This document shows, piece after piece, positions 1 through 64,000 of a stretch of DNA of 64,000 nucleotides. The DNA is taken from NCBI RefSeq assembly GCF_008710285.1, contig NZ_VYQF01000001.1:1559501-1623500 (forward strand). The letters run 5' to 3'. The translations under genes and the position numbers were made by a program. Source of the stretch: Ginsengibacter hankyongi. GTDB taxonomy: Bacteria; Bacteroidota; Bacteroidia; Chitinophagales; Chitinophagaceae. Below the pieces are notes generated by a model. The model did no database searches and was not told where the DNA came from. It saw nothing but the letters and a program-made list of their open reading frames with translations. Every line of letters starts with the position of its first letter. Positions within the stretch are counted from its first letter, which is position 1.

Positions 1-426
1 TTAACGGCGTTAAACGATGACAGTACTGAAATTAAAGGACTGGAAACAGGCGGTGATGATTATATTACCAAACCTATAAGCCCAAAAGTATTGGTAAGCC
101 GTGTGAATGCATTGTTTAGAAGGATTATAAAAGAATCAGGTAGCGTTTTGCAAATTGGCGATCTTAAAATTGACCGGGAAAAATATATTGTTACTTTCAA
201 TAATGAAGAAATTATCTTGGCCCGCAAAGAATTTGAATTGCTTGCTTTGCTGGCTTCAAAACCATCTAAAGTTTTTTTACGTAATGAAATTCTACATAAA
301 GTTTGGGGATCTGATGTTATAGTTGGGGACCGAACTATTGATGTACACATAAGGAAAATAAGACAGAAGCTTGGTAACGATTGTATCACAACTGTTAAAG
401 GTGTTGGGTATAAATTTCAAATGTAA
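1..426 (+). CDS. Response regulator, OmpR/PhoB family (5' end outside window)
   Basis: The frame is open from base 1, so the start codon lies upstream and only the last 141 codons are seen. The first ~30 residues are the end of a receiver domain. They include a Gly-Gly-Asp-Asp-Tyr stretch and the conserved Lys-Pro pair (YITKP) that closes the phosphoacceptor pocket. Residues from about 50 to the end form a winged-helix output domain ending in the typical DVHIRKIRQKL...KGVGYKF pattern of OmpR/PhoB regulators. It is a DNA-binding transcription factor, presumably paired with a sensor kinase outside the window. Its regulon cannot be told from here. Confidence 0.93.
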   Translation, partial: LTALNDDSTEIKGLETGGDDYITKPISPKVLVSRVNALFRRIIKESGSVLQIGDLKIDREKYIVTFNNEEIILARKEFELLALLASKPSKVFLRNEILHKVWGSDVIVGDRTIDVHIRKIRQKLGNDCITTVKGVGYKFQM

Positions 427-531
427 AGGAAGCCAATCTCATAATAAAGAAATAGAAAATGCGTTTTTATTTGGCCCCTTTCAAACATCGATCCTTACTT
501 AATTTTCACATTTGGTTTATGGTTTAAAGGG

Positions 532-539
532 TAGATTTG
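532..539 (+). promoter_or_regulatory. -7 box (TAGATTTG) upstream of the DUF4197 gene
   Basis: TAGATTTG is an exact match to the Bacteroidota -7 consensus TAnnTTTG, with a TTTG 17 bases upstream at 511-514 as a possible -33 element. The predicted transcript would start near 545 and leave a leader of about 20 bases before ATG 564. It also shows that an in-frame TTG at 537 lies inside the promoter and is not the start. Confidence 0.55.
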
Positions 540-563
540 ATTTCTATTTTAATTTACTTCTCT

Positions 564-1313
564 ATGAAAGAAATTCTTACCTCAATTATCTTTTTACTTG
601 CTTCGGTTTTATTATTTGCTCAAAAAGATTCATCGGGTAACCTGAATGGAATGTTCAAAAAAGCAAGTTCTTTATTTGGAAAAAAATCAGGTTCCAAATC
701 TTCTTCTAATTTATCAAGCAATGAAATTGTTTCAGGTTTAAAAGAAGCTCTTTCATTAGGTGCAAAAAAAAGCGGCGATAAATTATCTGCTACTGACGGA
801 TTTTTTAAAGATGCTGCTGTAAAAATATTATTGCCACAACAGATACGTGATGTTGAAAATAAAATCCGAATGTTAGGTTTTGGAAAATTGGTGGATAATG
901 CTGAATTAAGCATGAACCGCGCAGCAGAAGATGCCTCAAAAGCAGCGGCTCCTATTTTTTTGGATGCTATAAAAAAGATGACTGTAACGGATGCATTAAA
1001 TATTTTAAGAGGAAGCGATACGGCTGCAACCGGCTATTTAAGAAAAACTACTTCGCCTGCATTAACTACCGCGTTTCGCCCGGTTATTGAAGAATCTCTT
1101 AAAAAAACAGACGCTAATAAATACTGGAAAGACGTGTTTAGTACTTACAATAGATTTACCAGTAAGCCTGTTGATGCCGACATTAACAGCTACGTAACGG
1201 GGAAAGCACTTGATGGGTTATTTTATTATGTGGCACAAGAAGAAGTAAACATTAGGAAAGACCCTGCAGCCCGGGTGACAGATATTTTGAAAAATGTTTT
1301 TGGTAGTAAATAA
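564..1313 (+). CDS. DUF4197 domain-containing secreted protein
   Basis: A 249-residue protein starting at ATG 564, chosen because the only longer option (TTG 537) lies in the promoter box. The first ~20 residues form a signal peptide (a hydrophobic ILTSIIFLLASVLLFA core followed by Gln). The rest matches the DUF4197 family in its pattern: a GLKEALSLG-type motif near residue 60, then a helical region with a KMTVTDALNIL-type segment that includes the GSDTAAT stretch. DUF4197 proteins are periplasmic or lipoprotein-like and their function is unknown. It stands alone as a single transcription unit. Confidence 0.85.
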   Translation: MKEILTSIIFLLASVLLFAQKDSSGNLNGMFKKASSLFGKKSGSKSSSNLSSNEIVSGLKEALSLGAKKSGDKLSATDGFFKDAAVKILLPQQIRDVENKIRMLGFGKLVDNAELSMNRAAEDASKAAAPIFLDAIKKMTVTDALNILRGSDTAATGYLRKTTSPALTTAFRPVIEESLKKTDANKYWKDVFSTYNRFTSKPVDADINSYVTGKALDGLFYYVAQEEVNIRKDPAARVTDILKNVFGSK

Positions 1314-1375
1314 AATCAATTCAAAAAAATTATCTCAACAGAGCTCTGAAAGAAGTTTATGTATTTTTATGAAAA

Positions 1376-2803
1376 ATGCGTAAACTTTTTTTTGTAAACA
1401 TTCTCGTGCTGGTTTCATCTTTTTCCTTCTCCCAAAATATTATTGGTAACTGGAGTGGAAATATCAGCGTGAATGGAAACCAAATTCCAATAGTATTTCA
1501 TTTTTACAATGACAGTTTAGGAAAAGTGCATGGAAAGTGGGACAGCCCTTCCCAAAATGCTAAAAATCTGCCATGCAGCGAGATTGACGCTATCGATGAT
1601 AGTATAACCATTGGTTTAAAAATTATTTCAGGATTTTATAAGGGAAAATTTATTACAAAAGATTCCATAGCAGGTTTGTGGCACCAGGGCAATGGGCAAT
1701 TGGCTCTTAATATTTCAAAAACAAACGGATCAACTTTTGAGCCACCGAAAAGGCCACAAACCCCAAAGCCGCCGTTTAATTATTTAAGTGAAGACGTGGT
1801 ATATTCCAATGCCGATAATTCAATGAAATATGGCGCAACATTTACAAAACCGAAGGGACCTTTAAATAAAAAATACCCGACGGTTTTATTAATAACAGGA
1901 AGTGGAAAACAGGACAGGGATGAAAATATTTTTGAACATAAACCATTTGCTGTAATTGCAGATTACTTAACCAAAAGAGGAATTGCAGTTTTAAGAGTGG
2001 ACGATAGAGGAATGGGAGAAACTACGGGCAACTTTGATACGTCCTCGTCAGCGGATTTTGCCAATGACGTTGAAGCCGGGATTAAATATCTTGAATCGAG
2101 GAAAGATGTAAATGTTAAGCGCATTGGATTAATTGGGCATAGTGAAGGAGGAATGATTGCGCCCATGGTAGCCGCCCGAGACAAGGATGTATCGTTTATT
2201 GTATTACTCGCTGGCACAGGAGTTCCGGGATCAGTAATAAACGATTACCAAAATAGTTTACCTATGCAAAGTGCCGGCATGAGTGAGGTTCTGATTCAAA
2301 AATTTCTTGACCTCCATCGTGCAATCGTTAATGCTGCCATATCTTATGTAAATGTGGGTGATTATAAAAATGAAGTATCAAAAATATATTACGATTGGAA
2401 AAAAAAGCAATCGCCGGAAACATTGAAAGCTCTCATTCATGGAACAGATGAAGAAGCCATTGCTTCTTTTCAATCAAGGTATATTTTATTCCATTCCAAA
2501 TGGTGGAAATTTTTCTTAACACATGATCCTGCAAAAGACCTGGAGAAACTCTCCATACCGGTTCTTGCATTGAATGGTTCAAAAGATATACAGGTTGATC
2601 CAAAAATAAATTTGCCGGCCATTGAATCAGCGCTTAAAAAAAGTAAGTCCAAAAATTACAAAACAATAGAGCTGCCGGGGCTTAATCATTTATTTCAGCA
2701 TTGTAGAAAATGCACCATTGGCGAATATGGAGAACTTGAAGAAACATTTGCTCCTGAAGCATTAAAAGTTATGGGCGACTGGATAGAAGATGTTGTCAAA
2801 TAA
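1376..2803 (+). CDS. Secreted alpha/beta hydrolase (S9-like esterase/peptidase fold)
   Basis: A 475-residue protein with a signal peptide (residues 1-19, ending SFSFSQ). An N-terminal beta-rich domain (to about residue 120) starts with an IGNWSG motif seen in many Bacteroidota hydrolases. The catalytic alpha/beta hydrolase domain follows. Its nucleophile elbow GHSEGG places the serine at 256, the likely acid is Asp404 (NGSKD) and the likely histidine is His438 (GLNHLFQ), so the triad is complete. The substrate is unknown; relatives are annotated as esterases or dienelactone-hydrolase-like enzymes. It ends one base before the stop of the converging Fur-family gene. Confidence 0.88.
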   Translation: MRKLFFVNILVLVSSFSFSQNIIGNWSGNISVNGNQIPIVFHFYNDSLGKVHGKWDSPSQNAKNLPCSEIDAIDDSITIGLKIISGFYKGKFITKDSIAGLWHQGNGQLALNISKTNGSTFEPPKRPQTPKPPFNYLSEDVVYSNADNSMKYGATFTKPKGPLNKKYPTVLLITGSGKQDRDENIFEHKPFAVIADYLTKRGIAVLRVDDRGMGETTGNFDTSSSADFANDVEAGIKYLESRKDVNVKRIGLIGHSEGGMIAPMVAARDKDVSFIVLLAGTGVPGSVINDYQNSLPMQSAGMSEVLIQKFLDLHRAIVNAAISYVNVGDYKNEVSKIYYDWKKKQSPETLKALIHGTDEEAIASFQSRYILFHSKWWKFFLTHDPAKDLEKLSIPVLALNGSKDIQVDPKINLPAIESALKKSKSKNYKTIELPGLNHLFQHCRKCTIGEYGELEETFAPEALKVMGDWIEDVVK

Positions 2804-2804
2804 T

Positions 2805-3221
2805 TTACTTGCATTCGCCGCAAACCCCCGTTACAACCATCTCCGAATGTTGTGGTTTAAATCCTTTGGGTAACTTTATTACCGGCACATTTACTTCATC
2901 GAGGCAAATGGTTTTGTGGCATTCATCACATATAAAATGAACATGATTATCGTGGTGGTGGCCCGGTGCACAATCGTTTTTACATAAGGCGTATTTAATG
3001 GAATTATCTTTTGTAGGAATAAGATGAATGATACCTTTCTCTACAAACGTTTGCAAAGTGCGGTAAACAGTGACCCGGTCGAAAGGCTCAGCACTGTTTT
3101 TTTCAATATCAGCATGCGAAAGCGCACTAGTGTGCTTAAGAAAAAGTTCGAGAATATTTAAGCGGCTATCAGTTACGCTTAAACGATTTTGTTTTAATAT
3201 GTTTTTTACTTCATCGGTCAT
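2805..3221 (-). CDS. Fur-family metal-responsive transcriptional regulator
   Basis: A 138-residue protein with the Fur layout: an N-terminal winged helix (the RVTVYRTLQTFVEKG recognition region at about residues 49-63), then a metal-binding dimerisation domain. The His-rich stretch around GHHHDNHVHF, the CxxC pair CDEC and a C-terminal CGEC form the structural zinc site. The sequence does not tell whether it senses Fe, Zn or peroxide; the HHHD cluster and its neighbours make a Zur-like role possible. It lies 6 bases downstream of the SCO-protein gene on the same strand and is probably co-transcribed with it. Confidence 0.92.
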   Translation of the reverse strand: MTDEVKNILKQNRLSVTDSRLNILELFLKHTSALSHADIEKNSAEPFDRVTVYRTLQTFVEKGIIHLIPTKDNSIKYALCKNDCAPGHHHDNHVHFICDECHKTICLDEVNVPVIKLPKGFKPQHSEMVVTGVCGECK

Positions 3222-3227
3222 AAAATA

Positions 3228-3896
3228 TTACCCCGGTGTATTGCTAAAATTTGAATGATTAAAAATATTATCCCCCGCAGGTTCCTTTAATAATTTTTCA
3301 ATATCCTGCTGCAATCGATGCAGTTCATCTTCTTTAAGGCCATCATAAATTCCACGCACCCTCCTTGCTTTATCGACCAGTGCAAAAAATTGGGTGTGAA
3401 TAAAATGATCTTTTATATTATCGTTGTTATTTTTATCATTATCCAATAAATAGCTTTGCCGGGCCATTTTATATAACGAATCTTTTGTGCCTGTTACAAA
3501 ATACCATTTAGCTGCATATTGTGGATTCAGGCCAACCATCTTTCCTTCATAAGCTTTCAGCAAAGGAATCGAATCTGTTTCAGGCATAGAAGTATGGGAG
3601 ATTATAGCAAAGTCACTATCGTTTCTGAATTTTTCGAAAATTGTAGCAAGGTTTGCATTCATCTTTGGGCAAATACCTTTGCAGGTTGTAAAAAAATAAT
3701 CAGCTACATATACTTTCCCATCTACGTTGTGTTCGTTAACTATGTTTCCATCTTGCCCGGTAAACGAAAAGGTTTGTACATAATTCATCACCGGCAGTTT
3801 TACTTTATAATAATCATTACCGGCAAAAAGCAAAAAATAGAATACAGTGATTAGTATAACAAAGAAGCTTCCATATATAAATAATTTCTTTTTCAT
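3228..3896 (-). CDS. SCO1/SenC-family copper chaperone-like protein
   Basis: A 222-residue protein with one N-terminal membrane anchor (about residues 5-25) and a periplasmic thioredoxin fold. The SCO signature CKGICPKM gives the CxxxC copper/thiol site, and the distal histidine expected in the family is seen in DHFIHTQFF. SCO proteins deliver copper to the CuA site of cytochrome oxidase or act as thiol reductases. Its operon partner is a Fur-family regulator and a MerC-like membrane protein is divergent, which suggests metal-linked control. No cytochrome oxidase gene is in view. Confidence 0.9.
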   Translation of the reverse strand: MKKKLFIYGSFFVILITVFYFLLFAGNDYYKVKLPVMNYVQTFSFTGQDGNIVNEHNVDGKVYVADYFFTTCKGICPKMNANLATIFEKFRNDSDFAIISHTSMPETDSIPLLKAYEGKMVGLNPQYAAKWYFVTGTKDSLYKMARQSYLLDNDKNNNDNIKDHFIHTQFFALVDKARRVRGIYDGLKEDELHRLQQDIEKLLKEPAGDNIFNHSNFSNTPG

Positions 3897-4003
3897 ATTT
3901 TAAAGAGGTAGTAGATTTTACTGTACGTAATATATAAAGTGCAAATTTAAACCATGATTAAAAAAATTGTTTTATAATTATGCATCGTTGTTGCAAATAT
4001 ACT

Positions 4004-4011
4004 TATTTTTG
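4004..4011 (+). promoter_or_regulatory. -7 box (TATTTTTG) ahead of the MerC-like gene
   Basis: TATTTTTG fits TAnnTTTG and ends only 6 bases before ATG 4017, so the transcript would start at or next to the start codon. A partly symmetric TGCA...TGCA stretch lies just upstream at 3981-3995, where a metal regulator could bind. No good -33 element is seen. Confidence 0.45.
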
Positions 4012-4016
4012 CTTTT

Positions 4017-4412
4017 ATGATAAGTTTTTTAAAACGTATTAATTGGGATTTGATGGGCATGATAACGTCCGTAGCTTGCGCTATCCATTGCGCCATATTG
4101 CCGTTAATCTTAACCTCCCTTCCTTTATTTGGGATAAACATCATTAATAATTCTTTATTCGAATGGACGATGATAGGGATTGCATTTGTAGTAGGATGTT
4201 ATTCTCTATCGCACGGATACCGGCGCCATCATCAAAATTGGAAACCGTTAATTGTTTTTACGGGAGGATTTATGTTTTTAGTTCTAAAACAGGTATTTTA
4301 CTCACACGAATTTCTTTTTTTGGTTCCTGCTGTCTCGCTGATTTTATTTGCCCATTTTTTAAATTTTCGTTACTGCGGCCAGTTTCGCACAGGTAATACA
4401 CACGCTCATTGA
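4017..4412 (+). CDS. MerC-domain integral membrane protein
   Basis: A 131-residue protein with about four transmembrane helices. The first helix carries the MerC-type pattern in which two cysteines flank a histidine (SVACAIHCAILP, residues about 19-30). MerC proteins were described as mercury importers, but in Bacteroidota most lie outside mer operons and are thought to handle other metals. It is divergent from the SCO and Fur genes, fitting a small metal-homeostasis locus. The C-terminus is His/Cys-bearing (RYCGQFRTGNTHAH), another possible metal contact. Confidence 0.82.
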   Translation: MISFLKRINWDLMGMITSVACAIHCAILPLILTSLPLFGINIINNSLFEWTMIGIAFVVGCYSLSHGYRRHHQNWKPLIVFTGGFMFLVLKQVFYSHEFLFLVPAVSLILFAHFLNFRYCGQFRTGNTHAH

Positions 4413-4443
4413 TTAAATTATTATTTTTATTTTTTTTCGGTAC

Positions 4444-4872
4444 ATGAAAAAACTTTTTATTGCAGGCCTGGTAATATTTTCTTTTTTATCATCGTTTGCT
4501 CAATCCAGGAAAGACAAAATTGCTATTCGTAAAGTTTTGTCTACACAAGTGAATGCCTGGAACTCTGGCAGTATTGATGATTTTATGAAAGGTTATTGGC
4601 AAAATGATTCTTTAATGTTTATAGGAAAATCAGGAATTACATACGGCTGGCATACCACGCTCAATAATTATAAAAAACATTATCCGGATACTGCATCCAT
4701 GGGGAGACTTAACTTCGATGTGCTTGAAATGAAACCTCTTTCTTCTTTATATTATTATGTTATTGGTAAATGGGATTTGCAAAGATCTTCGGGTAGCCTT
4801 GGGGGTTATTTTACTTTATTATTCAAAAAAATAAAGACAAACTGGTTTATTATAGCTGATCATACCGATTAA
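4444..4872 (+). CDS. Secreted NTF2-like (DUF4440/SnoaL-type) protein
   Basis: A 142-residue protein with a clear signal peptide (MKKLFIAGLVIFSFLSSFAQ). The mature part fits the NTF2-like cone fold seen in DUF4440: an N-terminal helix with VNAWNSGSIDDFMKGYW, then strands carrying an SLMFIGKSG motif and the terminal LLFKKIKTNWFIIADHTD strand. Members are often ligand-binding or cryptic enzymes and no function can be assigned. It follows the MerC-like gene by 31 bases and could be co-transcribed. It converges on the lysozyme gene. Confidence 0.82.
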   Translation: MKKLFIAGLVIFSFLSSFAQSRKDKIAIRKVLSTQVNAWNSGSIDDFMKGYWQNDSLMFIGKSGITYGWHTTLNNYKKHYPDTASMGRLNFDVLEMKPLSSLYYYVIGKWDLQRSSGSLGGYFTLLFKKIKTNWFIIADHTD

Positions 4873-4896
4873 TTGCTGTTCATTATCAAATAAATA

Positions 4897-5664
4897 TTAT
4901 TGAATAAGCAGGTTTTTAAAATCTGTACTATCACCTGAAAAAACATTAAAGTCAACAGGAGCTTTAATACCGTTTACCCTGCCGCTTTCGCTGTGCTGCC
5001 AAAACATCCACTTGTGGTCAATCCGTGGTTTTACGGGTTGTAAATAATGCGCTATCCAAATAGGGTAATCATCAAAAGAGTCTTGCAGGTATTTACTATA
5101 AAAATCGATATTGGTATATATTACCGGGCGAACGCCATAATATTTTTGTACAACGGTAAGCCACTCTGTTACTTCTTTTTTTATTTCGGCAGGAGAAACA
5201 CCAAATGTTTTTTCAATGTCTATTACCGGGGGAAGATCTCCGTTTTTTAAATCTACTATTTCTATAAAATTGGCGGCCTGCCTTCTTCCGCTTTTGCCGG
5301 CAATAAAAAAATGATAAGCTCCTTTGTAAATATTTTGCTCCCCGGCTTTAAGCCAGTTACGCCTGAATTGGTTATCAACATTGCCAACACCTTCAGTGGC
5401 TTTTATAAATGCAAAGCCAATTTTAATTCCATCGGCATCCATTGCTTTTACTTCCTTCCAGTTAATCACATTTTGATATTTACTCACATCTATACCATGG
5501 ATTTGATATCCACGCGGAATGGCAATTTGAAAATCAGGATAAAAAACATCGGATGATTGTGTAAAATAATTAACCACATAATAAGCCGTAACAGATGCAA
5601 ATGCCAGCCAAAAAATTATTTTGAAAAAATATTTAGAAGAAGAGCGTTTCTTTTTTCTTGCCAC
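4897..5664 (-). CDS. Glycoside hydrolase family 25 lysozyme-like muramidase
   Basis: A 255-residue protein. A basic N-terminus (ARKKKRSSSK) and a hydrophobic helix to about residue 29 make it a membrane-anchored or secreted protein. The GH25 domain starts near residue 52 with the GIDVSKYQN motif, continues with GFAFIKATEG and the catalytic PPVIDIE segment, and closes with a WMFWQHSESGRVNGI and PVDFNVF region typical of this family. It hydrolyses the MurNAc-GlcNAc bond of peptidoglycan. It sits 42 bases downstream of the M1 peptidase gene on the same strand. Confidence 0.93.
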   Translation of the reverse strand: MARKKKRSSSKYFFKIIFWLAFASVTAYYVVNYFTQSSDVFYPDFQIAIPRGYQIHGIDVSKYQNVINWKEVKAMDADGIKIGFAFIKATEGVGNVDNQFRRNWLKAGEQNIYKGAYHFFIAGKSGRRQAANFIEIVDLKNGDLPPVIDIEKTFGVSPAEIKKEVTEWLTVVQKYYGVRPVIYTNIDFYSKYLQDSFDDYPIWIAHYLQPVKPRIDHKWMFWQHSESGRVNGIKAPVDFNVFSGDSTDFKNLLIQ

Positions 5665-5706
5665 AGGTTATTCTTAATAATTCCATGCAATAATATGCAT
5701 CTGAAA

Positions 5707-7644
5707 TTATTGTTTCAAAATCTTTTTTACAGATTTGAATCCGTTGCCTGTTTGTATACTAAAAAGATAAACTCCTTTGGAAAAGAATTGTGTATTAATA
5801 TCCCGGAACAATGATTCATTGATTGAAAAATTCTGATGATACATCAACCTTCCATTAACATCATAAATTTTGAAATAGACTTTTGTGTTGTTGAAATTAT
5901 GAAGATATATACTCAGGTTATTTGTGAAGGGATTTGGAAATGCCTGTACAAAATTTTCACTGTTAATATTATCGTTTATTTTTTGTGAAACATTATCTTT
6001 TGTAATCAACCAATAATACGGATCTATAATTACACTGTCAGCAATAAAACCGATGTGATTGAAAAATATTTCTCCATTATAAGTGTTGTTAACAACTATT
6101 GTTTTTTGTTGCGTGGCATTTTTAAATTCTAACGCAACCGGCAGTGCAAAAAAACTTACAGAAGGATCTGATGTAACCTGGCTCATTTTTACCTTTACAT
6201 AATCATTTCCAATCTGCGTCCATTGCACGTTGTAAGAAGGATATCCCTGTCCATAAAACCAATCATCAAAAAATTCTGTTAAAACAACTCCGCTTACTGC
6301 TTCCAGGTTTCTTTTAAAATCGCCTGTTTTTGCAAAACCAAATGCTATAGAGGAATCATTAAAATATCTTCTCATTCCTTTAAAAAAAATACTATCTCCC
6401 AGTTTCCACCGTAACATATACAAAAGATGAGAACCTTTTGTATAGGTAAGTCTTCCATTAAAAATACGGTTTACGTTAGTGGTGTCATCAACCCAAACAG
6501 AACCTCCCGGAAGGGAAGTAATGTTTTCGATTTCTTTTTTTCGGGTATCCGTAACCAAAAGGGGATATTTTCTTTCGAAATCCATGCTGGCAAGGTGCGT
6601 GGCAAAGCCTTCATTTAACCAGATATCCTGCCAACTGGCACAGGTTATTTTATCTCCAAACCATTGATGCCCGAGCTCGTGAGCCATTAAGTTTTCATCG
6701 GGCTTTACAATGAATGTGGATGTTTGATGTTCCTGCCCGCCTCCCCAACCAAACTGTACATGCCCATACTTTTCTTTTATAAATGGATAGTTGCCAAATA
6801 CACTACTGTAATATTTAAGAGTTTCGAGTACCAGGTGAGTATTTGCCTGAAACAGAGAAAGATTTTCAGGATAGCAAAAAGTTTGCATCGGTAAATTAAT
6901 ATTTCCAAGCTGCACGCTGTCTTTAAACTCCGCATAGTTTGTAACTGCCATGCATACTAAATAAGTTGCAATGGGATAGCGGTGTTTCCAATGAGTAATT
7001 TTATCCGGACCATTAATAATTTCACTTTGCCTTAGCCCATTGGAGGCCGCGGTATATGCTGCCGGGTTTGTAATAATCACATCAATTGAATCTGCTTTGT
7101 CATCCAGTCCGTTTCTGCAAGGCCACCAGTCGCGGCTTCCATAAGGTTCACTCAAGGTCCACATTATAGGGATGCCGTTATGTACGGAGTTAATGAATGA
7201 CCCGAAACCGGTTGTGGGAGGAACGCCCTGGTAACAGATGCTTACAGAATCCCATGAATCTTTTGATTTTGATGCACCGAAATCTATTGTTAAGATATTA
7301 TTGGAATGAGTAAAAGCAATCTTTTTGCTATGCTCAATTACGCTGTCAACAATGAGGCTATCAGTTAAATCGAAAGAAACGGTATCAGTAGCGGAAGTAA
7401 GTTTAAAGTAAGAAGTAACATTTCCGGTTATATAACGCACCGAAGGATCTACCTTCCATTCGCATCTATAATAGCTCACTTTGAAATTTTGAGAGGCTCC
7501 GGAGGCATTTTCGGTGTTTAAAGCATTGGTAAAGGCTTGCCTTTCTTCGGCAATAATATTTTTTTGTGAAATAAAATATTCTTTAGAAGACTGGGCATAC
7601 GCAGTTGATATAAAACTGATTATAAAAAAAATAATTTTTTTCAT
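5707..7644 (-). CDS. M1-family metallo-aminopeptidase with T9SS sorting domain
   Basis: A 645-residue secreted peptidase. A signal peptide (residues 1-17) is followed by the N-terminal beta domain of M1 enzymes. The catalytic domain has zinc motif H322-E323-LG-H326 with the distal glutamate E345 in NEGFA. Residues ~565-645 form a type A C-terminal sorting domain (FPNPFTNNLSI start, a GVYLFSIQTG end and a basic tail). This predicts export and surface attachment by the type IX system. The usual GxMEN motif appears replaced by a GGGQEHQTS region upstream of the zinc site. It removes N-terminal amino acids from peptides. Confidence 0.93.
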   Translation of the reverse strand: MKKIIFFIISFISTAYAQSSKEYFISQKNIIAEERQAFTNALNTENASGASQNFKVSYYRCEWKVDPSVRYITGNVTSYFKLTSATDTVSFDLTDSLIVDSVIEHSKKIAFTHSNNILTIDFGASKSKDSWDSVSICYQGVPPTTGFGSFINSVHNGIPIMWTLSEPYGSRDWWPCRNGLDDKADSIDVIITNPAAYTAASNGLRQSEIINGPDKITHWKHRYPIATYLVCMAVTNYAEFKDSVQLGNINLPMQTFCYPENLSLFQANTHLVLETLKYYSSVFGNYPFIKEKYGHVQFGWGGGQEHQTSTFIVKPDENLMAHELGHQWFGDKITCASWQDIWLNEGFATHLASMDFERKYPLLVTDTRKKEIENITSLPGGSVWVDDTTNVNRIFNGRLTYTKGSHLLYMLRWKLGDSIFFKGMRRYFNDSSIAFGFAKTGDFKRNLEAVSGVVLTEFFDDWFYGQGYPSYNVQWTQIGNDYVKVKMSQVTSDPSVSFFALPVALEFKNATQQKTIVVNNTYNGEIFFNHIGFIADSVIIDPYYWLITKDNVSQKINDNINSENFVQAFPNPFTNNLSIYLHNFNNTKVYFKIYDVNGRLMYHQNFSINESLFRDINTQFFSKGVYLFSIQTGNGFKSVKKILKQ

Positions 7645-7677
7645 GTTGTTTCTTTAACGGTCTTTTAACCCCAAATC

Positions 7678-7708
7678 TTGCATCTTCCAATTTTCGGTAT
7701 TACTTTTG
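7678..7708 (+). promoter_or_regulatory. -33/-7 promoter upstream of the lytic transglycosylase leader
   Basis: TTG at 7678-7680 and TACTTTTG at 7701-7708 are separated by 20 bases, which matches the Bacteroidota TTTG-N19-21-TAnnTTTG layout. Transcription would start near 7714 and run to the transglycosylase gene, giving a leader of about 220 bases. Confidence 0.55.
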
Positions 7709-7772
7709 CAACATCCTGCGAAAAAAAAGAAGTTCATTAATTGATTAATAATTTGCTATCCTTCTTTTTTAA

Positions 7773-7790
7773 TTACGCTTTCAGGCGTAA
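7773..7790 (+). other. Hairpin in the transglycosylase leader
   Basis: TTACGC and GCGTAA form a perfect 6-bp stem around a TTTCAG loop. Just upstream, AAAAAAGAAG (about 7720) and CTTCTTTTTT (about 7761-7770) form a second, 10-bp inverted repeat. Both lie in the untranslated region between the predicted promoter and ATG 7934. They do not look like a simple terminator because no T-run follows the second stem. Confidence 0.4.
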
Positions 7791-7933
7791 GTAAATAACA
7801 CTGAAAAATCTGGTGATTTGTCCAAAAGAAATTTTTGATTCCAATAACGAAGTTGAGAATTTAAATGGAAAATTTTTGCTTATAACAAAATCCTGCGAAT
7901 ATCAGGAACATCAGTACACTTAAATTATTAGTG

Positions 7934-8752
7934 ATGAAAACTATTCAATCAAAGATCTTATTCGGCCTGATTATAACCTTTTTTATAGTTGGCTTTACTA
8001 CATCAGCAAAATCAATTATTGATTCACCTGATTTCAGCGCTATTGAAACGATGCGTGGAACTGAACCATCTATGGCTATAAATCCACTTTCAGTGGTATA
8101 TCCAGCTACCCTGGAGGAATATAGAGCGCAAACTAAAGAATATATAAAGTCTTATTCTAAGAAACAACGCGAATACATTATTTATATTTTCAACAAAGGC
8201 GAAAATTTTTTCCCCAAAACCGTTGATATTTTCGACAAATACGAAGTTCCCTTAGAATTACAAATGATTCCTGCATTGGAATCGCAGTTTCACGCTAACG
8301 CAGTTTCTCCGGTGGGTGCTGTGGGTTATTATCAATTTATGGGTGAGCTTGCCAGGGATTATGGTTTGCGTATTGGTGGTAAATACGATGAACGCAAAAA
8401 TTTTATTAAGTCTACCGTGGCTGCCGCTAAGTTTTTTAGAGATCAATTAGCTTATTATGATGGCGATCTTTTATTGTCCGTTGCTTCTTACAATTGCGGC
8501 CCTGGCAGGGTACAGTCTGGAATTAAAAAGAGTGGTAAAAAAAATGCAAACTTCTGGGATATTAAAAAATACCTTCCTTACGAAACAAGAAGATTTGTGA
8601 TGGACTTTATTACGTTTAATGTTATAGCGGCCAACTATGATAAATTTCTCAATAAAAAAATGGATTTCAATCAACCTCCTTTAATACAGGTTGCAACTAC
8701 CTCCCCTGATTTGATCACCAATACTGATTCGCTTACGGTAAAGGCTCTTTAA
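7934..8752 (+). CDS. Lytic transglycosylase (SLT domain)
   Basis: A 272-residue protein; ATG 7934 is preferred over the GTG just before it. An N-terminal hydrophobic segment (about residues 9-25) serves as signal or anchor. The SLT domain begins near residue 95, with the catalytic glutamate at 116 in ALESQFHANAVS, followed by GAVGYYQFM and the SYNCGPGRV motif (about residues 182-190). It cleaves peptidoglycan glycan strands to give 1,6-anhydro ends. The C-terminal ~40 residues are not part of the domain. It has an unusually long structured leader. Confidence 0.92.
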   Translation: MKTIQSKILFGLIITFFIVGFTTSAKSIIDSPDFSAIETMRGTEPSMAINPLSVVYPATLEEYRAQTKEYIKSYSKKQREYIIYIFNKGENFFPKTVDIFDKYEVPLELQMIPALESQFHANAVSPVGAVGYYQFMGELARDYGLRIGGKYDERKNFIKSTVAAAKFFRDQLAYYDGDLLLSVASYNCGPGRVQSGIKKSGKKNANFWDIKKYLPYETRRFVMDFITFNVIAANYDKFLNKKMDFNQPPLIQVATTSPDLITNTDSLTVKAL

Positions 8753-8775
8753 CTCACTGCATAGTTTAGTTAATA

Positions 8776-8783
8776 TATCTTTG
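8776..8783 (+). promoter_or_regulatory. -7 box (TATCTTTG) abutting the radical SAM gene
   Basis: TATCTTTG exactly fits TAnnTTTG and ends 7 bases before ATG 8790. It therefore predicts a transcript that is leaderless or nearly so. It also argues against the in-frame TTG at 8781, which lies inside the box. Confidence 0.5.
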
Positions 8784-8789
8784 CGCTGT

Positions 8790-9821
8790 ATGCCCCGGAT
8801 AAATTATAACGACAGCATTGGATTTTTACGAAAACTTACCCTGCGCAGATTATGGAATGCAGCTAAAGTACTCTCCAGTTTTTATGTAAGCAGAATTATT
8901 AATAAACCGGTACAATGGGGTTTACCAATGTCTATTTCATTTGAGCCTACCACTTCCTGCAATCTTCGTTGCCCGGAATGTCCCAGTGGCCTTCGTGCTT
9001 TTACAAGACCAACAGGAATGTTGGAAAACAGTTTCTTCAGGCAAACGATTGATGATATTTATAAAGATATTCTTTACCTGATTTTCTATTTCCAAGGCGA
9101 GCCATACCTTAACAGGAATTTTTTAGATATGGTTAAGTATGCTTCAGACAAAGGAATATACACGGCCACTTCTACAAATGCTCATTACCTAACGGACGAG
9201 GTTGCACGAAAAACCGTGGAGAGTGGGTTAGACAGGCTCATTATTTCTATTGATGGAACTACGCAGGAAGTATATAAGCAATACCGCATCGGTGGCAATC
9301 TTGATAAAGTAATAGAAGGCGCTAGGAATATTGTGAAATGGAAGAAAGAACTCAACAGCAAAACACCATTTGTATTTTTTCAGTTTCTCGTGGTAAAGCC
9401 TAATGAACACCAGGTGGGAGAAATAAAGAAACTAGCAAAAGAAGTAGGTGTTGATGAAGTCCGCTTTAAAACGGCACAGGTGTATGACTATGAAAATGAC
9501 CCAAATCAACTGATACCCATAAACGAAAAGTACAGCCGATATAAGAAAAACAAAAATGGTGAATACATTGCCAAAAATAAACTGGCTAATCATTGCTGGA
9601 AACTGTGGCAGGCTAACGTTATTACATGGGATGGATTGGTTGTCCCCTGCTGCTTTGATAAAGATGCCTCTCATCAATTAGGAGATTTAAAAAATCAGTC
9701 TTTTAAAGAGATATGGAATAATGACAACTATAAACAATTTCGAAAAGAATTGATGACCAGCCGTAAAAATATTGACATCTGCGCCAATTGCAGCGAAGGC
9801 GTTTCTGTGTGGAAGGATTGA
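8790..9821 (+). CDS. Radical SAM/SPASM-domain protein
   Basis: A 343-residue protein. The radical SAM cluster motif CNLRCPEC (CxxxCxxC) lies at about residue 54 after a basic N-terminal helix. Further core motifs are a GEP segment (YFQGEPYLN) and SIDGTTQEVY. The C-terminal SPASM region carries HCWKLW, VPCCFD and CANC cysteines, able to hold one or two auxiliary iron-sulphur clusters. SPASM enzymes modify peptides or act on small molecules. No precursor peptide is visible next to it, so the substrate is unknown. The start is placed at ATG 8790 because the TTG before it lies in the promoter. Confidence 0.9.
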   Translation: MPRINYNDSIGFLRKLTLRRLWNAAKVLSSFYVSRIINKPVQWGLPMSISFEPTTSCNLRCPECPSGLRAFTRPTGMLENSFFRQTIDDIYKDILYLIFYFQGEPYLNRNFLDMVKYASDKGIYTATSTNAHYLTDEVARKTVESGLDRLIISIDGTTQEVYKQYRIGGNLDKVIEGARNIVKWKKELNSKTPFVFFQFLVVKPNEHQVGEIKKLAKEVGVDEVRFKTAQVYDYENDPNQLIPINEKYSRYKKNKNGEYIAKNKLANHCWKLWQANVITWDGLVVPCCFDKDASHQLGDLKNQSFKEIWNNDNYKQFRKELMTSRKNIDICANCSEGVSVWKD

Positions 9822-9868
9822 GCTTAGCCTTGCTATTGATTTCATAAAATTATTATTAGTTTTATCCA

Positions 9869-10906
9869 ATGACAGGATTTAATAACCGCTTGCGGCAAAT
9901 AATGTTATTGGCACTTATCATACTTATAGGTGTATTAATGCTTAAACATTTCTATGTTTTTTTACCGGGAGTTTTAGGAGCGATAACATTATACATCTTA
10001 AGCAGGAAATCTTATTTAAAGCTTACTGAAAAAAGGAAATGGAGCCCGGGCTGGACGGCTTTGCTTTACATACTTGCTTACACTATCCTTATTTGCCTGC
10101 CGGTATATCTTGCTGTTGTTTTGGTAACACCAAAACTCGTTGCACTTTTTAATAATCCTGTTCAGTTGCTGGTAGCAGTGAAGAGCTTTTCACAAAAGAT
10201 ACAAGAAGCAACAGGCATAGAATTTTTTAATACCGAGGCTTTAAAAAATGCAACAAAGCAAATAGCTGGTAGTCTTCCTCTGTTTCTTAGCGGTACAGCA
10301 AATTTTATTACCAATTTAATACTCATGTTCTTTGTTTTATATTATATGTTGGTGCATGGGATTGAAATGGAAAAATATTTAAACGATTTTATTCCATTAA
10401 AAGAAAAAAACCGGGCAATGCTAAGTGCTGAAACTGATATAATGATACGAGCTAATGCGATAGGTATTCCATTACTTGCACTAATACAGGGTTTAGTTGG
10501 AGCCCTCGGATATGCTATTTTTGGCGTGGGCGATTTTGCGCTATGGGGATTTCTTACAGGCGTAGCTTCCTTAATACCTATCATTGGCACAGGACTCATC
10601 TGGGTACCGCTTACAGTGTATCTTTTTGCTATTGATCATGTTTGGCAAGGCGTTGGTCTTGGCATTTATTCGCTGGTTGTGCTTACTAATATTGATTATG
10701 TTGCCCGTATAACAGTGCTCCGCAAAATTGGTAATGTGCACCCGGTAATTACAATTTTTGGAGTAATCGTCGGGTTAAGTATGTTTGGATTTTTAGGATT
10801 GGTTTTTGGGCCATTATTAATAACTTACTTTATTGTATTGATAAGGATATACCGCAACGAATTTAATGCTGAATCTATAATTCCGTTGCATCACAAGAGC
10901 GAATAA
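9869..10906 (+). CDS. AI-2E family transporter (PerM/TqsA type)
   Basis: A 345-residue membrane protein with about eight transmembrane helices: two N-terminal, a soluble-like middle part (about residues 90-150), and five or six C-terminal helices. The motif region around GVASLIPIIGTGLIWVP and the terminal GLVFGPLLITYFIVL helix are typical of the AI-2E (formerly UPF0118) family. Members export autoinducer-2 or act as ion antiporters; no substrate can be assigned here. A TAGTTTTA box ends 5 bases before the ATG, so it may have its own promoter close to the start codon. Confidence 0.9.
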   Translation: MTGFNNRLRQIMLLALIILIGVLMLKHFYVFLPGVLGAITLYILSRKSYLKLTEKRKWSPGWTALLYILAYTILICLPVYLAVVLVTPKLVALFNNPVQLLVAVKSFSQKIQEATGIEFFNTEALKNATKQIAGSLPLFLSGTANFITNLILMFFVLYYMLVHGIEMEKYLNDFIPLKEKNRAMLSAETDIMIRANAIGIPLLALIQGLVGALGYAIFGVGDFALWGFLTGVASLIPIIGTGLIWVPLTVYLFAIDHVWQGVGLGIYSLVVLTNIDYVARITVLRKIGNVHPVITIFGVIVGLSMFGFLGLVFGPLLITYFIVLIRIYRNEFNAESIIPLHHKSE

Positions 10907-11023
10907 TTTCAATTTCAATTACTCCACTTTTTTATAATTTGTTATTATCGTGTTTAAATAAAACAGGTATGCCTTAATTATAAAAATGGTTTACGTAAAT
11001 TAGCCCTTTTCAATTACTGATTC

Positions 11024-12592
11024 ATGAAGAAATACCTCTGCTACATTTTAACCGCCATTACTTTTTTATTATCAGGAAAAATAGCTGCTCAACCTAAATA
11101 TGAATTTCGGGGAGTGTGGGTTGCCACCGTTGATAATATTGATTTTCCTTCAACAAAATTTCTTAGTACAGAAAGCCAAAAAGCCGAATTCATTAACCTG
11201 CTCGATATGCATAAAAGAAATGGAATGAATGCCGTTGTGGTGCAGATACGTCCGGCCGCTGATGCTTTTTACCCATCTCAATATGAACCGTGGAGTGAAT
11301 GGCTTACCGGCACACAGGGAAAACCCCCGTCCCCTTATTACGATCCGCTGGAGTTTATGATAACGGAGACCCATAAACGCGGAATGGAATTTCATGCATG
11401 GATGAATCCATACCGAGCTGTTTTCAATATAAATACGTCATCAATTTCTCCTACTCACGTTACAAAGATTCACCCGGAATGGTTTATAAATTACGGGAGC
11501 AATAAAATTTTTGACCCGGGAAATAAGGACGTTCAAAAATATGTATGCAATATTGTGAAAGATGTGGTGAGCCGTTATGATATCGACGCCATTCATTTTG
11601 ATGATTATTTTTACCCTTACAGAATAAAAGGAAAAGAATTTGAGGATACTGCATCGTTTAGAAAATATGGAAATGGATTGGATAGAGAAACCTGGCGCAG
11701 GAGTAATGTAGATTCTATTATACTAATGCTTAGTAAAACTATTAAACAGGAAAAGCCTCTTTGCAAATTTGGTATAAGCCCATTTGGTGTTTGGCGCAAT
11801 ATTGATAAGGATCCGGAAGGAAGTAACACAAAGGCGGGACAAACAAATTATGATGATCTATATGCTGACATTTTATTATGGTTAAAAATGAAATGGATCG
11901 ATTACGTCGTGCCTCAGTTGTATTGGGAATTTGGGCAAAAGGTGGTGGGGTACGAAGTGCTAATTGATTGGTGGGCCAGGCATACTTATGGAAGGCAATT
12001 ATATATTGGCCAGGGAATTTACCGGTCAATGGAAGCGAGATCTTATGCGTGGAAAAACAAAAATGAATTACCGAATCAAATAAAAAGATTGCGTGAATAC
12101 CCGCAAGTACAAGGAAGCGTTTTCTTTAGCAGCAGTTCGTTTAACAGTAACCCTAACGGATGGAGCGATAGCCTGAGAAATAATTATTATAAGTATCCGG
12201 CAATTGTTCCTCCGATGAATTGGATTGATGCTGAAAAACCGGCTCAGCCTGGAATAATATTGAATACTTCCGGGCCTGCCATTTACGATTACTCTATTGA
12301 TCTTTATTTTAAACAGGATACCGTGAATAATAAAATAAATCGTTATGTAATCTATAATTTCCAGGACACAACAATGATGGACAAAACTGATCCAAAAAAT
12401 ATAAAGGAAATTATTGAAGCAGGAAATGGTTACTATAAATTCAATTTACAGGATATTCCGCCACAACAAAGTAAAGTTGTAATAGCGGTTACTTCGTTAA
12501 CCAACACAAACAATGAAAGTGAACATTGCAGCTATATTTATTTGCAGAAGATGTCAAATGGATGGCATATAATTTCATCTGGCAGTAAATAA
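11024..12592 (+). CDS. Secreted glycoside hydrolase-like protein, GHL10 (DUF187) family
   Basis: A 522-residue protein with a signal peptide (cleavage after IAAQ, about residue 23). The domain opens with the family signature EFRGVWVATVDNIDFPS, followed by a TIM-barrel pattern: VVVQIRPAADAFYPSQYEPWS, GMEFHAWMNPYRA, YDIDAIHFDDYFYPY (likely catalytic acid region) and YVVPQLYWEFG. It is often annotated as family 10 glycosylhydrolase. Relatives act on cell-wall or exopolysaccharide glycans, but the substrate is not established. A C-terminal beta-sandwich of about 120 residues follows the barrel. Confidence 0.92.
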   Translation: MKKYLCYILTAITFLLSGKIAAQPKYEFRGVWVATVDNIDFPSTKFLSTESQKAEFINLLDMHKRNGMNAVVVQIRPAADAFYPSQYEPWSEWLTGTQGKPPSPYYDPLEFMITETHKRGMEFHAWMNPYRAVFNINTSSISPTHVTKIHPEWFINYGSNKIFDPGNKDVQKYVCNIVKDVVSRYDIDAIHFDDYFYPYRIKGKEFEDTASFRKYGNGLDRETWRRSNVDSIILMLSKTIKQEKPLCKFGISPFGVWRNIDKDPEGSNTKAGQTNYDDLYADILLWLKMKWIDYVVPQLYWEFGQKVVGYEVLIDWWARHTYGRQLYIGQGIYRSMEARSYAWKNKNELPNQIKRLREYPQVQGSVFFSSSSFNSNPNGWSDSLRNNYYKYPAIVPPMNWIDAEKPAQPGIILNTSGPAIYDYSIDLYFKQDTVNNKINRYVIYNFQDTTMMDKTDPKNIKEIIEAGNGYYKFNLQDIPPQQSKVVIAVTSLTNTNNESEHCSYIYLQKMSNGWHIISSGSK

Positions 12593-12623
12593 TATTGTTA
12601 CACCAATTACTTATTCAGAAATT

Positions 12624-13121
12624 TTATTTCAAATTATTAATAATGTTCTGTTGTGTGCCCGATATTTTTTTCATAACATAACTTACTTCTTCTGCCATAT
12701 CGCTTTTACGATCCATTATCATCTGCAGTTGCAAATTCTGCCTTTCGTTTGCATCATCCTGGTAATTCTCTTTTTGTTCGTTTGAATGGCTTATTGCAAG
12801 TACCATGTTTTTTAAATCGGCATCCGCATCTTTCGATGCCTGCACCATAATTAAAACAATGATGCCTGCAATATCGTTATTACTAATTTGCTTCAATGTC
12901 TTATTTGCTTTTAGAGTTTGTGTAAGGCTATCTGCGTTAATTTTGCGATTTTCAATAGCTTTCGCAGTATGTAAAACAATATTTTTTACCTGCGTGCGCA
13001 AAAGAGGCATTGATTTATTATAGAAGTCATTCGCTTCTTGTGGTATTACTTTTGATACCTGTGCAACAGAGCTTTTTGAAAATAACAAGGCGAGGCATGT
13101 AAAACAAAATAAAATTTTCAT
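12624..13121 (-). CDS. Secreted helical protein of unknown function
   Basis: A 165-residue protein with a signal peptide (MKILFCFTCLALLFSKSSVAQ). The mature part is predicted helical and rich in Lys, Asp, Asn and Gln, with an NEQKENYQDDANERQNLQLQ stretch that could be coiled coil. I do not recognise a family. It converges on the GHL10 gene with a gap of 31 bases and no strong terminator between them. A TATCTTCA sequence upstream on the minus strand is a weak match to a -7 box. Confidence 0.75.
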   Translation of the reverse strand: MKILFCFTCLALLFSKSSVAQVSKVIPQEANDFYNKSMPLLRTQVKNIVLHTAKAIENRKINADSLTQTLKANKTLKQISNNDIAGIIVLIMVQASKDADADLKNMVLAISHSNEQKENYQDDANERQNLQLQMIMDRKSDMAEEVSYVMKKISGTQQNIINNLK

Positions 13122-13326
13122 AAGCAGGCGTTTTTCTTATAAAGAAATTATCGTTTTTGAATTAGGGCCGAATGAAGATAGAACGTAAGAAACCCAGAAA
13201 AATTGAGGCGGTTGTAATTTATTATTAACATTTATGAAATAAATAAAACCACCATATTGCCTTATTTTTTTACAAATGCCTTATTTGACTTAATATTCCA
13301 TGGCTAACAATTAAAAATTATGAATT

Positions 13327-14136
13327 ATGAATTCTAATCCTAGACTAAAAGGACAAAGCGCACTGGTAACCGGTGCTAATAGCGGAATTGGGCTTGCTGT
13401 GGCAATTGCTCTTGCAAATGACGGCGCTAACGTTGTTGTGAATTATGTTAGCCATCCCGAGGTGGCAGATGATGTGGTTAAGCAAATTGAAAAACACGGG
13501 GGCAATGCAATTGCATTAAAAGCTGATGTGAGCAAAGAAGATGAAGTGCACGCAATGTTTCAACAGATGTACGATAAATATGGCACTATTGATATATTGG
13601 TAAATAACGCCGGCATTCAAAAAGATTCGCCAATTGAAAGCATGAGCCTGGCAGATTGGCAATTAGTTATTAATGTAAACTTAACCGGGCAGTTTTTATG
13701 TACAAGAGAAGCAGTAAAAGAATTTTTAAGAAGAGGTATCGTACAAGAACGCAGTTGTGCTGCAGGAAAAATTATTTGCATGAGTAGCGTTCATGAAGTA
13801 ATTCCATGGGCTGGCCATGCAAATTATGCAGCAAGCAAAGGAGGTATTAATATGATGATGAAAAGTTTGGCACAGGAACTTGCGCCTAAAAAAATAAGAG
13901 TTAATAGCATTGGCCCCGGTGCTATTCAAACGCCCATAAATAAACCGGCGTGGGATACTCCTGAAGCACTAAACAAGTTGCTCACTTTGATTCCTTATGG
14001 CCGCATTGGTCAGCCGGAAGATATAGGAAAAGTAGCCGTATGGCTGGCAAGCGATGAATCGGATTATGTAACTGGTACCACTATTTTTGCCGATGGAGGA
14101 ATGTTGTTGTACCCAGGCTTTTCCACTAACGGTTAA
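13327..14136 (+). CDS. Short-chain dehydrogenase/reductase, glucose 1-dehydrogenase-like
   Basis: A 269-residue classical SDR. The cofactor motif VTGANSGIG sits near residues 14-22. It is followed by NNAG (about 92-95), the catalytic Ser in CMSSVHE, and the YAASKGG motif with the active Tyr and Lys. The best family match is glucose 1-dehydrogenase-type SDRs, and its neighbour is a GH63-type glucosidase, which together suggest sugar metabolism. ATG 13327 is used because an upstream ATG at 13320 runs into a stop after five codons. Substrate specificity is inferred, not seen. Confidence 0.9.
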   Translation: MNSNPRLKGQSALVTGANSGIGLAVAIALANDGANVVVNYVSHPEVADDVVKQIEKHGGNAIALKADVSKEDEVHAMFQQMYDKYGTIDILVNNAGIQKDSPIESMSLADWQLVINVNLTGQFLCTREAVKEFLRRGIVQERSCAAGKIICMSSVHEVIPWAGHANYAASKGGINMMMKSLAQELAPKKIRVNSIGPGAIQTPINKPAWDTPEALNKLLTLIPYGRIGQPEDIGKVAVWLASDESDYVTGTTIFADGGMLLYPGFSTNG

Positions 14137-14214
14137 GCATATATGAAGAAAATATGGGCTTACAGTATTAATTAAATGAGCATTGGCAATTTGCAATTGA
14201 CCGAATAACCAACG

Positions 14215-16854
14215 ATGATCTATAAGATGAACACAGCAGAACATAAAAGATTAAACGAAAATTCAAAGAAAGAAGTACCCTTGGAAAAATGGGGACCTTA
14301 CCTGAGCGAAAGGCAATGGGGAACCGTAAGAGAAGATTATAGCGAAGATGGCGATGCATGGAATTATTTTCCACATGATCATGCAAGAAGCCGCGTATAC
14401 CGATGGGGGGAGGATGGCCTGGCGGGCATTTCAGATATATATCAAAATTTATGCTTTTCAATTGCCTTATGGAACGGGAAGGATCCTATATTGAAAGAAA
14501 GGCTTTTTGGACTCAGTAATCCGCAGGGAGTTCATGGAGAAGATGTGAAGGAATTATATTATTATCTCGATAATATTCCGACGCATTATTATATGAGATA
14601 TTTGTATAAATACTCGCAGTCGCAATATCCTTATGATGATCTTATTAAAAAGAATAGCGGCCTATCCAAACAAGATCCTGAATATGAAATTTTGGATACC
14701 GGAATTTTTAATGATAATAAATATTTTGATGTGTACATTGAGTATGCGAAAAATAATAGTGAAGATATTTTTATAAAGATTGAAATTATTAATCGCGGAA
14801 ATGAAAGTGCTTCTCTCACCGTTTTACCAACTTTACTTTTTTATAACAGGTGGCAATATGCCGGCGAAAAAAATAAGCCCTCAATAAGCTTTATAAGCAA
14901 CCGGGCTGTAAAGGCCCAACATAAATTGCTTGGCGATTATTTTCTTTATTTCCAGGAAGCTAACGAAGTTTTATTTACAGAAAATGAAACCAATTTTGAA
15001 AAACTTTTTAATAGAGAAAACAAAACTGAATTTGTAAAAGATGCATTTCATGAGGCTATCATTAATGGAAAAAATGATGAGAAGCTTAAACAAAAAAAAG
15101 ATGGAACAAAATGCTCCCCTGTTTACAATTTTGAAATAAAGGCAAAGGATAGTACAGCGATTTATTTGCGGCTTACAAACACTGAAACTGCTGAGCCATT
15201 TCCTAAAAAATTTGAACAGGTATTTGAAAAACGGAAAAAGGAAGCTGATGAGTTTTATGATGCTGTAATTCCATCTAACATTTCTGAAGATCAAAAAAAT
15301 ATACAGCGCCAGGCATTCGCCGGCTTATTGTGGAATAAACAATTTTATCATTATGATTTGGATCGCTGGCTCAACACCAGCGATGGAATAACGCCCGTTA
15401 CAGACCAAAGAAAAAATGGCAGAAACTGCGACTGGAGATACTTAAAAAACCAGGATGTAATGTCAATGCCCGACAAATGGGAATATCCCTGGTACGCAGC
15501 GTGGGACGCCGCTTTTCATAGTATTTCTTTAGCCTTAATTGATCCTGATTTTGCAAAGCACCAGTTAGTATTGTTAATGAGAGAATGGTATATGAATCCG
15601 CAAGGTCAGTTGCCCGCTTACGAATGGAATTTTAGTGATGTAAATCCACCAGTTCATGCCTTTGCCGCACTGCAGGTTTACCGAACTGAAAAAAATTTGT
15701 ACGGCAAGAATGATATAGAATTTTTGAAAAAAATATTTCAGAAATTGATCATCAATTTCACCTGGTGGATCAATCGCAAAGATGCAAATGGTAATAGCAT
15801 TTTCGAAGGAGGCTTTCTCGGACTCGATAATATTGGGCTTTTTAATCGCAGCATGGTGTTAGAAGGGAATATACTTTTGGAGCAGGCCGATGGCACTAGC
15901 TGGATGGGCATGTATGCGCTTGGAATGATGGATATTGCCCTTGAAATTGCTATGTATGATAAATCGTTTGAAGATGCGGGTACTAAATTCTACGAGCATT
16001 TTGTTATTATAGGCGAAGCGTTGAACGAAATGGGATTGTGGAATGAAGAAGATAAGTTTTTTTATGATGTACTTTCACTAAATAAGTCAGATGCCTTTCC
16101 GTTAAAAGTGCGATCTGCAATAGGCCTTATCCCTTTATTTGCTGTAACAGTTATTGAAAAAGAGCAGCGTGATAAATTGACGGACTTTACCAAACGTATG
16201 CAATGGTTTCAAAACTACAGAAAAGAAAACCACAACTATCTTCCCAGCCAGGATAAAAGTAATGATGATTGTATTTTATTATCAATGGTTAGTAAAGAAA
16301 GACTAACTGCCATTCTTGAAAGAGTGCTCGATGAATCCGAATTTCTTTCAAATGGTGGTATTCGTGCCCTGTCTAAGTATTACCAAGAAAATCCGTATTC
16401 ATTAGATTTTGAGGGTTCTCATTATTCAATTCACTACGATCCCGCCGATTCCACATCTAACATGTTCGGGGGAAACTCCAATTGGCGCGGCCCAGTGTGG
16501 ATGCCATTGAATTTTCTGTTTATTCACGCCATAAAAATCTTTGGATATTTTTATGAAGATGAATATAAAGTTGAGTGCCCTAAAGGATCAGGAATTTATC
16601 TAACGCTCACAGAAGTTGCAACGGAAATAACCAGTCGGCTCTTAAATATTTTTGAGAAGAATGAACAAAATGAACGACTGGTAAATGGGCCTTACAATTG
16701 GTTTTACCAAAGAGATGAAAACCGGGATCTCGTTCTATTTCACGAGTATTTTCATGGAGATAATTTACGTGGATTGGGGGCCAGCCATCAAACAGGATGG
16801 ACAGCACTTGTGGTAAATCTATTTTATAATATGAAAAATCAATCCATGATTTAA
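14215..16854 (+). CDS. GH63-type glucosidase (MGH1-like (alpha/alpha)6 barrel)
   Basis: An 879-residue cytoplasmic enzyme with no signal peptide. The N-terminal beta domain (to about residue 370) begins with ERQWGTVREDYS and DAWNYFPHDHARSRVYRWGEDG. The C-terminal (alpha/alpha)6 barrel has motifs such as YPWYAAWDAAFHSI, WEFSDVNPP-like EWNFSDVNPPVHA, and FGGNSNWRGPVWMPLNFL. This is the pattern of GH63/mannosyl-oligosaccharide-glucosidase-like enzymes in bacteria, which release glucose from alpha-glucosides. An alternative start is ATG 14227. It is 78 bases downstream of the SDR gene and may share its transcript. Confidence 0.88.
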   Translation: MIYKMNTAEHKRLNENSKKEVPLEKWGPYLSERQWGTVREDYSEDGDAWNYFPHDHARSRVYRWGEDGLAGISDIYQNLCFSIALWNGKDPILKERLFGLSNPQGVHGEDVKELYYYLDNIPTHYYMRYLYKYSQSQYPYDDLIKKNSGLSKQDPEYEILDTGIFNDNKYFDVYIEYAKNNSEDIFIKIEIINRGNESASLTVLPTLLFYNRWQYAGEKNKPSISFISNRAVKAQHKLLGDYFLYFQEANEVLFTENETNFEKLFNRENKTEFVKDAFHEAIINGKNDEKLKQKKDGTKCSPVYNFEIKAKDSTAIYLRLTNTETAEPFPKKFEQVFEKRKKEADEFYDAVIPSNISEDQKNIQRQAFAGLLWNKQFYHYDLDRWLNTSDGITPVTDQRKNGRNCDWRYLKNQDVMSMPDKWEYPWYAAWDAAFHSISLALIDPDFAKHQLVLLMREWYMNPQGQLPAYEWNFSDVNPPVHAFAALQVYRTEKNLYGKNDIEFLKKIFQKLIINFTWWINRKDANGNSIFEGGFLGLDNIGLFNRSMVLEGNILLEQADGTSWMGMYALGMMDIALEIAMYDKSFEDAGTKFYEHFVIIGEALNEMGLWNEEDKFFYDVLSLNKSDAFPLKVRSAIGLIPLFAVTVIEKEQRDKLTDFTKRMQWFQNYRKENHNYLPSQDKSNDDCILLSMVSKERLTAILERVLDESEFLSNGGIRALSKYYQENPYSLDFEGSHYSIHYDPADSTSNMFGGNSNWRGPVWMPLNFLFIHAIKIFGYFYEDEYKVECPKGSGIYLTLTEVATEITSRLLNIFEKNEQNERLVNGPYNWFYQRDENRDLVLFHEYFHGDNLRGLGASHQTGWTALVVNLFYNMKNQSMI

Positions 16855-16933
16855 CCTTTAAAAAATTCTCTAATAAGAAAAACCAGGTTTATAAACTTTA
16901 CCAAAACCGTAAATTTTGCAACTTCATCTTTGA

Positions 16934-16941
16934 TACCTTTG
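16934..16941 (+). promoter_or_regulatory. -7 box (TACCTTTG) of the CDF transporter gene
   Basis: TACCTTTG is an exact TAnnTTTG match, predicting a transcript start near 16947 and a leader of about 20 bases before ATG 16969. A TTTTG lies 15 bases upstream (16914-16918), short of the usual spacing. Confidence 0.5.
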
Positions 16942-16968
16942 CTATATACCTGTTAAATGCTAAAATAA

Positions 16969-17886
16969 ATGGCTCATCATCATAATCATAATCACCATCA
17001 CGATCATGCAATAATTCCTCCCGATCATGGCAAAGCATTTATTATTGGAATAAGCCTTAACGCATTATTTGTAATTATAGAAGTTGTTGTGGGAATTGTA
17101 AATAATTCCATGGCGTTACTTACAGATGCAGGGCACAATCTCAGCGATGTTGCCAGCCTTGTGTTATCACTTATTGCTTTTCGTTTAGCCAAAAAGAAGT
17201 CAACCGAAAAATTCACTTATGGCTATAAAAAAACTACGGTACTGGCGGCATTGTTCAACGCAGTTTTTTTATTAATTGCTATTGGCATTTTAGGGTTTGA
17301 ATCAGTACGCCGATTATTTAATCCAGAGGCCGTAAAGGGTGATGTAATTGCGTGGGTGGCTGGTGTTGGCATTATTATAAACGTGGTTACTGCATTAATG
17401 TTTTTTAAGAACAGGCATGGCGATCTTAATATTAAAAGCGCTTACCTGCACATGATGAGCGACGCATTGGTTTCTGCCGGGGTTGTTGCCGGCGGTATCT
17501 TGATTGTTTATACGGGTTGGTATTGGGTTGATCCGGTAATTGGTCTTATTATTATGATTGTGATATTGGTGGGAACATGGTCCTTGCTCGCTGATAGCTT
17601 TCGGTTATCAGTAGACGCTGTTCCACCTGATATTGACATAAGTGAAATAAAGCAACTCATAGGCAACCAGGAAAACATCACAGATGTACATCATATTCAT
17701 ATTTGGGCACTAAGCACAACCGAAAACGCTTTAACTGCCCATATTTCCTTAAATGATTGCCTGAACTTTAATGAAAAAATGGATCTGGTTCAAAATTTAA
17801 AACATAAATTAATGCATCATAAAATTCATCATAGCACCATAGAGATAGAAACTGAATTATCTGGATGTGAACAGAAAAATTGCTAG
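16969..17886 (+). CDS. Cation diffusion facilitator (CzcD/ZitB-type metal exporter)
   Basis: A 305-residue CDF protein. The first 20 residues contain ten histidines (MAHHHNHNHHHDH), a likely metal-sensing or chelating tail. Six transmembrane helices follow. The transport-site motifs are MALLTDAGHNLSD (HxxxD type, helix 2) and YLHMMSDALVSAG (helix 5). The C-terminal cytoplasmic domain has VHHIHIWALS and an HH-containing end (HHKIHHSTIE). It exports divalent metals, most likely Zn2+, in exchange for protons. Confidence 0.95.
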   Translation: MAHHHNHNHHHDHAIIPPDHGKAFIIGISLNALFVIIEVVVGIVNNSMALLTDAGHNLSDVASLVLSLIAFRLAKKKSTEKFTYGYKKTTVLAALFNAVFLLIAIGILGFESVRRLFNPEAVKGDVIAWVAGVGIIINVVTALMFFKNRHGDLNIKSAYLHMMSDALVSAGVVAGGILIVYTGWYWVDPVIGLIIMIVILVGTWSLLADSFRLSVDAVPPDIDISEIKQLIGNQENITDVHHIHIWALSTTENALTAHISLNDCLNFNEKMDLVQNLKHKLMHHKIHHSTIEIETELSGCEQKNC

Positions 17887-18010
17887 ACTGAGTTCATTTT
17901 TTATTTTACAAATAAAATCATTTAATCGTGACAGTCATAAATACCATTGGTAGTTTTCTTTGGAAAATTTTCAAGGCTGTTTTTGTGCGAAAAAAAGATT
18001 GCTGTAAATA

Positions 18011-18029
18011 GTTCTTATATTACAAGAAC
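18011..18029. repeat. Inverted repeat just upstream of the CPA1 antiporter start
   Basis: GTTCTTATATTACAAGAAC is a 6-bp inverted repeat with a 7-base spacer, ending 3 bases before ATG 18033. It could be an operator or an RNA hairpin masking the translation start. Confidence 0.35.
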
Positions 18030-18032
18030 ACA

Positions 18033-19298
18033 ATGGAAATATATAATATAATTACAGTAATCATCTTGTTAGCTGCAGTTTTCGGCTATATTAACCAGCG
18101 CTTTATAAAGCTTCCGGGCACAATCGGGATAATGATAATTTCGATTATTGCATCGCTAGTTGTAATCACATTAGATAATATTTACCCAAAATTTTTTGTA
18201 AGCACTATCGAGTCAATTAAGGCTATAGATTTTAATACAGTTGTTTTAAAAGTAATGCTCAGCTTTCTGTTATTTGCTGCAGCTATCCACATCGATGTAA
18301 AGAAATTGAGAAGTGAAAGGAAAGCGATACTCACTTTTTCTACCATTAGCATTCTTATATCAACGCTCGTAGTTGGTTTTCTTCTTTACTTAACTATTTT
18401 GATTTTTGGCCTGAAGGTTAATTTTTTATACTGCCTTTTATTCGGAGCGTTAATTTCACCTACTGATCCCATAGCCGTTGTTGGTATTTTGAAAAGAGCA
18501 AAAATTCCTGCCTCATTAGAAACAAAAATAAGTGGTGAGAGTCTTTTCAATGATGGAGTTGGTGTTGTGTTGTTTATAACTTTCTACGAAGTTGCAAAAA
18601 TTGGTCTCGCAAATATTTCTGTATGGAATGTTTTATGGCTTTTTGTGAGAGAGACCGGTGGTGGACTATTGCTGGGCTGGTTGTTAGGTTATTTATGTTA
18701 TTGGTCTATAAAATCTATTGATAATTATGTTGTGGAAGTAATGATAACGCTTGCCATTGTAATGGGAGGTTATTCACTTGCAGGAGAATTGCACGTAAGT
18801 GGCCCGTTAGCGATGGTTATGGCAGGATTAATAACAGGAGATAAAGGGATGGACTCAGGAGTAAGTGATATTACACGGGATTACCTTGGTAAGTTTTGGG
18901 AATTGATGGACGAATTAATGAACGCAATCTTATTTCTTTTAATTGGGTTTGAAATGTTGATCGTTGCGTTTAACCTTACACTCTTTTGGCTTGGGTGCAT
19001 TGCTGTGGTAATTGTATTATTTGCAAGGTTAATCTCGGTTTCAATTCCAATAATTATTTTAAAAAGTAAGAAAACGTTTGAAAATAATGCCATTCCAATT
19101 CTTACCTGGGGCGCTTTGCGTGGGGGTATTTCTGTAGCACTGGCCCTGTCTGTGCCGAAGTATATGTATGGCGATATGTTCGTTTCTATAACTTACATCG
19201 TTGTATTATTTTCAATAGTGGTGCAAGGACTTACTATTGGAAAATTTGCAAACAAGCTTCGCGAAAAAGACGAGTTAAAAAATTCAATTTCGTCATAA
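18033..19298 (+). CDS. CPA1-family cation:proton antiporter (NhaP type)
   Basis: A 421-residue protein with about twelve transmembrane helices. Family signatures are FGALISPTDPIAVVGILK (helix 4, residues about 138-155) and KISGESLFNDGVGVVLF (the ND pair of helix 5 that carries ions). The late segment WGALRGGISVALALSVP contains the conserved arginine. It exchanges Na+ or K+ for protons and serves pH and salt homeostasis. The tail after the last helix is short and charged. Confidence 0.94.
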   Translation: MEIYNIITVIILLAAVFGYINQRFIKLPGTIGIMIISIIASLVVITLDNIYPKFFVSTIESIKAIDFNTVVLKVMLSFLLFAAAIHIDVKKLRSERKAILTFSTISILISTLVVGFLLYLTILIFGLKVNFLYCLLFGALISPTDPIAVVGILKRAKIPASLETKISGESLFNDGVGVVLFITFYEVAKIGLANISVWNVLWLFVRETGGGLLLGWLLGYLCYWSIKSIDNYVVEVMITLAIVMGGYSLAGELHVSGPLAMVMAGLITGDKGMDSGVSDITRDYLGKFWELMDELMNAILFLLIGFEMLIVAFNLTLFWLGCIAVVIVLFARLISVSIPIIILKSKKTFENNAIPILTWGALRGGISVALALSVPKYMYGDMFVSITYIVVLFSIVVQGLTIGKFANKLREKDELKNSISS

Positions 19299-19350
19299 AG
19301 GTAGGGTAAATCCATTTTGATATATAACTGCTTTGGTCTAATTTTGCACC

Positions 19351-19386
19351 ATCCCTGGCGGATTTGTTTATTGTTCATCCGGGGAT
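19351..19386 (+). other. Bulged inverted repeat in the leader of metH (first gene)
   Basis: ATCCC-TGG-CGGAT pairs with ATCCG-GGGAT across a 13-base loop, giving a 10-bp stem with a 3-base bulge. It lies between the antiporter stop and ATG 19523. No T-run follows, so it is not a classical terminator. It could be a leader RNA element for the methionine synthase genes; I do not recognise a known riboswitch. Confidence 0.35.
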
Positions 19387-19522
19387 ATGCGAAAAGTCAA
19401 TTAATCTGAACTAATAAACGAAACATTCTGCACCGATCTCCAGGATTTTTAATTCGTTTATCTTTTTCATTTCACTTTTGGCATCAGGTATTTTCAATTG
19501 AAGTCTATTTTAATTTTTGCAA

Positions 19523-20539
19523 ATGAAAAAAACAATAAAGGAATGTCTCAATGAGCGCATTCTTATAATTGATGGCGCTATGGGAACTATGATTCAGCGT
19601 TATAAACTCGAAGAAAAAGATTTTCGCGGAGAAAGGTTCGAAGATTGGCATAAAGATGTAAAAGGAAATAATGATTTGCTGAGCATTACGCAACCTCAGA
19701 TTATTGAGGCAATACACAAAGAGTATCTAAAAGCCGGTGCCGATATTATTGAAACCAACACCTTCAGCAGTACATCTATAGCGCAGGCAGATTATGATAT
19801 GCAATCCCTGGCGTATGAGCTAAATGTTGCGGCAGCAAAATGCGCACGAAATGCAATTGATAAATTTCTTGCAGAGACAAACAGTAAAAGCGAAAAATTT
19901 ATTGCGGGCGCTATTGGTCCTCTCAATAAAACATTGAGTCTTTCACCAGATGTAAATAATCCCGGCTTTCGCACCGTGACTTTTGATGAAGTGGCTAACG
20001 CTTATTACGAACAAATAAGGGGCTTGGTTGATGGTGGTGTTGATCTGCTTTTAATTGAAACAATTTTTGATACACTCAATGCAAAAGCGGCGATTTATGC
20101 AATTAAAAAATATTTCAGGAATACAAAAAAACAGGAACTGCCCATCATGATAAGTGGCACTATAACGGATGCGAGTGGACGCACTTTAAGTGGGCAAACG
20201 TTGGAAGCGTTTTACATTTCAGTGTCTCATGCAAATCCATTAAGTGTTGGATTAAATTGTGCATTGGGAGCAAAAGAAATGCGCCCATATATTGAAGAGC
20301 TTAGTGAAATTGCAGGTTGTTACACATCAGCATATCCTAATGCAGGTTTACCAAATGCATTTGGGGAATATGATGAACAACCTGAAGAAACAGCGCACAT
20401 TATTGAAGAGTGGGCAAAAGAAGGGTTTGTAAATATAGTAGGTGGCTGTTGCGGAACAACCCCGGATCATATAAAACATATTGCCGAACAGGTTAAAAAA
20501 TTTAAAGCAAGAGAATTGCCGGTTTTGGAAGAAGCCTGA
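19523..20539 (+). CDS. metH: Methionine synthase, homocysteine-binding half (split MetH)
   Basis: A 338-residue protein equal to the first domain of cobalamin-dependent methionine synthase. It starts [17 protein letters not shown]. The three zinc-binding cysteines are present, one in GLNCALGA and the pair in [11 protein letters not shown]. It binds homocysteine and activates its thiol. The protein ends where E. coli MetH would continue into the folate domain, and that remainder is the next gene, 30 bases on. ATG 19523 is used; the in-frame TTG at 19517 lies in a TAATTTTTG box that may be the -7 element. Confidence 0.93.
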
Positions 20540-20569
20540 TGTATTCAGGGCTGATAAAACGAGATAAAG

Positions 20570-23281
20570 ATGACAGAAAATAAAATTATAAAACCGTTTT
20601 TACGTCTTTCAGGATTAGAACCCTTAGTAGTTCGTCCTGAAACTAATTTTGTAAATATTGGCGAACGAACTAATGTTACCGGCTCAAAAAAATTTGCACG
20701 TCTTGTAAGAGAAGGAAATTATGAAGAAGCGCTGTCTGTTGCAAGACAGCAGGTAGAAAACGGTGCGCAGATTCTTGATGTAAATATGGATGATGCTTTG
20801 CTTGATGGCGAAAAGGCGATGACGACTTTCTTAAATCTCCTGCAGGCAGAACCTGATATCGCCAAGATTCCTATAATGATTGATTCTTCTAAATTCAACA
20901 TTATAGAGGCCGGATTGAAATGTGTGCAGGGGAAATGCATTGTGAATTCTATCTCGTTAAAAGAGGGAGAAGAAAAATTTTTAGACCAGGCATTTATCTG
21001 TAAAAGCTTTGGCGCATCAGTAATTGTTATGGCTTTTGATGAAAATGGCCAGGCCGATACCAAGCAACGTAAAGTTGAAATTTGTAAGCGTGCTTATGAT
21101 ATACTTACTACTGTTGCAGGTTACGAGCCGCAGGATATAATTTTCGATCCTAACATTTTTGCTATTGCAACCGGTATTGAGGAACATAACAATTATGGTG
21201 TCGATTTTATAGAAGCAACACGTGAAATTAAAAAGCTGATGCCGCTTACAAAAGTGAGTGGTGGTGTTAGTAATGTTTCCTTTTCTTTTCGTGGTAACGA
21301 GGCCGTTAGGGAGGCGATGCATTCCGTTTTTTTATATCATGCTATAAAGGCAGGTATGGATATGGGAATAGTAAATGCAGGCCAGTTACAGATTTACGAA
21401 CAGATTGATCCTGTATTAAAAGAATTATGTGAAGATGTTATTCTTAACAGGAGTGAAGATGGCACGGATAAATTACTTGCATTTGCTGACACTGTTAAAG
21501 CAAAAAATAAAGCAATTGTAAAAGATGAAGCATGGAGAAATGAACCGGTTGAAAAGCGTTTAAGCCACTCGTTAGTAAATGGTATTACTGATTTTATTGA
21601 CGGTGATACCGAAGAAGCACGCCTTAAATACCCCAAACCTCTCGATGTAATCGAAGGTCCGTTAATGGACGGAATGAATATAGTGGGTGATCTGTTTGGC
21701 AGTGGTAAAATGTTTTTGCCACAGGTGGTAAAGAGTGCCCGGGTTATGAAAAAAAGTGTGAACTATTTATTCCCTTTTATTGAAGCGGAAAAAGAAAAGA
21801 CAAAACAAGCAAATATTAAAGCTGGAATATTAAATATAGAAGGCGCTGGCCCTGCAAAAATTTTAATGGCTACAGTAAAAGGCGACGTACATGACATTGG
21901 TAAAAATATTGTTGGGGTTGTATTAGGCTGTAATGGATATGAAGTAATTGATATGGGCGTAATGGTTCCAACTGAGAAAATATTACAGGCAGCCCGGGAT
22001 AATAAAGTTGCCATGATTGGCCTTAGCGGTTTAATTACCCCTTCCCTGGATGAAATGGTTCATGTGGCAAAAGAAATGAAAAGGCAAAATTTTGATATCC
22101 CATTAATGATTGGAGGCGCCACTACTTCTCGTTTACACACGGCCGTTAGAATTGCCCCCGAATTCGATAATGGGGTAGTTCATGTGCTTGATGCTTCAAG
22201 AAGCGTGACTGTTGCGGGAAGCTTATTGAATAAGGAAACGAAGCCTGCTTTTCTTTCAGCTATAAAAGCTGAATATGACAAACTGAAAAAGGACTTCGGT
22301 AACAAAAGATCTGCAAAAACATTATTGCCGTTTGAAAAGGCCCAACAAAATAAACCAGTAATTAACTGGGAAAGTTTTAACCCTGTGCAACCAACTTTTA
22401 CCGGAACGAAGGTTTTTGAAGATTATGATCTTAATGAAATTTATAAATACATAGATTGGCAGCCCTTTTTTATTGCATGGGAAATGCACGGTAAGTTTCC
22501 ACAAATTTTAAACGATGAAAAAATAGGCGAAGCTGCAACCAAACTCTATAATGAAGCGCAGATTTTTTTGAAAAAAATAATTAAAGAAAAGTGGTTAACC
22601 GCAAAAGGCGTCATTGGTTTTTGGGAAGCAAATGCGAGTAATGATGATACGGTTCAGGTGAAGACAAAAAGCGGTAAAAATATAAACCTTGAATTTTTGC
22701 GCCAGCAAATGGCCAAAGCTCCGGGACAACCAAATATTTCTCTAGCAGATTTTATAAAGCCGGAAAGCGATTTCATAGGCGCATTTGCTGTGTCTATTCA
22801 TGGTATAGAAACTCACATAGAAAGATTTAATAAGGAGTTGGATGACTATAGCAAGATAATGTTGCAGGCGCTTGCCGACAGGCTCGCAGAAGGTTTCGCA
22901 GAATTGTTACATGAAAAAACAAGAAAAGAATTTTGGGGCTATGCCACCGATGAACATTTGTCTTCAGAAGAACTGATAGCTGAAAAATATTTGGGAATTC
23001 GACCGGCACCCGGCTATCCTGCATGCCCCGATCATACAGAAAAATATAAGCTTTTTGAATTGTTGAATGCCACCCAAAATGCTGGAATTATTTTAACTGA
23101 ATCATTGGCAATGTATCCTGCGTCTTCTGTTTGTGGTTGGTATTTTGCTCATCCGGAAAGCAAATATTTTGGAGTAGGAAAAATTGCTAAAGACCAGGTG
23201 GAAGATTATGCAAAAAGAAAAAATATGCCGGTGGAAGAAATAGAAAGATGGTTAAGGCCGCAATTAGATTATGATGCTTAA
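20570..23281 (+). CDS. metH: Methionine synthase, folate/B12/activation half (split MetH)
   Basis: A 903-residue protein carrying the other three MetH modules. The methyltetrahydrofolate (pterin) domain is about residues 20-300 ([30 protein letters not shown]). The cobalamin cap and B12 domain follows, with the DVHDIG ligand motif near residue 440 and [13 protein letters not shown]. The reactivation domain has [15 protein letters not shown] and the terminal SKYFGVGKI region. With the preceding 338-residue gene the enzyme is complete, transferring the methyl group of 5-methyl-THF to homocysteine. The two genes form an operon. Confidence 0.95.
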
Positions 23282-23317
23282 CGTCTATTCAGTCATAAAA
23301 AAATTTTTCTAACGATA

Positions 23318-23800
23318 CTATTTTTTTACAACCATTGTATGGGTCCATGAATCGTGCCATGGCACACCAAACCCACTAAACATCTCAAGTGGCACCAACC
23401 TGGAAAGGCTTCTTAGCAGCGCATCTTTGAAAGATAATTCCTCCCCGTCGGTTCTTCTAGCCATAGTTCCGGTTATAAGTTTTCCAAGCGTTTGTCCTTT
23501 GAATAATTTTTCACACAGTGTATAATACACGAGATAGTTTACAATAATTATCAAATAGGATAATGCAATTAAACCTACTTTGCTATCGTCATCAACCAGC
23601 CAATACAAAAACGAAGGAGCTATAAAAAGCAACATCCTGGCGACTACATAACCTGATGCATAGGTTAATGTTAAACGCATTAAAAGATTATCAATAACAA
23701 AGTTTAAGAAACGTTGCCCTTGCGTGGCTTGCGTATATTGAAAATAAGGGTGAATGTCATTCGTAATTAAATCCTGTTGAATATCATCTGTGTTTTCCAT
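23318..23800 (-). CDS. RDD-family membrane protein
   Basis: A 160-residue protein with about three transmembrane helices. The RDD domain starts near residue 27: QRFLNFVIDNLLMRL carries the family Arg and Asp. The late GQTLGKLITGTMARRTDGEELSF segment is the typical cytoplasmic loop, and LLRSLSRLVPLEMFS follows. The function of RDD proteins is poorly defined; some are ion transporters. It is transcribed alone, convergent with metH and divergent from the exonuclease gene. Confidence 0.88.
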   Translation of the reverse strand: MENTDDIQQDLITNDIHPYFQYTQATQGQRFLNFVIDNLLMRLTLTYASGYVVARMLLFIAPSFLYWLVDDDSKVGLIALSYLIIIVNYLVYYTLCEKLFKGQTLGKLITGTMARRTDGEELSFKDALLRSLSRLVPLEMFSGFGVPWHDSWTHTMVVKK

Positions 23801-23846
23801 TATTGATGTTTAATTTTACAATTATAAATATTATAAACGATTATTT

Positions 23847-24614
23847 ATGCGAATCATTACTTATAACGTAAATGGAATAAGAGCTGCAATAAAAAGGGGG
23901 TTTATTGATTGGCTAAAAACTGATCCTGCAGATATCGTTTGTATCCAGGAAGTAAAAGCACATGAAGCAGATATAGATCGCGTTGCAATTGAATCTGCAG
24001 GTTACCGGCCTTACTTTTTCCTGGCGCAGAAAAAAGGATATAGTGGTGTGGGCATTTTAACCAAAATAGAACCTACTAACGTGGAATATGGACATGGTAA
24101 GGAACAAAGCGATTTTGAAGGAAGAGTATTAAGGGCGGACTTTGGCGATATTACTTTAATTAACGCATACTTTCCTTCGGGCACAACTGGTGAACCGCGT
24201 CAGTCTTATAAATACATTTGGCTCGATGAATTTCTTGATTACCTGAATGAACTTCGAAAAACACGAACAAAAATAATTGTGTGTGGAGATTATAATATTG
24301 CGCATAAGGATATAGATATTCATAACCCTGTTTCAAATAAAAAGACCTCTGGATTTTTGCCTGAAGAAAGAGCGTGGCTTGATAAATTTATGAATAACGA
24401 TTTTGTTGATGGCTTCCGGCATCTTAATAAAGAGCCGGATCACTATACGTGGTGGAGTGTGATGCGGCCTAGTACAAGATTGGAAAACAAGGGCTGGAGA
24501 ATAGACTATATCAATGTTTCAACAAGCCTTCGCGATATGATTAAAGATGTAAAAATTTTTCCTGAGGTAAAGCACAGCGATCACTGCCCGGTGTATCTCG
24601 AACTTAAACCCTGA
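23847..24614 (+). CDS. xth: Exodeoxyribonuclease III / AP endonuclease
   Basis: A 255-residue enzyme of the ExoIII family, about the usual length. Motifs in order are ITYNVNGIRAA (metal ligand Asn), VCIQEVKA (metal Glu), INAYFPSG, CGDYNIAH (catalytic Asp/Asn), WWSVMRPSTR and the terminal HSDHCPV with the catalytic Asp-His. It cuts at abasic sites and removes 3'-blocking groups in base excision repair. The next gene (DUF4286) begins 2 bases after its stop, so the two are co-transcribed. Confidence 0.95.
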   Translation: MRIITYNVNGIRAAIKRGFIDWLKTDPADIVCIQEVKAHEADIDRVAIESAGYRPYFFLAQKKGYSGVGILTKIEPTNVEYGHGKEQSDFEGRVLRADFGDITLINAYFPSGTTGEPRQSYKYIWLDEFLDYLNELRKTRTKIIVCGDYNIAHKDIDIHNPVSNKKTSGFLPEERAWLDKFMNNDFVDGFRHLNKEPDHYTWWSVMRPSTRLENKGWRIDYINVSTSLRDMIKDVKIFPEVKHSDHCPVYLELKP

Positions 24615-24616
24615 AT

Positions 24617-24922
24617 ATGTTTGTATATAATATCACCATAAAAGTTGATAATAATATTGAAGAAGAATGGCTGCGTTGGCAAAAAGAAATTCATATTCCT
24701 GAAATACTTGCCACAGGATTTTTTTATGATCACCGTTTTTTTAAATTGCTTGATCAGGATGAAAGTGAAGGAAAGACCTATGTTATACAATATTTTTCAT
24801 TAGAAAAAAAAGACTACGAAGAATATATTCATGGTTATGCGCCACTTCTTCGTGAGAAAGCTTTCTTAAAATGGGGAAATCAATTTATTGCATTTCGAAC
24901 GCTTCTAAAGACTGTGCAGTAA
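24617..24922 (+). CDS. DUF4286 family protein
   Basis: A 101-residue cytoplasmic protein with a ferredoxin-like/dimeric alpha-beta barrel pattern: MFVYNITIKVDNNIEEEWLRW opens it, then HIPEILATGFF and the YVIQYFSLE strand. This is the arrangement of DUF4286, a Bacteroidota family of unknown function. It follows the exonuclease III gene by 2 bases. Confidence 0.85.
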   Translation: MFVYNITIKVDNNIEEEWLRWQKEIHIPEILATGFFYDHRFFKLLDQDESEGKTYVIQYFSLEKKDYEEYIHGYAPLLREKAFLKWGNQFIAFRTLLKTVQ

Positions 24923-24974
24923 TTGTTGGTATAATTTATTATTGTTCACTCTACATACAACTATTCTATAAAAC

Positions 24975-25020
24975 CCTTTACTGTAAAGGATTTCCGAAAA
25001 AAATAGTGAAAAATTTCGGA
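24975..25020. repeat. Two inverted repeats between DUF4286 and HU genes
   Basis: CCTTTACTGTAAAGG at 24975-24989 is a 7-bp inverted repeat with a single-base spacer. A second repeat pairs TCCGAAA (24993-24999) with TTTCGGA (25014-25020). They lie about 140 bases upstream of the HU promoter. The second could form a terminator-like stem for the preceding genes, but no clear T-run follows. The first looks more like a DNA-binding site. Confidence 0.4.
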
Positions 25021-25159
25021 CGTTATCTTTTAATAAAAAATCAATTTTTTGGTAAAGATCTTTTTGCGATTTGATGTAAAACCTTTGCCAATTGCGGATT
25101 TCAGCAAAAGAAGTTTAAAAAAAAAATTGTAAAAAATTTCGTTGCAATGAAAAACCTTA

Positions 25160-25167
25160 TATATTTG
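25160..25167 (+). promoter_or_regulatory. -7 box (TATATTTG) of the HU gene
   Basis: TATATTTG is an exact TAnnTTTG match. It predicts a start near 25173 and a 24-base A-rich leader before ATG 25197, as expected for a highly expressed Bacteroidota gene. Confidence 0.6.
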
Positions 25168-25196
25168 TTGCAGTTAAAAAATCAAATAAAAATATT

Positions 25197-25466
25197 ATGA
25201 ACAAAGCTGAACTAATCGCCAAGATGGCCGATGATGCAGGAGTTACCAAGACACAAGCAAATGCTTCTTTAGATTCTTTTGTAGAAGCTGTTACTAAAAC
25301 CTTAAAAGGCGGAGGCAAAGTTACCCTCGTTGGTTTCGGTACTTTTTCCGTAAGTAAAAGAGCTGCCCGCAATGGTCGCAATCCTCAAACAGGAGCTGTT
25401 ATTAAAATTAAAGCCAAGAAGGTTGCTAAATTTAAGGCAGGAAAAGAATTATCAGCGAAAATCTGA
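25197..25466 (+). CDS. HU-family DNA-binding protein
   Basis: An 89-residue protein, the usual HU length. It begins MNKAELIAKMADDAGVTK, with the dimerisation helices in the first 45 residues. The beta arm holds GFGTFSVSKRAARNGRNPQTG, including the conserved Asn-Pro that intercalates into DNA, and the end is AKFKAGKELS. It bends and compacts DNA. It has its own promoter and a strong terminator just downstream. Confidence 0.96.
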   Translation: MNKAELIAKMADDAGVTKTQANASLDSFVEAVTKTLKGGGKVTLVGFGTFSVSKRAARNGRNPQTGAVIKIKAKKVAKFKAGKELSAKI

Positions 25467-25485
25467 TTGTTGGTAAAATTTTTAC

Positions 25486-25520
25486 AAAGCAAGATGCATT
25501 TATGTATCTTGCTTTTTTTT
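25486..25520 (+). terminator. Rho-independent terminator after HU
   Basis: AAAGCAAGATGCA pairs with TGTATCTTGCTTT (13 bp including one G-T wobble) around a TTTA loop, followed by a run of T. It closes the HU transcript. Confidence 0.88.
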
Positions 25521-25583
25521 ATGTAGTTGTTAAACAACTGCACCTATTTGTAACTATAATATTTAACTATAAAAAAATCTTTC

Positions 25584-25703
25584 ATGGGACGTGGTGATAA
25601 AAAAACAAAAAAAGGAAAAATATTTAAAGGCTCTTTTGGAAAATCCAGGCCTTCAAAAACCGTAGCACCGGCTAAAAAAAGCGCGGCAAAAAAAGAAGCT
25701 TAA
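25584..25703 (+). CDS. 30S ribosomal protein THX
   Basis: A 39-codon gene. The product begins MGRGDKKTKKGKIFKGSFGK, which is the GRGDkkTkkGKi.kGs.Gk pattern of the small ribosomal protein THX (bTHX) found in Bacteroidota and Thermus. It sits in the head of the 30S subunit. The tail is Lys/Ala-rich. It is a stand-alone gene between the HU terminator and the convergent pdxH gene. Confidence 0.88.
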   Translation: MGRGDKKTKKGKIFKGSFGKSRPSKTVAPAKKSAAKKEA

Positions 25704-25712
25704 GTTTAGTCT

Positions 25713-26363
25713 TTAAGGAGCGAGTCTTTCAATGATCCATGAATCTTTTTCATTGATAATATATCGTAATCGATCGTGAAGCCTGCCGGGTCCGCCTTGC
25801 CAAAACTCTATTAAGTTAGGTTTTAAAATATATCCTCCCCAATGAGGAGGCCGATTAATTTCCTTATCTGAGAATTTTTCAGAATACCGGGTAAAATTAT
25901 TTTCGAGTACTTCGCGATTTTTTATTACCTGGCTTTGCGGAGAGCTCCATGCCCCAATACGACTTTCAAGCGGGCGTTTTGAAAAGTATTCATCACTTTC
26001 CTTTTCACTTATTTTTTCAACCGTTCCTTCAATTCTCACCTGTCTTTCCAGTTCTTTCCAAAAAAACACAAGAGATGCGAAAGGGTTAGCGTTAAGTTGC
26101 CTGCCCTTGTTACTTTCATAATTTGAAAAAAATACAAATCCATCTTTGTTAAACTCTTTCAATAACACTATCCGTGCGGTAGGCTTACTGTCACGGGTAC
26201 ACGTAGCAAGCGTCATGGCATTTGCTTCATCAATAGCGCTTTCGTTTATTTCGTGCCACCACTTTTCAAATTGCTTCATAGGGTTGCCATCAACGTCTTT
26301 TTCGAGAAGAGATTGCAAACGATATTCTTTTCTCAGTCCTGCTAAGTCTGTAGTTATTTGCAT
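25713..26363 (-). CDS. pdxH: Pyridoxamine 5'-phosphate oxidase
   Basis: A 216-residue protein, the normal length for PdxH. Motifs include MTLATCTRDSKPTARIVLLKE (FMN-binding strand), GFVFFSNYESNKGRQL, NPFASLVFFWKELERQVRIEG and the C-terminal IEFWQGGPGRLHDRLRY with the substrate-binding Arg-His. It makes pyridoxal 5'-phosphate from PNP or PMP using FMN and oxygen. It is transcribed alone. Confidence 0.96.
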   Translation of the reverse strand: MQITTDLAGLRKEYRLQSLLEKDVDGNPMKQFEKWWHEINESAIDEANAMTLATCTRDSKPTARIVLLKEFNKDGFVFFSNYESNKGRQLNANPFASLVFFWKELERQVRIEGTVEKISEKESDEYFSKRPLESRIGAWSSPQSQVIKNREVLENNFTRYSEKFSDKEINRPPHWGGYILKPNLIEFWQGGPGRLHDRLRYIINEKDSWIIERLAP

Positions 26364-26454
26364 TTTTTTTTAAAATAGGTTTGATAAAACAATACACGAA
26401 ATTAACGAACGTACAACTTATATTCTATTGAATTAAAACGCTGAGATGTATAAA

Positions 26455-26486
26455 AGAAAAAAAAGCACCTGCTAAAAAGGTGCTTT
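26455..26486 (-). terminator. Terminator of the 26512-27033 gene
   Basis: On the minus strand AAAGCACC pairs with GGTGCTTT (8 bp) around a 9-base loop and is followed by a T-run. It lies 26 bases after the stop of the four-helix membrane protein gene and 90 bases before pdxH. Confidence 0.85.
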
Positions 26487-26511
26487 AAAAAAATAAAGAA
26501 ACAATTTTAAT

Positions 26512-27033
26512 TTAAGCCGGCGGGTTTGTGTTGGTAAGACTACTATTACTATTATCGGGTGTAGTGGAACCGGTAGTTGTATTGTCGTGAGTATTAATTT
26601 TGCTTTCTATATTTTTCTTCATGGTGTTAAAAGTGTCTTTTAAATTATCTGTTGGCGACCGGAAAATATAAGCAGATGCTAAAACGCCTATGGCTGCTAA
26701 TCCACCAATATAAACGCCAAAACCTATTACGGATCCGAAAATAGTATTGCCTGATGCATCAATCAAATAATACAAAATAATCAGTATAGGTATTGCTCCT
26801 GTAACTAAAGTAATGGTCCACATACTGGTGTCAAAATTCTTAGTTTGATCCCCTAAAAGGGTAATAATGCCCGCCACGACAAAACATAGAAAAATAAATA
26901 TTCCACTACCATGCATACCATTCACGCTACCTAAGAATGGTATTGAAACCCATGGTAAAAACATGGAAATGACACCAATTGCGGAGGCAATTAAAACAAA
27001 TTTTCTTTGCTTGTTCATTGTTTGAAAATTCAT
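26512..27033 (-). CDS. Four-helix membrane protein of unknown function
   Basis: A 173-residue protein with four predicted transmembrane segments (about residues 12-30, 40-60, 70-92 and 97-118). A cytoplasmic or periplasmic tail follows, rich in Asn, Thr and Ser (NTHDNTTTGSTTPDNSNSS), which looks disordered. The start may be ATG 27033 or the Met five codons later. I do not recognise the family. It is a single-gene unit with its own terminator. Confidence 0.75.
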   Translation of the reverse strand: MNFQTMNKQRKFVLIASAIGVISMFLPWVSIPFLGSVNGMHGSGIFIFLCFVVAGIITLLGDQTKNFDTSMWTITLVTGAIPILIILYYLIDASGNTIFGSVIGFGVYIGGLAAIGVLASAYIFRSPTDNLKDTFNTMKKNIESKINTHDNTTTGSTTPDNSNSSLTNTNPPA

Positions 27034-27215
27034 AAGTGTAAGTTTAGAGAGTGAGATAATTAAATTACCAACTGAATATTAAAGGCATGAAACATAGGTC
27101 GATCCGAAAATTAAAAAATTGTTTATTATAAAACAAGGGAGGGATTTTGCAAACAAATTCGTTAATTAGATAAACAAAACAATTCAGATCATTGCTTATT
27201 CATCAAAAGGAACAT

Positions 27216-28040
27216 TTATCCTAAAAGGCGCTTTTCAAGGTAAGATTTTAATTTTGATTTTTCCTGTTCGCAGATGGCAAGTTTGCTTTCCAGCTCCCCA
27301 AGATGAGCAAGGCGCATTTCAAGATTCATATCTTTTTTATTAAGCTCAAGCATCCTTCTTCTCAGTTCATCGGCATCACTTTGCAATTGAACATATTCTT
27401 TTTGCAGCATAGAATATTTTTCGCGGATGGTTATTTCAGAAAGTAATAGCTGCTCCAATTCTTTTTCACGTTCTGTTGAAGCTACCAGTTGTTTTTGCAA
27501 AAGTTCTATCTCGTTTTGAAGGGAATTGATTTCATATAATTTGTTTTCATATTCACTTTGAAGTTGAGTGCTACGAAAATTATTCTCCGAAAATTCCTGA
27601 AGTTTATTGTCTGCCTGTTCCAACATCTGTTTAGTAACATCAAGTTCGTTTTCAAGTTTTTCTTTTTGCTCATTTTCTTCATAATACATTTCTTTCCAGT
27701 CTTCTTCTTCCACCCTAGCTTTCTTCTGATAGATGGCTTCATCCGCGCTTTTTGGCGTATTTAAATCCTCCAAAATTTTTAAACGTTGTTGAAATTTTGA
27801 AAGTTGTATCTGATAAAATGTATTACTATCCTCTACCGATTGTACTTTGTTTTTTAATGTTTTAAGAGACTCCTTTTGAAGCGGTCCTGTTTCGGCGCCT
27901 GCAGGATTTTTGAAAAACCCCAAAAAATATCTTTTATCAACAGGCAAAAACTCATAAGAGCTAACGATCATACGGTAGGCAAATATGCTGCACACAATAA
28001 GAATAGTAAAGGATATTATCCACCATACCCACATAAGCAT
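27216..28040 (-). CDS. Membrane-anchored long coiled-coil protein
   Basis: A 274-residue protein. One N-terminal transmembrane helix (about residues 3-25) is followed by a charged, heptad-like coiled coil from about residue 60 to the end, rich in Glu, Lys, Gln and Leu (QNEIELLQKQLVASTERE and similar). No enzymatic motif is visible. Such proteins may act as structural or tethering factors in the envelope; the function is unknown. It lies downstream of pyrH on the same strand with a 133-base gap. Confidence 0.75.
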   Translation of the reverse strand: MLMWVWWIISFTILIVCSIFAYRMIVSSYEFLPVDKRYFLGFFKNPAGAETGPLQKESLKTLKNKVQSVEDSNTFYQIQLSKFQQRLKILEDLNTPKSADEAIYQKKARVEEEDWKEMYYEENEQKEKLENELDVTKQMLEQADNKLQEFSENNFRSTQLQSEYENKLYEINSLQNEIELLQKQLVASTEREKELEQLLLSEITIREKYSMLQKEYVQLQSDADELRRRMLELNKKDMNLEMRLAHLGELESKLAICEQEKSKLKSYLEKRLLG

Positions 28041-28173
28041 GCTTTTTAATCAGTAATAAAAACAATAATTATTCCGGGGATTACATCCTGAAGGACTTCA
28101 TAGGTATTGTTTGCTGAATTTCCAGGTTGGTCAAGTCAGCCGTTAAAAAAACGAAGTGTAAATTAAGTAAATA

Positions 28174-28887
28174 TTATCCAGAAACCAAAGTTCCAACTTT
28201 TTCACCCGTAACTACGCGATGTAAAGTTCCGGGGGTATTCATATCAAAAACAATAATAGGCAACTGATTTTCCATGCAAAGGGTAAAAGCTGTCATATCC
28301 ATCACCTTTAAATTCTTAGAAATGCATTCTGCAAAAGTTATGCTTTCAAATTTTTTTGCTAGGTTATCTTTTTCGGGATCTGCCGAATAAATACCATCGA
28401 CCCTTGTGCCTTTTAAGATAACATCCGCTTTTATTTCAATGGCTCTTAGCGAGCCAGCAGTATCCGTAGTGAAATAAGGATTTCCGGTACCAGCGCCAAA
28501 AATAACAACCCTGCCTTTTTCCAAATGCCTGATAGCCCGACGGCGAATGTATGGTTCTGCAATTTGTTCCATTTTAATGGCGCTCTGTAGCCGTGTATAA
28601 ACACCAATTCTTTCCAAGCCGCTTTGTAGGGCCATGCCATTAATAACGGTCGCCAGCATTCCCATATAATCTCCCTGGGCCCTTTCAATGCCGGTTTCAG
28701 CCTCGTTCATGCCTCGGTAAATATTTCCGCCACCAATTACAATAGCAACCTGTACGCCTAATTCGGTTATCAACTTTATATCCTGGGCGTATTGTGAAAT
28801 CACCCGCGAATCAAGACCGAAATTATTATCGCCCATTAAAGATTCGCCGGAAAGTTTGAGAAGGATTCGTTTAAACCTGGGAAGCAT
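28174..28887 (-). CDS. pyrH: UMP kinase
   Basis: A 237-residue amino-acid-kinase-fold enzyme with [13 protein letters not shown] (phosphate loop), [28 protein letters not shown] and the [17 protein letters not shown] region. It phosphorylates UMP to UDP in pyrimidine biosynthesis. It is placed after the ribosomal protein genes rpsB and tsf, the order found in many bacteria. A terminator between tsf and pyrH and a TATCTTCG box at 28918-28925 suggest partly independent expression. Confidence 0.96.
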
Positions 28888-28978
28888 GTGCGGAAATGAA
28901 ATTTTTGTTTAGCGGGGCGAAGATAATGGATTTATTATAGGAAAGAACTTCATTTTCATTTTGCACAATCAATTCCAT

Positions 28979-29010
28979 AAAAAAAGAGCTGCGAAGCACA
29001 ACTCTTTTTT
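28979..29010 (-). terminator. Hairpin terminator between tsf and pyrH
   Basis: An imperfect stem (28986-29004, GAGTTGTGC/GCAGCTC on the minus strand with G-T wobbles) is flanked by A-runs and T-runs on both sides, so it could work in both directions. It lies 35 bases downstream of the tsf stop and probably ends or attenuates the ribosomal transcript before pyrH. Confidence 0.7.
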
Positions 29011-29039
29011 ATGGAATGAAACTCTTTTGATAAATGCGA

Positions 29040-29870
29040 TTAAGAACCTAAAGCCACTCTTTTAAATTCTGTCACTTTTAAATCTGCGTCTACGCTTTTC
29101 AGGTAGTCCGCAACAGATTTGTTATTATCCTTTACAAAAGCCTGCGCAAGTAAAGTACTTTCTTTAAAAAATTTATTGATCTTACCCATCGCAATTTTTT
29201 CAGCCATTTCGGCCGGTTTTCCTTCAGCTTTTACCTGTTCAATTGCTATATCTTTTTCCCTGGCTATTGTTTCAGCAGGCACTGAAGCCTGGTCAATGGC
29301 AATAGGGTTCATAGCTGCAATTTGCATGGCAACATCTTTACCTGCTTCCTCAGCTTCTTTGCTTAGGCCAACCAAAACTCCCATCCTGTAAGAGCCATGA
29401 ATATATGCGGCCACATAAGGCGCTTCAACTCTTTCAAACCTTGAAACACTTATTTTTTCACCAATCTTTGCAACTTGTCCATCTATTTTATCTGCAATTG
29501 ATTCGTTACCGATTTTGACTTTGTTAAGCTCTTCAACGCTTTTTACATCGTTTGCAACTGCCGCATCCATTATAGATTGTGCAAATTGAATATAATCAGC
29601 ATTTTTACTTACAAAATCTGTTTCGCAGCTTACGTTAATAATAAATCCTGTCTTATTGTCTTTTGAAGTTTGTGCAATAACAACACCTTCCTTAGCTTCC
29701 CTGTCTCCACGAAGCGCGGCTACTTTTTGACCTTTTTTTCTTAGATAATCTATTGCAGCTTCAAAATCGCCATCAGATTCTGTTAATGCTTTTCGGCAAT
29801 CCATCATTCCGGCACCGGTTTGCTGTCTTAATTTATTTATGTCTGCTGCTGTTATCGTTGTTGTACTCAT
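29040..29870 (-). CDS. tsf: Translation elongation factor Ts
   Basis: A 276-residue protein. It starts with the UBA-like domain (ADINKLRQQTGAGMMDCRKAL) and continues with the signature GFIINVSCETDFVSKN near residue 72. The core has VAMQIAAMNPIAI and the coiled-coil region ends in VADYLKS. It is the nucleotide exchange factor for EF-Tu. It is in the order rplM-rpsI-rpsB-tsf. Confidence 0.96.
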   Translation of the reverse strand: MSTTTITAADINKLRQQTGAGMMDCRKALTESDGDFEAAIDYLRKKGQKVAALRGDREAKEGVVIAQTSKDNKTGFIINVSCETDFVSKNADYIQFAQSIMDAAVANDVKSVEELNKVKIGNESIADKIDGQVAKIGEKISVSRFERVEAPYVAAYIHGSYRMGVLVGLSKEAEEAGKDVAMQIAAMNPIAIDQASVPAETIAREKDIAIEQVKAEGKPAEMAEKIAMGKINKFFKESTLLAQAFVKDNNKSVADYLKSVDADLKVTEFKRVALGS

Positions 29871-29979
29871 TTAATTAAATATTTTTTTGAACTATGTATT
29901 CAATAGTATAATAATAAAATTTAATCATCCCAAGGTTGATCAAATGATATTGGAAAAACAAAAATGTTTTTGAAATTAA

Positions 29980-30885
29980 TTACCTGCGCCCACCGGGTCC
30001 ACCAGGCCTGTTACCGCCAGGGCCAGCACTTGCTACACGGCGTTTTTGAGGGCCAGCTGGCCCACGACCTTTGCCACCGGCGGGTCCACCACCTCTGCGA
30101 CGTTCTTTTTCCTCGTCAGTACCCAAATCAAATTTTATAGCATCTCTGTTTGTATCATCAGCATTCTCATCTGTTTCCTCGGTTTTCTCAGCTTGTCTTT
30201 CTGCAAGCCCTTCTGCTATTGCTGCAATAATATAATTCGTAACTATAGCAATTGATTTTGTAGCATCGTCATTTGCCGGAATGGCAAATTCCACTTTATT
30301 TGGATCACAATTGGTATCAACCATGCCAAACGTAGTAATGTTAAGTCTTTTTGCTTCTGAAAGTGCAATATGCTCATGACCTATATCCACAAGAAATAAA
30401 GCTGCGGGAACACGGCTGATCTGCGCAATACCACCCAATACTTTTTCCATTTTTTCTTTATCGCGGGTAAGCGTAAGGCGCTCTTTCTTTGTAATGCTGT
30501 CGAGTGTGCCATCATTTAGCATCTTTTCAATGCTTTGCATTTTCTTTACGCTTTTACGAACGGTATTAAAGTTTGTAAGCATGCCACCGAGCCAACGCTC
30601 CGTTACAAAAGGCATATTAACTCTTTTAGCTGCTTCAGTAACAATTTCCTTAGCTTGTTTTTTGGTAGCAACAAACATTATTTTTTTACCGCTTTTGGCA
30701 ATTGACTTTAATGCGGCAGCAGCTTCCTGCATACCTTCTACAGTTTTATTGAGATCTATAATATGAATACCTTTTTTCTCAGCAAAAATGTAAGGTAACA
30801 TTTTAGGATTCCACTTCTTTTTTAAATGACCAAAGTGAACTCCTGCTTCTAAAAGCTGCTGTTGTAAAGAAGTATTATTTTCCAT
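29980..30885 (-). CDS. rpsB: 30S ribosomal protein S2 with Gly/Arg-rich tail
   Basis: A 301-residue protein. The S2 core covers residues 1 to about 225 (LLEAGVHFGHLKKKWNPKM, TERWLGGMLTNFNTV, LFLVDIGHEHIALSEA, PANDDATKSI). The core is followed by an acidic linker (TEETDENADD) and a ~40-residue tail made almost only of Gly, Arg, Pro and Ala (RRRGGGPAGGKGRGPAG type). The tail is not part of the usual S2 fold. The DNA coding for it is much more GC-rich than its surroundings. Confidence 0.96.
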   Translation of the reverse strand: MENNTSLQQQLLEAGVHFGHLKKKWNPKMLPYIFAEKKGIHIIDLNKTVEGMQEAAAALKSIAKSGKKIMFVATKKQAKEIVTEAAKRVNMPFVTERWLGGMLTNFNTVRKSVKKMQSIEKMLNDGTLDSITKKERLTLTRDKEKMEKVLGGIAQISRVPAALFLVDIGHEHIALSEAKRLNITTFGMVDTNCDPNKVEFAIPANDDATKSIAIVTNYIIAAIAEGLAERQAEKTEETDENADDTNRDAIKFDLGTDEEKERRRGGGPAGGKGRGPAGPQKRRVASAGPGGNRPGGPGGRR

Positions 30886-30963
30886 TTATTTATTATTAAG
30901 TTGTTTATTAAATAGTAACAATTGTGCAAGAAACATTTGTATTCAGAAATAAGACCAGTTTCC

Positions 30964-31353
30964 TTATCTTTTGCTGAACTGGAAGCTTTTTCTTGCTTTT
31001 TTCTTACCTGGTTTTTTACGCTCAACAGACCGTGGATCCCTGGTGAGTAAACCTGCTTCTTTTAAAGCGGGCCTATACTCCGGGTTTACCTGTAATAAGG
31101 CACGCGCAATACCTAGTTTTACCGCTTCAGCTTGTCCCTTTACACCGCCGCCGGTTGCATTTACGACAACGTCAAATTTATCGGCTGCTTCAATACTTTT
31201 GAATGGAGCTTCTACCTGGTTCTGCAAATAAACAAGAGGAAAATAAGTTTTATAATCCTTGCCGTTAATGCTGATGTTTCCATCACCTTTAGAAAGAAAC
31301 ACCCGTGTTACTGCTTCTTTTCTACGACCTACTGCATTTTTTTGTTTTTCCAT
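30964..31353 (-). CDS. rpsI: 30S ribosomal protein S9
   Basis: A 129-residue protein of normal length, with AVGRRKEAVTRVFLSKGDG at the start, GGGVKGQAEAVKLGIARALL in the middle and the terminal RDPRSVERKKPGKKKARKSFQFSKR. The last Lys-Arg reaches the P-site tRNA. It lies 9 bases after rplM, forming the usual L13-S9 pair. Confidence 0.97.
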   Translation of the reverse strand: MEKQKNAVGRRKEAVTRVFLSKGDGNISINGKDYKTYFPLVYLQNQVEAPFKSIEAADKFDVVVNATGGGVKGQAEAVKLGIARALLQVNPEYRPALKEAGLLTRDPRSVERKKPGKKKARKSFQFSKR

Positions 31354-31362
31354 TATATTAAA

Positions 31363-31806
31363 TTAGAAAGTTAAAGGTTTAGGGTTTTGCGCAGTATGTG
31401 GATGATCTGAACCAACATACACAAATAATTTTTTGTACATTTTGCGTCCAAGACGATTTTTAGGCAACATTCCCTTTACAGCTCTTTCAATTATAGCATC
31501 CGGTCTGCGCTTTAAAAGATCTCCAGCGCTTTCCTCTTTCTTACCACCGGGATACCCGCTGTAATTAATGTACATTTTATCTTCCAGCTTGTTGCCGGTA
31601 AATTTTACTTTGTTGCAATTGGTAACAATAATAAAGTCCCCACAATCAACATGAGGTGTGTAATACGGTTTGTTCTTACCACGGAGAACGGACGCTATTT
31701 TAGCGCACATGCGACCAACGGTTTGATTAGTGCCGTCAACAATGTACCAGTTTCGTTGTACGGTAGCCTCGTTCGCATGTTTAGTGGTGAAATGTAATTT
31801 GCTCAT
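31363..31806 (-). CDS. rplM: 50S ribosomal protein L13
   Basis: A 147-residue protein. Motifs include WYIVDGTNQTVGRMCAKIASVLRGK, DCGDFIIVTNCNKVKFTG and AVKGMLPKNRLGRKMYKKL. It is the first gene of a minus-strand ribosomal operon running rplM-rpsI-rpsB-tsf. A short leader with a hairpin precedes it and may be an autoregulatory site. Confidence 0.97.
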   Translation of the reverse strand: MSKLHFTTKHANEATVQRNWYIVDGTNQTVGRMCAKIASVLRGKNKPYYTPHVDCGDFIIVTNCNKVKFTGNKLEDKMYINYSGYPGGKKEESAGDLLKRRPDAIIERAVKGMLPKNRLGRKMYKKLFVYVGSDHPHTAQNPKPLTF

Positions 31807-31823
31807 TTTTAATTTTTATTTAT

Positions 31824-31841
31824 TTGCCGCTATCCCGGCAA
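31824..31841 (-). promoter_or_regulatory. Hairpin in the rplM leader (possible r-protein leader element)
   Basis: TTGCCG and CGGCAA form a perfect 6-bp stem around a 6-base loop, 17 bases upstream of the rplM start codon and a few bases downstream of the predicted transcript start. No terminator T-run follows. Its position fits a ribosomal-protein autoregulatory leader; the identity is inference. Confidence 0.45.
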
Positions 31842-31856
31842 TTTTTTAAAGGAGTG

Positions 31857-31864
31857 CAAAGGTA
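31857..31864 (-). promoter_or_regulatory. -7 box (TACCTTTG) of the rplM-rpsI-rpsB-tsf operon
   Basis: On the minus strand TACCTTTG matches TAnnTTTG exactly. It predicts a leader of about 45 bases that contains the hairpin at 31824-31841. A well-spaced -33 element is not obvious. Confidence 0.55.
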
Positions 31865-32065
31865 GGGTGAAACAGCTTAATTAAAATCTTATTTGGCAAC
31901 ATTTTTTTATCATACCCTTCTAACTAATTGATTATCTATAAAAAATTTGCTTGAAAAATTTGTCGGGCTATATTTTTAGATATTGAAAAGCAGAATGATA
32001 ATTATTTCAGAAGGAATTTTACTTAAAAAGTCATTAACCTATATATTTGCATAAATTTTTACCTG

Positions 32066-32218
32066 ATGAATGAATCTCAATCCACCGCTCCTTACTGGCT
32101 TTACTTTTTTCTTTCAGTAATAGGAATAATATTGATGCTTGTTTTTGTAAGGGAATATTTTTGGATGGCGCTTCCTTTTGTAGTTACCACTTTTTCAAAA
32201 GCACTTAGAATTATTTAA
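32066..32218 (+). CDS. Small (50-residue) single-pass membrane protein
   Basis: An ORF of 50 codons beginning MNESQSTAPYWLYFFLSVIG, with one strong hydrophobic helix (residues about 10-28) and a second apolar stretch (about 33-42, FWMALPFVVTTF). It lies alone on the plus strand between rplM and the converging TlpA-like gene. I do not recognise the family. The composition (clean hydrophobic helix, ATG start, no competing gene) makes it a likely real small protein. Confidence 0.55.
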   Translation: MNESQSTAPYWLYFFLSVIGIILMLVFVREYFWMALPFVVTTFSKALRII

Positions 32219-32232
32219 GAATTTCTTTCTTC

Positions 32233-32247
32233 ATTTCCTTCGGAAAT
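32233..32247. terminator. Short hairpin between converging genes
   Basis: ATTTCC-TTC-GGAAAT is a perfect 6-bp stem immediately after the stop of the TlpA-like gene (minus strand) and 14 bases after the stop of the small membrane protein. There is only a weak T-rich stretch, so its role as a terminator is uncertain. Confidence 0.3.
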
Positions 32248-33387
32248 TTATTTCAAGACTTCATTGAGCTTATTGATTAGATCAGGGCCACGTAATGATG
32301 TTGCTATAACTTTACCTTTTGGATCAATTAATACATTGTAAGGGATGCCTTCTACGCCATACAGTGCTGCTGCTTCACTATTCCAGAATTTCAGATCGCT
32401 AATTTGTTTCCAAACCAGTCCATCGTCTTTAATTGCTTTCAGCCATTCTTTTTTATCCTTATCAAGCGACACACCGAGGATAGTAAAATTTTTATCTTTG
32501 AACTGCTTATAAGTGGCAACCACGTTAGGATTTTCCTCCCTGCATGGGCCACACCAACTTGCCCAGAAATCAACCAACACATATTTACCGCGTAATGAAC
32601 TTAAGGTGAAGGGCTTTCCGTCAACATCAGGTAAGGTAAAATCCGGCGCAGTTTGCCCTTCTGCAATTTGAGTTGACTGCGATTGACTTTGGGGCTGATT
32701 TTGCGAAGCAGTATATTCCTGAAATTGTTTTGCAATTTCAGCGACTGCAGTTTGATTGGGGTATTTTTTTTGCAACCCTGTGATAAGCGTTTTTACACTA
32801 TCCATTCCAATTTCCTGGGAATAACCCAATGCAAACATTGCAACGATCGGGCTTTTGGTAGTATCAATATATTGGTACAGAAAATTTTTATACCATGTGT
32901 AAGTTGTATTAAAATAGTTCTGCGCCTGCATTGTGAGGCTATCATTATGTTGTTGCTCGATTTCTTTTAAGTTGCGGTCTTCTCCTATTAAAACGGTATG
33001 TGCAGAATCTAAAAGAATGAGAAATTTTGTAAGAGAAATGTTAGCAGGCGTATTGAATCTTGCAGATTGTAAGGTCGAGTCTTTTACATCAGCATTAAAA
33101 TCGATTTCTGGTTTATCATTAATAAAAATATAGCCCGCGGTCTTTTCAAATCTAAGCCTGTAAAGGCCCTCTTCAGGTGCTGTTGCTTTTACTTTGAAAA
33201 TTCCTTTGCTCATTTCAACAGTATCTAAAACCTGCGGCGGCTGCTGATTGAAAGAAATTTGTTCCAGGTAAACTTTTTGGTCAGGAGCGCCTTTTAACTC
33301 GCCATTTACTGTAAACGTCCCTTTCTTTTGGGTACTGCTACACGATAATAAAAGGAACGAGCTTATGAGAATTATTATACTTTTCAT
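32248..33387 (-). CDS. TlpA-like thiol-disulfide lipoprotein with DUF4369 domain
   Basis: A 379-residue protein. The signal peptide ends in a lipobox (LLLSC, Cys16), predicting a lipoprotein. An N-terminal DUF4369 domain (about residues 25-115) is common in Bacteroidota thiol proteins. A helical linker and a Gln/Ser-rich stretch follow (NQPQSQSQSTQ). The C-terminal thioredoxin-like domain begins with APDFTLPDVDGKPF and carries WASWCGPC (redox CxxC). It is likely a periplasmic reductase or oxidative-folding helper. Confidence 0.93.
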   Translation of the reverse strand: MKSIIILISSFLLLSCSSTQKKGTFTVNGELKGAPDQKVYLEQISFNQQPPQVLDTVEMSKGIFKVKATAPEEGLYRLRFEKTAGYIFINDKPEIDFNADVKDSTLQSARFNTPANISLTKFLILLDSAHTVLIGEDRNLKEIEQQHNDSLTMQAQNYFNTTYTWYKNFLYQYIDTTKSPIVAMFALGYSQEIGMDSVKTLITGLQKKYPNQTAVAEIAKQFQEYTASQNQPQSQSQSTQIAEGQTAPDFTLPDVDGKPFTLSSLRGKYVLVDFWASWCGPCREENPNVVATYKQFKDKNFTILGVSLDKDKKEWLKAIKDDGLVWKQISDLKFWNSEAAALYGVEGIPYNVLIDPKGKVIATSLRGPDLINKLNEVLK

Positions 33388-33398
33388 AGAGATTGAAA

Positions 33399-34847
33399 TT
33401 ATTGATTTAGTTTTTGATTTAAAATTTGATTTACGGCTTTCATATCGGCTTTGCCTTTGCTTAATTTTTTTATTTCACCTGAAAATAAGCCTATTAAATT
33501 TTTTTTGCCTTTTTTATACTCCAAAACTTTATCCGGCATTTTGGATAAAACTTCATCTACCCAGGTGTTGAGTGAGTCATCATTTTTTTCCTGCAATACA
33601 TTTAGCTCTTCTGCAATTTCAATGGGTTCTTTTGCTGGATACTGCAATAAAACGGGAAAAATCTTTGATGCAGCAATACCAAAGCTCACACTTTCTTTTT
33701 CAACTATTTCTATAAGCTTTGCAAATTTTTTGGGTTTAACCGGGAGATCTTCAATTGATGTATCGCTTTCGTTTAAATAAGACTTAACAGGGCCTAAAAC
33801 CCAATTGGCAGCCGCCTTGTAATTTGTTGTGTGGCTAATTATATTTTGAAAAAATGTGGCGGTTTCCCTATCGTCGCTCAGTACTTTTGCATCTGCTAAC
33901 GGTAAAGAATATTCGCTGATAAACTTCTTTTCCAGCGCTGCCGGCAAATCGGGCAAAGACTCTCTTATTGTTGTAATTTTTTCATCAGTAATAAGAAATG
34001 GTGTAAGATCAGGTTCGGGAAAATAACGATAGTCATTAGCCTCTTCTTTAGATCTTAATGAAAATGTAGTTCCGTTTGAAGCGTCAAAACTCCTCGTTTG
34101 CTGCATAACCTCCTGCCCGGTTTCTATTAAATCTATGAGCCTGTTTATTTCATAATCAATGGCTCTCTTTACATTTCTGATAGAGTTAAGATTTTTAACT
34201 TCTACTTTGGTGCCTAATTTTTTTTCACCTTTTAATCTAACAGAAACATTCGCATCACAACGCATACTTCCTTCTTCCATGTTGCCATCGCATATTTGAA
34301 GGTAGCGCACAATCTTTCTTATCTCTGTTACATACGCAAATGCCTCTTCAGCAGTATGCATATCAGGCTCAGAAACTATTTCAAGTAATGGAACACCGGC
34401 CCGGTTCAGATCAATACAGGTATATTTTTCATCTATATCATGAATGCTTTTTCCTGCATCTTCTTCGAGGTGAATTCTGTTTAATAATATATTTCTTTGA
34501 ACACCTTCCACATTAATTGTAACATATCCATTTTTGCAAATAGGAGTTGTATGTTGCGAAACCTGGTAGCCTTTTGGAAGATCGGGATAGAAATAATTCT
34601 TTCTTGCAAAATAATTGTTGCGGACTATTTCGCAGTTAAAAGCAAGTCCCAGTTTAATTGCATAATCAATAGCTTTTTTATTCATCACCGGTAAAGTGCC
34701 AGGATGTGCCAGTGAAACGGGGCTTATATTGGTATTGGGGGTACTTCCAAACCTGGTACTATCACCACAAAACAATTTGCTTTTTGTAAGCAACTGCGTA
34801 TGTACCTCCAGCCCAATCACTGCTTCATATTTTTCAAAAGACGACAT
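33399..34847 (-). CDS. gatB: Asp-tRNA(Asn)/Glu-tRNA(Gln) amidotransferase subunit B
   Basis: A 482-residue protein from ATG 34847. Longer in-frame starts exist up to 34937, but the conserved GatB N-terminus (YEAVIGLEVHTQLLT) begins right after this ATG. Motifs include FCGDSTRFGSTPNT, PVMNKKAIDYAIKLG, GVPLLEIVSEPD and GSMRCDANVSVR. The C-terminal YqeY-like domain covers the last ~150 residues. It converts misacylated Glu-tRNA(Gln) or Asp-tRNA(Asn) with GatA and GatC, which are not in this window. Confidence 0.95.
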   Translation of the reverse strand: MSSFEKYEAVIGLEVHTQLLTKSKLFCGDSTRFGSTPNTNISPVSLAHPGTLPVMNKKAIDYAIKLGLAFNCEIVRNNYFARKNYFYPDLPKGYQVSQHTTPICKNGYVTINVEGVQRNILLNRIHLEEDAGKSIHDIDEKYTCIDLNRAGVPLLEIVSEPDMHTAEEAFAYVTEIRKIVRYLQICDGNMEEGSMRCDANVSVRLKGEKKLGTKVEVKNLNSIRNVKRAIDYEINRLIDLIETGQEVMQQTRSFDASNGTTFSLRSKEEANDYRYFPEPDLTPFLITDEKITTIRESLPDLPAALEKKFISEYSLPLADAKVLSDDRETATFFQNIISHTTNYKAAANWVLGPVKSYLNESDTSIEDLPVKPKKFAKLIEIVEKESVSFGIAASKIFPVLLQYPAKEPIEIAEELNVLQEKNDDSLNTWVDEVLSKMPDKVLEYKKGKKNLIGLFSGEIKKLSKGKADMKAVNQILNQKLNQ

Positions 34848-34899
34848 GGCTGCGAAGGTATGAAAAGACATTTCCATTTTTGCAGAAGAAAATATAAAC

Positions 34900-34925
34900 A
34901 AAACAAAAAGCTGCCCGAAGGCAGC
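34900..34925 (-). terminator. Terminator with UUCG tetraloop after the PDZ gene
   Basis: On the minus strand GCTGCC-TTCG-GGCAGC is a 6-bp GC-rich stem with a stable TTCG tetraloop, followed by TTTTTGTTTTG. It ends the transcript of the PDZ protein gene 60 bases after its stop and separates it from gatB. Confidence 0.88.
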
Positions 34926-34984
34926 CCGTTTTATCAAAACTAAAACCCGTGAGAATATTTAAGTTATTGGATTATTTAATTGTT

Positions 34985-35974
34985 TTACAAATTAGCGCTA
35001 TTAAGCTTCTTCGGAATTTTAACTTCAAAGTTCATCTCAGAATTATTGCGCATAGCCTTAATAGTTAAATTTTGATTTTCTTCCGAATCATTCACTTTGT
35101 CCATTATTTCATCAACGCTGTTTACTTTTTCACCATTGAATGATGTAATAATATCATCCTTTTTAAGGCCTGCTTTATCTGCGGGGGAACCTTCTTCAAC
35201 GTTTAGAATTTTTACACCGCTATTATTTTCTGTGTCTTCAATTTTCAAACCCAGCTTAGGCTTGTTATCATATCTGAATTTAAAAAAGTTATTGTTGTTC
35301 ATCCCCGGCATGGGCGGCATTTTGAAATTAAAATCGTTGTTCCCCATGCCTGGCCCAAAGTTTTTATAAATAGAAATTTTTTTATTTCCTTTTGTTTCTC
35401 CCAATTTTACTTTTACATCTTTCTTTCTCTTATCTCTTGTATAATAAACCTTCACTTCATCGCCTGCTTTATGAGATTTTACAGCATCCATTAAGTCTTC
35501 AGGAGAGCTGGTTTCTTTGTCTCCCAGTTTGGTAATAATATCTCCTTTGAGTAAACCCGATTTTTCCGCAGCACTTCCCTTAACTACTTCATTTATTTTT
35601 ACACCTTCATCTGATTTTTCGGTTAGCACTCCTAAAAAAGTATGTGGAGATGAACTCTCATCGTCATTTTGAAACAAATCAAAATTCATTGACTTATTAT
35701 CAGGGGTATATAAAAAGTTTTCTGATCTGCGATTCCTTAAATCTCTTTTCATGATAGTTACATCACTATCATGATACTCAGATAAGGGTTTCCCGTTTAC
35801 GGTAATACTATCGCCATCTACCTGGATGGTCATTTTGTTATCCTTATCGCCATTTTTGCGGATAATGATTTCTTCAGTTTTTTTCTCTTTAGGAGACGGA
35901 TTTTGGGCCCACAATTGGGTTGTGAAGACACTTCCAACTATTAAGGCAGTCATCAAAAAAATATTCTTTTTCAT
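34985..35974 (-). CDS. Periplasmic protein with two PDZ domains
   Basis: A 329-residue protein with a signal peptide (cleavage after QLWAQ, residue ~24). A charged N-terminal region follows. Two PDZ domains come next, the first at about 110-190 (FLGVLTEKSDEGVKI, GLLKGDIITKLGD) and the second at about 240-315 (PKLGLKIEDTENNSGVKIL, GLKKDDIITSFNGE). There is no protease domain, so it is not a DegP-type enzyme. It may be a regulator or adaptor of an envelope protease. Confidence 0.88.
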   Translation of the reverse strand: MKKNIFLMTALIVGSVFTTQLWAQNPSPKEKKTEEIIIRKNGDKDNKMTIQVDGDSITVNGKPLSEYHDSDVTIMKRDLRNRRSENFLYTPDNKSMNFDLFQNDDESSSPHTFLGVLTEKSDEGVKINEVVKGSAAEKSGLLKGDIITKLGDKETSSPEDLMDAVKSHKAGDEVKVYYTRDKRKKDVKVKLGETKGNKKISIYKNFGPGMGNNDFNFKMPPMPGMNNNNFFKFRYDNKPKLGLKIEDTENNSGVKILNVEEGSPADKAGLKKDDIITSFNGEKVNSVDEIMDKVNDSEENQNLTIKAMRNNSEMNFEVKIPKKLNSANL

Positions 35975-36009
35975 TGTAAAAGTTTTTAAATACGAAATGT
36001 TTAGTAGAA

Positions 36010-36017
36010 CAAAAGTA
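36010..36017 (-). promoter_or_regulatory. -7 box (TACTTTTG) of the PDZ gene
   Basis: On the minus strand TACTTTTG fits TAnnTTTG, with a TTTCG 18 bases upstream (36036-36040) as a possible -33 element. It would give a leader of about 30 bases. Confidence 0.5.
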
Positions 36018-36064
36018 AAGACTTTTACGGAACTACGAAACCTTTCGCAAATAATTACTTTTGT

Positions 36065-36589
36065 TTAACAAATGTCTGTGGTTTCAGGCAGGGAAAGTGT
36101 ATAAACTTTTACGGGTTGCCCGTCTATAATTTCATCCCTGGTAAATTTCATCCCAATTTTTTCCAGCACTTTTATAGAAGCAATGTTCTCAACATGAGCC
36201 ATGCCGGTTATTACTTTAATCTTCAAATCTCTTAAGCCGTAAATGAGTGTGTATTGTGCTGCTTCTGTTGCATAACCCTTTCCCCATGCGGTTTTCAATA
36301 AGCGGTATCCAAGGTCAATTATACCTGTTTCCTTAATATATTTTAAACCGCACCAGCCAATAAATTCATAATCGGCTTTAGTATGTATTGCCCATCTTCC
36401 CAGGTTTAACTTGTATTGAGGCAATATAAAGTCTGTGAGAATTTTTTTTGCCTGCTCCTCATTTTCAAGAACAGGTTCATGAACATATTTTACTATTTCC
36501 GGGTCGCTGTTTAATTTATAAATAAGCTTTGCATCTGCTTCAGTAAAGCGCCTGAGGAATAAACGTGGGGTTTCAAAAATTACATGCAT
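36065..36589 (-). CDS. GNAT-family N-acetyltransferase (RimJ/RimL-like)
   Basis: A 174-residue protein with the acetyltransferase-3 pattern: an ETPRLFLRRFTEADAKLIY start, GWCGLKYIKETG, the LGYRLLKTAWGKGYATEA acetyl-CoA loop (R/QxxGxG/A type, residues ~92-110), and SIKVLEKIGMKFTRDE at the end. The closest relatives acetylate ribosomal-protein N-termini or small amines; the substrate is not determined. It lies 22 bases downstream of alaS and probably shares its transcript. Confidence 0.9.
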   Translation of the reverse strand: MHVIFETPRLFLRRFTEADAKLIYKLNSDPEIVKYVHEPVLENEEQAKKILTDFILPQYKLNLGRWAIHTKADYEFIGWCGLKYIKETGIIDLGYRLLKTAWGKGYATEAAQYTLIYGLRDLKIKVITGMAHVENIASIKVLEKIGMKFTRDEIIDGQPVKVYTLSLPETTDIC

Positions 36590-36611
36590 GTATAAGCAAG
36601 CTTTGTAAAAA

Positions 36612-39317
36612 TTAAAGAAGGCTTTTTACTTTTTCAATTACATCATTAAGCTTCGATGCGTCTTGTCCGCCGGCAGTAGCAAGCGTTTTCTGGCCGCCGC
36701 CGCCACCTTTAATTAATGGAGCAATATATTCTTTAATAATTTTTGGCGCTTCAAGATTTTTAGAAGCAGCTACAGTATCATCGAGCATTACCGCAACATT
36801 TGGTTTGCCATCAATGACTGCAGCCAAAACAATTACATAATTTTTTAATTCAGTTTTTAAAGAGAAACAAATCTTTTTTAAAGCATCAGCATTAGGAACA
36901 TCAACCAACTGCCCGATAAAATTTATATCCTTAATCTTTTCAACCTTTTGTAACAAATCATTTTTTATTGAAGACAATTGTTTTGCTTCCAGCTTTTCCA
37001 ATTGTTTTTTTAATTCATTATTTTCTGTGATAAAATTTTCAACTGCTTTATTAATATCTTTTGGGTTTTTAAGGCTTTCACGAATGTGATGCATTGCCGT
37101 AAATTCCTTTTGAATATAATCTTCTGCTGCTTTGCCGCTTAAAGCTTCTATCCTGCGGATACCAGCGCCAACAGCAGTTTCAGCAATAATTTTAAAGAAA
37201 CCTAACTCACCGGTGTTGCCAACGTGAGTACCACCGCAAAGTTCGATTGAATAATCAGCATCCATTTTTACAACGCGAACAGTATCGCCATATTTCTCGC
37301 CAAATAAAGCCATGGCGCCGGTTTTTAATGCTTCCTGTTTTGGCATCTGCTGTACAATAACGGGGACGTTTAAACGAACTTTTTCATTAACGAGTGATTC
37401 AACTTTTCGTATTTCTTCATCCGTAACTTTTGCAAAATGAGAAAAATCAAAACGTAAATATTCATGATTAACCAAACTTCCTTTTTGTGCAACATGATTG
37501 CCTAACACTTTACGTAAAGCTGCATGCATTAAATGTGTAGCACTGTGGTGAACGGCAGTTTTCTTTCTTTTATCGACATCAATTTTTGCTATAACTTTTG
37601 TGTCAATATTTGCCGGGAGCTCATTTGTAAAGTGAATGATGAGATCATTTTCTTTCTTTGTATTTACAACCGGAATTTTTTCATCATCAAAAATTAATAC
37701 ACCTGTATCGCCCACCTGGCCGCCACTTTCAGCATAGAAGGGAGTTTTATCCAAAACAATTTGATACAATTCTTTTCCCTGTGATTTTGTTTTGCGGTAT
37801 TTTAAAACTTTGCCTTTTGTTTCATAAGTATCATAGCCAACAAATTTTGATCCTTCGGCATTGCTTAGGATTATCCAATCTTCTGTATCAACAACAGATG
37901 CGGCACGGGAACGGGTTTTTTGTTGAAGCATTTCTGTATTAAAACCCACTTCATCAACTGAAAATCCGATACCGCCAAACTTTGTTTCTGAAGCAATTAG
38001 TTTTGTTAGATCAAGAGGAAATCCATATGTGTCGAATAGTTCAAATAATAATTTTCCATCGAGGATAATATTGTAGGAGCTACTTTTTTCTATTATGCCT
38101 TGTTCAATTTTTACAATCAAAGAATCTCTTTCTTTTTTGAATTGTTCATCAAGCCTTTTAAGACCTTTGTCTAACGTTCTCAAAAAAGCATCTTCTTCTT
38201 CTTTAATTACTCGTGCAACAAAATCTTGCTGCTTGAAAAGTTCCGGAAACACATTTTTAAATTCTTTCGCTATCACCGGGACCAATTGATACAAAAGTGG
38301 TTCCCTATAGTAAAAAAACGAATAATAATAACGAACTGCTCTTCTCAAAATTCTTCTAATTACATAACCGGCACCTATATTGCTTGGCAACTGCCCATCT
38401 GCGATGGTAAAGCTAATAGCACGTATATGATCTGCAATAACTCGAAACGCGATCCCTTCCTGCAAATAAGACTGGTAAGGTTTGTTAGTAATATGTTCAA
38501 TTGCTTCAATCGTTCCCGAGAAAATATCCGTATCGTAATTGCTTTGTTTATTTTGTATAACTCTTACCAATCTTTCAAAACCCATTCCGGTATCTACGTG
38601 CTTTGCGGGTAATGGTTCAAGGCTTCCGTCTTTCCTGCGGTTGTATTGAATGAACACCACATTCCAAATTTCTATTACCTGCGGGTGGTCATTATTTACT
38701 AAAGATTTTCCGTCTGTTTTTTTTCTCTCTTCATCCGTTCTTGAATCAATATGAATTTCTGTACATGGCCCGCAAGGCCCGCTATCGCCCATCTCCCAGA
38801 AATTATCTTTTTTCTTTCCCATGATGATCCGGTCTTCAGCTATCCACTTTTTCCAAAAAGAAATGGCTTCTTCATCTTTTGGTAAACCCTCTTTTGCATC
38901 ACCCTCAAACACGGTAACGTATAAACGCTGTTTATCAATTTTATAAACCTCAGTAAGTAATTCCCAGGCCCATGCAATCGCTTCTTCTTTAAAATACGGT
39001 GCAGGATTTTCGGTTGAATTTCCAAAGCTCCAGTTGCCCAGCATTTCAAACATAGTGTGGTGATAGGTATCCACACCTACTTCTTCCAGGTCGTTATGTT
39101 TACCGCTGACGCGTAAACATTTTTGCGTATCAGCAACCCTTGTGTAAGAAGGTTTTTTATTTCCCAGGAAATAATCTTTGAATTGATTCATTCCTGCATT
39201 GGTAAATAATAAGGTAGGATCGTCTTTTATAACAATGGGAGCAGAAGGGACAATTGTATGTCCTTTCGATTTAAAAAAATCAAAAAAATGTTGTCGTATT
39301 TCTGCGCTCTGCATCAT
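36612..39317 (-). CDS. alaS: Alanyl-tRNA synthetase
   Basis: A 901-residue protein, slightly longer than the E. coli enzyme. It opens SAEIRQHFFDFFKSKGH, then NAGMNQFKDYFLG and the class II motifs of the catalytic core (about 1-250). The editing domain has the zinc motif HHSATHLMHAAL and CGGTH. The C-terminal C-Ala domain ends with GGGGGQKTLATAGG. It charges tRNA-Ala. Two adjacent Met codons can serve as start. Its promoter may be the minus-strand TACCTTTG box at 39390-39397. Confidence 0.97.
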   Translation of the reverse strand: MMQSAEIRQHFFDFFKSKGHTIVPSAPIVIKDDPTLLFTNAGMNQFKDYFLGNKKPSYTRVADTQKCLRVSGKHNDLEEVGVDTYHHTMFEMLGNWSFGNSTENPAPYFKEEAIAWAWELLTEVYKIDKQRLYVTVFEGDAKEGLPKDEEAISFWKKWIAEDRIIMGKKKDNFWEMGDSGPCGPCTEIHIDSRTDEERKKTDGKSLVNNDHPQVIEIWNVVFIQYNRRKDGSLEPLPAKHVDTGMGFERLVRVIQNKQSNYDTDIFSGTIEAIEHITNKPYQSYLQEGIAFRVIADHIRAISFTIADGQLPSNIGAGYVIRRILRRAVRYYYSFFYYREPLLYQLVPVIAKEFKNVFPELFKQQDFVARVIKEEEDAFLRTLDKGLKRLDEQFKKERDSLIVKIEQGIIEKSSSYNIILDGKLLFELFDTYGFPLDLTKLIASETKFGGIGFSVDEVGFNTEMLQQKTRSRAASVVDTEDWIILSNAEGSKFVGYDTYETKGKVLKYRKTKSQGKELYQIVLDKTPFYAESGGQVGDTGVLIFDDEKIPVVNTKKENDLIIHFTNELPANIDTKVIAKIDVDKRKKTAVHHSATHLMHAALRKVLGNHVAQKGSLVNHEYLRFDFSHFAKVTDEEIRKVESLVNEKVRLNVPVIVQQMPKQEALKTGAMALFGEKYGDTVRVVKMDADYSIELCGGTHVGNTGELGFFKIIAETAVGAGIRRIEALSGKAAEDYIQKEFTAMHHIRESLKNPKDINKAVENFITENNELKKQLEKLEAKQLSSIKNDLLQKVEKIKDINFIGQLVDVPNADALKKICFSLKTELKNYVIVLAAVIDGKPNVAVMLDDTVAASKNLEAPKIIKEYIAPLIKGGGGGQKTLATAGGQDASKLNDVIEKVKSLL

Positions 39318-39359
39318 GCTCTCGTGAATTTTAAGATTAATTTGTAGGTATTATGAACT

Positions 39360-39367
39360 TACCTTTG
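39360..39367 (+). promoter_or_regulatory. -7 box (TACCTTTG) of the M23 peptidase gene
   Basis: TACCTTTG on the plus strand predicts a transcript start near 39373 and a leader of about 90 bases before ATG 39463. It is the mirror image of the minus-strand box at 39390-39397. Confidence 0.5.
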
Positions 39368-39389
39368 CGTGTTATAAAATTTAAGATGG

Positions 39390-39397
39390 CAAAGGTA
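39390..39397 (-). promoter_or_regulatory. -7 box (TACCTTTG) of the alaS gene
   Basis: On the minus strand TACCTTTG predicts a start near 39384 and a leader of about 67 bases before alaS. With the plus-strand box at 39360-39367 it forms an inverted repeat (TACCTTTGC/GCAAAGGTA), so the two transcripts would overlap at their 5' ends. Confidence 0.5.
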
Positions 39398-39462
39398 TTT
39401 CGTTTGTGCCATTAGATAAAACATTGATTGCAGTAAATATATTTTCCTGTTTTTAATAAGAG

Positions 39463-40437
39463 ATGAAAAAAATTAAGTACTACTATAATACAAATACATT
39501 ACGCTACGAAAAACTCGTGACTCCTTTGCGGGTAAAGTTGCTACGTTTTTTTGGCTTTATTGCAGCGGCAATAGTTACTGCTTTTATTCTTGTTGTACTT
39601 GCATTCCGTTTTATTCCTTCGCCACAAGCTAAGCTTGCCGAATGGAAATATGAAAAGCTGGAAAAAAAATTTGAGGTGCTCGCATCGCAGGCACAAACGC
39701 TGCAACAGCAAATGGCATCGCTTGAAAAAAGAGATAACCAGGTGTACAGGTCAATCTTTGAGGCTAATCCGTTACCCGATAGCGCCCGTGCAAAACTAAC
39801 TGAGCAAAATAATGAAATTCAAAAAATAGAAGCGATAAATGACGAGCAGTTGGGAAGTGAATTAGCAAAAACGCTTAATAATATCAGCGCAAGGGTTAAT
39901 TACCAGTTTGCAAGTTATAATGAGATAGAAAATCTTATCAAAAATCAGGGACAAAAACTGGCTTCTATTCCTGCAATTCAACCGGTAAGCAACCGCGATT
40001 TAGATAGAATAGCATCGGGGTTTGGCATGAGAATTGACCCTGTATACGGAACTCCAAAAATGCATAAAGGGCTTGATTTTACTGCTCCACAGGGCACACC
40101 TGTTTACGCCACCGGTAATGGAACGGTGAAAGTTGCAGGGCAAACGGGGGATGGTTTTGGTAATCATGTGGTAATAAATCATGGTTACGGTTATGAAACT
40201 TTATACGGGCACATGTATAAAGTGAAAGTAAAAGTTGGAGAAAAAGTAGAAAGAGGCGAAGTGATAGGATGGGTAGGAAGTACAGGAAAAAGTACCGGTC
40301 CGCATTGCCATTATGAAGTTCACATAAACAGGCAGGAGGTTGACCCGGTTTATTTTTTTTATAACGATCTTACACCAGAGCAATTTGACCGAATATTAAA
40401 AATAGCTTCTACAGGAAGTGCAAAAAGTCTTGACTAA
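39463..40437 (+). CDS. M23-family peptidoglycan endopeptidase
   Basis: A 324-residue protein. One N-terminal membrane helix (about residues 28-50) is followed by a coiled-coil region (about 60-170, LEKKFEVLASQAQTLQQQM). The M23 domain starts with IASGFGMRIDPVYGTPKMHKGLDF, carrying the zinc ligands His and Asp (HxxxD). HGYGYETLYGHM and HCHYEVH complete the zinc site, so the enzyme appears active. It cleaves peptide cross-links in peptidoglycan. Its stop overlaps the next ATG by one base. Confidence 0.93.
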   Translation: MKKIKYYYNTNTLRYEKLVTPLRVKLLRFFGFIAAAIVTAFILVVLAFRFIPSPQAKLAEWKYEKLEKKFEVLASQAQTLQQQMASLEKRDNQVYRSIFEANPLPDSARAKLTEQNNEIQKIEAINDEQLGSELAKTLNNISARVNYQFASYNEIENLIKNQGQKLASIPAIQPVSNRDLDRIASGFGMRIDPVYGTPKMHKGLDFTAPQGTPVYATGNGTVKVAGQTGDGFGNHVVINHGYGYETLYGHMYKVKVKVGEKVERGEVIGWVGSTGKSTGPHCHYEVHINRQEVDPVYFFYNDLTPEQFDRILKIASTGSAKSLD

Positions 40438-40925
40438 TGGCGCTGTCACAAATAACATTTGAATTTGAAAACGGTTCTCAAAAAAAGGAGGAGGAGAATA
40501 AAAATATTGTGCCACAAACTTTAGTTCCGCAAAAGTCAAAGAGAGGCAGAAAAAGTTTAAAAGACATGGGCATTGATGCTGATCTTATAGAAATTCCTGA
40601 AGATGAAATTCTTTTTAAAAAGCAATATTATTCTATTGGAGACGTAGCCGCAATGTTTAAAGAAAATACTTCTTTAATAAGATATTGGGAAAATGAATTT
40701 TCTATTTTAAAGCCAAAGAAAAATAAAAAAGGCGACCGCTTTTTCAGGCCGGAAGATGTAAAAAATCTTAAAATGATTTATCATTTGCTTCGCGAAAGAA
40801 AATATACCATTAACGGAGCTAAAGAATTTTTAAAAAATAATAAAGCAGCCGGTGAGAAGCATGAAATGATTGGATCGTTACAAAAAATAAAATCTTTTTT
40901 ACTGGAACTGAAAAACAATTTATAA
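40437..40925 (+). CDS. MerR-family transcriptional regulator
   Basis: A 162-residue protein. The first ~60 residues are charged and likely disordered. The MerR winged helix spans about residues 63-130, with YSIGDVAAMFKENTSLIRYWENEF and FRPEDVKNLKMIYHLLRERKYTINGAKE. No metal-binding or effector domain follows, so it may act as a constitutive or multi-partner regulator. It is translationally coupled (TAATG) to the M23 peptidase gene. Confidence 0.9.
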   Translation: MALSQITFEFENGSQKKEEENKNIVPQTLVPQKSKRGRKSLKDMGIDADLIEIPEDEILFKKQYYSIGDVAAMFKENTSLIRYWENEFSILKPKKNKKGDRFFRPEDVKNLKMIYHLLRERKYTINGAKEFLKNNKAAGEKHEMIGSLQKIKSFLLELKNNL

Positions 40926-40930
40926 AGCTA

Positions 40931-41467
40931 ATGAGGAACTTACTGCTAACTTTTATTATTGTAGTTGCTTTAAATTTTGTCCATGGGGTTAAGGCTCAGG
41001 CACAACAACAGTATGTTGTACTTGCAGATTCGTCAGGAGATAATGCGAAAATGCTAAGGGGTATCATTGGTAAAAATGATTTAACCGGTGATACTGCATT
41101 TAACAAGTGGTACACAGAAAGCCAAAGAATTTATCCCCGCCCTGATACAGCGTTAGTGAATGCATTTAGAAATAATAAAGACAAAATATATTTTCTTTTT
41201 TTCGGTGGCACCTGGTGCGAAGACACTCATTTTATTTTACCTAAATTTTATAAAGTGCAGGAAGCATCAGCGTTTCCGGATGATCACATAACGGTTTACG
41301 CCGTTGACAGGAAAAAAAATGTAAATGGAAACCTGGCCCATGCGATGAATATAACCAGAACACCCACCATTGTTGTTACGAAAGACGGCAAAGAAATAGG
41401 ACGATTAGTTGAATATGGAAAAACAGGCCATTGGGATACAGAACTAGCCGCGATAATTAATCAATAA
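40931..41467 (+). CDS. Secreted thioredoxin-fold protein with one active-site Cys
   Basis: A 178-residue protein with a signal peptide (about residues 1-24). The thioredoxin-like core contains FFGGTWCEDTHFILPKFYKV. The position of a redox CxxC holds only one cysteine, as the second is replaced by Thr (CEDT). A cis-Pro loop follows in NITRTPTIVVTKDGKEIGR. It is likely not a disulfide oxidoreductase of the usual two-Cys type. It is the third gene of an operon with the M23 peptidase and MerR genes. Confidence 0.88.
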   Translation: MRNLLLTFIIVVALNFVHGVKAQAQQQYVVLADSSGDNAKMLRGIIGKNDLTGDTAFNKWYTESQRIYPRPDTALVNAFRNNKDKIYFLFFGGTWCEDTHFILPKFYKVQEASAFPDDHITVYAVDRKKNVNGNLAHAMNITRTPTIVVTKDGKEIGRLVEYGKTGHWDTELAAIINQ

Positions 41468-41480
41468 ATGTTTTAAAAAT

Positions 41481-42569
41481 TTAGCTTACAATTTTTACCG
41501 AAGTTGGAGCGGCAGGTTTTATGTCGTGTTTTTCATGGAGCTTTCTAATATCTACATTTATATCCTGTCTCAACTGATTCAGATCATCAACCGGCAAAGC
41601 AAACTTTGTAAAATAAATTATTAAAATTATTGCATTGTCATTATTTATTTCCTGCAGATAGACAGAATACGAGTCAACTTTTTCTTTCTTCAATGAAAGA
41701 ATTTCTTTGATGCCTGTAATAACTTTTTCAAGCTCGTCCGAAGAGGTGTGCGGTGACAGATAAGTCCTGATTTCGTTTCTCACCAAATCCCGCATACTCC
41801 AGTTGTCAAGAATGCTATCTACCATTTGTTTATTGGGCACAGTAACCATCGATTTTTCAACAGTGCGTAAGCGTGTGCTTCTAAGCCCGATTCGCTCAAC
41901 CGTTCCTGAAAAATTATTCACTTTTACCAGGTCGCCGGCTTGAAAAGGTTTATCAAAAAAAATGATAAAAGAAGCAATAAGATTTTCGAGACTTTCCCTG
42001 GCCGAAAGTGCAAGAGCAGCGCCTACAATACTTAATCCCGTGAGCAGGTTTCCAATGTTTAACCCAAAAGAAACTTTAAGAACAAAAACAAAGCCGATAA
42101 TTATTATTACAACTCTTATTAAGTCTTTAAAGAAAAACAGGAGTTGATGTTCTCCTGGCGTAGTTCCAGTAAGTGATTTGCTTTTTATTAGCAAAACCAG
42201 AAAATCCATGAAGCGGATTATCAGTGATACGAAACTTATTATAATAATCGCGGAAGCAATGCCTTCAACAATATCCTGGCTGGTAACTTTGTGAATAGAA
42301 AACAGAAATGCCTGCGGAAAATTGAGGCGGTCGATTGCGGCAATGCTTATAAGAAGAAACAACAGTCTTTCAATTGGTGCAATAACGAGGCTGTCAAATC
42401 TTAGCTTATCTAATCTTCCCGCATTCTTTTGTTTCACTAATTTAAAAAGCAAAGAAGCAGCATACTTTGAAATTATTCTCTTTAATACAAATGCAATAAG
42501 TATAATGAGGCAAACAATTATGTAGCTGCGGAGTGAATTATCAAAATAAACCTGGTCAAGAAATTTCAT
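41481..42569 (-). CDS. MscS-family mechanosensitive ion channel
   Basis: A 362-residue membrane protein with about five transmembrane helices. The pore-lining helix is LLTGLSIVGAALALSARESLENLIASFIIFFDKPFQAGD, split here by position: the conserved pore stretch is near residues 176-200. The following beta domain carries DLVKVNNFSGTVERIGLRSTRLRT and VPNKQMVDSILDNWS. It releases solutes upon hypo-osmotic shock. It is transcribed towards the thioredoxin-like gene. Confidence 0.93.
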   Translation of the reverse strand: MKFLDQVYFDNSLRSYIIVCLIILIAFVLKRIISKYAASLLFKLVKQKNAGRLDKLRFDSLVIAPIERLLFLLISIAAIDRLNFPQAFLFSIHKVTSQDIVEGIASAIIIISFVSLIIRFMDFLVLLIKSKSLTGTTPGEHQLLFFFKDLIRVVIIIIGFVFVLKVSFGLNIGNLLTGLSIVGAALALSARESLENLIASFIIFFDKPFQAGDLVKVNNFSGTVERIGLRSTRLRTVEKSMVTVPNKQMVDSILDNWSMRDLVRNEIRTYLSPHTSSDELEKVITGIKEILSLKKEKVDSYSVYLQEINNDNAIILIIYFTKFALPVDDLNQLRQDINVDIRKLHEKHDIKPAAPTSVKIVS

Positions 42570-42595
42570 AATGCAATTTAAAACAAGTCCTCAAC

Positions 42596-43426
42596 CTATT
42601 GCAGGGAATAAATTCTGAGCTGCTGATTTTTGAGAACGTAAATCTTATGGTTGCTTACTTTTATTGAATTATTATTTTGCAGTTCCGGAGAAAGAATATA
42701 TTTTTTTGCATCAGGGAATGGCGGACTATAACGATACAGATTTTCTTCATCGAACCCATAAATTTGTTTGTCAATTACCGTTATATCTGTCCAATGCAAA
42801 AAAGGTAATTTACTTTTAAAGCTTCCGTAATAATCAAAAATGTATAAGCCTTTTTCGGGGTCGTATAAATAAACAAAGCCATTACTGTCAATAATTTTCT
42901 GAGGACTGGGAACTGAATCGAATAACAACCGGAAGTCGACTGTTTCAAAAAGTTTATTACCGCTGTCATCAAGCTTTTTTAATTTATTATCCTGTTCATC
43001 ATACAGCCAGATGTTATTATCGTAAGAAGTGGTTAATGCGTTTACCTGGAAAATATTTTGCTTACGAAGATTGATGCTGGACAGCACATTCAGGTATTTA
43101 TCAAGCAAAACAATTGTTGAATAATTTTTGTAAAATAGAATTGCTTTCCATGGATTTTGGGCTTCTACATAGCTAAGTTTTCCAAATTTGGTAACCTGGT
43201 TAAATACGCCAATTGAATCGCCTTGTTCATCGTATTTTTTCAGTTGGTTATCGGTATTAATAATATAAAGTTCTCCAAGATTATCAACGGTAAAAGAAGC
43301 AATCGGGTATTCGATTTTTTTTAAAAAGCGAAAAAGAGAATCATCCTGTGCGCTGGCTGTAATTGTGGTAAATGAAAATAAAGGGAGGATAAAAAAACGT
43401 AAATATTTTTGTAAGAAATAGTTCAT
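42596..43426 (-). CDS. Secreted beta-propeller-like protein of unknown function
   Basis: A 276-residue protein with a signal peptide (residues about 1-26, ITASAQ). The mature part has repeating segments of about 45 residues of the type VDNLGELYIINTDNQLKKYDEQG and DSNGFVYLYDPEKGLYIFDYYG. These look like NHL/6-bladed beta-propeller repeats. No enzymatic site is recognised. Its start codon overlaps the lpxH stop by 4 bases, so the two genes are co-translated. Confidence 0.8.
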   Translation of the reverse strand: MNYFLQKYLRFFILPLFSFTTITASAQDDSLFRFLKKIEYPIASFTVDNLGELYIINTDNQLKKYDEQGDSIGVFNQVTKFGKLSYVEAQNPWKAILFYKNYSTIVLLDKYLNVLSSINLRKQNIFQVNALTTSYDNNIWLYDEQDNKLKKLDDSGNKLFETVDFRLLFDSVPSPQKIIDSNGFVYLYDPEKGLYIFDYYGSFKSKLPFLHWTDITVIDKQIYGFDEENLYRYSPPFPDAKKYILSPELQNNNSIKVSNHKIYVLKNQQLRIYSLQ

Positions 43427-44178
43427 AATTTATGATATTTCAACTCAGTATTGTTTCCGTCGAACACAGCATAGCTGTTATATTTAATCCAATCGCCAAG
43501 ATTTATATACCTGCTTGTTTCGTTCAGTTTATAATCAAGCGCAAAATGCCGGTGGCCAAAAATAAAAAAATCATAATGCTTTTTTGTAAGCATTTCTTTA
43601 CAGAATATAATGAGCCATTCTTTATCTTCTCCTAAAAATTGCTCATCAGTTTTTCCGGTTGCTGCCCTGCTTTTGCGGCTCATGTAATCTGCAACTCCAA
43701 TGCCTGTAGCGGGGTGTAACGCACCGAAAAGTTTTTGTGATAATTTATTTCTAAAAATTTTTTTCATGAATTTATATCGGTGATCTCCGGGTCCAAGCCC
43801 ATCACCGTGCCCAACTAAAAATTTTTTTCCATTAAAATCAAATTCCTGTGGTTCATGAAAAACTTCTATGCCAAGCTCATCTTCAAAATATCCGTTCATC
43901 CACATGTCATGATTGCCAACAAAAAATTTAATAATGATGCCACTGTCTGTAAGTTCAGCCAGCTTCCCTAAAATTCTTACGAATCCTTTTGGAACTACTC
44001 TTTTATATTCATACCAAAAGTCGAACAGGTCGCCAAGAATGAATATGTGGGAAGCATCATTTTTTATTTCATCAAGGAATTGAACGATTCGCTTTTCTCT
44101 AATCAAACTACTTGCATGGTCGGGAGCACCCAGGTGAAAATCAGAAAGGAAATATATTTTTTTAAGCGAATCAGTCAT
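43423..44178 (-). CDS. lpxH: UDP-2,3-diacylglucosamine diphosphatase (LpxH)
   Basis: A 251-residue metallophosphoesterase. The five signature blocks are DFHLGAPDH, GDLFDFWYEY, GNHDMWMNG, HGDGLGPGDH and FGHRHFALDYK. These place two metal ions in a calcineurin-like site. It hydrolyses UDP-2,3-diacylglucosamine to lipid X in lipid A synthesis. LpxH function is inferred from length and motifs; LpxH2-like relatives remain possible. It is upstream of, and overlaps, the propeller-protein gene. Confidence 0.9.
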   Translation of the reverse strand: MTDSLKKIYFLSDFHLGAPDHASSLIREKRIVQFLDEIKNDASHIFILGDLFDFWYEYKRVVPKGFVRILGKLAELTDSGIIIKFFVGNHDMWMNGYFEDELGIEVFHEPQEFDFNGKKFLVGHGDGLGPGDHRYKFMKKIFRNKLSQKLFGALHPATGIGVADYMSRKSRAATGKTDEQFLGEDKEWLIIFCKEMLTKKHYDFFIFGHRHFALDYKLNETSRYINLGDWIKYNSYAVFDGNNTELKYHKL

Positions 44179-44202
44179 GCGAAAATTTGAATCTGCAAAT
44201 AT

Positions 44203-44847
44203 TTATTTTGCCTGCTCATCAATCAAAAATAGGTAAACTTCTTTAGGGCCATGAACACCAACAACAAGCGTTTTTTCAATATCAGCCGTGCGGCTCGGGC
44301 CTGCGGCAAAAGTTATAAAAGAAGGGAAAGAATTACCATACTTTGTTTTTAATAATTTAAGAGCATCCCGTGTATCGTAAACAAGCTGGTTAATGTACGC
44401 AATGCAAATGTGAACGGGGGCATACGCACTAACGGTACGGCCGCTTTGCTGTGCCGAAGTCATTACTATTGAACCGGTACGTGCGATAAGGTATTCGCAT
44501 GTTGTAATGGAAACATCGCAATCCGCCAATGTTGATTGGTTGAGTTTAGGAAGCTTCCCGTCATTAAGTATTTTTACCAAGCTATCTTCTTTGCAAAAAA
44601 TATTTGTCCATTTTTTTTCTGAAAGCAATTTTTGCAACTGATGCTTCATGTCAGCTTCGCTTACGCAAAAAGCAAACTTGCCCAACAGCTTTGTAAACTC
44701 TTCTGCAAACGTTATTTCAAGATCTTCCTTTTGTTGTGGAAAAACAGAAGTTGTTCCCTCGCTTTTTGGGAAAGGTAAAGGCACTGGGTTAGTCAGTGCC
44801 TCTCTTATTTTTTTTAAAATTTTTTCTTTAGAAGAAGAAACCCTCAT
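44203..44847 (-). CDS. LUD-domain protein (LutC/YkgG family)
   Basis: A 214-residue protein. The LUD fold is supported by ADCDVSITTCEYLIARTGSIVMT and the VHICIAYINQLV strand. The C-terminus has FITFAAGPSRTADIEKTLVVGVHGPKEVYLF, a signature of LutC-type subunits. LutC is part of the LutABC lactate oxidase, but LutA and LutB are not adjacent here, so the role is open. It lies 13 bases downstream of ftsH on the same strand. Confidence 0.92.
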   Translation of the reverse strand: MRVSSSKEKILKKIREALTNPVPLPFPKSEGTTSVFPQQKEDLEITFAEEFTKLLGKFAFCVSEADMKHQLQKLLSEKKWTNIFCKEDSLVKILNDGKLPKLNQSTLADCDVSITTCEYLIARTGSIVMTSAQQSGRTVSAYAPVHICIAYINQLVYDTRDALKLLKTKYGNSFPSFITFAAGPSRTADIEKTLVVGVHGPKEVYLFLIDEQAK

Positions 44848-44860
44848 CTCATTATCATTT

Positions 44861-46915
44861 TTAAGAAATTACTCCGGGAATTGGCGGATCTATAATTGCT
44901 TCCTTCGGATTATCAACAAAGTCAAGTGCTTTCTTTTCTTCATACGGGCGCTTGCCTATTAAAGCTTCCACGTCACTTTGAAAAAGAACTTCTCTTTTCA
45001 ACAACGCCTGTGCAAGAATTTCAACTTCGTTCTTTCTTTCCGTTAGTAATTCTTTTGTTCTTATAAATGCCTTTTCTACTAATTTTCTTACTTCCTCATC
45101 AATCATTTTACCGGTTTCTTCGCTAAAAGGTTTTGTAAATGTATTATCCTGTGCCGGGTCGTAAAAGCTAACGTTACCAACTTTATCATTCATTCCATAA
45201 ACCGTTACCATCGCGTAGGCCATTTTGGTAATCTGTTGCAGATCGTTACTTGCACCTGTTGATATTTTCCCGAAGAAAATAGTTTCAGCAGCTCTGCCTC
45301 CCAATGTCATACAAATCTGGTCAAGTAGTTGATCAGTATTATAAAGATATTGTTCTTTAGGAGTGTATTGCGCATAACCCAAAGCTGCAGTACCTCTTGG
45401 CACAATTGTAACTTTTAGTAACGGGTAGGCATGTTCGAGAAACCAACCGCAAATAGCATGGCCCGCTTCGTGATAGGCAATAATTTCTTTTTCTTCCGGT
45501 AATATTATTTTGTTCTTCTTTTCCAGTCCACCAATTACCCTGTCGATAGCATCCTGGAAATCGCTCATATCAACTGCATCTTTGTTTTTACGTGCTGCAA
45601 TTAATGCGGCTTCGTTACAAACGTTAGCGATATCAGCACCTGCAAAGCCAGGAGTTTGCTCAGCTAATTTATGTACGTCGAGAGTTTGAGAAATCTTTAT
45701 CGGTAATAAGTGAACTTTAAAAATAGCTTCACGTCCAACCAAATCAGGGCGATCGATAGTTATTTGCCTGTCAAACCTTCCCGGCCTTAATAATGCATTA
45801 TCCAACACATCAGGACGGTTAGTGGCTGCCAAAATTATAATACCAAGGTCGGTTCCAAAACCATCCATTTCAACGAGCAATTGATTGAGTGTATTTTCTC
45901 TTTCATCGTTGCTCATCATCATATTTTTTCCTCTTGCACGGCCAATAGCATCTATCTCATCAATAAATATAATACATGGAGCTTTTTCTCTTGCTTGTTT
46001 AAAAAGATCGCGGACACGGCTTGCACCTACGCCCACAAACATTTCAACAAAATCACTACCACTCAAACTGAAAAAAGGAACCTGTGCTTCACCAGCCATA
46101 GCTTTAGCCAACAAAGTTTTACCGGTTCCGGGAGGGCCGATTAATAAAGCCCCTTTAGGAATTTTTCCGCCAAGTGCGGTATATTTTTTCGGTGTTTTTA
46201 AGAAGTCAACTATTTCCATTACTTCCACTTTGGCCTCATCCAGGCCTGCAACGTCTCCAAAATTAATATTCACTCTTGCACCTTTATCAAAAAGAGTTGC
46301 TTTTGATTTACCAATATTGAAAATACCACCGGGGCCACCTCCGCCGCCACCGGCGCCTACTTTACGCATCATCATAATAAATAGTAAACCTATAAGCAAA
46401 ATCGGCAACAGCGTACTTACTATCTGTCCGAATAATTCACCCTCATCTCCGGGCCTATCGGCTACTTGTTTTACATTAGGATTTTCCTTATAAAACTGGA
46501 GCATCGTATTGGCAAAAGTTTCATCTTTTATAATGCCAAAATATGCCTGTGGTTCCGGCATTTTTTTTACAGCATCGTAATCGGCTCCGAAAACCTTTCT
46601 GTAAAAATCAGGGTTATTGTTGATTGCCTGAGGATTGATAGATACTCTTACAATTTTTTTGTTGCCTACTGTTTTTATCTGGTCAACATCACCTTGCTTA
46701 AGCATGGCAAAAAATTGAGTATTGTCAATCTCAACCCCGCTGCTTGAATTATTATGATAGAGATTATATCCAATTATAGCGGCGAAAATTATTCCGTAAA
46801 CCCAGTAAATGCTAAGCCTTGGACGTTTTTTTGGATCATCTTCAGTACCCTTATTATTGTTTAAAGGATTTAACCTTTTTGGGACTATTTTCTTTTTCTG
46901 TTCTTCAGTTGCCAT
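44861..46915 (-). CDS. ftsH: ATP-dependent zinc metalloprotease FtsH
   Basis: A 684-residue membrane protease. Two transmembrane helices (about residues 34-50 and 167-185) flank a periplasmic domain. The AAA+ module has GPPGTGKT (Walker A), [10 protein letters not shown] (Walker B) and the SRH with RPGRFDR. The protease domain has HEAGH and, downstream, the third zinc ligand region GGRAAE...GASNDL. A Gly-rich segment ([11 protein letters not shown]) lies between the second helix and the AAA domain. It degrades membrane and regulatory proteins, in many bacteria including LpxC. Confidence 0.97.
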
Positions 46916-47031
46916 ATATTCTTGCCTCGCAATATTTTATTTTTGTTACCCGCATTACACAGGATTTTTTTCATTATAAGACGAATGTCTTGATTTATTA
47001 TTTTATTATTTAATAATAGCTTGCTGATTTA

Positions 47032-47430
47032 TTAATGCTCCATTGACGAAGCATCGCTCCACATTTCTTCCAGTTTATAAAATTTCCTTGGCTCTGCCAG
47101 CATAATGTGAACCACAGCATTTACATAATCTATTAAAATCCATTGTTCACCTTGCCTTCCTTCATGCTTGTAAGGTAATTCCCCACATTTCTTTTTAACT
47201 TCCATTTCTACAGAATCTGCAATAGCTTTGAGCTGTATATTATTAGACGCTTCACAAATAATAAAAAAATCAGAAACTGCTTCGGGTATTTTTTTCAAAT
47301 CAAGGCTAATTATTTTTTCGCCCTTTTTTTCCTGGATGGCATGTATAATGGTCTTGAAGATTTTGCTATTTCTTGTTAATCTTGTAAGAGCAGGCTTTTT
47401 CCTGGAAGCCAATACGGTTAAATTATTCAA
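47032..47430 (-). CDS. rsfS: Ribosome silencing factor RsfS
   Basis: A 132-residue protein of the RsfS/Iojap family. It has KIISLDLKKIPEAVSDFFIICEASNNIQLKAIADSV and the C-terminal EGRQGEQWILIDYVNAVVHIML with conserved aromatic and acidic residues, split here by the 20-residue limit into core and tail. It binds L14 and blocks subunit joining in starvation. It is the first gene of rsfS-ftsH-LUD and divergent from birA, a Bacteroidota-wide arrangement. Confidence 0.95.
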   Translation of the reverse strand: MNNLTVLASRKKPALTRLTRNSKIFKTIIHAIQEKKGEKIISLDLKKIPEAVSDFFIICEASNNIQLKAIADSVEMEVKKKCGELPYKHEGRQGEQWILIDYVNAVVHIMLAEPRKFYKLEEMWSDASSMEH

Positions 47431-47565
47431 ACGTTGTTCATTTTAAGTAAATTCTAAGCACCTCGTGTACATAGAAAATAATTTTATTAGGGTAGATTGC
47501 AGTTTTTTAAGCCTTTATCAGCCCTTTTTTATCAAAAATACTAATTCTTTATTAATAGTCTTTTA

Positions 47566-48306
47566 ATGCCAGCCACATCAAAAAAAATGATTATTCTTGA
47601 GAAGGTGGATAGTACCAACAACTATGCCATGGCATTGGTTCAAAAAGCAGAAGCAATAAGTGGCCAGGGTGTATTTGCCATGGAGCAAACGGCTGGCAGA
47701 GGGAGAAGGGGGAAAACCTGGAAAAGCCAGGGCGGTGAAAATGTGATACTAACTATTAATAACCAAATGCACTGGCTCCGTGTTCAGCAACAATTTCAAT
47801 TAAGTGTCGCAGTGGCTCTCGGGTGTTTCGATCTTCTTTCAGAATATATTAAAGAAAATATAAAAATAAAATGGCCTAATGATATTTTCGTTAATGACAG
47901 GAAGGCAGGCGGAATTCTTATAGAGAACGTAATTAAGGGTAATTTATGGCAGTGGGCTGTAATTGGTATCGGCCTTAATATTAACCAGGAAAATTTCGAC
48001 AGGGGAATAAAAGCGATTTCCTTAAAACAAGTAACCGGTATAAATTATGACGTTGTTGAACTTGCACACGAACTTATACAGACTGTAACAAGCCGGATTA
48101 GTCAGTTAGAATCGGGAAAATTCACCAGCTTACTTTCTCAATACAATGAAAATTTATTTTGCCGTAATAAAGTGGTGAAACTTAAAAAAGACAATATTGT
48201 TTTTGAAACACAAATTAAAAAAATTTCATCCACGGGAGAACTCATTACTAAAGATGTTGTTGAAAGGAGATTTAGATTTGATGAAGTACAATGGCAGGGA
48301 GTTTAA
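47566..48306 (+). CDS. birA: Biotin--[acetyl-CoA-carboxylase] ligase
   Basis: A 246-residue BPL without the N-terminal helix-turn-helix repressor domain. The active site has ATP/biotin loop AMEQTAGRGRRGKTW, then IKWPNDIFVNDRKAGGILIE and GIGLNIN. It attaches biotin to biotin carboxyl carrier protein. It starts at ATG 47566 next to the diverging rsfS gene. Its 3' end overlaps a possible small ORF (48281-48478). Confidence 0.94.
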   Translation: MPATSKKMIILEKVDSTNNYAMALVQKAEAISGQGVFAMEQTAGRGRRGKTWKSQGGENVILTINNQMHWLRVQQQFQLSVAVALGCFDLLSEYIKENIKIKWPNDIFVNDRKAGGILIENVIKGNLWQWAVIGIGLNINQENFDRGIKAISLKQVTGINYDVVELAHELIQTVTSRISQLESGKFTSLLSQYNENLFCRNKVVKLKKDNIVFETQIKKISSTGELITKDVVERRFRFDEVQWQGV

Positions 48307-48478
48307 TAAAACAATTGAACCCGTACGGAGAATTTTGTCTCCGGAAAAGCGCCTTCGATTATTAAAAATCTTCATTAAAAAACGTGCAAATAATCGCAAT
48401 CCATGGCCTCTGAAAACCGAGAGAAAATCGTTTGCTGATTTTGCATTAATTTCACCACTCAATTTTATAAAAAAATAG
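48281..48478 (+). CDS. Possible small basic protein overlapping the birA 3' end
   Basis: A 65-codon ORF beginning MKYNGREFNKTIEPVRRILS, which starts inside birA (26-base overlap) and ends 10 bases before the next gene. About a quarter of residues are Lys or Arg. An AAAGGAGA sequence lies 10 bases upstream of the ATG, a good Shine-Dalgarno match in a phylum that seldom uses one. No homology is recognised. The minus strand is also open here (48226-48462), so chance is a real alternative. Confidence 0.35.
   Translation: MKYNGREFNKTIEPVRRILSPEKRLRLLKIFIKKRANNRNPWPLKTERKSFADFALISPLNFIKK
48326..48343 (+). other. Perfect hairpin between birA and the E2 gene
   Basis: CGGAGA-ATTTTG-TCTCCG is a 6-bp stem with a 6-base loop starting 20 bases after the birA stop. 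No T-run follows. It could be a processing or attenuation element, or part of the overlapping small ORF. Confidence 0.35.
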
Positions 48479-48488
48479 TAAATATTTT

Positions 48489-50156
48489 ATGGCGAAAGCG
48501 ATAAGAATGCCTCTTTTAAGTGATACAATGACCGAGGGGAAAATTATTCAATGGAATAAAAAAGTTGGTGACAAAGTAAAGAGCGATGATACGATTGCTG
48601 AAGTGGAAACTGACAAGGCAACAATGGATGTTGTAGGTTACGAAGAAGGCACGCTTTTATATATTGGAGTAAAAACGGGTGAGGCGGCAAAAGTAAACGA
48701 CATTATTGCCATCGTTGGGAAAGAAGGTGAAGATTATAAGTCCCTTTTGGAAAGCGACGGAGATAATTCGGATAAAAAGAAAAAAGAACCGGTAAAAAAG
48801 GAATCCGAACAAAAACCTAAAGAGGAGCAAAAAGAAAAAGCCGTCGAAATTAAAGCTGTTGCTGAATTGCCTAAGGATGCAAAAGTAATACGCATGCCCC
48901 TTTTAAGTGATACAATGACCGAGGGGAAAATAGTTCAATGGAATAAAAAAGTAGGTGATAAAGTAAAAAGTGACGATTCAATTGCTGAAGTTGAAACTGA
49001 TAAGGCAACCATGGATGTTGTAGGTTATGAAGAAGGAACTCTTTTATATATTGGCGTTGAAGCAGGGCAAGCCGCTAAAGTAAATGAAATTATTGCTATA
49101 GTTGGAAAAGAGGGAACTGACGTAAGCGCTTACGTAAATGCTGAAAAAAATAAAAGTGCTGAAACTCCCGCAAATAAGCCACAAGCAGAAAAACAATCGG
49201 AAGAAATTTCCGGAAGCACTATTGATAAAAATGAAGGAAAGGTTGAAAATATAGAATCATCCTCAGAAGGCGGAAGAGTAAAAGCATCCCCGCTTGCAAA
49301 AAAATTAGCTGCTGATAAAGGAATAGATATTTCTAAAATTCAAGGCAGTGGCGATGGCGGAAGGATAGTTAAAAAAGATGTGGATGCCTACAAACCTGCA
49401 CCAGCACAAGCTAAAGAAGAAGGGAAAAAGGAAGCGGATTTGAAACCTGTTCAGCCTTTTGAACAAACAGGTAAAGAAAGCTATGAAGATATTCCCAATA
49501 CGCAAATGCGTAAAACTATTGCAAGAAGATTGGGAGAAAGCATGTTTAATGCGCCTCATTTTTACCTGACCATGGAAATTAACATGGATAATGCAATGAG
49601 CTCACGGGTAGCCATAAACGAAATTAGCCCGGTAAAAATTTCTTTTAACGATATGGTTATAAAAGCCTGTGCTATGGCGCTAAGGCAGCATCCTGCCGTT
49701 AATAGCAGTTGGATGGGTGATTTCATCAGGCAAAATAAACATATACATATAGGATCAGCTGTTGCGATGCCCGATGGATTGATCGTTCCGGTAATACGCT
49801 TTGCAGATCAGAAATCATTATCTCAAATTGCCTCGGATGCAAAAGGCTTGTATGATAAGGCAAGAAATAAAAAATTGCAGCCGGAAGAATTTAGTGGAAA
49901 TACATTTACTATTTCTAATCTTGGGATGATGGATATTGAAGATTTTACTGCTATTATAAATCCGCCAGACAGCGCTATACTTGCTGTAGGCCGCATAAAA
50001 GAAATTGTTGTTAAAAAGGCTGACGGATTTGGCGTGACTAATGTAATGAAAGTTACTTTAAGCTGCGATCACCGTAGCGTAGACGGCGCTGTGGGGGCTG
50101 CTTTCCTTCAAACTTTCAAAAAGTTTATGGAGAATCCTGTAACGATGTTAGTATAA
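48489..50156 (+). CDS. Pyruvate dehydrogenase E2, dihydrolipoamide acetyltransferase
   Basis: A 555-residue E2 with two lipoyl domains (about residues 1-80 and 130-210), each with an EVETDKATMDV lipoylation site (Lys43 and Lys172). They are nearly identical, also in DNA, so the duplication looks recent or gene-converted. A Lys/Glu-rich linker joins them. The E1/E3-binding domain (about 260-298, ASPLAKKLAADKGID) and the catalytic acetyltransferase domain follow, with the active His in CDHRSVDGAVGA. E1 and E3 genes are not in the window. Pyruvate is preferred over 2-oxoglutarate from the MPLLSDTMTEG lipoyl motif. Confidence 0.93.
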   Translation: MAKAIRMPLLSDTMTEGKIIQWNKKVGDKVKSDDTIAEVETDKATMDVVGYEEGTLLYIGVKTGEAAKVNDIIAIVGKEGEDYKSLLESDGDNSDKKKKEPVKKESEQKPKEEQKEKAVEIKAVAELPKDAKVIRMPLLSDTMTEGKIVQWNKKVGDKVKSDDSIAEVETDKATMDVVGYEEGTLLYIGVEAGQAAKVNEIIAIVGKEGTDVSAYVNAEKNKSAETPANKPQAEKQSEEISGSTIDKNEGKVENIESSSEGGRVKASPLAKKLAADKGIDISKIQGSGDGGRIVKKDVDAYKPAPAQAKEEGKKEADLKPVQPFEQTGKESYEDIPNTQMRKTIARRLGESMFNAPHFYLTMEINMDNAMSSRVAINEISPVKISFNDMVIKACAMALRQHPAVNSSWMGDFIRQNKHIHIGSAVAMPDGLIVPVIRFADQKSLSQIASDAKGLYDKARNKKLQPEEFSGNTFTISNLGMMDIEDFTAIINPPDSAILAVGRIKEIVVKKADGFGVTNVMKVTLSCDHRSVDGAVGAAFLQTFKKFMENPVTMLV

Positions 50157-50204
50157 AATAATACAGGAATCAATTATAGTTGCGCAAAATTGCCTTTGAA
50201 AAAT

Positions 50205-50220
50205 TCACTAAATTTAGTGA
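50205..50220. promoter_or_regulatory. 16-bp perfect palindrome at the start of the polyketide operon
   Basis: TCACTAAATTTAGTGA is fully self-complementary and touches the GTG start codon of the UbiA-type gene. A near-consensus -7 box (TGCCTTTG, 50191-50198) puts the transcript start at about 50202-50205, so the palindrome would sit at +1 to +16. That is a classic place for a repressor-binding operator. Confidence 0.55.
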
Positions 50221-51090
50221 GTGAATAAAACACTGCAATCAACACTGCAATTACTGCGTTTTCATTTCTCATTTTTTTTAATGCCGGTTTATTTCTTTGC
50301 ATTAAGCCAGGTTAATCATATTAACTGGTACAGTGCAGCATTAGTATTCGTAATACTTCATTTGCTGGTGTATCCCGCAAGCAATGGTTACAATAGTTAT
50401 ATGGACAGGGATACATCCCCGGTAGGTGGCATAAAAAATCCCCTTCAGCCAACCAAACAATTATTTATTGTTACTGTTTGTATGGATATAACGGCTGTGG
50501 TTTTAAGTTTCTTTGTTTCGGGGTTATTTGCTATAGGAATTCTTTTGTACATCCTGGCATCGAGAGCATACAGTTATAGAAAGATTCGCTTAAAAAAATA
50601 TCCCGTTACCGGTTATTTGACTGTTATCATTTTCCAGGGAGCGGTAACTTTTTTTTTGGTGTATCATGGCGCGGATAGCAACCACGCAACAAATGTCCCC
50701 GTTATTTCTATGGTGGCATCAAGCTTACTGATAGGTGGTTTTTACCCGCTTACTCAAATCTATCAACATGAGGAAGATGTAAATGATGGCGTGAAAACAA
50801 TTAGCTATAAATTGGGTTATAAAGGAACATTTATTTTTACTGGCATCATATATGCGTTTGCTTTTTGTGCGCTTGGTTTGCAATTTTTTTTAAATCTAGA
50901 ATGGACGAGATTTTTCATTCTGCAAATCTTTATGATACCGGTGCTTGTATATTTTTTCATATGGTTTAGAAAAGTTTTAAAAAATAATAGCGAAGCTGAT
51001 TTTAAAAACACAATGCAGATGAATGTTTTAGCTTCCATATGTACTAATCTTGGTTTTATAACGATTTTAATATTACATCTTATTGAGTAA
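50221..51090 (+). CDS. UbiA-type prenyltransferase family membrane protein
   Basis: A 289-residue membrane protein with about eight transmembrane helices, starting GTG. The first aspartate-rich motif is degenerate: N55-GYNSYM-D62-R-D64 in place of NDxxDxxxD. The second motif region reads YQHEEDVNDG (Y181-G190) and keeps several acidic residues. UbiA enzymes attach isoprenoid chains to aromatic or other acceptors in the membrane. Whether this one is catalytic is uncertain. It is the first gene of an operon with a type III polyketide synthase, overlapping it by 8 bases. Confidence 0.85.
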   Translation: MNKTLQSTLQLLRFHFSFFLMPVYFFALSQVNHINWYSAALVFVILHLLVYPASNGYNSYMDRDTSPVGGIKNPLQPTKQLFIVTVCMDITAVVLSFFVSGLFAIGILLYILASRAYSYRKIRLKKYPVTGYLTVIIFQGAVTFFLVYHGADSNHATNVPVISMVASSLLIGGFYPLTQIYQHEEDVNDGVKTISYKLGYKGTFIFTGIIYAFAFCALGLQFFLNLEWTRFFILQIFMIPVLVYFFIWFRKVLKNNSEADFKNTMQMNVLASICTNLGFITILILHLIE

Positions 51091-52180
51091 AATAATTTCC
51101 ATAGCTACATCGGTTCCTTCTTACAGGCACGATCAAAAGAACATTTTATCTTTTATGCAGAATGTGTATGCTATGGATGAAGCGGATAAACGCAAACTCA
51201 AATTTTTATATAATCAAAGCGCTATTGAAACAAGATATTCTGTATTACCGGATTATAGTTTAAACGCTGGTGAATGGCAATTTTATCCCGCTACCGAAAA
51301 CCTGGAACCCTTTCCAAATGTTGAGCTGCGGATGAAATGGTTTAATAAAACTGCGCCTGCTCTTGCCGTAAACGCTGTTGAAAAATGCGTTGAAAATAAA
51401 ATAGCCAAAGAAGAAATAACCCATTTAATTACCGTGAGCTGTACCGGTTTAAGTGCGCCAGGTCTTGATTTGCAGGTGATAGAAGCAATGAATTTATCAC
51501 CCAATATTTTCAGAACGTCTGTAAATTTTATGGGATGTTATGCCGCGATACATGGCCTTAAATTGGCCGATGCATTTTGTAACCAGGATAAAAATGCCAG
51601 GGTGCTGGTTGTTTGTACAGAGCTGTGCACATTGCACTTCCAAAAAGAAAATACAACAGATAATATTGCATCCAGCCTCTTGTTTGGAGACGGAAGCGCC
51701 GCGGTATTGGTTACCCATAATACTTATAAAGATGAAGGATTAAGAATAAATAATTTTTACAGCGAAGTGGCTTTTAAAGGAAAGAAAGATATGAGTTGGG
51801 AACTTTCTTCTTCAGGTTTTTTGATGACCTTATCGGGATATGTGCCGGATCTTATCGAAGAAGATTTTAATAAGCTTCTTACCAATGCTTTGGAAAATGC
51901 TGATTGCAATAAAGAAGATATTTCTCACTGGTGTATTCATCCCGGTGGTAAAAGAATTCTTACTTCCATTGAAAAAAGCATTGATATAAAAACAGAAGAC
52001 CTGCAATACTCTTATAATGTTTTGAAAAATTATGGTAACATGTCTTCACCAACCATTTTATTTGTATTAAAAGAAATAATGGAATCTCTGAAAGAGAAAA
52101 AAGAAAAGAAAGCAAATATTTTTGGTGCCGCATTTGGACCCGGTCTTACGTTGGAGACATTTATTTTATCTGATGATTGA
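51083..52180 (+). CDS. Type III polyketide synthase (chalcone/stilbene synthase-like)
   Basis: A 365-residue protein starting at TTG 51083. The thiolase-fold residues are complete: catalytic Cys152 (VNFMGCYAAIHG), His286 (WCIHPGGKR) and Asn319 (NYGNMSSPTI). The GxGPG-like end reads GAAFGPGLTLE. It condenses a starter acyl-CoA with malonyl-CoA units, giving resorcinol, phloroglucinol or pyrone products. Starter and product cannot be deduced. It overlaps the UbiA-type gene and the methyltransferase gene by 8 bases each, so expression is coupled. Confidence 0.93.
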   Translation: MSKIISIATSVPSYRHDQKNILSFMQNVYAMDEADKRKLKFLYNQSAIETRYSVLPDYSLNAGEWQFYPATENLEPFPNVELRMKWFNKTAPALAVNAVEKCVENKIAKEEITHLITVSCTGLSAPGLDLQVIEAMNLSPNIFRTSVNFMGCYAAIHGLKLADAFCNQDKNARVLVVCTELCTLHFQKENTTDNIASSLLFGDGSAAVLVTHNTYKDEGLRINNFYSEVAFKGKKDMSWELSSSGFLMTLSGYVPDLIEEDFNKLLTNALENADCNKEDISHWCIHPGGKRILTSIEKSIDIKTEDLQYSYNVLKNYGNMSSPTILFVLKEIMESLKEKKEKKANIFGAAFGPGLTLETFILSDD

Positions 52181-52883
52181 TTACAGCCATCGTTCATACA
52201 AAAAAGAATTGCTTGATAGTAGCGCCATTCCTTTTAAGGATATAGCTGAAAATATGAGAGAGCTTGATTTAATTAATGCTCATCTTGGCGGCCATGCAAT
52301 AACTGTAAAAGGATTTCAAAAGCTCATGGGTAACAATAAAAAAATTTCTGCCTGCGAAATAGGCTGCGGTGGCGGTGATAATATAAATGCACTTGCTGCA
52401 TTTTGCATAAAAAATAAAATTGAAGCAACATTCACCGGAATTGATATTAATGCGGATTGTATCGTTTTTGCAAAAGAAAAATCAACCTATAAAAATGTAA
52501 ATTTTATAGTATCCGATTACATGCTTTTTAATTTCGGGAATAATAAACCCGATATAATTTTTTCTTCACTTTTCTGTCATCATTTCACCGATGATGAACT
52601 CGTGGAAATGCTTCAATGGATGAAGACAAATTCAACAACGGGATTTTTTATTAATGATTTACACCGGCATCCACTGGCTTACCATTCTATAAAATATATT
52701 ACAAAGCTTTTTTCTAAATCCTTTCTTGTAAAAAATGATGCGCCGCTGTCGGTACTCAGAGGATTTAAAAAAACAGAATGGAAAAATATTTTTGAAAAAG
52801 CTGGAATTACCAACTATCATATTCAATGGAAATGGGCATTTAGGTATTTAATAACCGTTCTTCACCAGGAAGGGGAAAAATAA
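52173..52883 (+). CDS. Class I SAM-dependent methyltransferase
   Basis: A 236-residue protein from ATG 52173. Longer in-frame starts exist, but this ATG begins 8 bases before the polyketide synthase stop, mirroring the overlap before it. The SAM-binding motif I is SACEIGCGGGDNINAL (residues about 58-73), with GIDINADCI as motif II and the IIFSSLFCHHFTDDE region beyond. It is probably a tailoring enzyme for the polyketide product, an O- or C-methyltransferase. Confidence 0.9.
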   Translation: MIDYSHRSYKKELLDSSAIPFKDIAENMRELDLINAHLGGHAITVKGFQKLMGNNKKISACEIGCGGGDNINALAAFCIKNKIEATFTGIDINADCIVFAKEKSTYKNVNFIVSDYMLFNFGNNKPDIIFSSLFCHHFTDDELVEMLQWMKTNSTTGFFINDLHRHPLAYHSIKYITKLFSKSFLVKNDAPLSVLRGFKKTEWKNIFEKAGITNYHIQWKWAFRYLITVLHQEGEK

Positions 52884-52895
52884 TTCGTTAATAAA

Positions 52896-54062
52896 TTGGC
52901 CGAGTTTAACACAAATAAAAGTCTACATTCCGGTTCAAAGAAATTTGATGTAGGTATTGTTGGCGGCGGACTTGCCGGGCTTTCTCTTTCAACATTGTTA
53001 GCTAAAAATAATTGTAAAGTAATTTTATTTGAGAAGGAAAAATATCCTTTTCATCGGGTGTGCGGCGAATACATTAGTCTTGAAAGCTGGAAGTTTATTG
53101 AAAGCTTAGGCCTCAATCTTTCAGAACTTAATTTGCCTATTATAAAAAAATTAATTGTTTCTTCTCCTAACGGAACGTCCATACACGCAAACCTTGATTT
53201 AGGCGGTTTCGGCATAAGCCGTTTTTTTATAGATAATGAATTAAAAAAAATAGCCCTTGAAAATGGTGTACTTGTTTTGGATGAAACAAAAGTGAGTGAC
53301 GTTACTTTTAGCGATGAGTTTTTTAATATTAAATATAAAAATGAAACAGCTAATTGTGCTGTTGCTGTCGGCAGTTTTGGTAAGCGAAGCAACCTTGATG
53401 TAAAATGGTCGAGGGATTTTATACAAAAAAAACCAGGAAAGCTTAATAATTATATTGGTGTGAAATATCATATTAAAACCTCGTTCCCCTTTGATACGAT
53501 TGCTTTGCACAATTTTAAAAATGGCTACTGTGGCATTTCGAAAGTGGAAGGAGATGAATATTGCCTATGTTATTTAACCACCGCAAAAAACCTGAAGGAT
53601 AATAATTCTATCAAAGAAATGGAGCAAAATGTTTTGTATAAAAATCCTTTTCTAAAAAAAATATTTACTGACGCAGAATTTATTTTTAAAGAGCCTGTAA
53701 CTATCTCTCAAATTAGTTTTGATAGAAAGACACTCGTTGAAAATCATGTTCTAATGATTGGCGATGCAGCCGGAATGATAACACCGCTTTGTGGCAATGG
53801 AATGAGCATGGCGCTTCATTCAGCAAAAATTGCGTCAGGAAATATCCTGGCTTTTTTTGGCAGGCAAATTTCAAGAGATCAAATGGAAAATCGATTTGTA
53901 GAAAAATGGACTAATACCTTTGAAAAAAGATTAAGAACCGGGCGCACTATACAGAAATTGTTTGGCAAAGAATTTACTACTAACCTTTTTATAAGCATGC
54001 TAAAACCTTTCCCGGCTTTACTTAACAAAATCATAAAAGCTACGCATGGGCAAGAGTTTTAG
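52896..54062 (+). CDS. FAD-dependent oxidoreductase, geranylgeranyl-reductase type
   Basis: A 388-residue protein starting TTG 52896. The FAD motif is DVGIVGGGLAGLSLSTLLA near residue 18. It continues with YPFHRVCGEYISLESW, the characteristic R-x-CGEY element. The later GDAAGMITPLCGNGMSMAL is the second FAD contact. This layout is shared by geranylgeranyl reductases and flavin hydroxylases, so it could saturate a prenyl chain or hydroxylate a polyketide ring. It is the last of four packed genes. Confidence 0.9.
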   Translation: MAEFNTNKSLHSGSKKFDVGIVGGGLAGLSLSTLLAKNNCKVILFEKEKYPFHRVCGEYISLESWKFIESLGLNLSELNLPIIKKLIVSSPNGTSIHANLDLGGFGISRFFIDNELKKIALENGVLVLDETKVSDVTFSDEFFNIKYKNETANCAVAVGSFGKRSNLDVKWSRDFIQKKPGKLNNYIGVKYHIKTSFPFDTIALHNFKNGYCGISKVEGDEYCLCYLTTAKNLKDNNSIKEMEQNVLYKNPFLKKIFTDAEFIFKEPVTISQISFDRKTLVENHVLMIGDAAGMITPLCGNGMSMALHSAKIASGNILAFFGRQISRDQMENRFVEKWTNTFEKRLRTGRTIQKLFGKEFTTNLFISMLKPFPALLNKIIKATHGQEF

Positions 54063-54070
54063 TAATTTTG
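54063..54070 (+). promoter_or_regulatory. -7 box (TAATTTTG) ahead of the DCC gene
   Basis: TAATTTTG fits TAnnTTTG and begins right after the stop of the FAD oxidoreductase. It ends 8 bases before ATG 54078. It suggests that the DCC gene can be transcribed separately from the polyketide operon. Confidence 0.4.
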
Positions 54071-54077
54071 TAATTCA

Positions 54078-54479
54078 ATGTATCAGCATTCAATCATATT
54101 ATTTGACGGTGTTTGTAACCTGTGTAATGGTGCTGTGAAGTTTGTTATAAAACGCGATAATAAAAACCAGTTTCTTTTTGCTTCCCTCCAATCAGGTGAA
54201 GGAAAACAAATACTGGAAGAACATAATATCCCGGAAAATATAATGAAGTCTTTTTTTCTTGTTGAGAACGGGAAAGTATACGACCGGTCAACGGCAGCTT
54301 TAAGAGTCGTAAAAAGACTAACAGGGCTTTGGCCATTATTATATGGCTTCATTATAGTTCCCGCATTTATAAGAGACGGAGTTTATAATTGGATTGCGAA
54401 AAACAGGTATCAATGGTTTGGCAAGAAAGATGAATGTATGATTCCAACACCTGAATTAAAAGCAAAATTTTTGAACTAG
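54078..54479 (+). CDS. DCC-family (DUF393) thiol-disulfide oxidoreductase-like protein
   Basis: A 133-residue protein with the DUF393 signature FDGVCNLCNGAVKFVIKRD near the start (DxxCxxC). FASLQSGEGKQIL, DRSTAALRVVKRL and LLYGFIIVPAFIRDGVYNWIAKNRY follow. DCC proteins have a thioredoxin-like fold; their substrates are not well defined. It lies 16 bases after the FAD oxidoreductase and may belong to the same region by chance or function. Confidence 0.92.
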   Translation: MYQHSIILFDGVCNLCNGAVKFVIKRDNKNQFLFASLQSGEGKQILEEHNIPENIMKSFFLVENGKVYDRSTAALRVVKRLTGLWPLLYGFIIVPAFIRDGVYNWIAKNRYQWFGKKDECMIPTPELKAKFLN

Positions 54480-54485
54480 TAATTT

Positions 54486-54851
54486 ATGCCAAATAAAAAA
54501 ACACTGGTTTTGGGAGCTTCGGATAACCCTTCACGTTATAGCTATCTCGCAATTAATGCTCTTCAATCCAAAGGTCATGATGTGGCGGCTATTGGTAAAC
54601 GTCCCGGCACGGTAGCCAAAGTTAAAATCGAAACAACAGCAAAAGACATTGATAACGTGGATACGGTTACATTATATTTAAATCCATCGCACCAAAAGCA
54701 ATACTACAATTATATATTCTCACTGCATCCAAAACGCATTATATTTAATCCCGGTGCCGAAAACAAAGAACTTTTTACCATGGCTCAGGAAAGAGGGATT
54801 CTTCCGAAAGAGGCGTGTACGTTGGTTTTACTAAGCATGGGGCAGTATTAA
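54486..54851 (+). CDS. CoA-binding (Rossmann) domain protein
   Basis: A 121-residue single-domain protein with a CoA-binding Rossmann pattern: KTLVLGASDNPSRYSYLAIN opens it, then VAAIGKRPGTV and DTVTLYLNPSHQKQYYNY. The IIFNPGAENKEL motif is typical of YccU-like CoA-binding proteins. Function is unknown; these small proteins are often linked to acyl-CoA metabolism. It follows the DCC gene by 7 bases and is likely co-transcribed. Confidence 0.88.
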   Translation: MPNKKTLVLGASDNPSRYSYLAINALQSKGHDVAAIGKRPGTVAKVKIETTAKDIDNVDTVTLYLNPSHQKQYYNYIFSLHPKRIIFNPGAENKELFTMAQERGILPKEACTLVLLSMGQY

Positions 54852-54981
54852 TACCAGTCCATTCGAGTACTTTTTCTCTTATTTTATTGAATTGGAATTT
54901 TTTTTTGGTTTCGTATAATTTTTATACCTGTGTGTCGTTTAAATAATTGTCCGATACAACTGAAACCCAAAATTCCAGACT

Positions 54982-55431
54982 ATGAAAACCACATCCAGAT
55001 TATTTGTGTTGTGCTTGTTACTAAGCTTTTCAATTGACACACATGCCCAGGTAGTTACCTCTTCAAGGCCGGAATTATTTAGTAGTTATTCAAACAACAT
55101 TGCGGCATCCACTTCGGAGCTTAATAAAGCCTTTACCGGTAAAGTTGGTTCTTCAATTCAATTCAATTTTGCAAATAAATTTTCTTTTAGCGGAATAATA
55201 CTTTCATCGGTTCAGAAATATAGTAACCTTTCGAGTGTTATAATTCGCTCCCCCTTATTAAAAAATTCATTGCTCTCAGTTTCTAAAAGAATAAATGATG
55301 ATAATACCATCACTTATGTCGGCCACATTATTAATGAAAAATTTGCTGACGGATATGAATTGGTAAAAGATAATACAGGAAACTACTCTTTTAATAAAAT
55401 CAAAATGGCAGACCTTATACAGGACTTTTAA
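54982..55431 (+). CDS. Small secreted protein of unknown function
   Basis: A 149-residue protein with a signal peptide (about residues 1-23, ending THAQ). The mature part is Ser-rich, with alternating beta-like segments (SIQFNFANKFSFSGIILSS, YVGHIINEKFADGYELV). No catalytic motif is visible and no family is recognised. It lies 53 bases upstream of a secreted metalloprotease gene and may be expressed with it. Confidence 0.78.
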   Translation: MKTTSRLFVLCLLLSFSIDTHAQVVTSSRPELFSSYSNNIAASTSELNKAFTGKVGSSIQFNFANKFSFSGIILSSVQKYSNLSSVIIRSPLLKNSLLSVSKRINDDNTITYVGHIINEKFADGYELVKDNTGNYSFNKIKMADLIQDF

Positions 55432-55484
55432 ATAAGAAAAATCTACCACGCATTTTTTTTGAAGGAACCCTAAATCCCTCGAAT

Positions 55485-57077
55485 ATGAAAAAACTATTAT
55501 TAATATTGATCCCTTTACTCACTTTATTTTCAAGCAAATCCAGTTGCCTCCCAATGTTGAGCAGTTTACCTTCAGCACAGGCTGCTATTTTTCTTGATTT
55601 CGATGGTCAGTATGTCCAATCAACATTATGGAATGGCGGTATGCCTTTGGCGTGTGCACCATCAGGATTATCGGATGCACAAATAGTTGAAATATTTAAC
55701 CGGGTGTCCGAAGACTTCAGGCCTTTTAATCTTGATATAACTACCGATTCAACTAAATTTTTATCCGCCCCTCTTAACCGGCGGGTAAGGATAATTGTAA
55801 CACCTACGAGTGGATGGTATACTGGAGTTGGGGGAGTGTCGTATACAGGGTCATTTACTTGGGGCGACGATACTCCGGGCTTTGTTTTTCCCGACAGGCT
55901 TGGGCCTTATAATACAAAGGATGTGGCAGAATGTTGCACCCACGAAAGCGGGCACACAGTCGGACTTTCGCACCAGGCTAAGTATGATGGGAGTTGCAAC
56001 TTACTTGCGACATATAATACGGGTGTCGGTACCGGAGAAACCGCATGGGCGCCGGTTATGGGCAATAGCTATTACAGAAATTTCTCAGGATGGTACAATG
56101 GTCCAACTCCATACGGATGCGCTGCAGACCAGGACGCTCTTTCAATTATTACCTCTTCAAACGGATTTACTTACCGGGCGGATGACCATAGCGATAACCC
56201 AAATGTAAATCCAACATCGATAACGATAAATAATACATTATTTGCTGATAGCGGTATTATCACAACTTCTTCTGATAAAGATGTTTTTAAATTTAATCTT
56301 ACAGAAGCAGGGCAGCTGCATATTGATGCAAAACCATTTTCCGTTGGGACTAATAATGAAGGGGCGGATCTCGATGTTAAACTAGAGCTACTTAATTCAT
56401 CTTTGCAGACAATACAGGTATACGACCCCGTTAGTATTTTAAATGCCACGGTTGATACCGCGCTAACTTCTGGAGTGTATTTTTTAGTTGTTGAAGGCGC
56501 GAGTAATACAAACACCTCTAACTATGGAAGCTTGGGTTCTTACAATATTTCAGGTACTTTTTCGCCGCTGTTGGTAATGCCTATAAAGCAGGCAACTCTT
56601 TCGGGCAAAGCAGATAAAGACAAACATAGTTTTAGCTGGAGTATTGTTACAGACGAACCCGTTAGCAGTTTAACGCTAGAGAGTTCTTCCAATGGCACGG
56701 CTTTCACAACGCTTGCAAAATTACCGCAAGGCGTGCAAAGCTTTAGTTATGCGCCGCCGGTAGCCAATAATATTTACTACCGACTTAAAGCGGTATCCGC
56801 TACTGATCAGGCAATTTATTCTAATGTGATTTCATTAAAATCAACTGATGCCAATAAATTATTTAAAGTATCAACCATGGTTTACAGCGAAGTTACGGTA
56901 AATGCATCCGAAGATTATAGCTACAACCTGGCAGATATGAGTGGAAGAATTATACAAGCGGGTAAAGGAAAATCAGGAATTAATAACATTAATATAAGTA
57001 ACAACCCTAACGGAATTTATCTTATACAGATAATAAGTAATAATCAAAGACTGACAGAAAGAATTGTAAAACTGTAA
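55485..57077 (+). CDS. Secreted reprolysin-like zinc metalloprotease with T9SS domain
   Basis: A 530-residue protein. After a signal peptide (residues about 1-19) comes a metalloprotease domain with the metzincin zinc motif H153-E154-SG-H157-TVGLS-H163. The following region (about 250-360) resembles a pre-peptidase C-terminal beta-sandwich. A type A T9SS sorting domain ends the protein, with LADMSGRIIQ, NPNGIYLIQI and a basic end. It degrades an unknown protein outside the cell and depends on the type IX secretion system. Confidence 0.9.
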   Translation: MKKLLLILIPLLTLFSSKSSCLPMLSSLPSAQAAIFLDFDGQYVQSTLWNGGMPLACAPSGLSDAQIVEIFNRVSEDFRPFNLDITTDSTKFLSAPLNRRVRIIVTPTSGWYTGVGGVSYTGSFTWGDDTPGFVFPDRLGPYNTKDVAECCTHESGHTVGLSHQAKYDGSCNLLATYNTGVGTGETAWAPVMGNSYYRNFSGWYNGPTPYGCAADQDALSIITSSNGFTYRADDHSDNPNVNPTSITINNTLFADSGIITTSSDKDVFKFNLTEAGQLHIDAKPFSVGTNNEGADLDVKLELLNSSLQTIQVYDPVSILNATVDTALTSGVYFLVVEGASNTNTSNYGSLGSYNISGTFSPLLVMPIKQATLSGKADKDKHSFSWSIVTDEPVSSLTLESSSNGTAFTTLAKLPQGVQSFSYAPPVANNIYYRLKAVSATDQAIYSNVISLKSTDANKLFKVSTMVYSEVTVNASEDYSYNLADMSGRIIQAGKGKSGINNINISNNPNGIYLIQIISNNQRLTERIVKL

Positions 57078-57097
57078 GGTAGATTCATGTGTAAGTT

Positions 57098-57127
57098 AAG
57101 GGTCAGCGTTAGGGGCTGGCCCTTTTT
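57098..57127 (+). terminator. Rho-independent terminator after the metalloprotease gene
   Basis: AAGGGTCAGC pairs with GCTGGCCCTT (10 bp with one G-T wobble) around a 7-base loop, followed by TTTTTGTTTT. It lies 20 bases after the stop codon. Confidence 0.88.
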
Positions 57128-57287
57128 GTTTTATATAAGGAGATGGTAATAGCCGTATTTAAAATCATCTTGTTGCTTCATAACAGTGAATGATAAACGA
57201 CTTCAAAGCTTAGTTAAATAATTTTTACCAAATAATTTTTGCCTGTTTTGTTACAGGAATTTCGGTAATTTTAAAAAACCTTAATTT

Positions 57288-57761
57288 ATGTACTGGAGAA
57301 AATTTAATGGAGACATTATTGACCTTCCGATAAAAGGTGCAGTAGAATTAGCCATCCAACGCGAAACAAATGCAGGTTACAGATTAAAAGTTTGTATTGG
57401 TACCGACAGCCAGGTAAAAGGCGCTGATACAGAGTTTGCCACCGTAATTGTTTTTCTTCGTGAAGGACATGGAGGATTTATGTTTATACACAACGACAAA
57501 ACAAAGCTTGTGTACAGCATCAAAGAACGTATGCTGGTTGAAGTTGCAAGAAGTATTGAAATTGCTTATGAGCTTTGCGACTTATTTACCCTGTATGATG
57601 TGGACATGGAAGTACATGCCGACATTAATACAAATCCTCATTTTAAAAGTAACGAAGCTTTGCGTGAAGCAATGGGCTACATTCTCGGAATGGGATTTGC
57701 TTTTAAAGCCAAGCCCGAGGCTTTTGCAAGCAGCAGCTGTGCCAACAAAATTGTGAACTGA
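57288..57761 (+). CDS. RNase H-like protein, DUF458/YkuK family
   Basis: A 157-residue protein. The RNase H-like core shows VCIGTDSQVKGADTEFATVIVF with an early acidic residue, then VDMEVHADINTNPHFKSN with further acidic residues, and the tail AKPEAFASSSCANKIVN. This is the DUF458 (YkuK) family, of unknown function but probably a nuclease fold. It is a single-gene unit upstream of the engB gene on the opposite strand. Confidence 0.9.
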   Translation: MYWRKFNGDIIDLPIKGAVELAIQRETNAGYRLKVCIGTDSQVKGADTEFATVIVFLREGHGGFMFIHNDKTKLVYSIKERMLVEVARSIEIAYELCDLFTLYDVDMEVHADINTNPHFKSNEALREAMGYILGMGFAFKAKPEAFASSSCANKIVN

Positions 57762-57781
57762 TTTCTCTTTTCTTTAATGCT

Positions 57782-57802
57782 TATTCCGGTGAAAACGGAA
57801 TA
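57782..57802. terminator. Hairpin between converging DUF458 and engB genes
   Basis: TATTCCG pairs with CGGAATA (7 bp) around a 7-base loop. It lies between the two stop codons, with only weak T-rich sequence after it. A shared, bidirectional terminator is possible. Confidence 0.4.
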
Positions 57803-57839
57803 GAAATTTTATCCCCTTTACTTTTTTGAATTGACAAGA

Positions 57840-58502
57840 TTATAATGATCTTCCGGCTTTACTATCGATATTCATTTCATTAATCAAATCTAAAATTTTT
57901 GTTCTGCCGGTTTTCTTAACAGAGCTTGTAATGAAATGCTGCGGTAAAAATTGTTGAGTGGTTCTAAGTTTCTCTAAAAACAGTTTTATATTTTTACTCA
58001 CTACTGATTGTTTTTCTTTATCAGATTTTGTAAAAACAAGGGTAAAAGGAATTTGCCACAACGCAAGTTTTTGTATAAAATCCAAATCCAGTTTTTGAGG
58101 AGTATGTCTCGAATCAATCAGCACAAACACATTTGTAAGATTTTCTCTTTTGCGAAGATAATTCTCAATCATTTGCTCCCATCTTCTCCTGCTGCTTTGC
58201 GATATTTTTGCAAAACCATAACCCGGTAAATCTACAAGGTACCATTTGGTTTCATTGAATTCGCCGGCTTTTAGTACGCTTGCAATTTCAAAATGATTAA
58301 TCATTTGTGTTTTGCCGGGCGAGTTAGAAGTTTTTGCAAGTTTATCATTATTGCAAAGCATATTTATAAGCGAAGACTTGCCCACATTGCTTCTTCCAAT
58401 AAAGGCATATTCAGCTTTATCAGAGGCAGGGCATTTTTCAAAAGAAGGGCTGCTTATGAGATATGTTGCTTTTTTAATGTGCATAAAAACTGCAATATAC
58501 AT
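57840..58502 (-). CDS. engB: Ribosome biogenesis GTPase EngB (YihA/YsxC)
   Basis: A 220-residue P-loop GTPase with G1 GRSNVGKSSLI, G3 DLPGYG and G4 TKSDK, the usual EngB set. The normal length is about 200 residues. It assists late steps of 50S subunit assembly. ATG 58502 or the Met six codons later can serve as start. It is divergent from ubiE. Confidence 0.95.
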   Translation of the reverse strand: MYIAVFMHIKKATYLISSPSFEKCPASDKAEYAFIGRSNVGKSSLINMLCNNDKLAKTSNSPGKTQMINHFEIASVLKAGEFNETKWYLVDLPGYGFAKISQSSRRRWEQMIENYLRKRENLTNVFVLIDSRHTPQKLDLDFIQKLALWQIPFTLVFTKSDKEKQSVVSKNIKLFLEKLRTTQQFLPQHFITSSVKKTGRTKILDLINEMNIDSKAGRSL

Positions 58503-58596
58503 TATGTATTATGGGCTTTAAATTTTCTCTTAAAAGATAAAATCTAAAATAAAAGTGAAAGAATAGTTAACCGGGCAGGTTGTAAAATCAAAAAAC

Positions 58597-58604
58597 TATC
58601 TTTG
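58597..58604 (+). promoter_or_regulatory. -7 box (TATCTTTG) 5 bases before ubiE
   Basis: TATCTTTG fits TAnnTTTG exactly and leaves only 5 bases to ATG 58610. A leaderless or near-leaderless transcript is predicted. Confidence 0.5.
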
Positions 58605-58609
58605 AGCCG

Positions 58610-59353
58610 ATGAAAACTTATAGTCATGATGCTATAGTGCCTTTCAAAGACTCCGGCGAAAGCAAGAAAAAGCAAGTAGAAAGCATGTTTGATAAAATTG
58701 CTTTTCGTTATGATTTTTTGAACCGGTTTTTGAGTGCAGGTATTGATGTTACGTGGCGCAAAAAGGCAATCAGGGAACTATCGTCATTGCATCCAAAAAA
58801 TATATTGGATGTTGCAACGGGTACCGGCGATTTTGCAGTTACCAGTTATAAAATATTAAAACCAGAAAAAATTACCGGTATTGACATAAGCGAAGGAATG
58901 CTCAATATTGGCAGGAAAAAGATTGAAAATTTGGGTTTACAGCACCAAATTCAGTTGTTAAATGGAGATAGTGAGGCAATTTATTTTGAAGATAGTTCGT
59001 TTGATGCTGTGACAGTTGCATTTGGTGTGAGAAATTTTGAAGATCTTGAAAAGGGATTATCTGAAATATACCGGGTTTTAAAGCCCGGCGGAAAGCTGGT
59101 AGTTCTAGAATTTTCAAAACCTTCTTCACCAATAATTAAAAGTCTTTACAATTTTTATATGAAATTTATTACTCCAAATATTGGGAAATTGATTTCTAAA
59201 AATAATGACGCTTATAAATATTTAAATAACTCCGTTCAAAAATTTCCTGAAAGGGAAAATTTCATTCACATCTTAAAAAAAATAAAATATAGACACAGTT
59301 TTTACAAAACATTGAGTTTAGGTATATGCACCATTTATTGCGGCGAAAAATAA
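58610..59353 (+). CDS. ubiE: Demethylmenaquinone methyltransferase UbiE/MenG
   Basis: A 247-residue class I methyltransferase. It has DKIAFRYDFLNRFLSAGID, motif I ILDVATGTGDFAV, GIDISEGMLNIGRKK and AFGVRNFEDLEKGL, then LKPGGKLVVLEFSKP near the end. It methylates demethylmenaquinone to menaquinone, the respiratory quinone of this phylum. Its end overlaps the next gene by 28 bases, so the two are translationally coupled. Confidence 0.96.
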   Translation: MKTYSHDAIVPFKDSGESKKKQVESMFDKIAFRYDFLNRFLSAGIDVTWRKKAIRELSSLHPKNILDVATGTGDFAVTSYKILKPEKITGIDISEGMLNIGRKKIENLGLQHQIQLLNGDSEAIYFEDSSFDAVTVAFGVRNFEDLEKGLSEIYRVLKPGGKLVVLEFSKPSSPIIKSLYNFYMKFITPNIGKLISKNNDAYKYLNNSVQKFPERENFIHILKKIKYRHSFYKTLSLGICTIYCGEK

Positions 59354-60042
59354 TTTTACTGGTACTATCTTTTGTGTTTTGTTCTACTGCGTCTATGGCA
59401 CAGTTACGCGATGTAATTAACCAGGAAGGCCATGATGATAAACCTTATCATTTTGGAATTAATTTAGGCTATAATAAGTCTCATTTTAATTTTACCCACC
59501 ATCCTATGTTTTTACAATCAGATACTATCATGGATGTTGAAAGCATTAACAGCACGGGCATTAATCTTGCATGGCTCGTTAATCTTCGTATGAGCAATCA
59601 TTTCGATTTAAGAGTTCATCCGCTGGATCTCACTTTTTCCGAAAAAGCATTTTTATATGCTGAAAATTATTCGACCGATTCTTTGATTGAAAAGAAAGTT
59701 CAATCAATAACATTGAGTTTTCCTGTACAAATAAAATTCAGCAGCGATAGAATAGATAATTTTAAAGTTTATACTATTGCGGGCGGCAAATTTGATTATG
59801 ACCTTGCCAGTAATGCGGGTGCACGAAAAGCAGAAGATTTAATAAAATTAAGGCCTTATGATTTCAGTGTTGAGCTTGGCCTTGGATGCAATATTTACTT
59901 TCCATATTTTGTTTTATCGCCGGAAATAAAACTCAGCAGCGGAATCGTAAACCTGCATAGCCGAGATCCATCGCTTCGCTACTCTAATGTAATTGATAAG
60001 ATTAATTCCAAGATGATTACGTTCTCTCTAACGGTGGAGTAA
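59326..60042 (+). CDS. porT: PorT-family outer membrane protein of the T9SS
   Basis: A 238-residue protein. Basic residues and a hydrophobic signal peptide (about residues 5-26, ASMAQ) are followed by a beta-barrel-type sequence, with HFGINLGYNKSHFNF, HFDLRVHPLDLTFSEKAF and PYFVLSPEIKLSSGI. PorT is a component of the type IX secretion/gliding machinery, and porT is commonly located directly after ubiE in Bacteroidota, as here. Two exported proteins with T9SS signals are in the same window. Confidence 0.88.
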   Translation: MHHLLRRKIILLVLSFVFCSTASMAQLRDVINQEGHDDKPYHFGINLGYNKSHFNFTHHPMFLQSDTIMDVESINSTGINLAWLVNLRMSNHFDLRVHPLDLTFSEKAFLYAENYSTDSLIEKKVQSITLSFPVQIKFSSDRIDNFKVYTIAGGKFDYDLASNAGARKAEDLIKLRPYDFSVELGLGCNIYFPYFVLSPEIKLSSGIVNLHSRDPSLRYSNVIDKINSKMITFSLTVE

Positions 60043-60048
60043 ACGAAA

Positions 60049-61764
60049 CTAATAATCGTACTCTCTTCTGGCAGCATTCCATCTCACGCCAATACCAAAG
60101 ATGCTGGTATTGCCTGAGCCTATACCGCTGCCAACAGAAGTTTTGCGAAATAAATAGGATGCTTCCACAAAAAGATTTTCCCTTAGTTCATAAGACAATG
60201 CAAGCGATGCATTGAATACTTTTATTTTATCTCCGCTTCCTATAAAGAAACCGAAATCCATCGGGCGGGCGGTATATAATTCAAATGGGTTGCTTCCAAA
60301 ATCTTGTCCTGCAGAATCAAGTCCCTGGTAATAATAAATCATCCTTCCATTTAAATACCATTTGGGGGCTGGCTGATATTTTGCAACACCAATAAACTCC
60401 TGGAACCCTGCTCCCAAAGGATGCGCAAGCGGTTGATTGTAATGTGTGTAATTAGCAACAGAATCATTATGCGAATAAGTGAAAGGCCTTACCCTGTTAA
60501 TTTCCAATTGCAGATCAAGATTCTTAATGGTAAAGGCATCTACATATTTTCCACCGAGCTGGTAACCGAACTTGTTTGCCCAATAACCATTATTTTTTGT
60601 AATTTCTTTTAAAATAAATTCATCCAAAAGCAGCTGGCCATAGAACTGAAAATGATGCGCAACATTGGCCTTAAAATCAGCGCCGGCAAAGGCATTATCG
60701 GGACTTCCGACGGTTCCTTCAATATGCCTGAGAAAGATAATCGGGTTCAGGTACTCCAAGTCAAAAATATCTTTCCTTCCAAAAACTACACTTTCAAATA
60801 CGCCAAGATTTAGCCATTTGGTAAGGTTCATGCTCAGGTGATGCATGGCCGCATATTTTCTGCTTAAAAGATTATCCCCGCTATGCGTAAACTGCGGCAT
60901 CAGTTCCATAAATAAATTCTGGTAATTGAATTTCCAGATTTTTGTATTCAATTTCAAGAACAAATAACTATTACTAAAGTCGCTCAGGAAAAGGCTTCTG
61001 TAACCATTGCCAATAAAATTTTTATCATAGCCAAATTGTATGTCAATATATTTTGTTGCATTAAAAGTTATATAACCTCTCGCATCAAAATAATCAACCC
61101 CGGTTTTTTTAAAAGTTTTATAGAACCCAACTCCAGGCACCGCATGAAAATCGGTAATACGGTTTTGAACAAACAATGGAGCTCTTTCCTGGTTATCGGT
61201 GAGGGTTGTAGAAAATCCAATACGGTTGGCAATTCTGCCTCTTGCCGTTATTCCTCTTTTGTTATAAAAAATATTTTCATTGTTTGATGATTCTTTACTC
61301 ATTGAATAAGATATTACAGGATTCAATGCAAGAAAAAAATCTTTCACATTCACTTCGAGCAGGTTTGGCTGTGTCGTATAAAAACTTTTAAGAACAGGTT
61401 TTTTACTTAAAAAACTTTCTTTTGAACCGGTTACCCATTCTGAATTATCCATAAGAATGCTATGAAGATTATAATCATCAATCTTGGTAAGATTAAGCCC
61501 GGCCCATTGATTATTTTCTTCTGTAAGCGAAGTGGAATTTGCAATGCGTGCGCTGTCTAAAAATTCAGCTTCCTGCACAATAGAGCGCCTGCTGTAAGGT
61601 TTCAAGGTAGAGAAATTTAAGTCGGTAAAATGTCCTTGCTTAATTTCAAGCCTGTCAATAAACTGGTATTCTTTAGATCCTTCGGGGAGGTAAGTCGTTT
61701 GAGCTCTTAAAATGAGCGGGCAAATAAATACGAGTGATGTAATCAGGCTTTTTATAATTTGCAT
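60049..61764 (-). CDS. Outer membrane Wzi/RemB-like capsule assembly protein
   Basis: A 571-residue protein from the Met at 61764, chosen because it begins the signal peptide MQIIKSLITSLVFICPLILRAQ, while the longer start adds ten polar residues. The remainder is a large beta-barrel protein with many aromatic-alternating strands (YLFLKLNTKIWKFNYQNLF, FEAVVFGRKDIFDLEYLNP-like). This matches the Wzi capsule-assembly family, in gliding relatives called RemB. The role in capsule or gliding is inference. The gene is 33 bases from the diverging dihydroorotase gene. Confidence 0.8.
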   Translation of the reverse strand: MQIIKSLITSLVFICPLILRAQTTYLPEGSKEYQFIDRLEIKQGHFTDLNFSTLKPYSRRSIVQEAEFLDSARIANSTSLTEENNQWAGLNLTKIDDYNLHSILMDNSEWVTGSKESFLSKKPVLKSFYTTQPNLLEVNVKDFFLALNPVISYSMSKESSNNENIFYNKRGITARGRIANRIGFSTTLTDNQERAPLFVQNRITDFHAVPGVGFYKTFKKTGVDYFDARGYITFNATKYIDIQFGYDKNFIGNGYRSLFLSDFSNSYLFLKLNTKIWKFNYQNLFMELMPQFTHSGDNLLSRKYAAMHHLSMNLTKWLNLGVFESVVFGRKDIFDLEYLNPIIFLRHIEGTVGSPDNAFAGADFKANVAHHFQFYGQLLLDEFILKEITKNNGYWANKFGYQLGGKYVDAFTIKNLDLQLEINRVRPFTYSHNDSVANYTHYNQPLAHPLGAGFQEFIGVAKYQPAPKWYLNGRMIYYYQGLDSAGQDFGSNPFELYTARPMDFGFFIGSGDKIKVFNASLALSYELRENLFVEASYLFRKTSVGSGIGSGNTSIFGIGVRWNAARREYDY

Positions 61765-61797
61765 TGGGTTTGGTGCTTTATTATTAAATTTCAAGAT

Positions 61798-63156
61798 ATG
61801 GAAAATTATCTTTTAAAAAATATATCAATAGTTAACGAAGGTAAGATAGAATTAAAAACTATATACCTCAAAAAAGGCCGTATTGAAAGGATTGACAATT
61901 CCTTTAATGTAAAAGAAAAAGTAACTGAAATTAATGGTGATGGAAAACATTTGTTGCCGGGCGCAATAGACGACCAGGTACATTTTCGTGAGCCTGGATT
62001 GACACATAAGGCAACAATATATACCGAAAGCAAAGCTGCGGTTGCAGGTGGTGTTACTTCGTTTATGGAAATGCCTAACACTATACCCAACGCACTTACT
62101 GAACAATTACTGGAAGAAAAGTACGCTATTGCGAAAGCAACTTCTTTAGCCAACTATTCTTTTTTTATGGGAACCAGCAACAACAATGCCGACGAGGTTT
62201 TAAAAATGAATAGAAGAAAAAGAGAAGTATGTGGCGTTAAAATATTTATGGGTTCCAGTACGGGAAATATGTTGGTAGATAATGAGTCGCAATTAAATAA
62301 GATATTTGGAGAAAGCGAATTGTTGATAGCCACGCATTGTGAAGATGAAAAAATAATTAAAAAAAATTATCAACGTTTAAAGAATAACAAGCAAATACTT
62401 GAACCTGCTGACCATCCAATAATAAGGGATGAGAATGCCTGTTATCAATCTTCTTCTTTTGCAGTGTCACTGGCAAAGAAATATAACAGCCGGCTACATA
62501 TTTTACACATCTCAACAGAAAAAGAATTAGCGCTTTTTAGAAATGATATTCCATTAAAAGAAAAAATGATTACCGCGGAAGTGTGTGTTCATCATCTTCA
62601 TTTTACTGCTGACGATTATGAACCGCTCGGTTATTTAATAAAATGTAACCCTGCAATAAAGGATTCAAAAAATAAAACCGCTCTCTGGAAAGCCTTGCTG
62701 GATGATCGTTTGGATGTAATTGCAACTGACCATGCACCACATACGTTAGAAGAAAAGGAAGGTCCGTATGAACACGCACATTCAGGGTTGCCGCTCGTGC
62801 AACATCCGCTGTTGCTTATGCTTGAGTATTACAAAAAAGATCAAATTTCACTTGAAAAAGTAGTTGAAAAAATGAGCCATGCTGTTGCTGAGTGTTTTAA
62901 AATTGAAAACCGGGGCTATATAAGAGAAGGTTATTTTGCGGATGTGGTAATGATTGATCTGAATGAAACAACAACAGTAAAAAAGGAGGGTCTTTTATAT
63001 AAGTGCGGATGGAGCCCGTTAGAAGGACATATATTTCCTGCCTCTGTAATCCAAACTTTTGTGAACGGGAATTGCGTTTATTTAAACAAGGATAATTATG
63101 GAAAGTTTGAGTTTGATGAATCTATAAAAGGAGAAAGGCTTTTATTTAACAGGTAA
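61798..63156 (+). CDS. pyrC: Dihydroorotase-like amidohydrolase
   Basis: A 452-residue amidohydrolase from ATG 61798. Family motifs are complete except for one: the HxH metal motif reads D59-Q60-V-H62-F-R, with Gln in the first His position. The carboxylated Lys (VKIFMGSSTG), IATHCEDE, LHILHIST and VIATDHAPHTLEEK follow. It makes or opens dihydroorotate in pyrimidine synthesis; a hydantoinase-like function remains possible. Longer in-frame starts upstream lack the conserved N-terminus. Confidence 0.9.
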   Translation: MENYLLKNISIVNEGKIELKTIYLKKGRIERIDNSFNVKEKVTEINGDGKHLLPGAIDDQVHFREPGLTHKATIYTESKAAVAGGVTSFMEMPNTIPNALTEQLLEEKYAIAKATSLANYSFFMGTSNNNADEVLKMNRRKREVCGVKIFMGSSTGNMLVDNESQLNKIFGESELLIATHCEDEKIIKKNYQRLKNNKQILEPADHPIIRDENACYQSSSFAVSLAKKYNSRLHILHISTEKELALFRNDIPLKEKMITAEVCVHHLHFTADDYEPLGYLIKCNPAIKDSKNKTALWKALLDDRLDVIATDHAPHTLEEKEGPYEHAHSGLPLVQHPLLLMLEYYKKDQISLEKVVEKMSHAVAECFKIENRGYIREGYFADVVMIDLNETTTVKKEGLLYKCGWSPLEGHIFPASVIQTFVNGNCVYLNKDNYGKFEFDESIKGERLLFNR

Positions 63157-63194
63157 CTAACGTAAAACTATATACGAAATAAAAGTGACCATAC

Positions 63195-64000
63195 ATGGAA
63201 ACAGACAAAACCACGTTAAATGACCTGGCGGTTTTTCAACATGATGAAGAATTTTCAATTTTTCATAAGTTGAATTTTACCCGTACGGTTGGCGGGCGTG
63301 AAAAATTGCGACATATTTTTAGTTCATCTCTAAAAGAAATTGTTTCCATTCAAAATGTACAAAAAACATTACAGCTTTTTCTTGAAAAAAAAGATGGGTG
63401 GCCATTAACTATAAGTAATGGTTCTGTTTTAATGATTCATAAATTTTACGAAAGCAGCATTGACCAAATTCCCGCCAGGCCTACTGTTTCTACTGCGTAT
63501 TATTATAAGATATTTCACGCACCTGACTTTTCCCTGGTAAAATATTCAATGGGTCATGCCTTCGATTTTATTAAAGGCATGCAACATATCATTAAAAATT
63601 TTATGAAGGATGATGCACCGGAAAACCTGAAAAATATTTTAGAGAAAGCGAACATTTTAATTGAAAAACATCAATTAGATGTTCTTGCTACGAAAGAAAA
63701 GGCGAGTGACCTTTCTATGCATGAGATGCTGGCGCTTGCGCATTATATAAGGTATCATTTTAAACAAAATTTATCAGAGCTTATTGAAATTTATTACCAG
63801 TTAGATGCGTGGTATGGTATGGCGCTGGCGATTGAAGAATTTAAATTGGTTTTCCCAACTTTTATTGAATCTTCAAAGCCCGATCTTAAAGTAAAAGGGT
63901 TGTATCATATATTATTGAATAAGCCGGTGGCGTATGATCTTGATTTGGACGAGAACAGTAATTTTGTTTTCTTAACCGGTGCAAACATGGCCGGCAAAAG
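63195..64000 (+). CDS. MutS-family DNA mismatch repair-like ATPase (3' end outside window)
   Basis: A partial gene: 268 codons are seen from ATG 63195, and the frame runs off the window end. The start sequence (METDKTTLNDLAVFQHD) lacks the MutS mismatch-recognition domain. A helical core follows, and the ATPase Walker A loop (TGANMAGK) sits at the very end. This matches the shorter MutS-like proteins of Bacteroidota, not the full MutS1. The exact repair or recombination role cannot be decided from the fragment. Confidence 0.88.
   Translation, partial: METDKTTLNDLAVFQHDEEFSIFHKLNFTRTVGGREKLRHIFSSSLKEIVSIQNVQKTLQLFLEKKDGWPLTISNGSVLMIHKFYESSIDQIPARPTVSTAYYYKIFHAPDFSLVKYSMGHAFDFIKGMQHIIKNFMKDDAPENLKNILEKANILIEKHQLDVLATKEKASDLSMHEMLALAHYIRYHFKQNLSELIEIYYQLDAWYGMALAIEEFKLVFPTFIESSKPDLKVKGLYHILLNKPVAYDLDLDENSNFVFLTGANMAGK

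Follow-up and report, generated by a model that had tools for sequence, protein, structure and literature searches.

A four-gene unit kept in many Bacteroidota, with a candidate role in making a prenylated phenolic lipid

The window analysed here is a stretch of 64,000 nucleotides from Ginsengibacter hankyongi (Bacteroidota; Chitinophagaceae). It holds four genes whose frame coordinates (50221-54062) bear out what a first-pass annotation had described: one shared direction and, in order, an 8-base overlap between UbiA and PKS, an 8-base overlap between PKS and MT, and a 12-base gap between MT and the FAD gene.

50221..51090, + strand: UbiA-superfamily membrane protein, putative aromatic prenyltransferase (289 aa, GTG start; PF01040)
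51083..52180, + strand: type III polyketide synthase, PKS (365 aa, TTG start; PF00195/PF02797; triad C152/H286/N319)
52173..52883, + strand: class I SAM-dependent methyltransferase, MT (236 aa, ATG start; PF13847)
52896..54062, + strand: FAD-dependent oxidoreductase, probable ring hydroxylase (388 aa, TTG start; PF01494; CGEY at residues 56-59)

The open frame of the MT spans 52122-52883, with an in-frame ATG at 52173. In Pfam, the UbiA protein scores 60.7 bits (UbiA, cut-off 34.2), the PKS 101.1 and 94.4 bits (Chal_sti_synt_N and Chal_sti_synt_C, cut-off 27), the MT 50 bits (Methyltransf_31, cut-off 27) and the flavoprotein 37.1 bits (FAD_binding_3, cut-off 22).

These four genes form a real unit. 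The order UbiA-PKS-MT-FAD on one strand is kept in 84 of the 97 loci fetched from the 104 PKS-clade genomes (seven were not fetched), which supports the operon reading of the first-pass annotation. Among the 13 exceptions, four loci (L026, L101, L108 and L128) are short, at 3.2-6.9 kb, and probably cut off the FAD gene, and in another (L131, from genome G144) UbiA is found elsewhere in the genome. Median junctions were -8, -4 and -8 bases (n=120, 116 and 111 measured junctions), in a set that includes duplicate loci and some loci outside the PKS clade. When gene families were clustered over all loci, the PKS occurred in 170, the MT in 149, UbiA in 135 and the FAD gene in 111, the next commonest neighbour being pdhC with 28 loci; distant neighbours are under-sampled, because many loci are short.

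Comparing operon content across 244 genomes of the family, a check proposed with the first-pass annotation, we found the PKS clade together with UbiA in 102, the PKS only in two, UbiA only in one and neither in 139 (thresholds 1e-10 for PKS and 1e-40 for UbiA). Fifteen of the 119 PKS-positive genomes, whose best match had 26-36% identity at E 2e-42 or weaker, were set outside the clade; G033 was retained inside it because of a fragment with 48% identity. In at least six genera (g1, g12, g23, g35, g82 and g87), some genomes have both genes and others have neither. Named loci include those of Ferruginibacter paludis, Pseudoflavitalea rhizosphaerae and Flavihumibacter. In a phylum sample of 395 genomes, 60 match UbiA at 1e-25 among the matches listed, 26 of them strongly (E <= 1e-70) and 34 more weakly, the latter all from family f24 and excluded from the count. 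All 26 strong-UbiA genomes among the matches listed, seven of which belong to the source organism's own family, have the PKS as well: as a co-directional neighbour of UbiA in 8, as a divergent neighbour in 12, and apart or on another contig in 6. That UbiA and the PKS almost always occur together supports the suggestion, made in the first-pass annotation, of a prenylated product.

A type III PKS phylogeny, also proposed earlier, groups the UbiA-linked enzymes into a single clade of 123 rows (SH-aLRT 98, quick tree), of which 113 carry UbiA at the locus according to the gene calls; the tree comprises the 166 of 182 rows left after redundancy removal and excludes PKSs shorter than 330 aa. Of the ten clade rows lacking UbiA in the locus, some are gene-call misses (L095 and L122 do have UbiA), and in four UbiA is encoded at another site of the genome. 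Over 86 loci, the pairwise distances of UbiA correlate with those of the PKS at r=0.83, and other gene pairs give 0.77-0.86, values that carry no species-tree baseline and include some near-duplicate loci. Chance adjacency of unrelated genes is ruled out by the PKS clade, the 244-genome co-occurrence and the kept order.

Two genomes, G062 (98% complete) and G069 (100% complete), keep PKS-MT-FAD with no UbiA detected. The UbiA-linked clade also takes in a PKS from a Psychrobacter plasmid, where the stretch read shows no annotated UbiA; loss of UbiA may therefore be tolerated. In G165, UbiA occurs without the PKS and lies 551 bases from the contig start, on the expected PKS side. Locus L087 has UbiA-PKS with neither MT nor FAD within 11 kb, L129 has no MT and L064 no FAD. 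On plasmids, UbiA gave no match at 1e-5; 16 plasmid PKS regions were inspected, two of them devoid of any annotation, and annotated UbiA was absent from the four inspected among the 52 Streptomyces records.

The PKS has the hallmarks of a type III enzyme, namely chalcone synthase domains and a Cys-His-Asn triad. The triad, called intact in the first-pass annotation, is indeed invariant across a 30-row alignment (Cys152/His286/Asn319) and aligns with Cys164/His303/Asn336 of CHS. Solved relatives are Steely1, 4b0n and pks18. At 17 of the 20 pocket positions compared, the UbiA-linked PKSs most often have the same residue as a planctomycete PKS encoded in an MT-FAD-PKS operon, the differences lying at CHS positions 133, 198 and 211. 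Alanine at CHS position 137 is shared with Pks18 but also with RppA. The pocket is consistent with hid-type enzymes and is not decisive; matching residues do not by themselves settle the length of the starter. DpgA, the 3,5-dihydroxyphenylacetyl-CoA synthase, was considered and rejected (NF042429, 151.7 bits against an NCBIfam cut-off of 425). In NCBIfam the MT scores 118 bits to PRK06202, below the cut-off of 243, and MT profile A4 matches each of the seven MTs from further PKS loci that were tested.

The flavoprotein is a probable ring hydroxylase. Its AlphaFold model (pLDDT 87.1) retrieves flavin halogenases and monooxygenases as leading Foldseek matches. Flavin halogenases carry a WxWxIP motif. 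Halogenases also came first by HMM, but no such motif was seen by eye in the flavoprotein alignment, and a halogenase is therefore not claimed. The first-pass annotation had suggested that the flavoprotein, with motifs of geranylgeranyl reductase type, could saturate the chain attached by UbiA. In keeping with this, TIGR02032, the geranylgeranyl reductase family, is the best NCBIfam family for the protein and for the two orthologues tested, VCGEY is invariant in 24 aligned rows, and the title of the agq study, as cited in PMC4044012, names a dihydrogeranyl group, so that some reductase acts in that pathway. However, the TIGR02032 score falls short of membership (90.3 bits against 158.8), and the geranylgeranyl reductase-like 3oz2 ranks 19th in Foldseek, behind the halogenases and monooxygenases, although these folds resemble one another and rank carries little weight. 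We regard chain saturation as very doubtful, because orthologues (40-47% identity) serve clusters in genomes that have no match to this UbiA at the thresholds used, including a 47% identical Flavobacterium-type protein in genomes without a UbiA match at 1e-25, and because an aromatic-ring hydroxylase type occupies the same slot in the operons of Deinococcus and family f24. The earlier interpretation is supported for the operon, the phenolic lipid and the idea of a prenylated product, and disfavoured on chain saturation.

The fold and Pfam score of the UbiA protein place it in the prenyltransferase superfamily. Its AlphaFold model (pLDDT 95.7) has 16 Foldseek matches at E up to 0.001, comprising UbiA homologues, DGGGP synthases, a UBIAD1 complex and a membrane-bound PRTase; the first two kinds are the best. 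Canonical UbiA motifs are NDxxDxxxD and DxxxD, a pair that is absent here: the protein reads N58-S-x-x-D62-x-D64 and Q182-H-x-x-D186. N58, D62 and D64 are conserved in 125 of 125 rows, the third Asp (position 66) occurs in 7 of 125, and Q182 is found in 124 of 125, the remaining row being unread. In PMC4044012 the first motif is given as NxxxDxxxD. By its motifs, the protein appears to represent a distinct clade with QHxxD in place of DxxxD. Prenyl transfer is less than certain, because the second motif is non-canonical and the third Asp of the first is mostly missing.

The closest precedent, which the first-pass annotation did not mention, is agq. Awakawa et al. are said to have found in 2011 that agq makes alkyl-O-dihydrogeranyl-methoxyhydroquinones, and agqA-D reportedly are four genes for a type III PKS, a methyltransferase, a flavoprotein and UbiA. 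On that gene content, the same four enzyme classes share one cluster here, and the agq product, by its name, carries a methoxy group; the two are likened by enzyme class rather than by Agq sequences. According to the accessible text of two papers, type III PKS alkylresorcinols of Actinoplanes missouriensis are prenylated and hydroxylated (PMC10896814), and the membrane-bound O-prenyltransferase was studied in vitro (PMC4044012). The enzyme combination would have precedent in an actinomycete; in Bacteroidota the phylum differs, the UbiA clade probably does and the product may.

PKS, MT and flavoprotein are homologous to a Paludisphaera MT-FAD-PKS operon (profiles A2, A4 and A3: 317, 106 and 81 bits), and co-directional sets of this kind recur in other phyla. 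Experiments described in PMC10896814 link such sets to alkylresorcinols, both in Planctomycetota and in a cyanobacterium: tested planctomycete PKSs from MT-FAD-PKS-type operons made alkylresorcinols, as hid-type PKSs do, and hierridin B is 4-hydroxylated and O-methylated twice. This supports the phenolic-lipid reading of the first-pass annotation. When UbiA is absent, PKS, MT and flavoprotein make up a widespread alkylresorcinol set of hid type, to which UbiA is an addition. hidABC and the planctomycete operons have three genes in the order MT-FAD-PKS, in contrast to UbiA-PKS-MT-FAD here, and the likeness to hid rests on the planctomycete relatives. Part of PMC8086630 describes the order hidC>hidA>hidB in some cyanobacteria and one hierridin-like cluster, in Raphidiopsis mediterranea, that also has a prenyltransferase. 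Like the unit as proposed, srsABC of Streptomyces griseus involves type III PKS alkylresorcinols, which are oxidised on to alkylquinones, while no prenyltransferase is mentioned for srsABC in the text seen (PMC10896814); here the likeness is by description. At the losA locus of Micromonospora endolithica (loseolamycins), a UbiA-family gene, a methyltransferase, an acyl-CoA dehydrogenase and a type III PKS are consecutive, the dehydrogenase standing where our unit has a FAD monooxygenase-type protein; in that study, UbiA lies on the same cloned fragment with two genes between it and the PKS, only losA was promoter-activated, the compounds are called alkylresorcinols and 'prenyl' occurs in the gene table only (PMC7587189). 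A UbiA gene on one fragment with a PKS whose compounds are called alkylresorcinols counts against a prenylated reading. Plant cannabinoid and daurichromenic acid pathways also pair a resorcinol-type type III PKS with a UbiA aromatic prenyltransferase, using another PKS clade and another flavoenzyme. Orcinol synthase is the subject of PMC5037138.

On the genes, folds, motifs, co-occurrence and shared operon core established here, we consider it probable (about 0.6) that the four genes act in a single short pathway whose product is an alkylresorcinol that has been methylated, ring-oxidised and prenylated. The PKS would extend a fatty acyl starter with malonyl-CoA and close it to a 5-alkylresorcinol, which the MT would methylate on O or C. 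Ring oxidation by the flavoprotein would give a hydroquinone-type lipid that may convert to the quinone, and UbiA would attach, in the membrane, an isoprenoid from the prenyl diphosphate pool of the cell. We infer these chemical steps and their order, as well as the acyl and prenyl chain lengths and a role as membrane or redox lipid.

The PKS could instead use a short starter (acetyl, malonyl or branched short acyl-CoA) to make a small aromatic, with a polyprenyl group as the sole lipid tail of a prenylquinone with a polyketide head. Ubiquinone-type pathways use UbiA, a methyltransferase and a ring hydroxylase, a tool set this unit shares; the prenyl diphosphate synthase family is matched twice in the source genome, and UbiA-PKS linkage is nearly complete. 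This route is nevertheless unlikely, given that the pocket mostly matches a PKS encoded in a hid-type operon, and enzymes of this sort make long-chain alkylresorcinols (PMC10896814). Quite unlikely is an unprenylated phenolic lipid of hid or srs type, with UbiA serving another membrane lipid or a non-transferase role: while the altered metal-binding motifs, the two family genomes without a UbiA match and the several other bacteria in which PKS, MT and FAD occur together with no annotated UbiA on the stretches read all fit it, UbiA distances track the PKS as closely as those of MT and FAD do. Moreover, UbiA and PKS share a genome even when unlinked (6 of 26 among the matches listed), which would be difficult to account for if they had no product in common.

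A prenylated alkylresorcinol remains our preferred reading. More tentatively, the product could be a prenylquinone with a polyketide head, which would give many Bacteroidota a second redox-active membrane lipid beside menaquinone. UbiA would then belong to a new subfamily whose second metal-binding motif has Gln-His in place of its first Asp, perhaps to suit an unusual donor or O-prenylation. By title or start of abstract, no description of the Bacteroidota unit was recognised among the literature matches listed, which covered few subscription papers. The unit is present in roughly two in five of the family genomes sampled and in several other families of the phylum, and we take its product to be an everyday membrane or redox lipid under selection, not a rare antibiotic. 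If true, the pathway would give lipidomics a named target and offer for assay a UbiA subfamily whose active site is unusual. Many Bacteroidota carry this tightly kept four-gene set, which probably makes an oily phenol or quinone bearing an isoprenoid.

The unit under study runs on one strand:

50221-54062, forward strand: UbiA-family membrane protein (UbiA), type III polyketide synthase (PKS), class I methyltransferase (MT) and FAD oxidoreductase (FAD), all in one direction

Two junctions are 8-base overlaps and one is a 12-base gap, and the PKS keeps an intact catalytic triad (C152/H286/N319), which does not vary among 30 aligned PKSs. Gene calls, domain matches and this alignment agree with the first-pass annotation on the four co-directional genes, their junctions and the triad.

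The four genes are a real, selected pathway unit. Among loci from 97 of the 104 family genomes carrying a PKS of the UbiA-linked clade, 84 have UbiA-PKS-MT-FAD in this order on a single strand; UbiA is on the opposite strand at three, absent from three, and found with PKS and MT only at five (four of these being short loci), while one locus has UbiA-PKS alone (L087) and one lacks the MT (L129). Across the 244 sampled genomes of the family (UbiA threshold E 1e-40), 102 contain both UbiA and a PKS of this clade, two the clade PKS only, one UbiA only and 139 neither. In the UbiA-only genome (G165), UbiA sits 551 bases from the contig start and the PKS may therefore have been cut off. A Fisher p-value computed from these counts takes no account of relatedness among the genomes and is not to be relied on; the better argument is joint presence or absence within genera: at least six contain both kinds of genome, and UbiA and PKS co-vary in each. 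In the phylum sample (395 genomes, threshold E 1e-25), the PKS is present in all 26 genomes with a strong UbiA match (E at most 1e-70). By coordinates, the two genes are neighbours in the same direction in eight of them and in divergent orientation in 12; in the other six they are separated or sit on different contigs. Joint occurrence of genes that need not be adjacent argues for a single pathway. At 17 loci (L097, 6391-7809, and 16 others), a same-strand protein of median 486 residues lies 3' of the operon, the one member tested having no Pfam match.

In a quick tree of 166 rows with SH-aLRT support only, the UbiA-linked PKSs form a single clade (support 98, 123 rows), outside which fall two further PKS types and other PKSs of the hierridin-like (PKS, MT and oxidoreductase) alkylresorcinol set, deep placement being uncertain owing to long branches among references. 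In the second type, FAD-MT-PKS is followed by a FabA-like dehydratase and a ketosynthase (L070, L073, L077-L079, L167, L169-L171, L181) and at most loci also by a reductase (SDR) and a phosphopantetheinyl transferase (Pfam on one member per family), which suggests a dedicated acyl starter. In the third, the PKS adjoins an ICMT-family methyltransferase (one member Pfam-tested; L069, L071, L072, L074-L076, L080, L081, L168, L172), with no MT, FAD or UbiA genes within the locus. The commonest residue of the UbiA-linked clade is that of the planctomycete PKS used for comparison at 17 of 20 positions, and the two further types deviate at pocket positions 137 and 197, plus others; these residues favour an alkylresorcinol-type enzyme for the UbiA-linked PKS, which would take an acyl starter.

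PKS, MT and FAD are commonly found together without UbiA. All three are annotated in seven of 16 plasmid regions examined, co-directional in Deinococcus, Roseomonas, Paludisphaera, Falsirhodobacter and Mesorhizobium, and on mixed strands in Psychrobacter and Sphingobium. The Microvirga region has PKS and MT, then an NAD-binding protein; in Novosphingobium pentaromativorans, PKS and FAD occur together and an MT lies ~2 kb away; the unannotated Paenibacillus region has MT and FAD frames 3' of the PKS; Rhizobium has BcsA without partners; and four Streptomyces regions are unlike the others. Profiles of the window-unit MT and FAD match the proteins tested from other PKS loci, planctomycete set included, although the flavoprotein profile gives weak scores for the Deinococcus and f24 (a Bacteroidota family) flavoproteins (23 and 33 bits). 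Work published in 2024 identified 58 planctomycete operons of this kind and showed that such PKSs, where tested, yield alkylresorcinols, as does HidC of the cyanobacterial hierridin operon (PMC10896814). The PKS of a Psychrobacter urativorans plasmid (L183) lies inside the UbiA-linked Bacteroidota clade, at a weakly supported inner fork, with no UbiA annotated on the plasmid stretch examined; its position suggests transfer between phyla. The f24 PKS-MT-hydroxylase operons (L156, L158, L174, L178-L180) adjoin a MATE transporter and a ~1,280-residue histidine kinase (one member each tested), hinting at regulated export.

Structurally, the UbiA model (pLDDT 95.7) resembles digeranylgeranylglyceryl phosphate synthase and other UbiA homologues; its sequence bears slight likeness to named families (best NCBIfam 27.3 bits) and gave a single match, at 0.0017, against PDB profiles. 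An alignment of 125 rows, some of them near-duplicates, has N58, D62 and D64 throughout; only seven rows carry motif one's third Asp, and the second motif is QHxxD, replacing DxxxD (Q182 in 124, the remaining row unread; H183 in 119). The organism's four other UbiA proteins, by best score an MqnP/UbiA-type prenyltransferase, a heme O synthase, a geranylgeranylglycerol-phosphate transferase-like protein and one weak match, have Asp aligned at the Q182 place in three cases; the heme O synthase-like protein has Ala there, within a gapped stretch. The genome also encodes two members of the prenyl diphosphate synthase family, so a prenyl donor should be available. One divergent UbiA-family protein of this genome (L195, 1420-2325; contig C1 near 320684) aligns without the usual motif-one Asp residues. 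Weaker UbiA matches occur in 34 phylum genomes, f24 without exception; related f24 proteins (L157, 5947-6837; L159, 5974-6831) are 29-30% identical to the window UbiA, and have the NSxxDxD motif and second-motif Q in common with it. Their neighbours are an aminotransferase of the ArgD type (one tested) and members of two unnamed families, rather than the PKS.

The flavoprotein had been suggested to saturate the prenyl chain, and the profile it matches best is that of the geranylgeranyl reductase family, at a score below cut-off. However, orthologues (40-47% identity) occur in Flavobacterium-type clusters, in whose genomes a UbiA match is absent at our search thresholds; Deinococcus and f24 operons have a ring-hydroxylase-type protein in its slot (NCBIfam for both; PF01494, 172 bits, for one f24 member); and halogenases and monooxygenases head the structural matches to its predicted fold (pLDDT 87.1), among which the geranylgeranyl reductase-like 3oz2 ranks 19th. 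Ring oxidation is the better reading of its role.

The combination is already known in kind, with the agq cluster of Actinoplanes missouriensis as precedent: going by the title of its paper, it makes alkyl-O-dihydrogeranyl-methoxyhydroquinones; AgqA alkylresorcinols are described as 'subsequently prenylated and hydroxylated' (PMC10896814), and a second citing paper mentions in vitro work on a prenyltransferase that O-prenylates a small polyketide (PMC4044012). The window unit differs from agq by phylum, and the likeness is one of enzyme classes and product type, as given by that title and the two citing papers. The Micromonospora losA locus has a UbiA gene near the PKS with two genes intervening (PMC7587189, Table 1), and a Raphidiopsis hierridin-like cluster includes a prenyltransferase (PMC8086630). 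We give a probability of roughly 0.6 to a pathway for a methylated, ring-oxidised, prenylated alkylresorcinol, and hold low confidence in any exact product structure. What is new here is the occurrence in another phylum, the wide distribution, and a UbiA clade that stands apart and has altered motifs.
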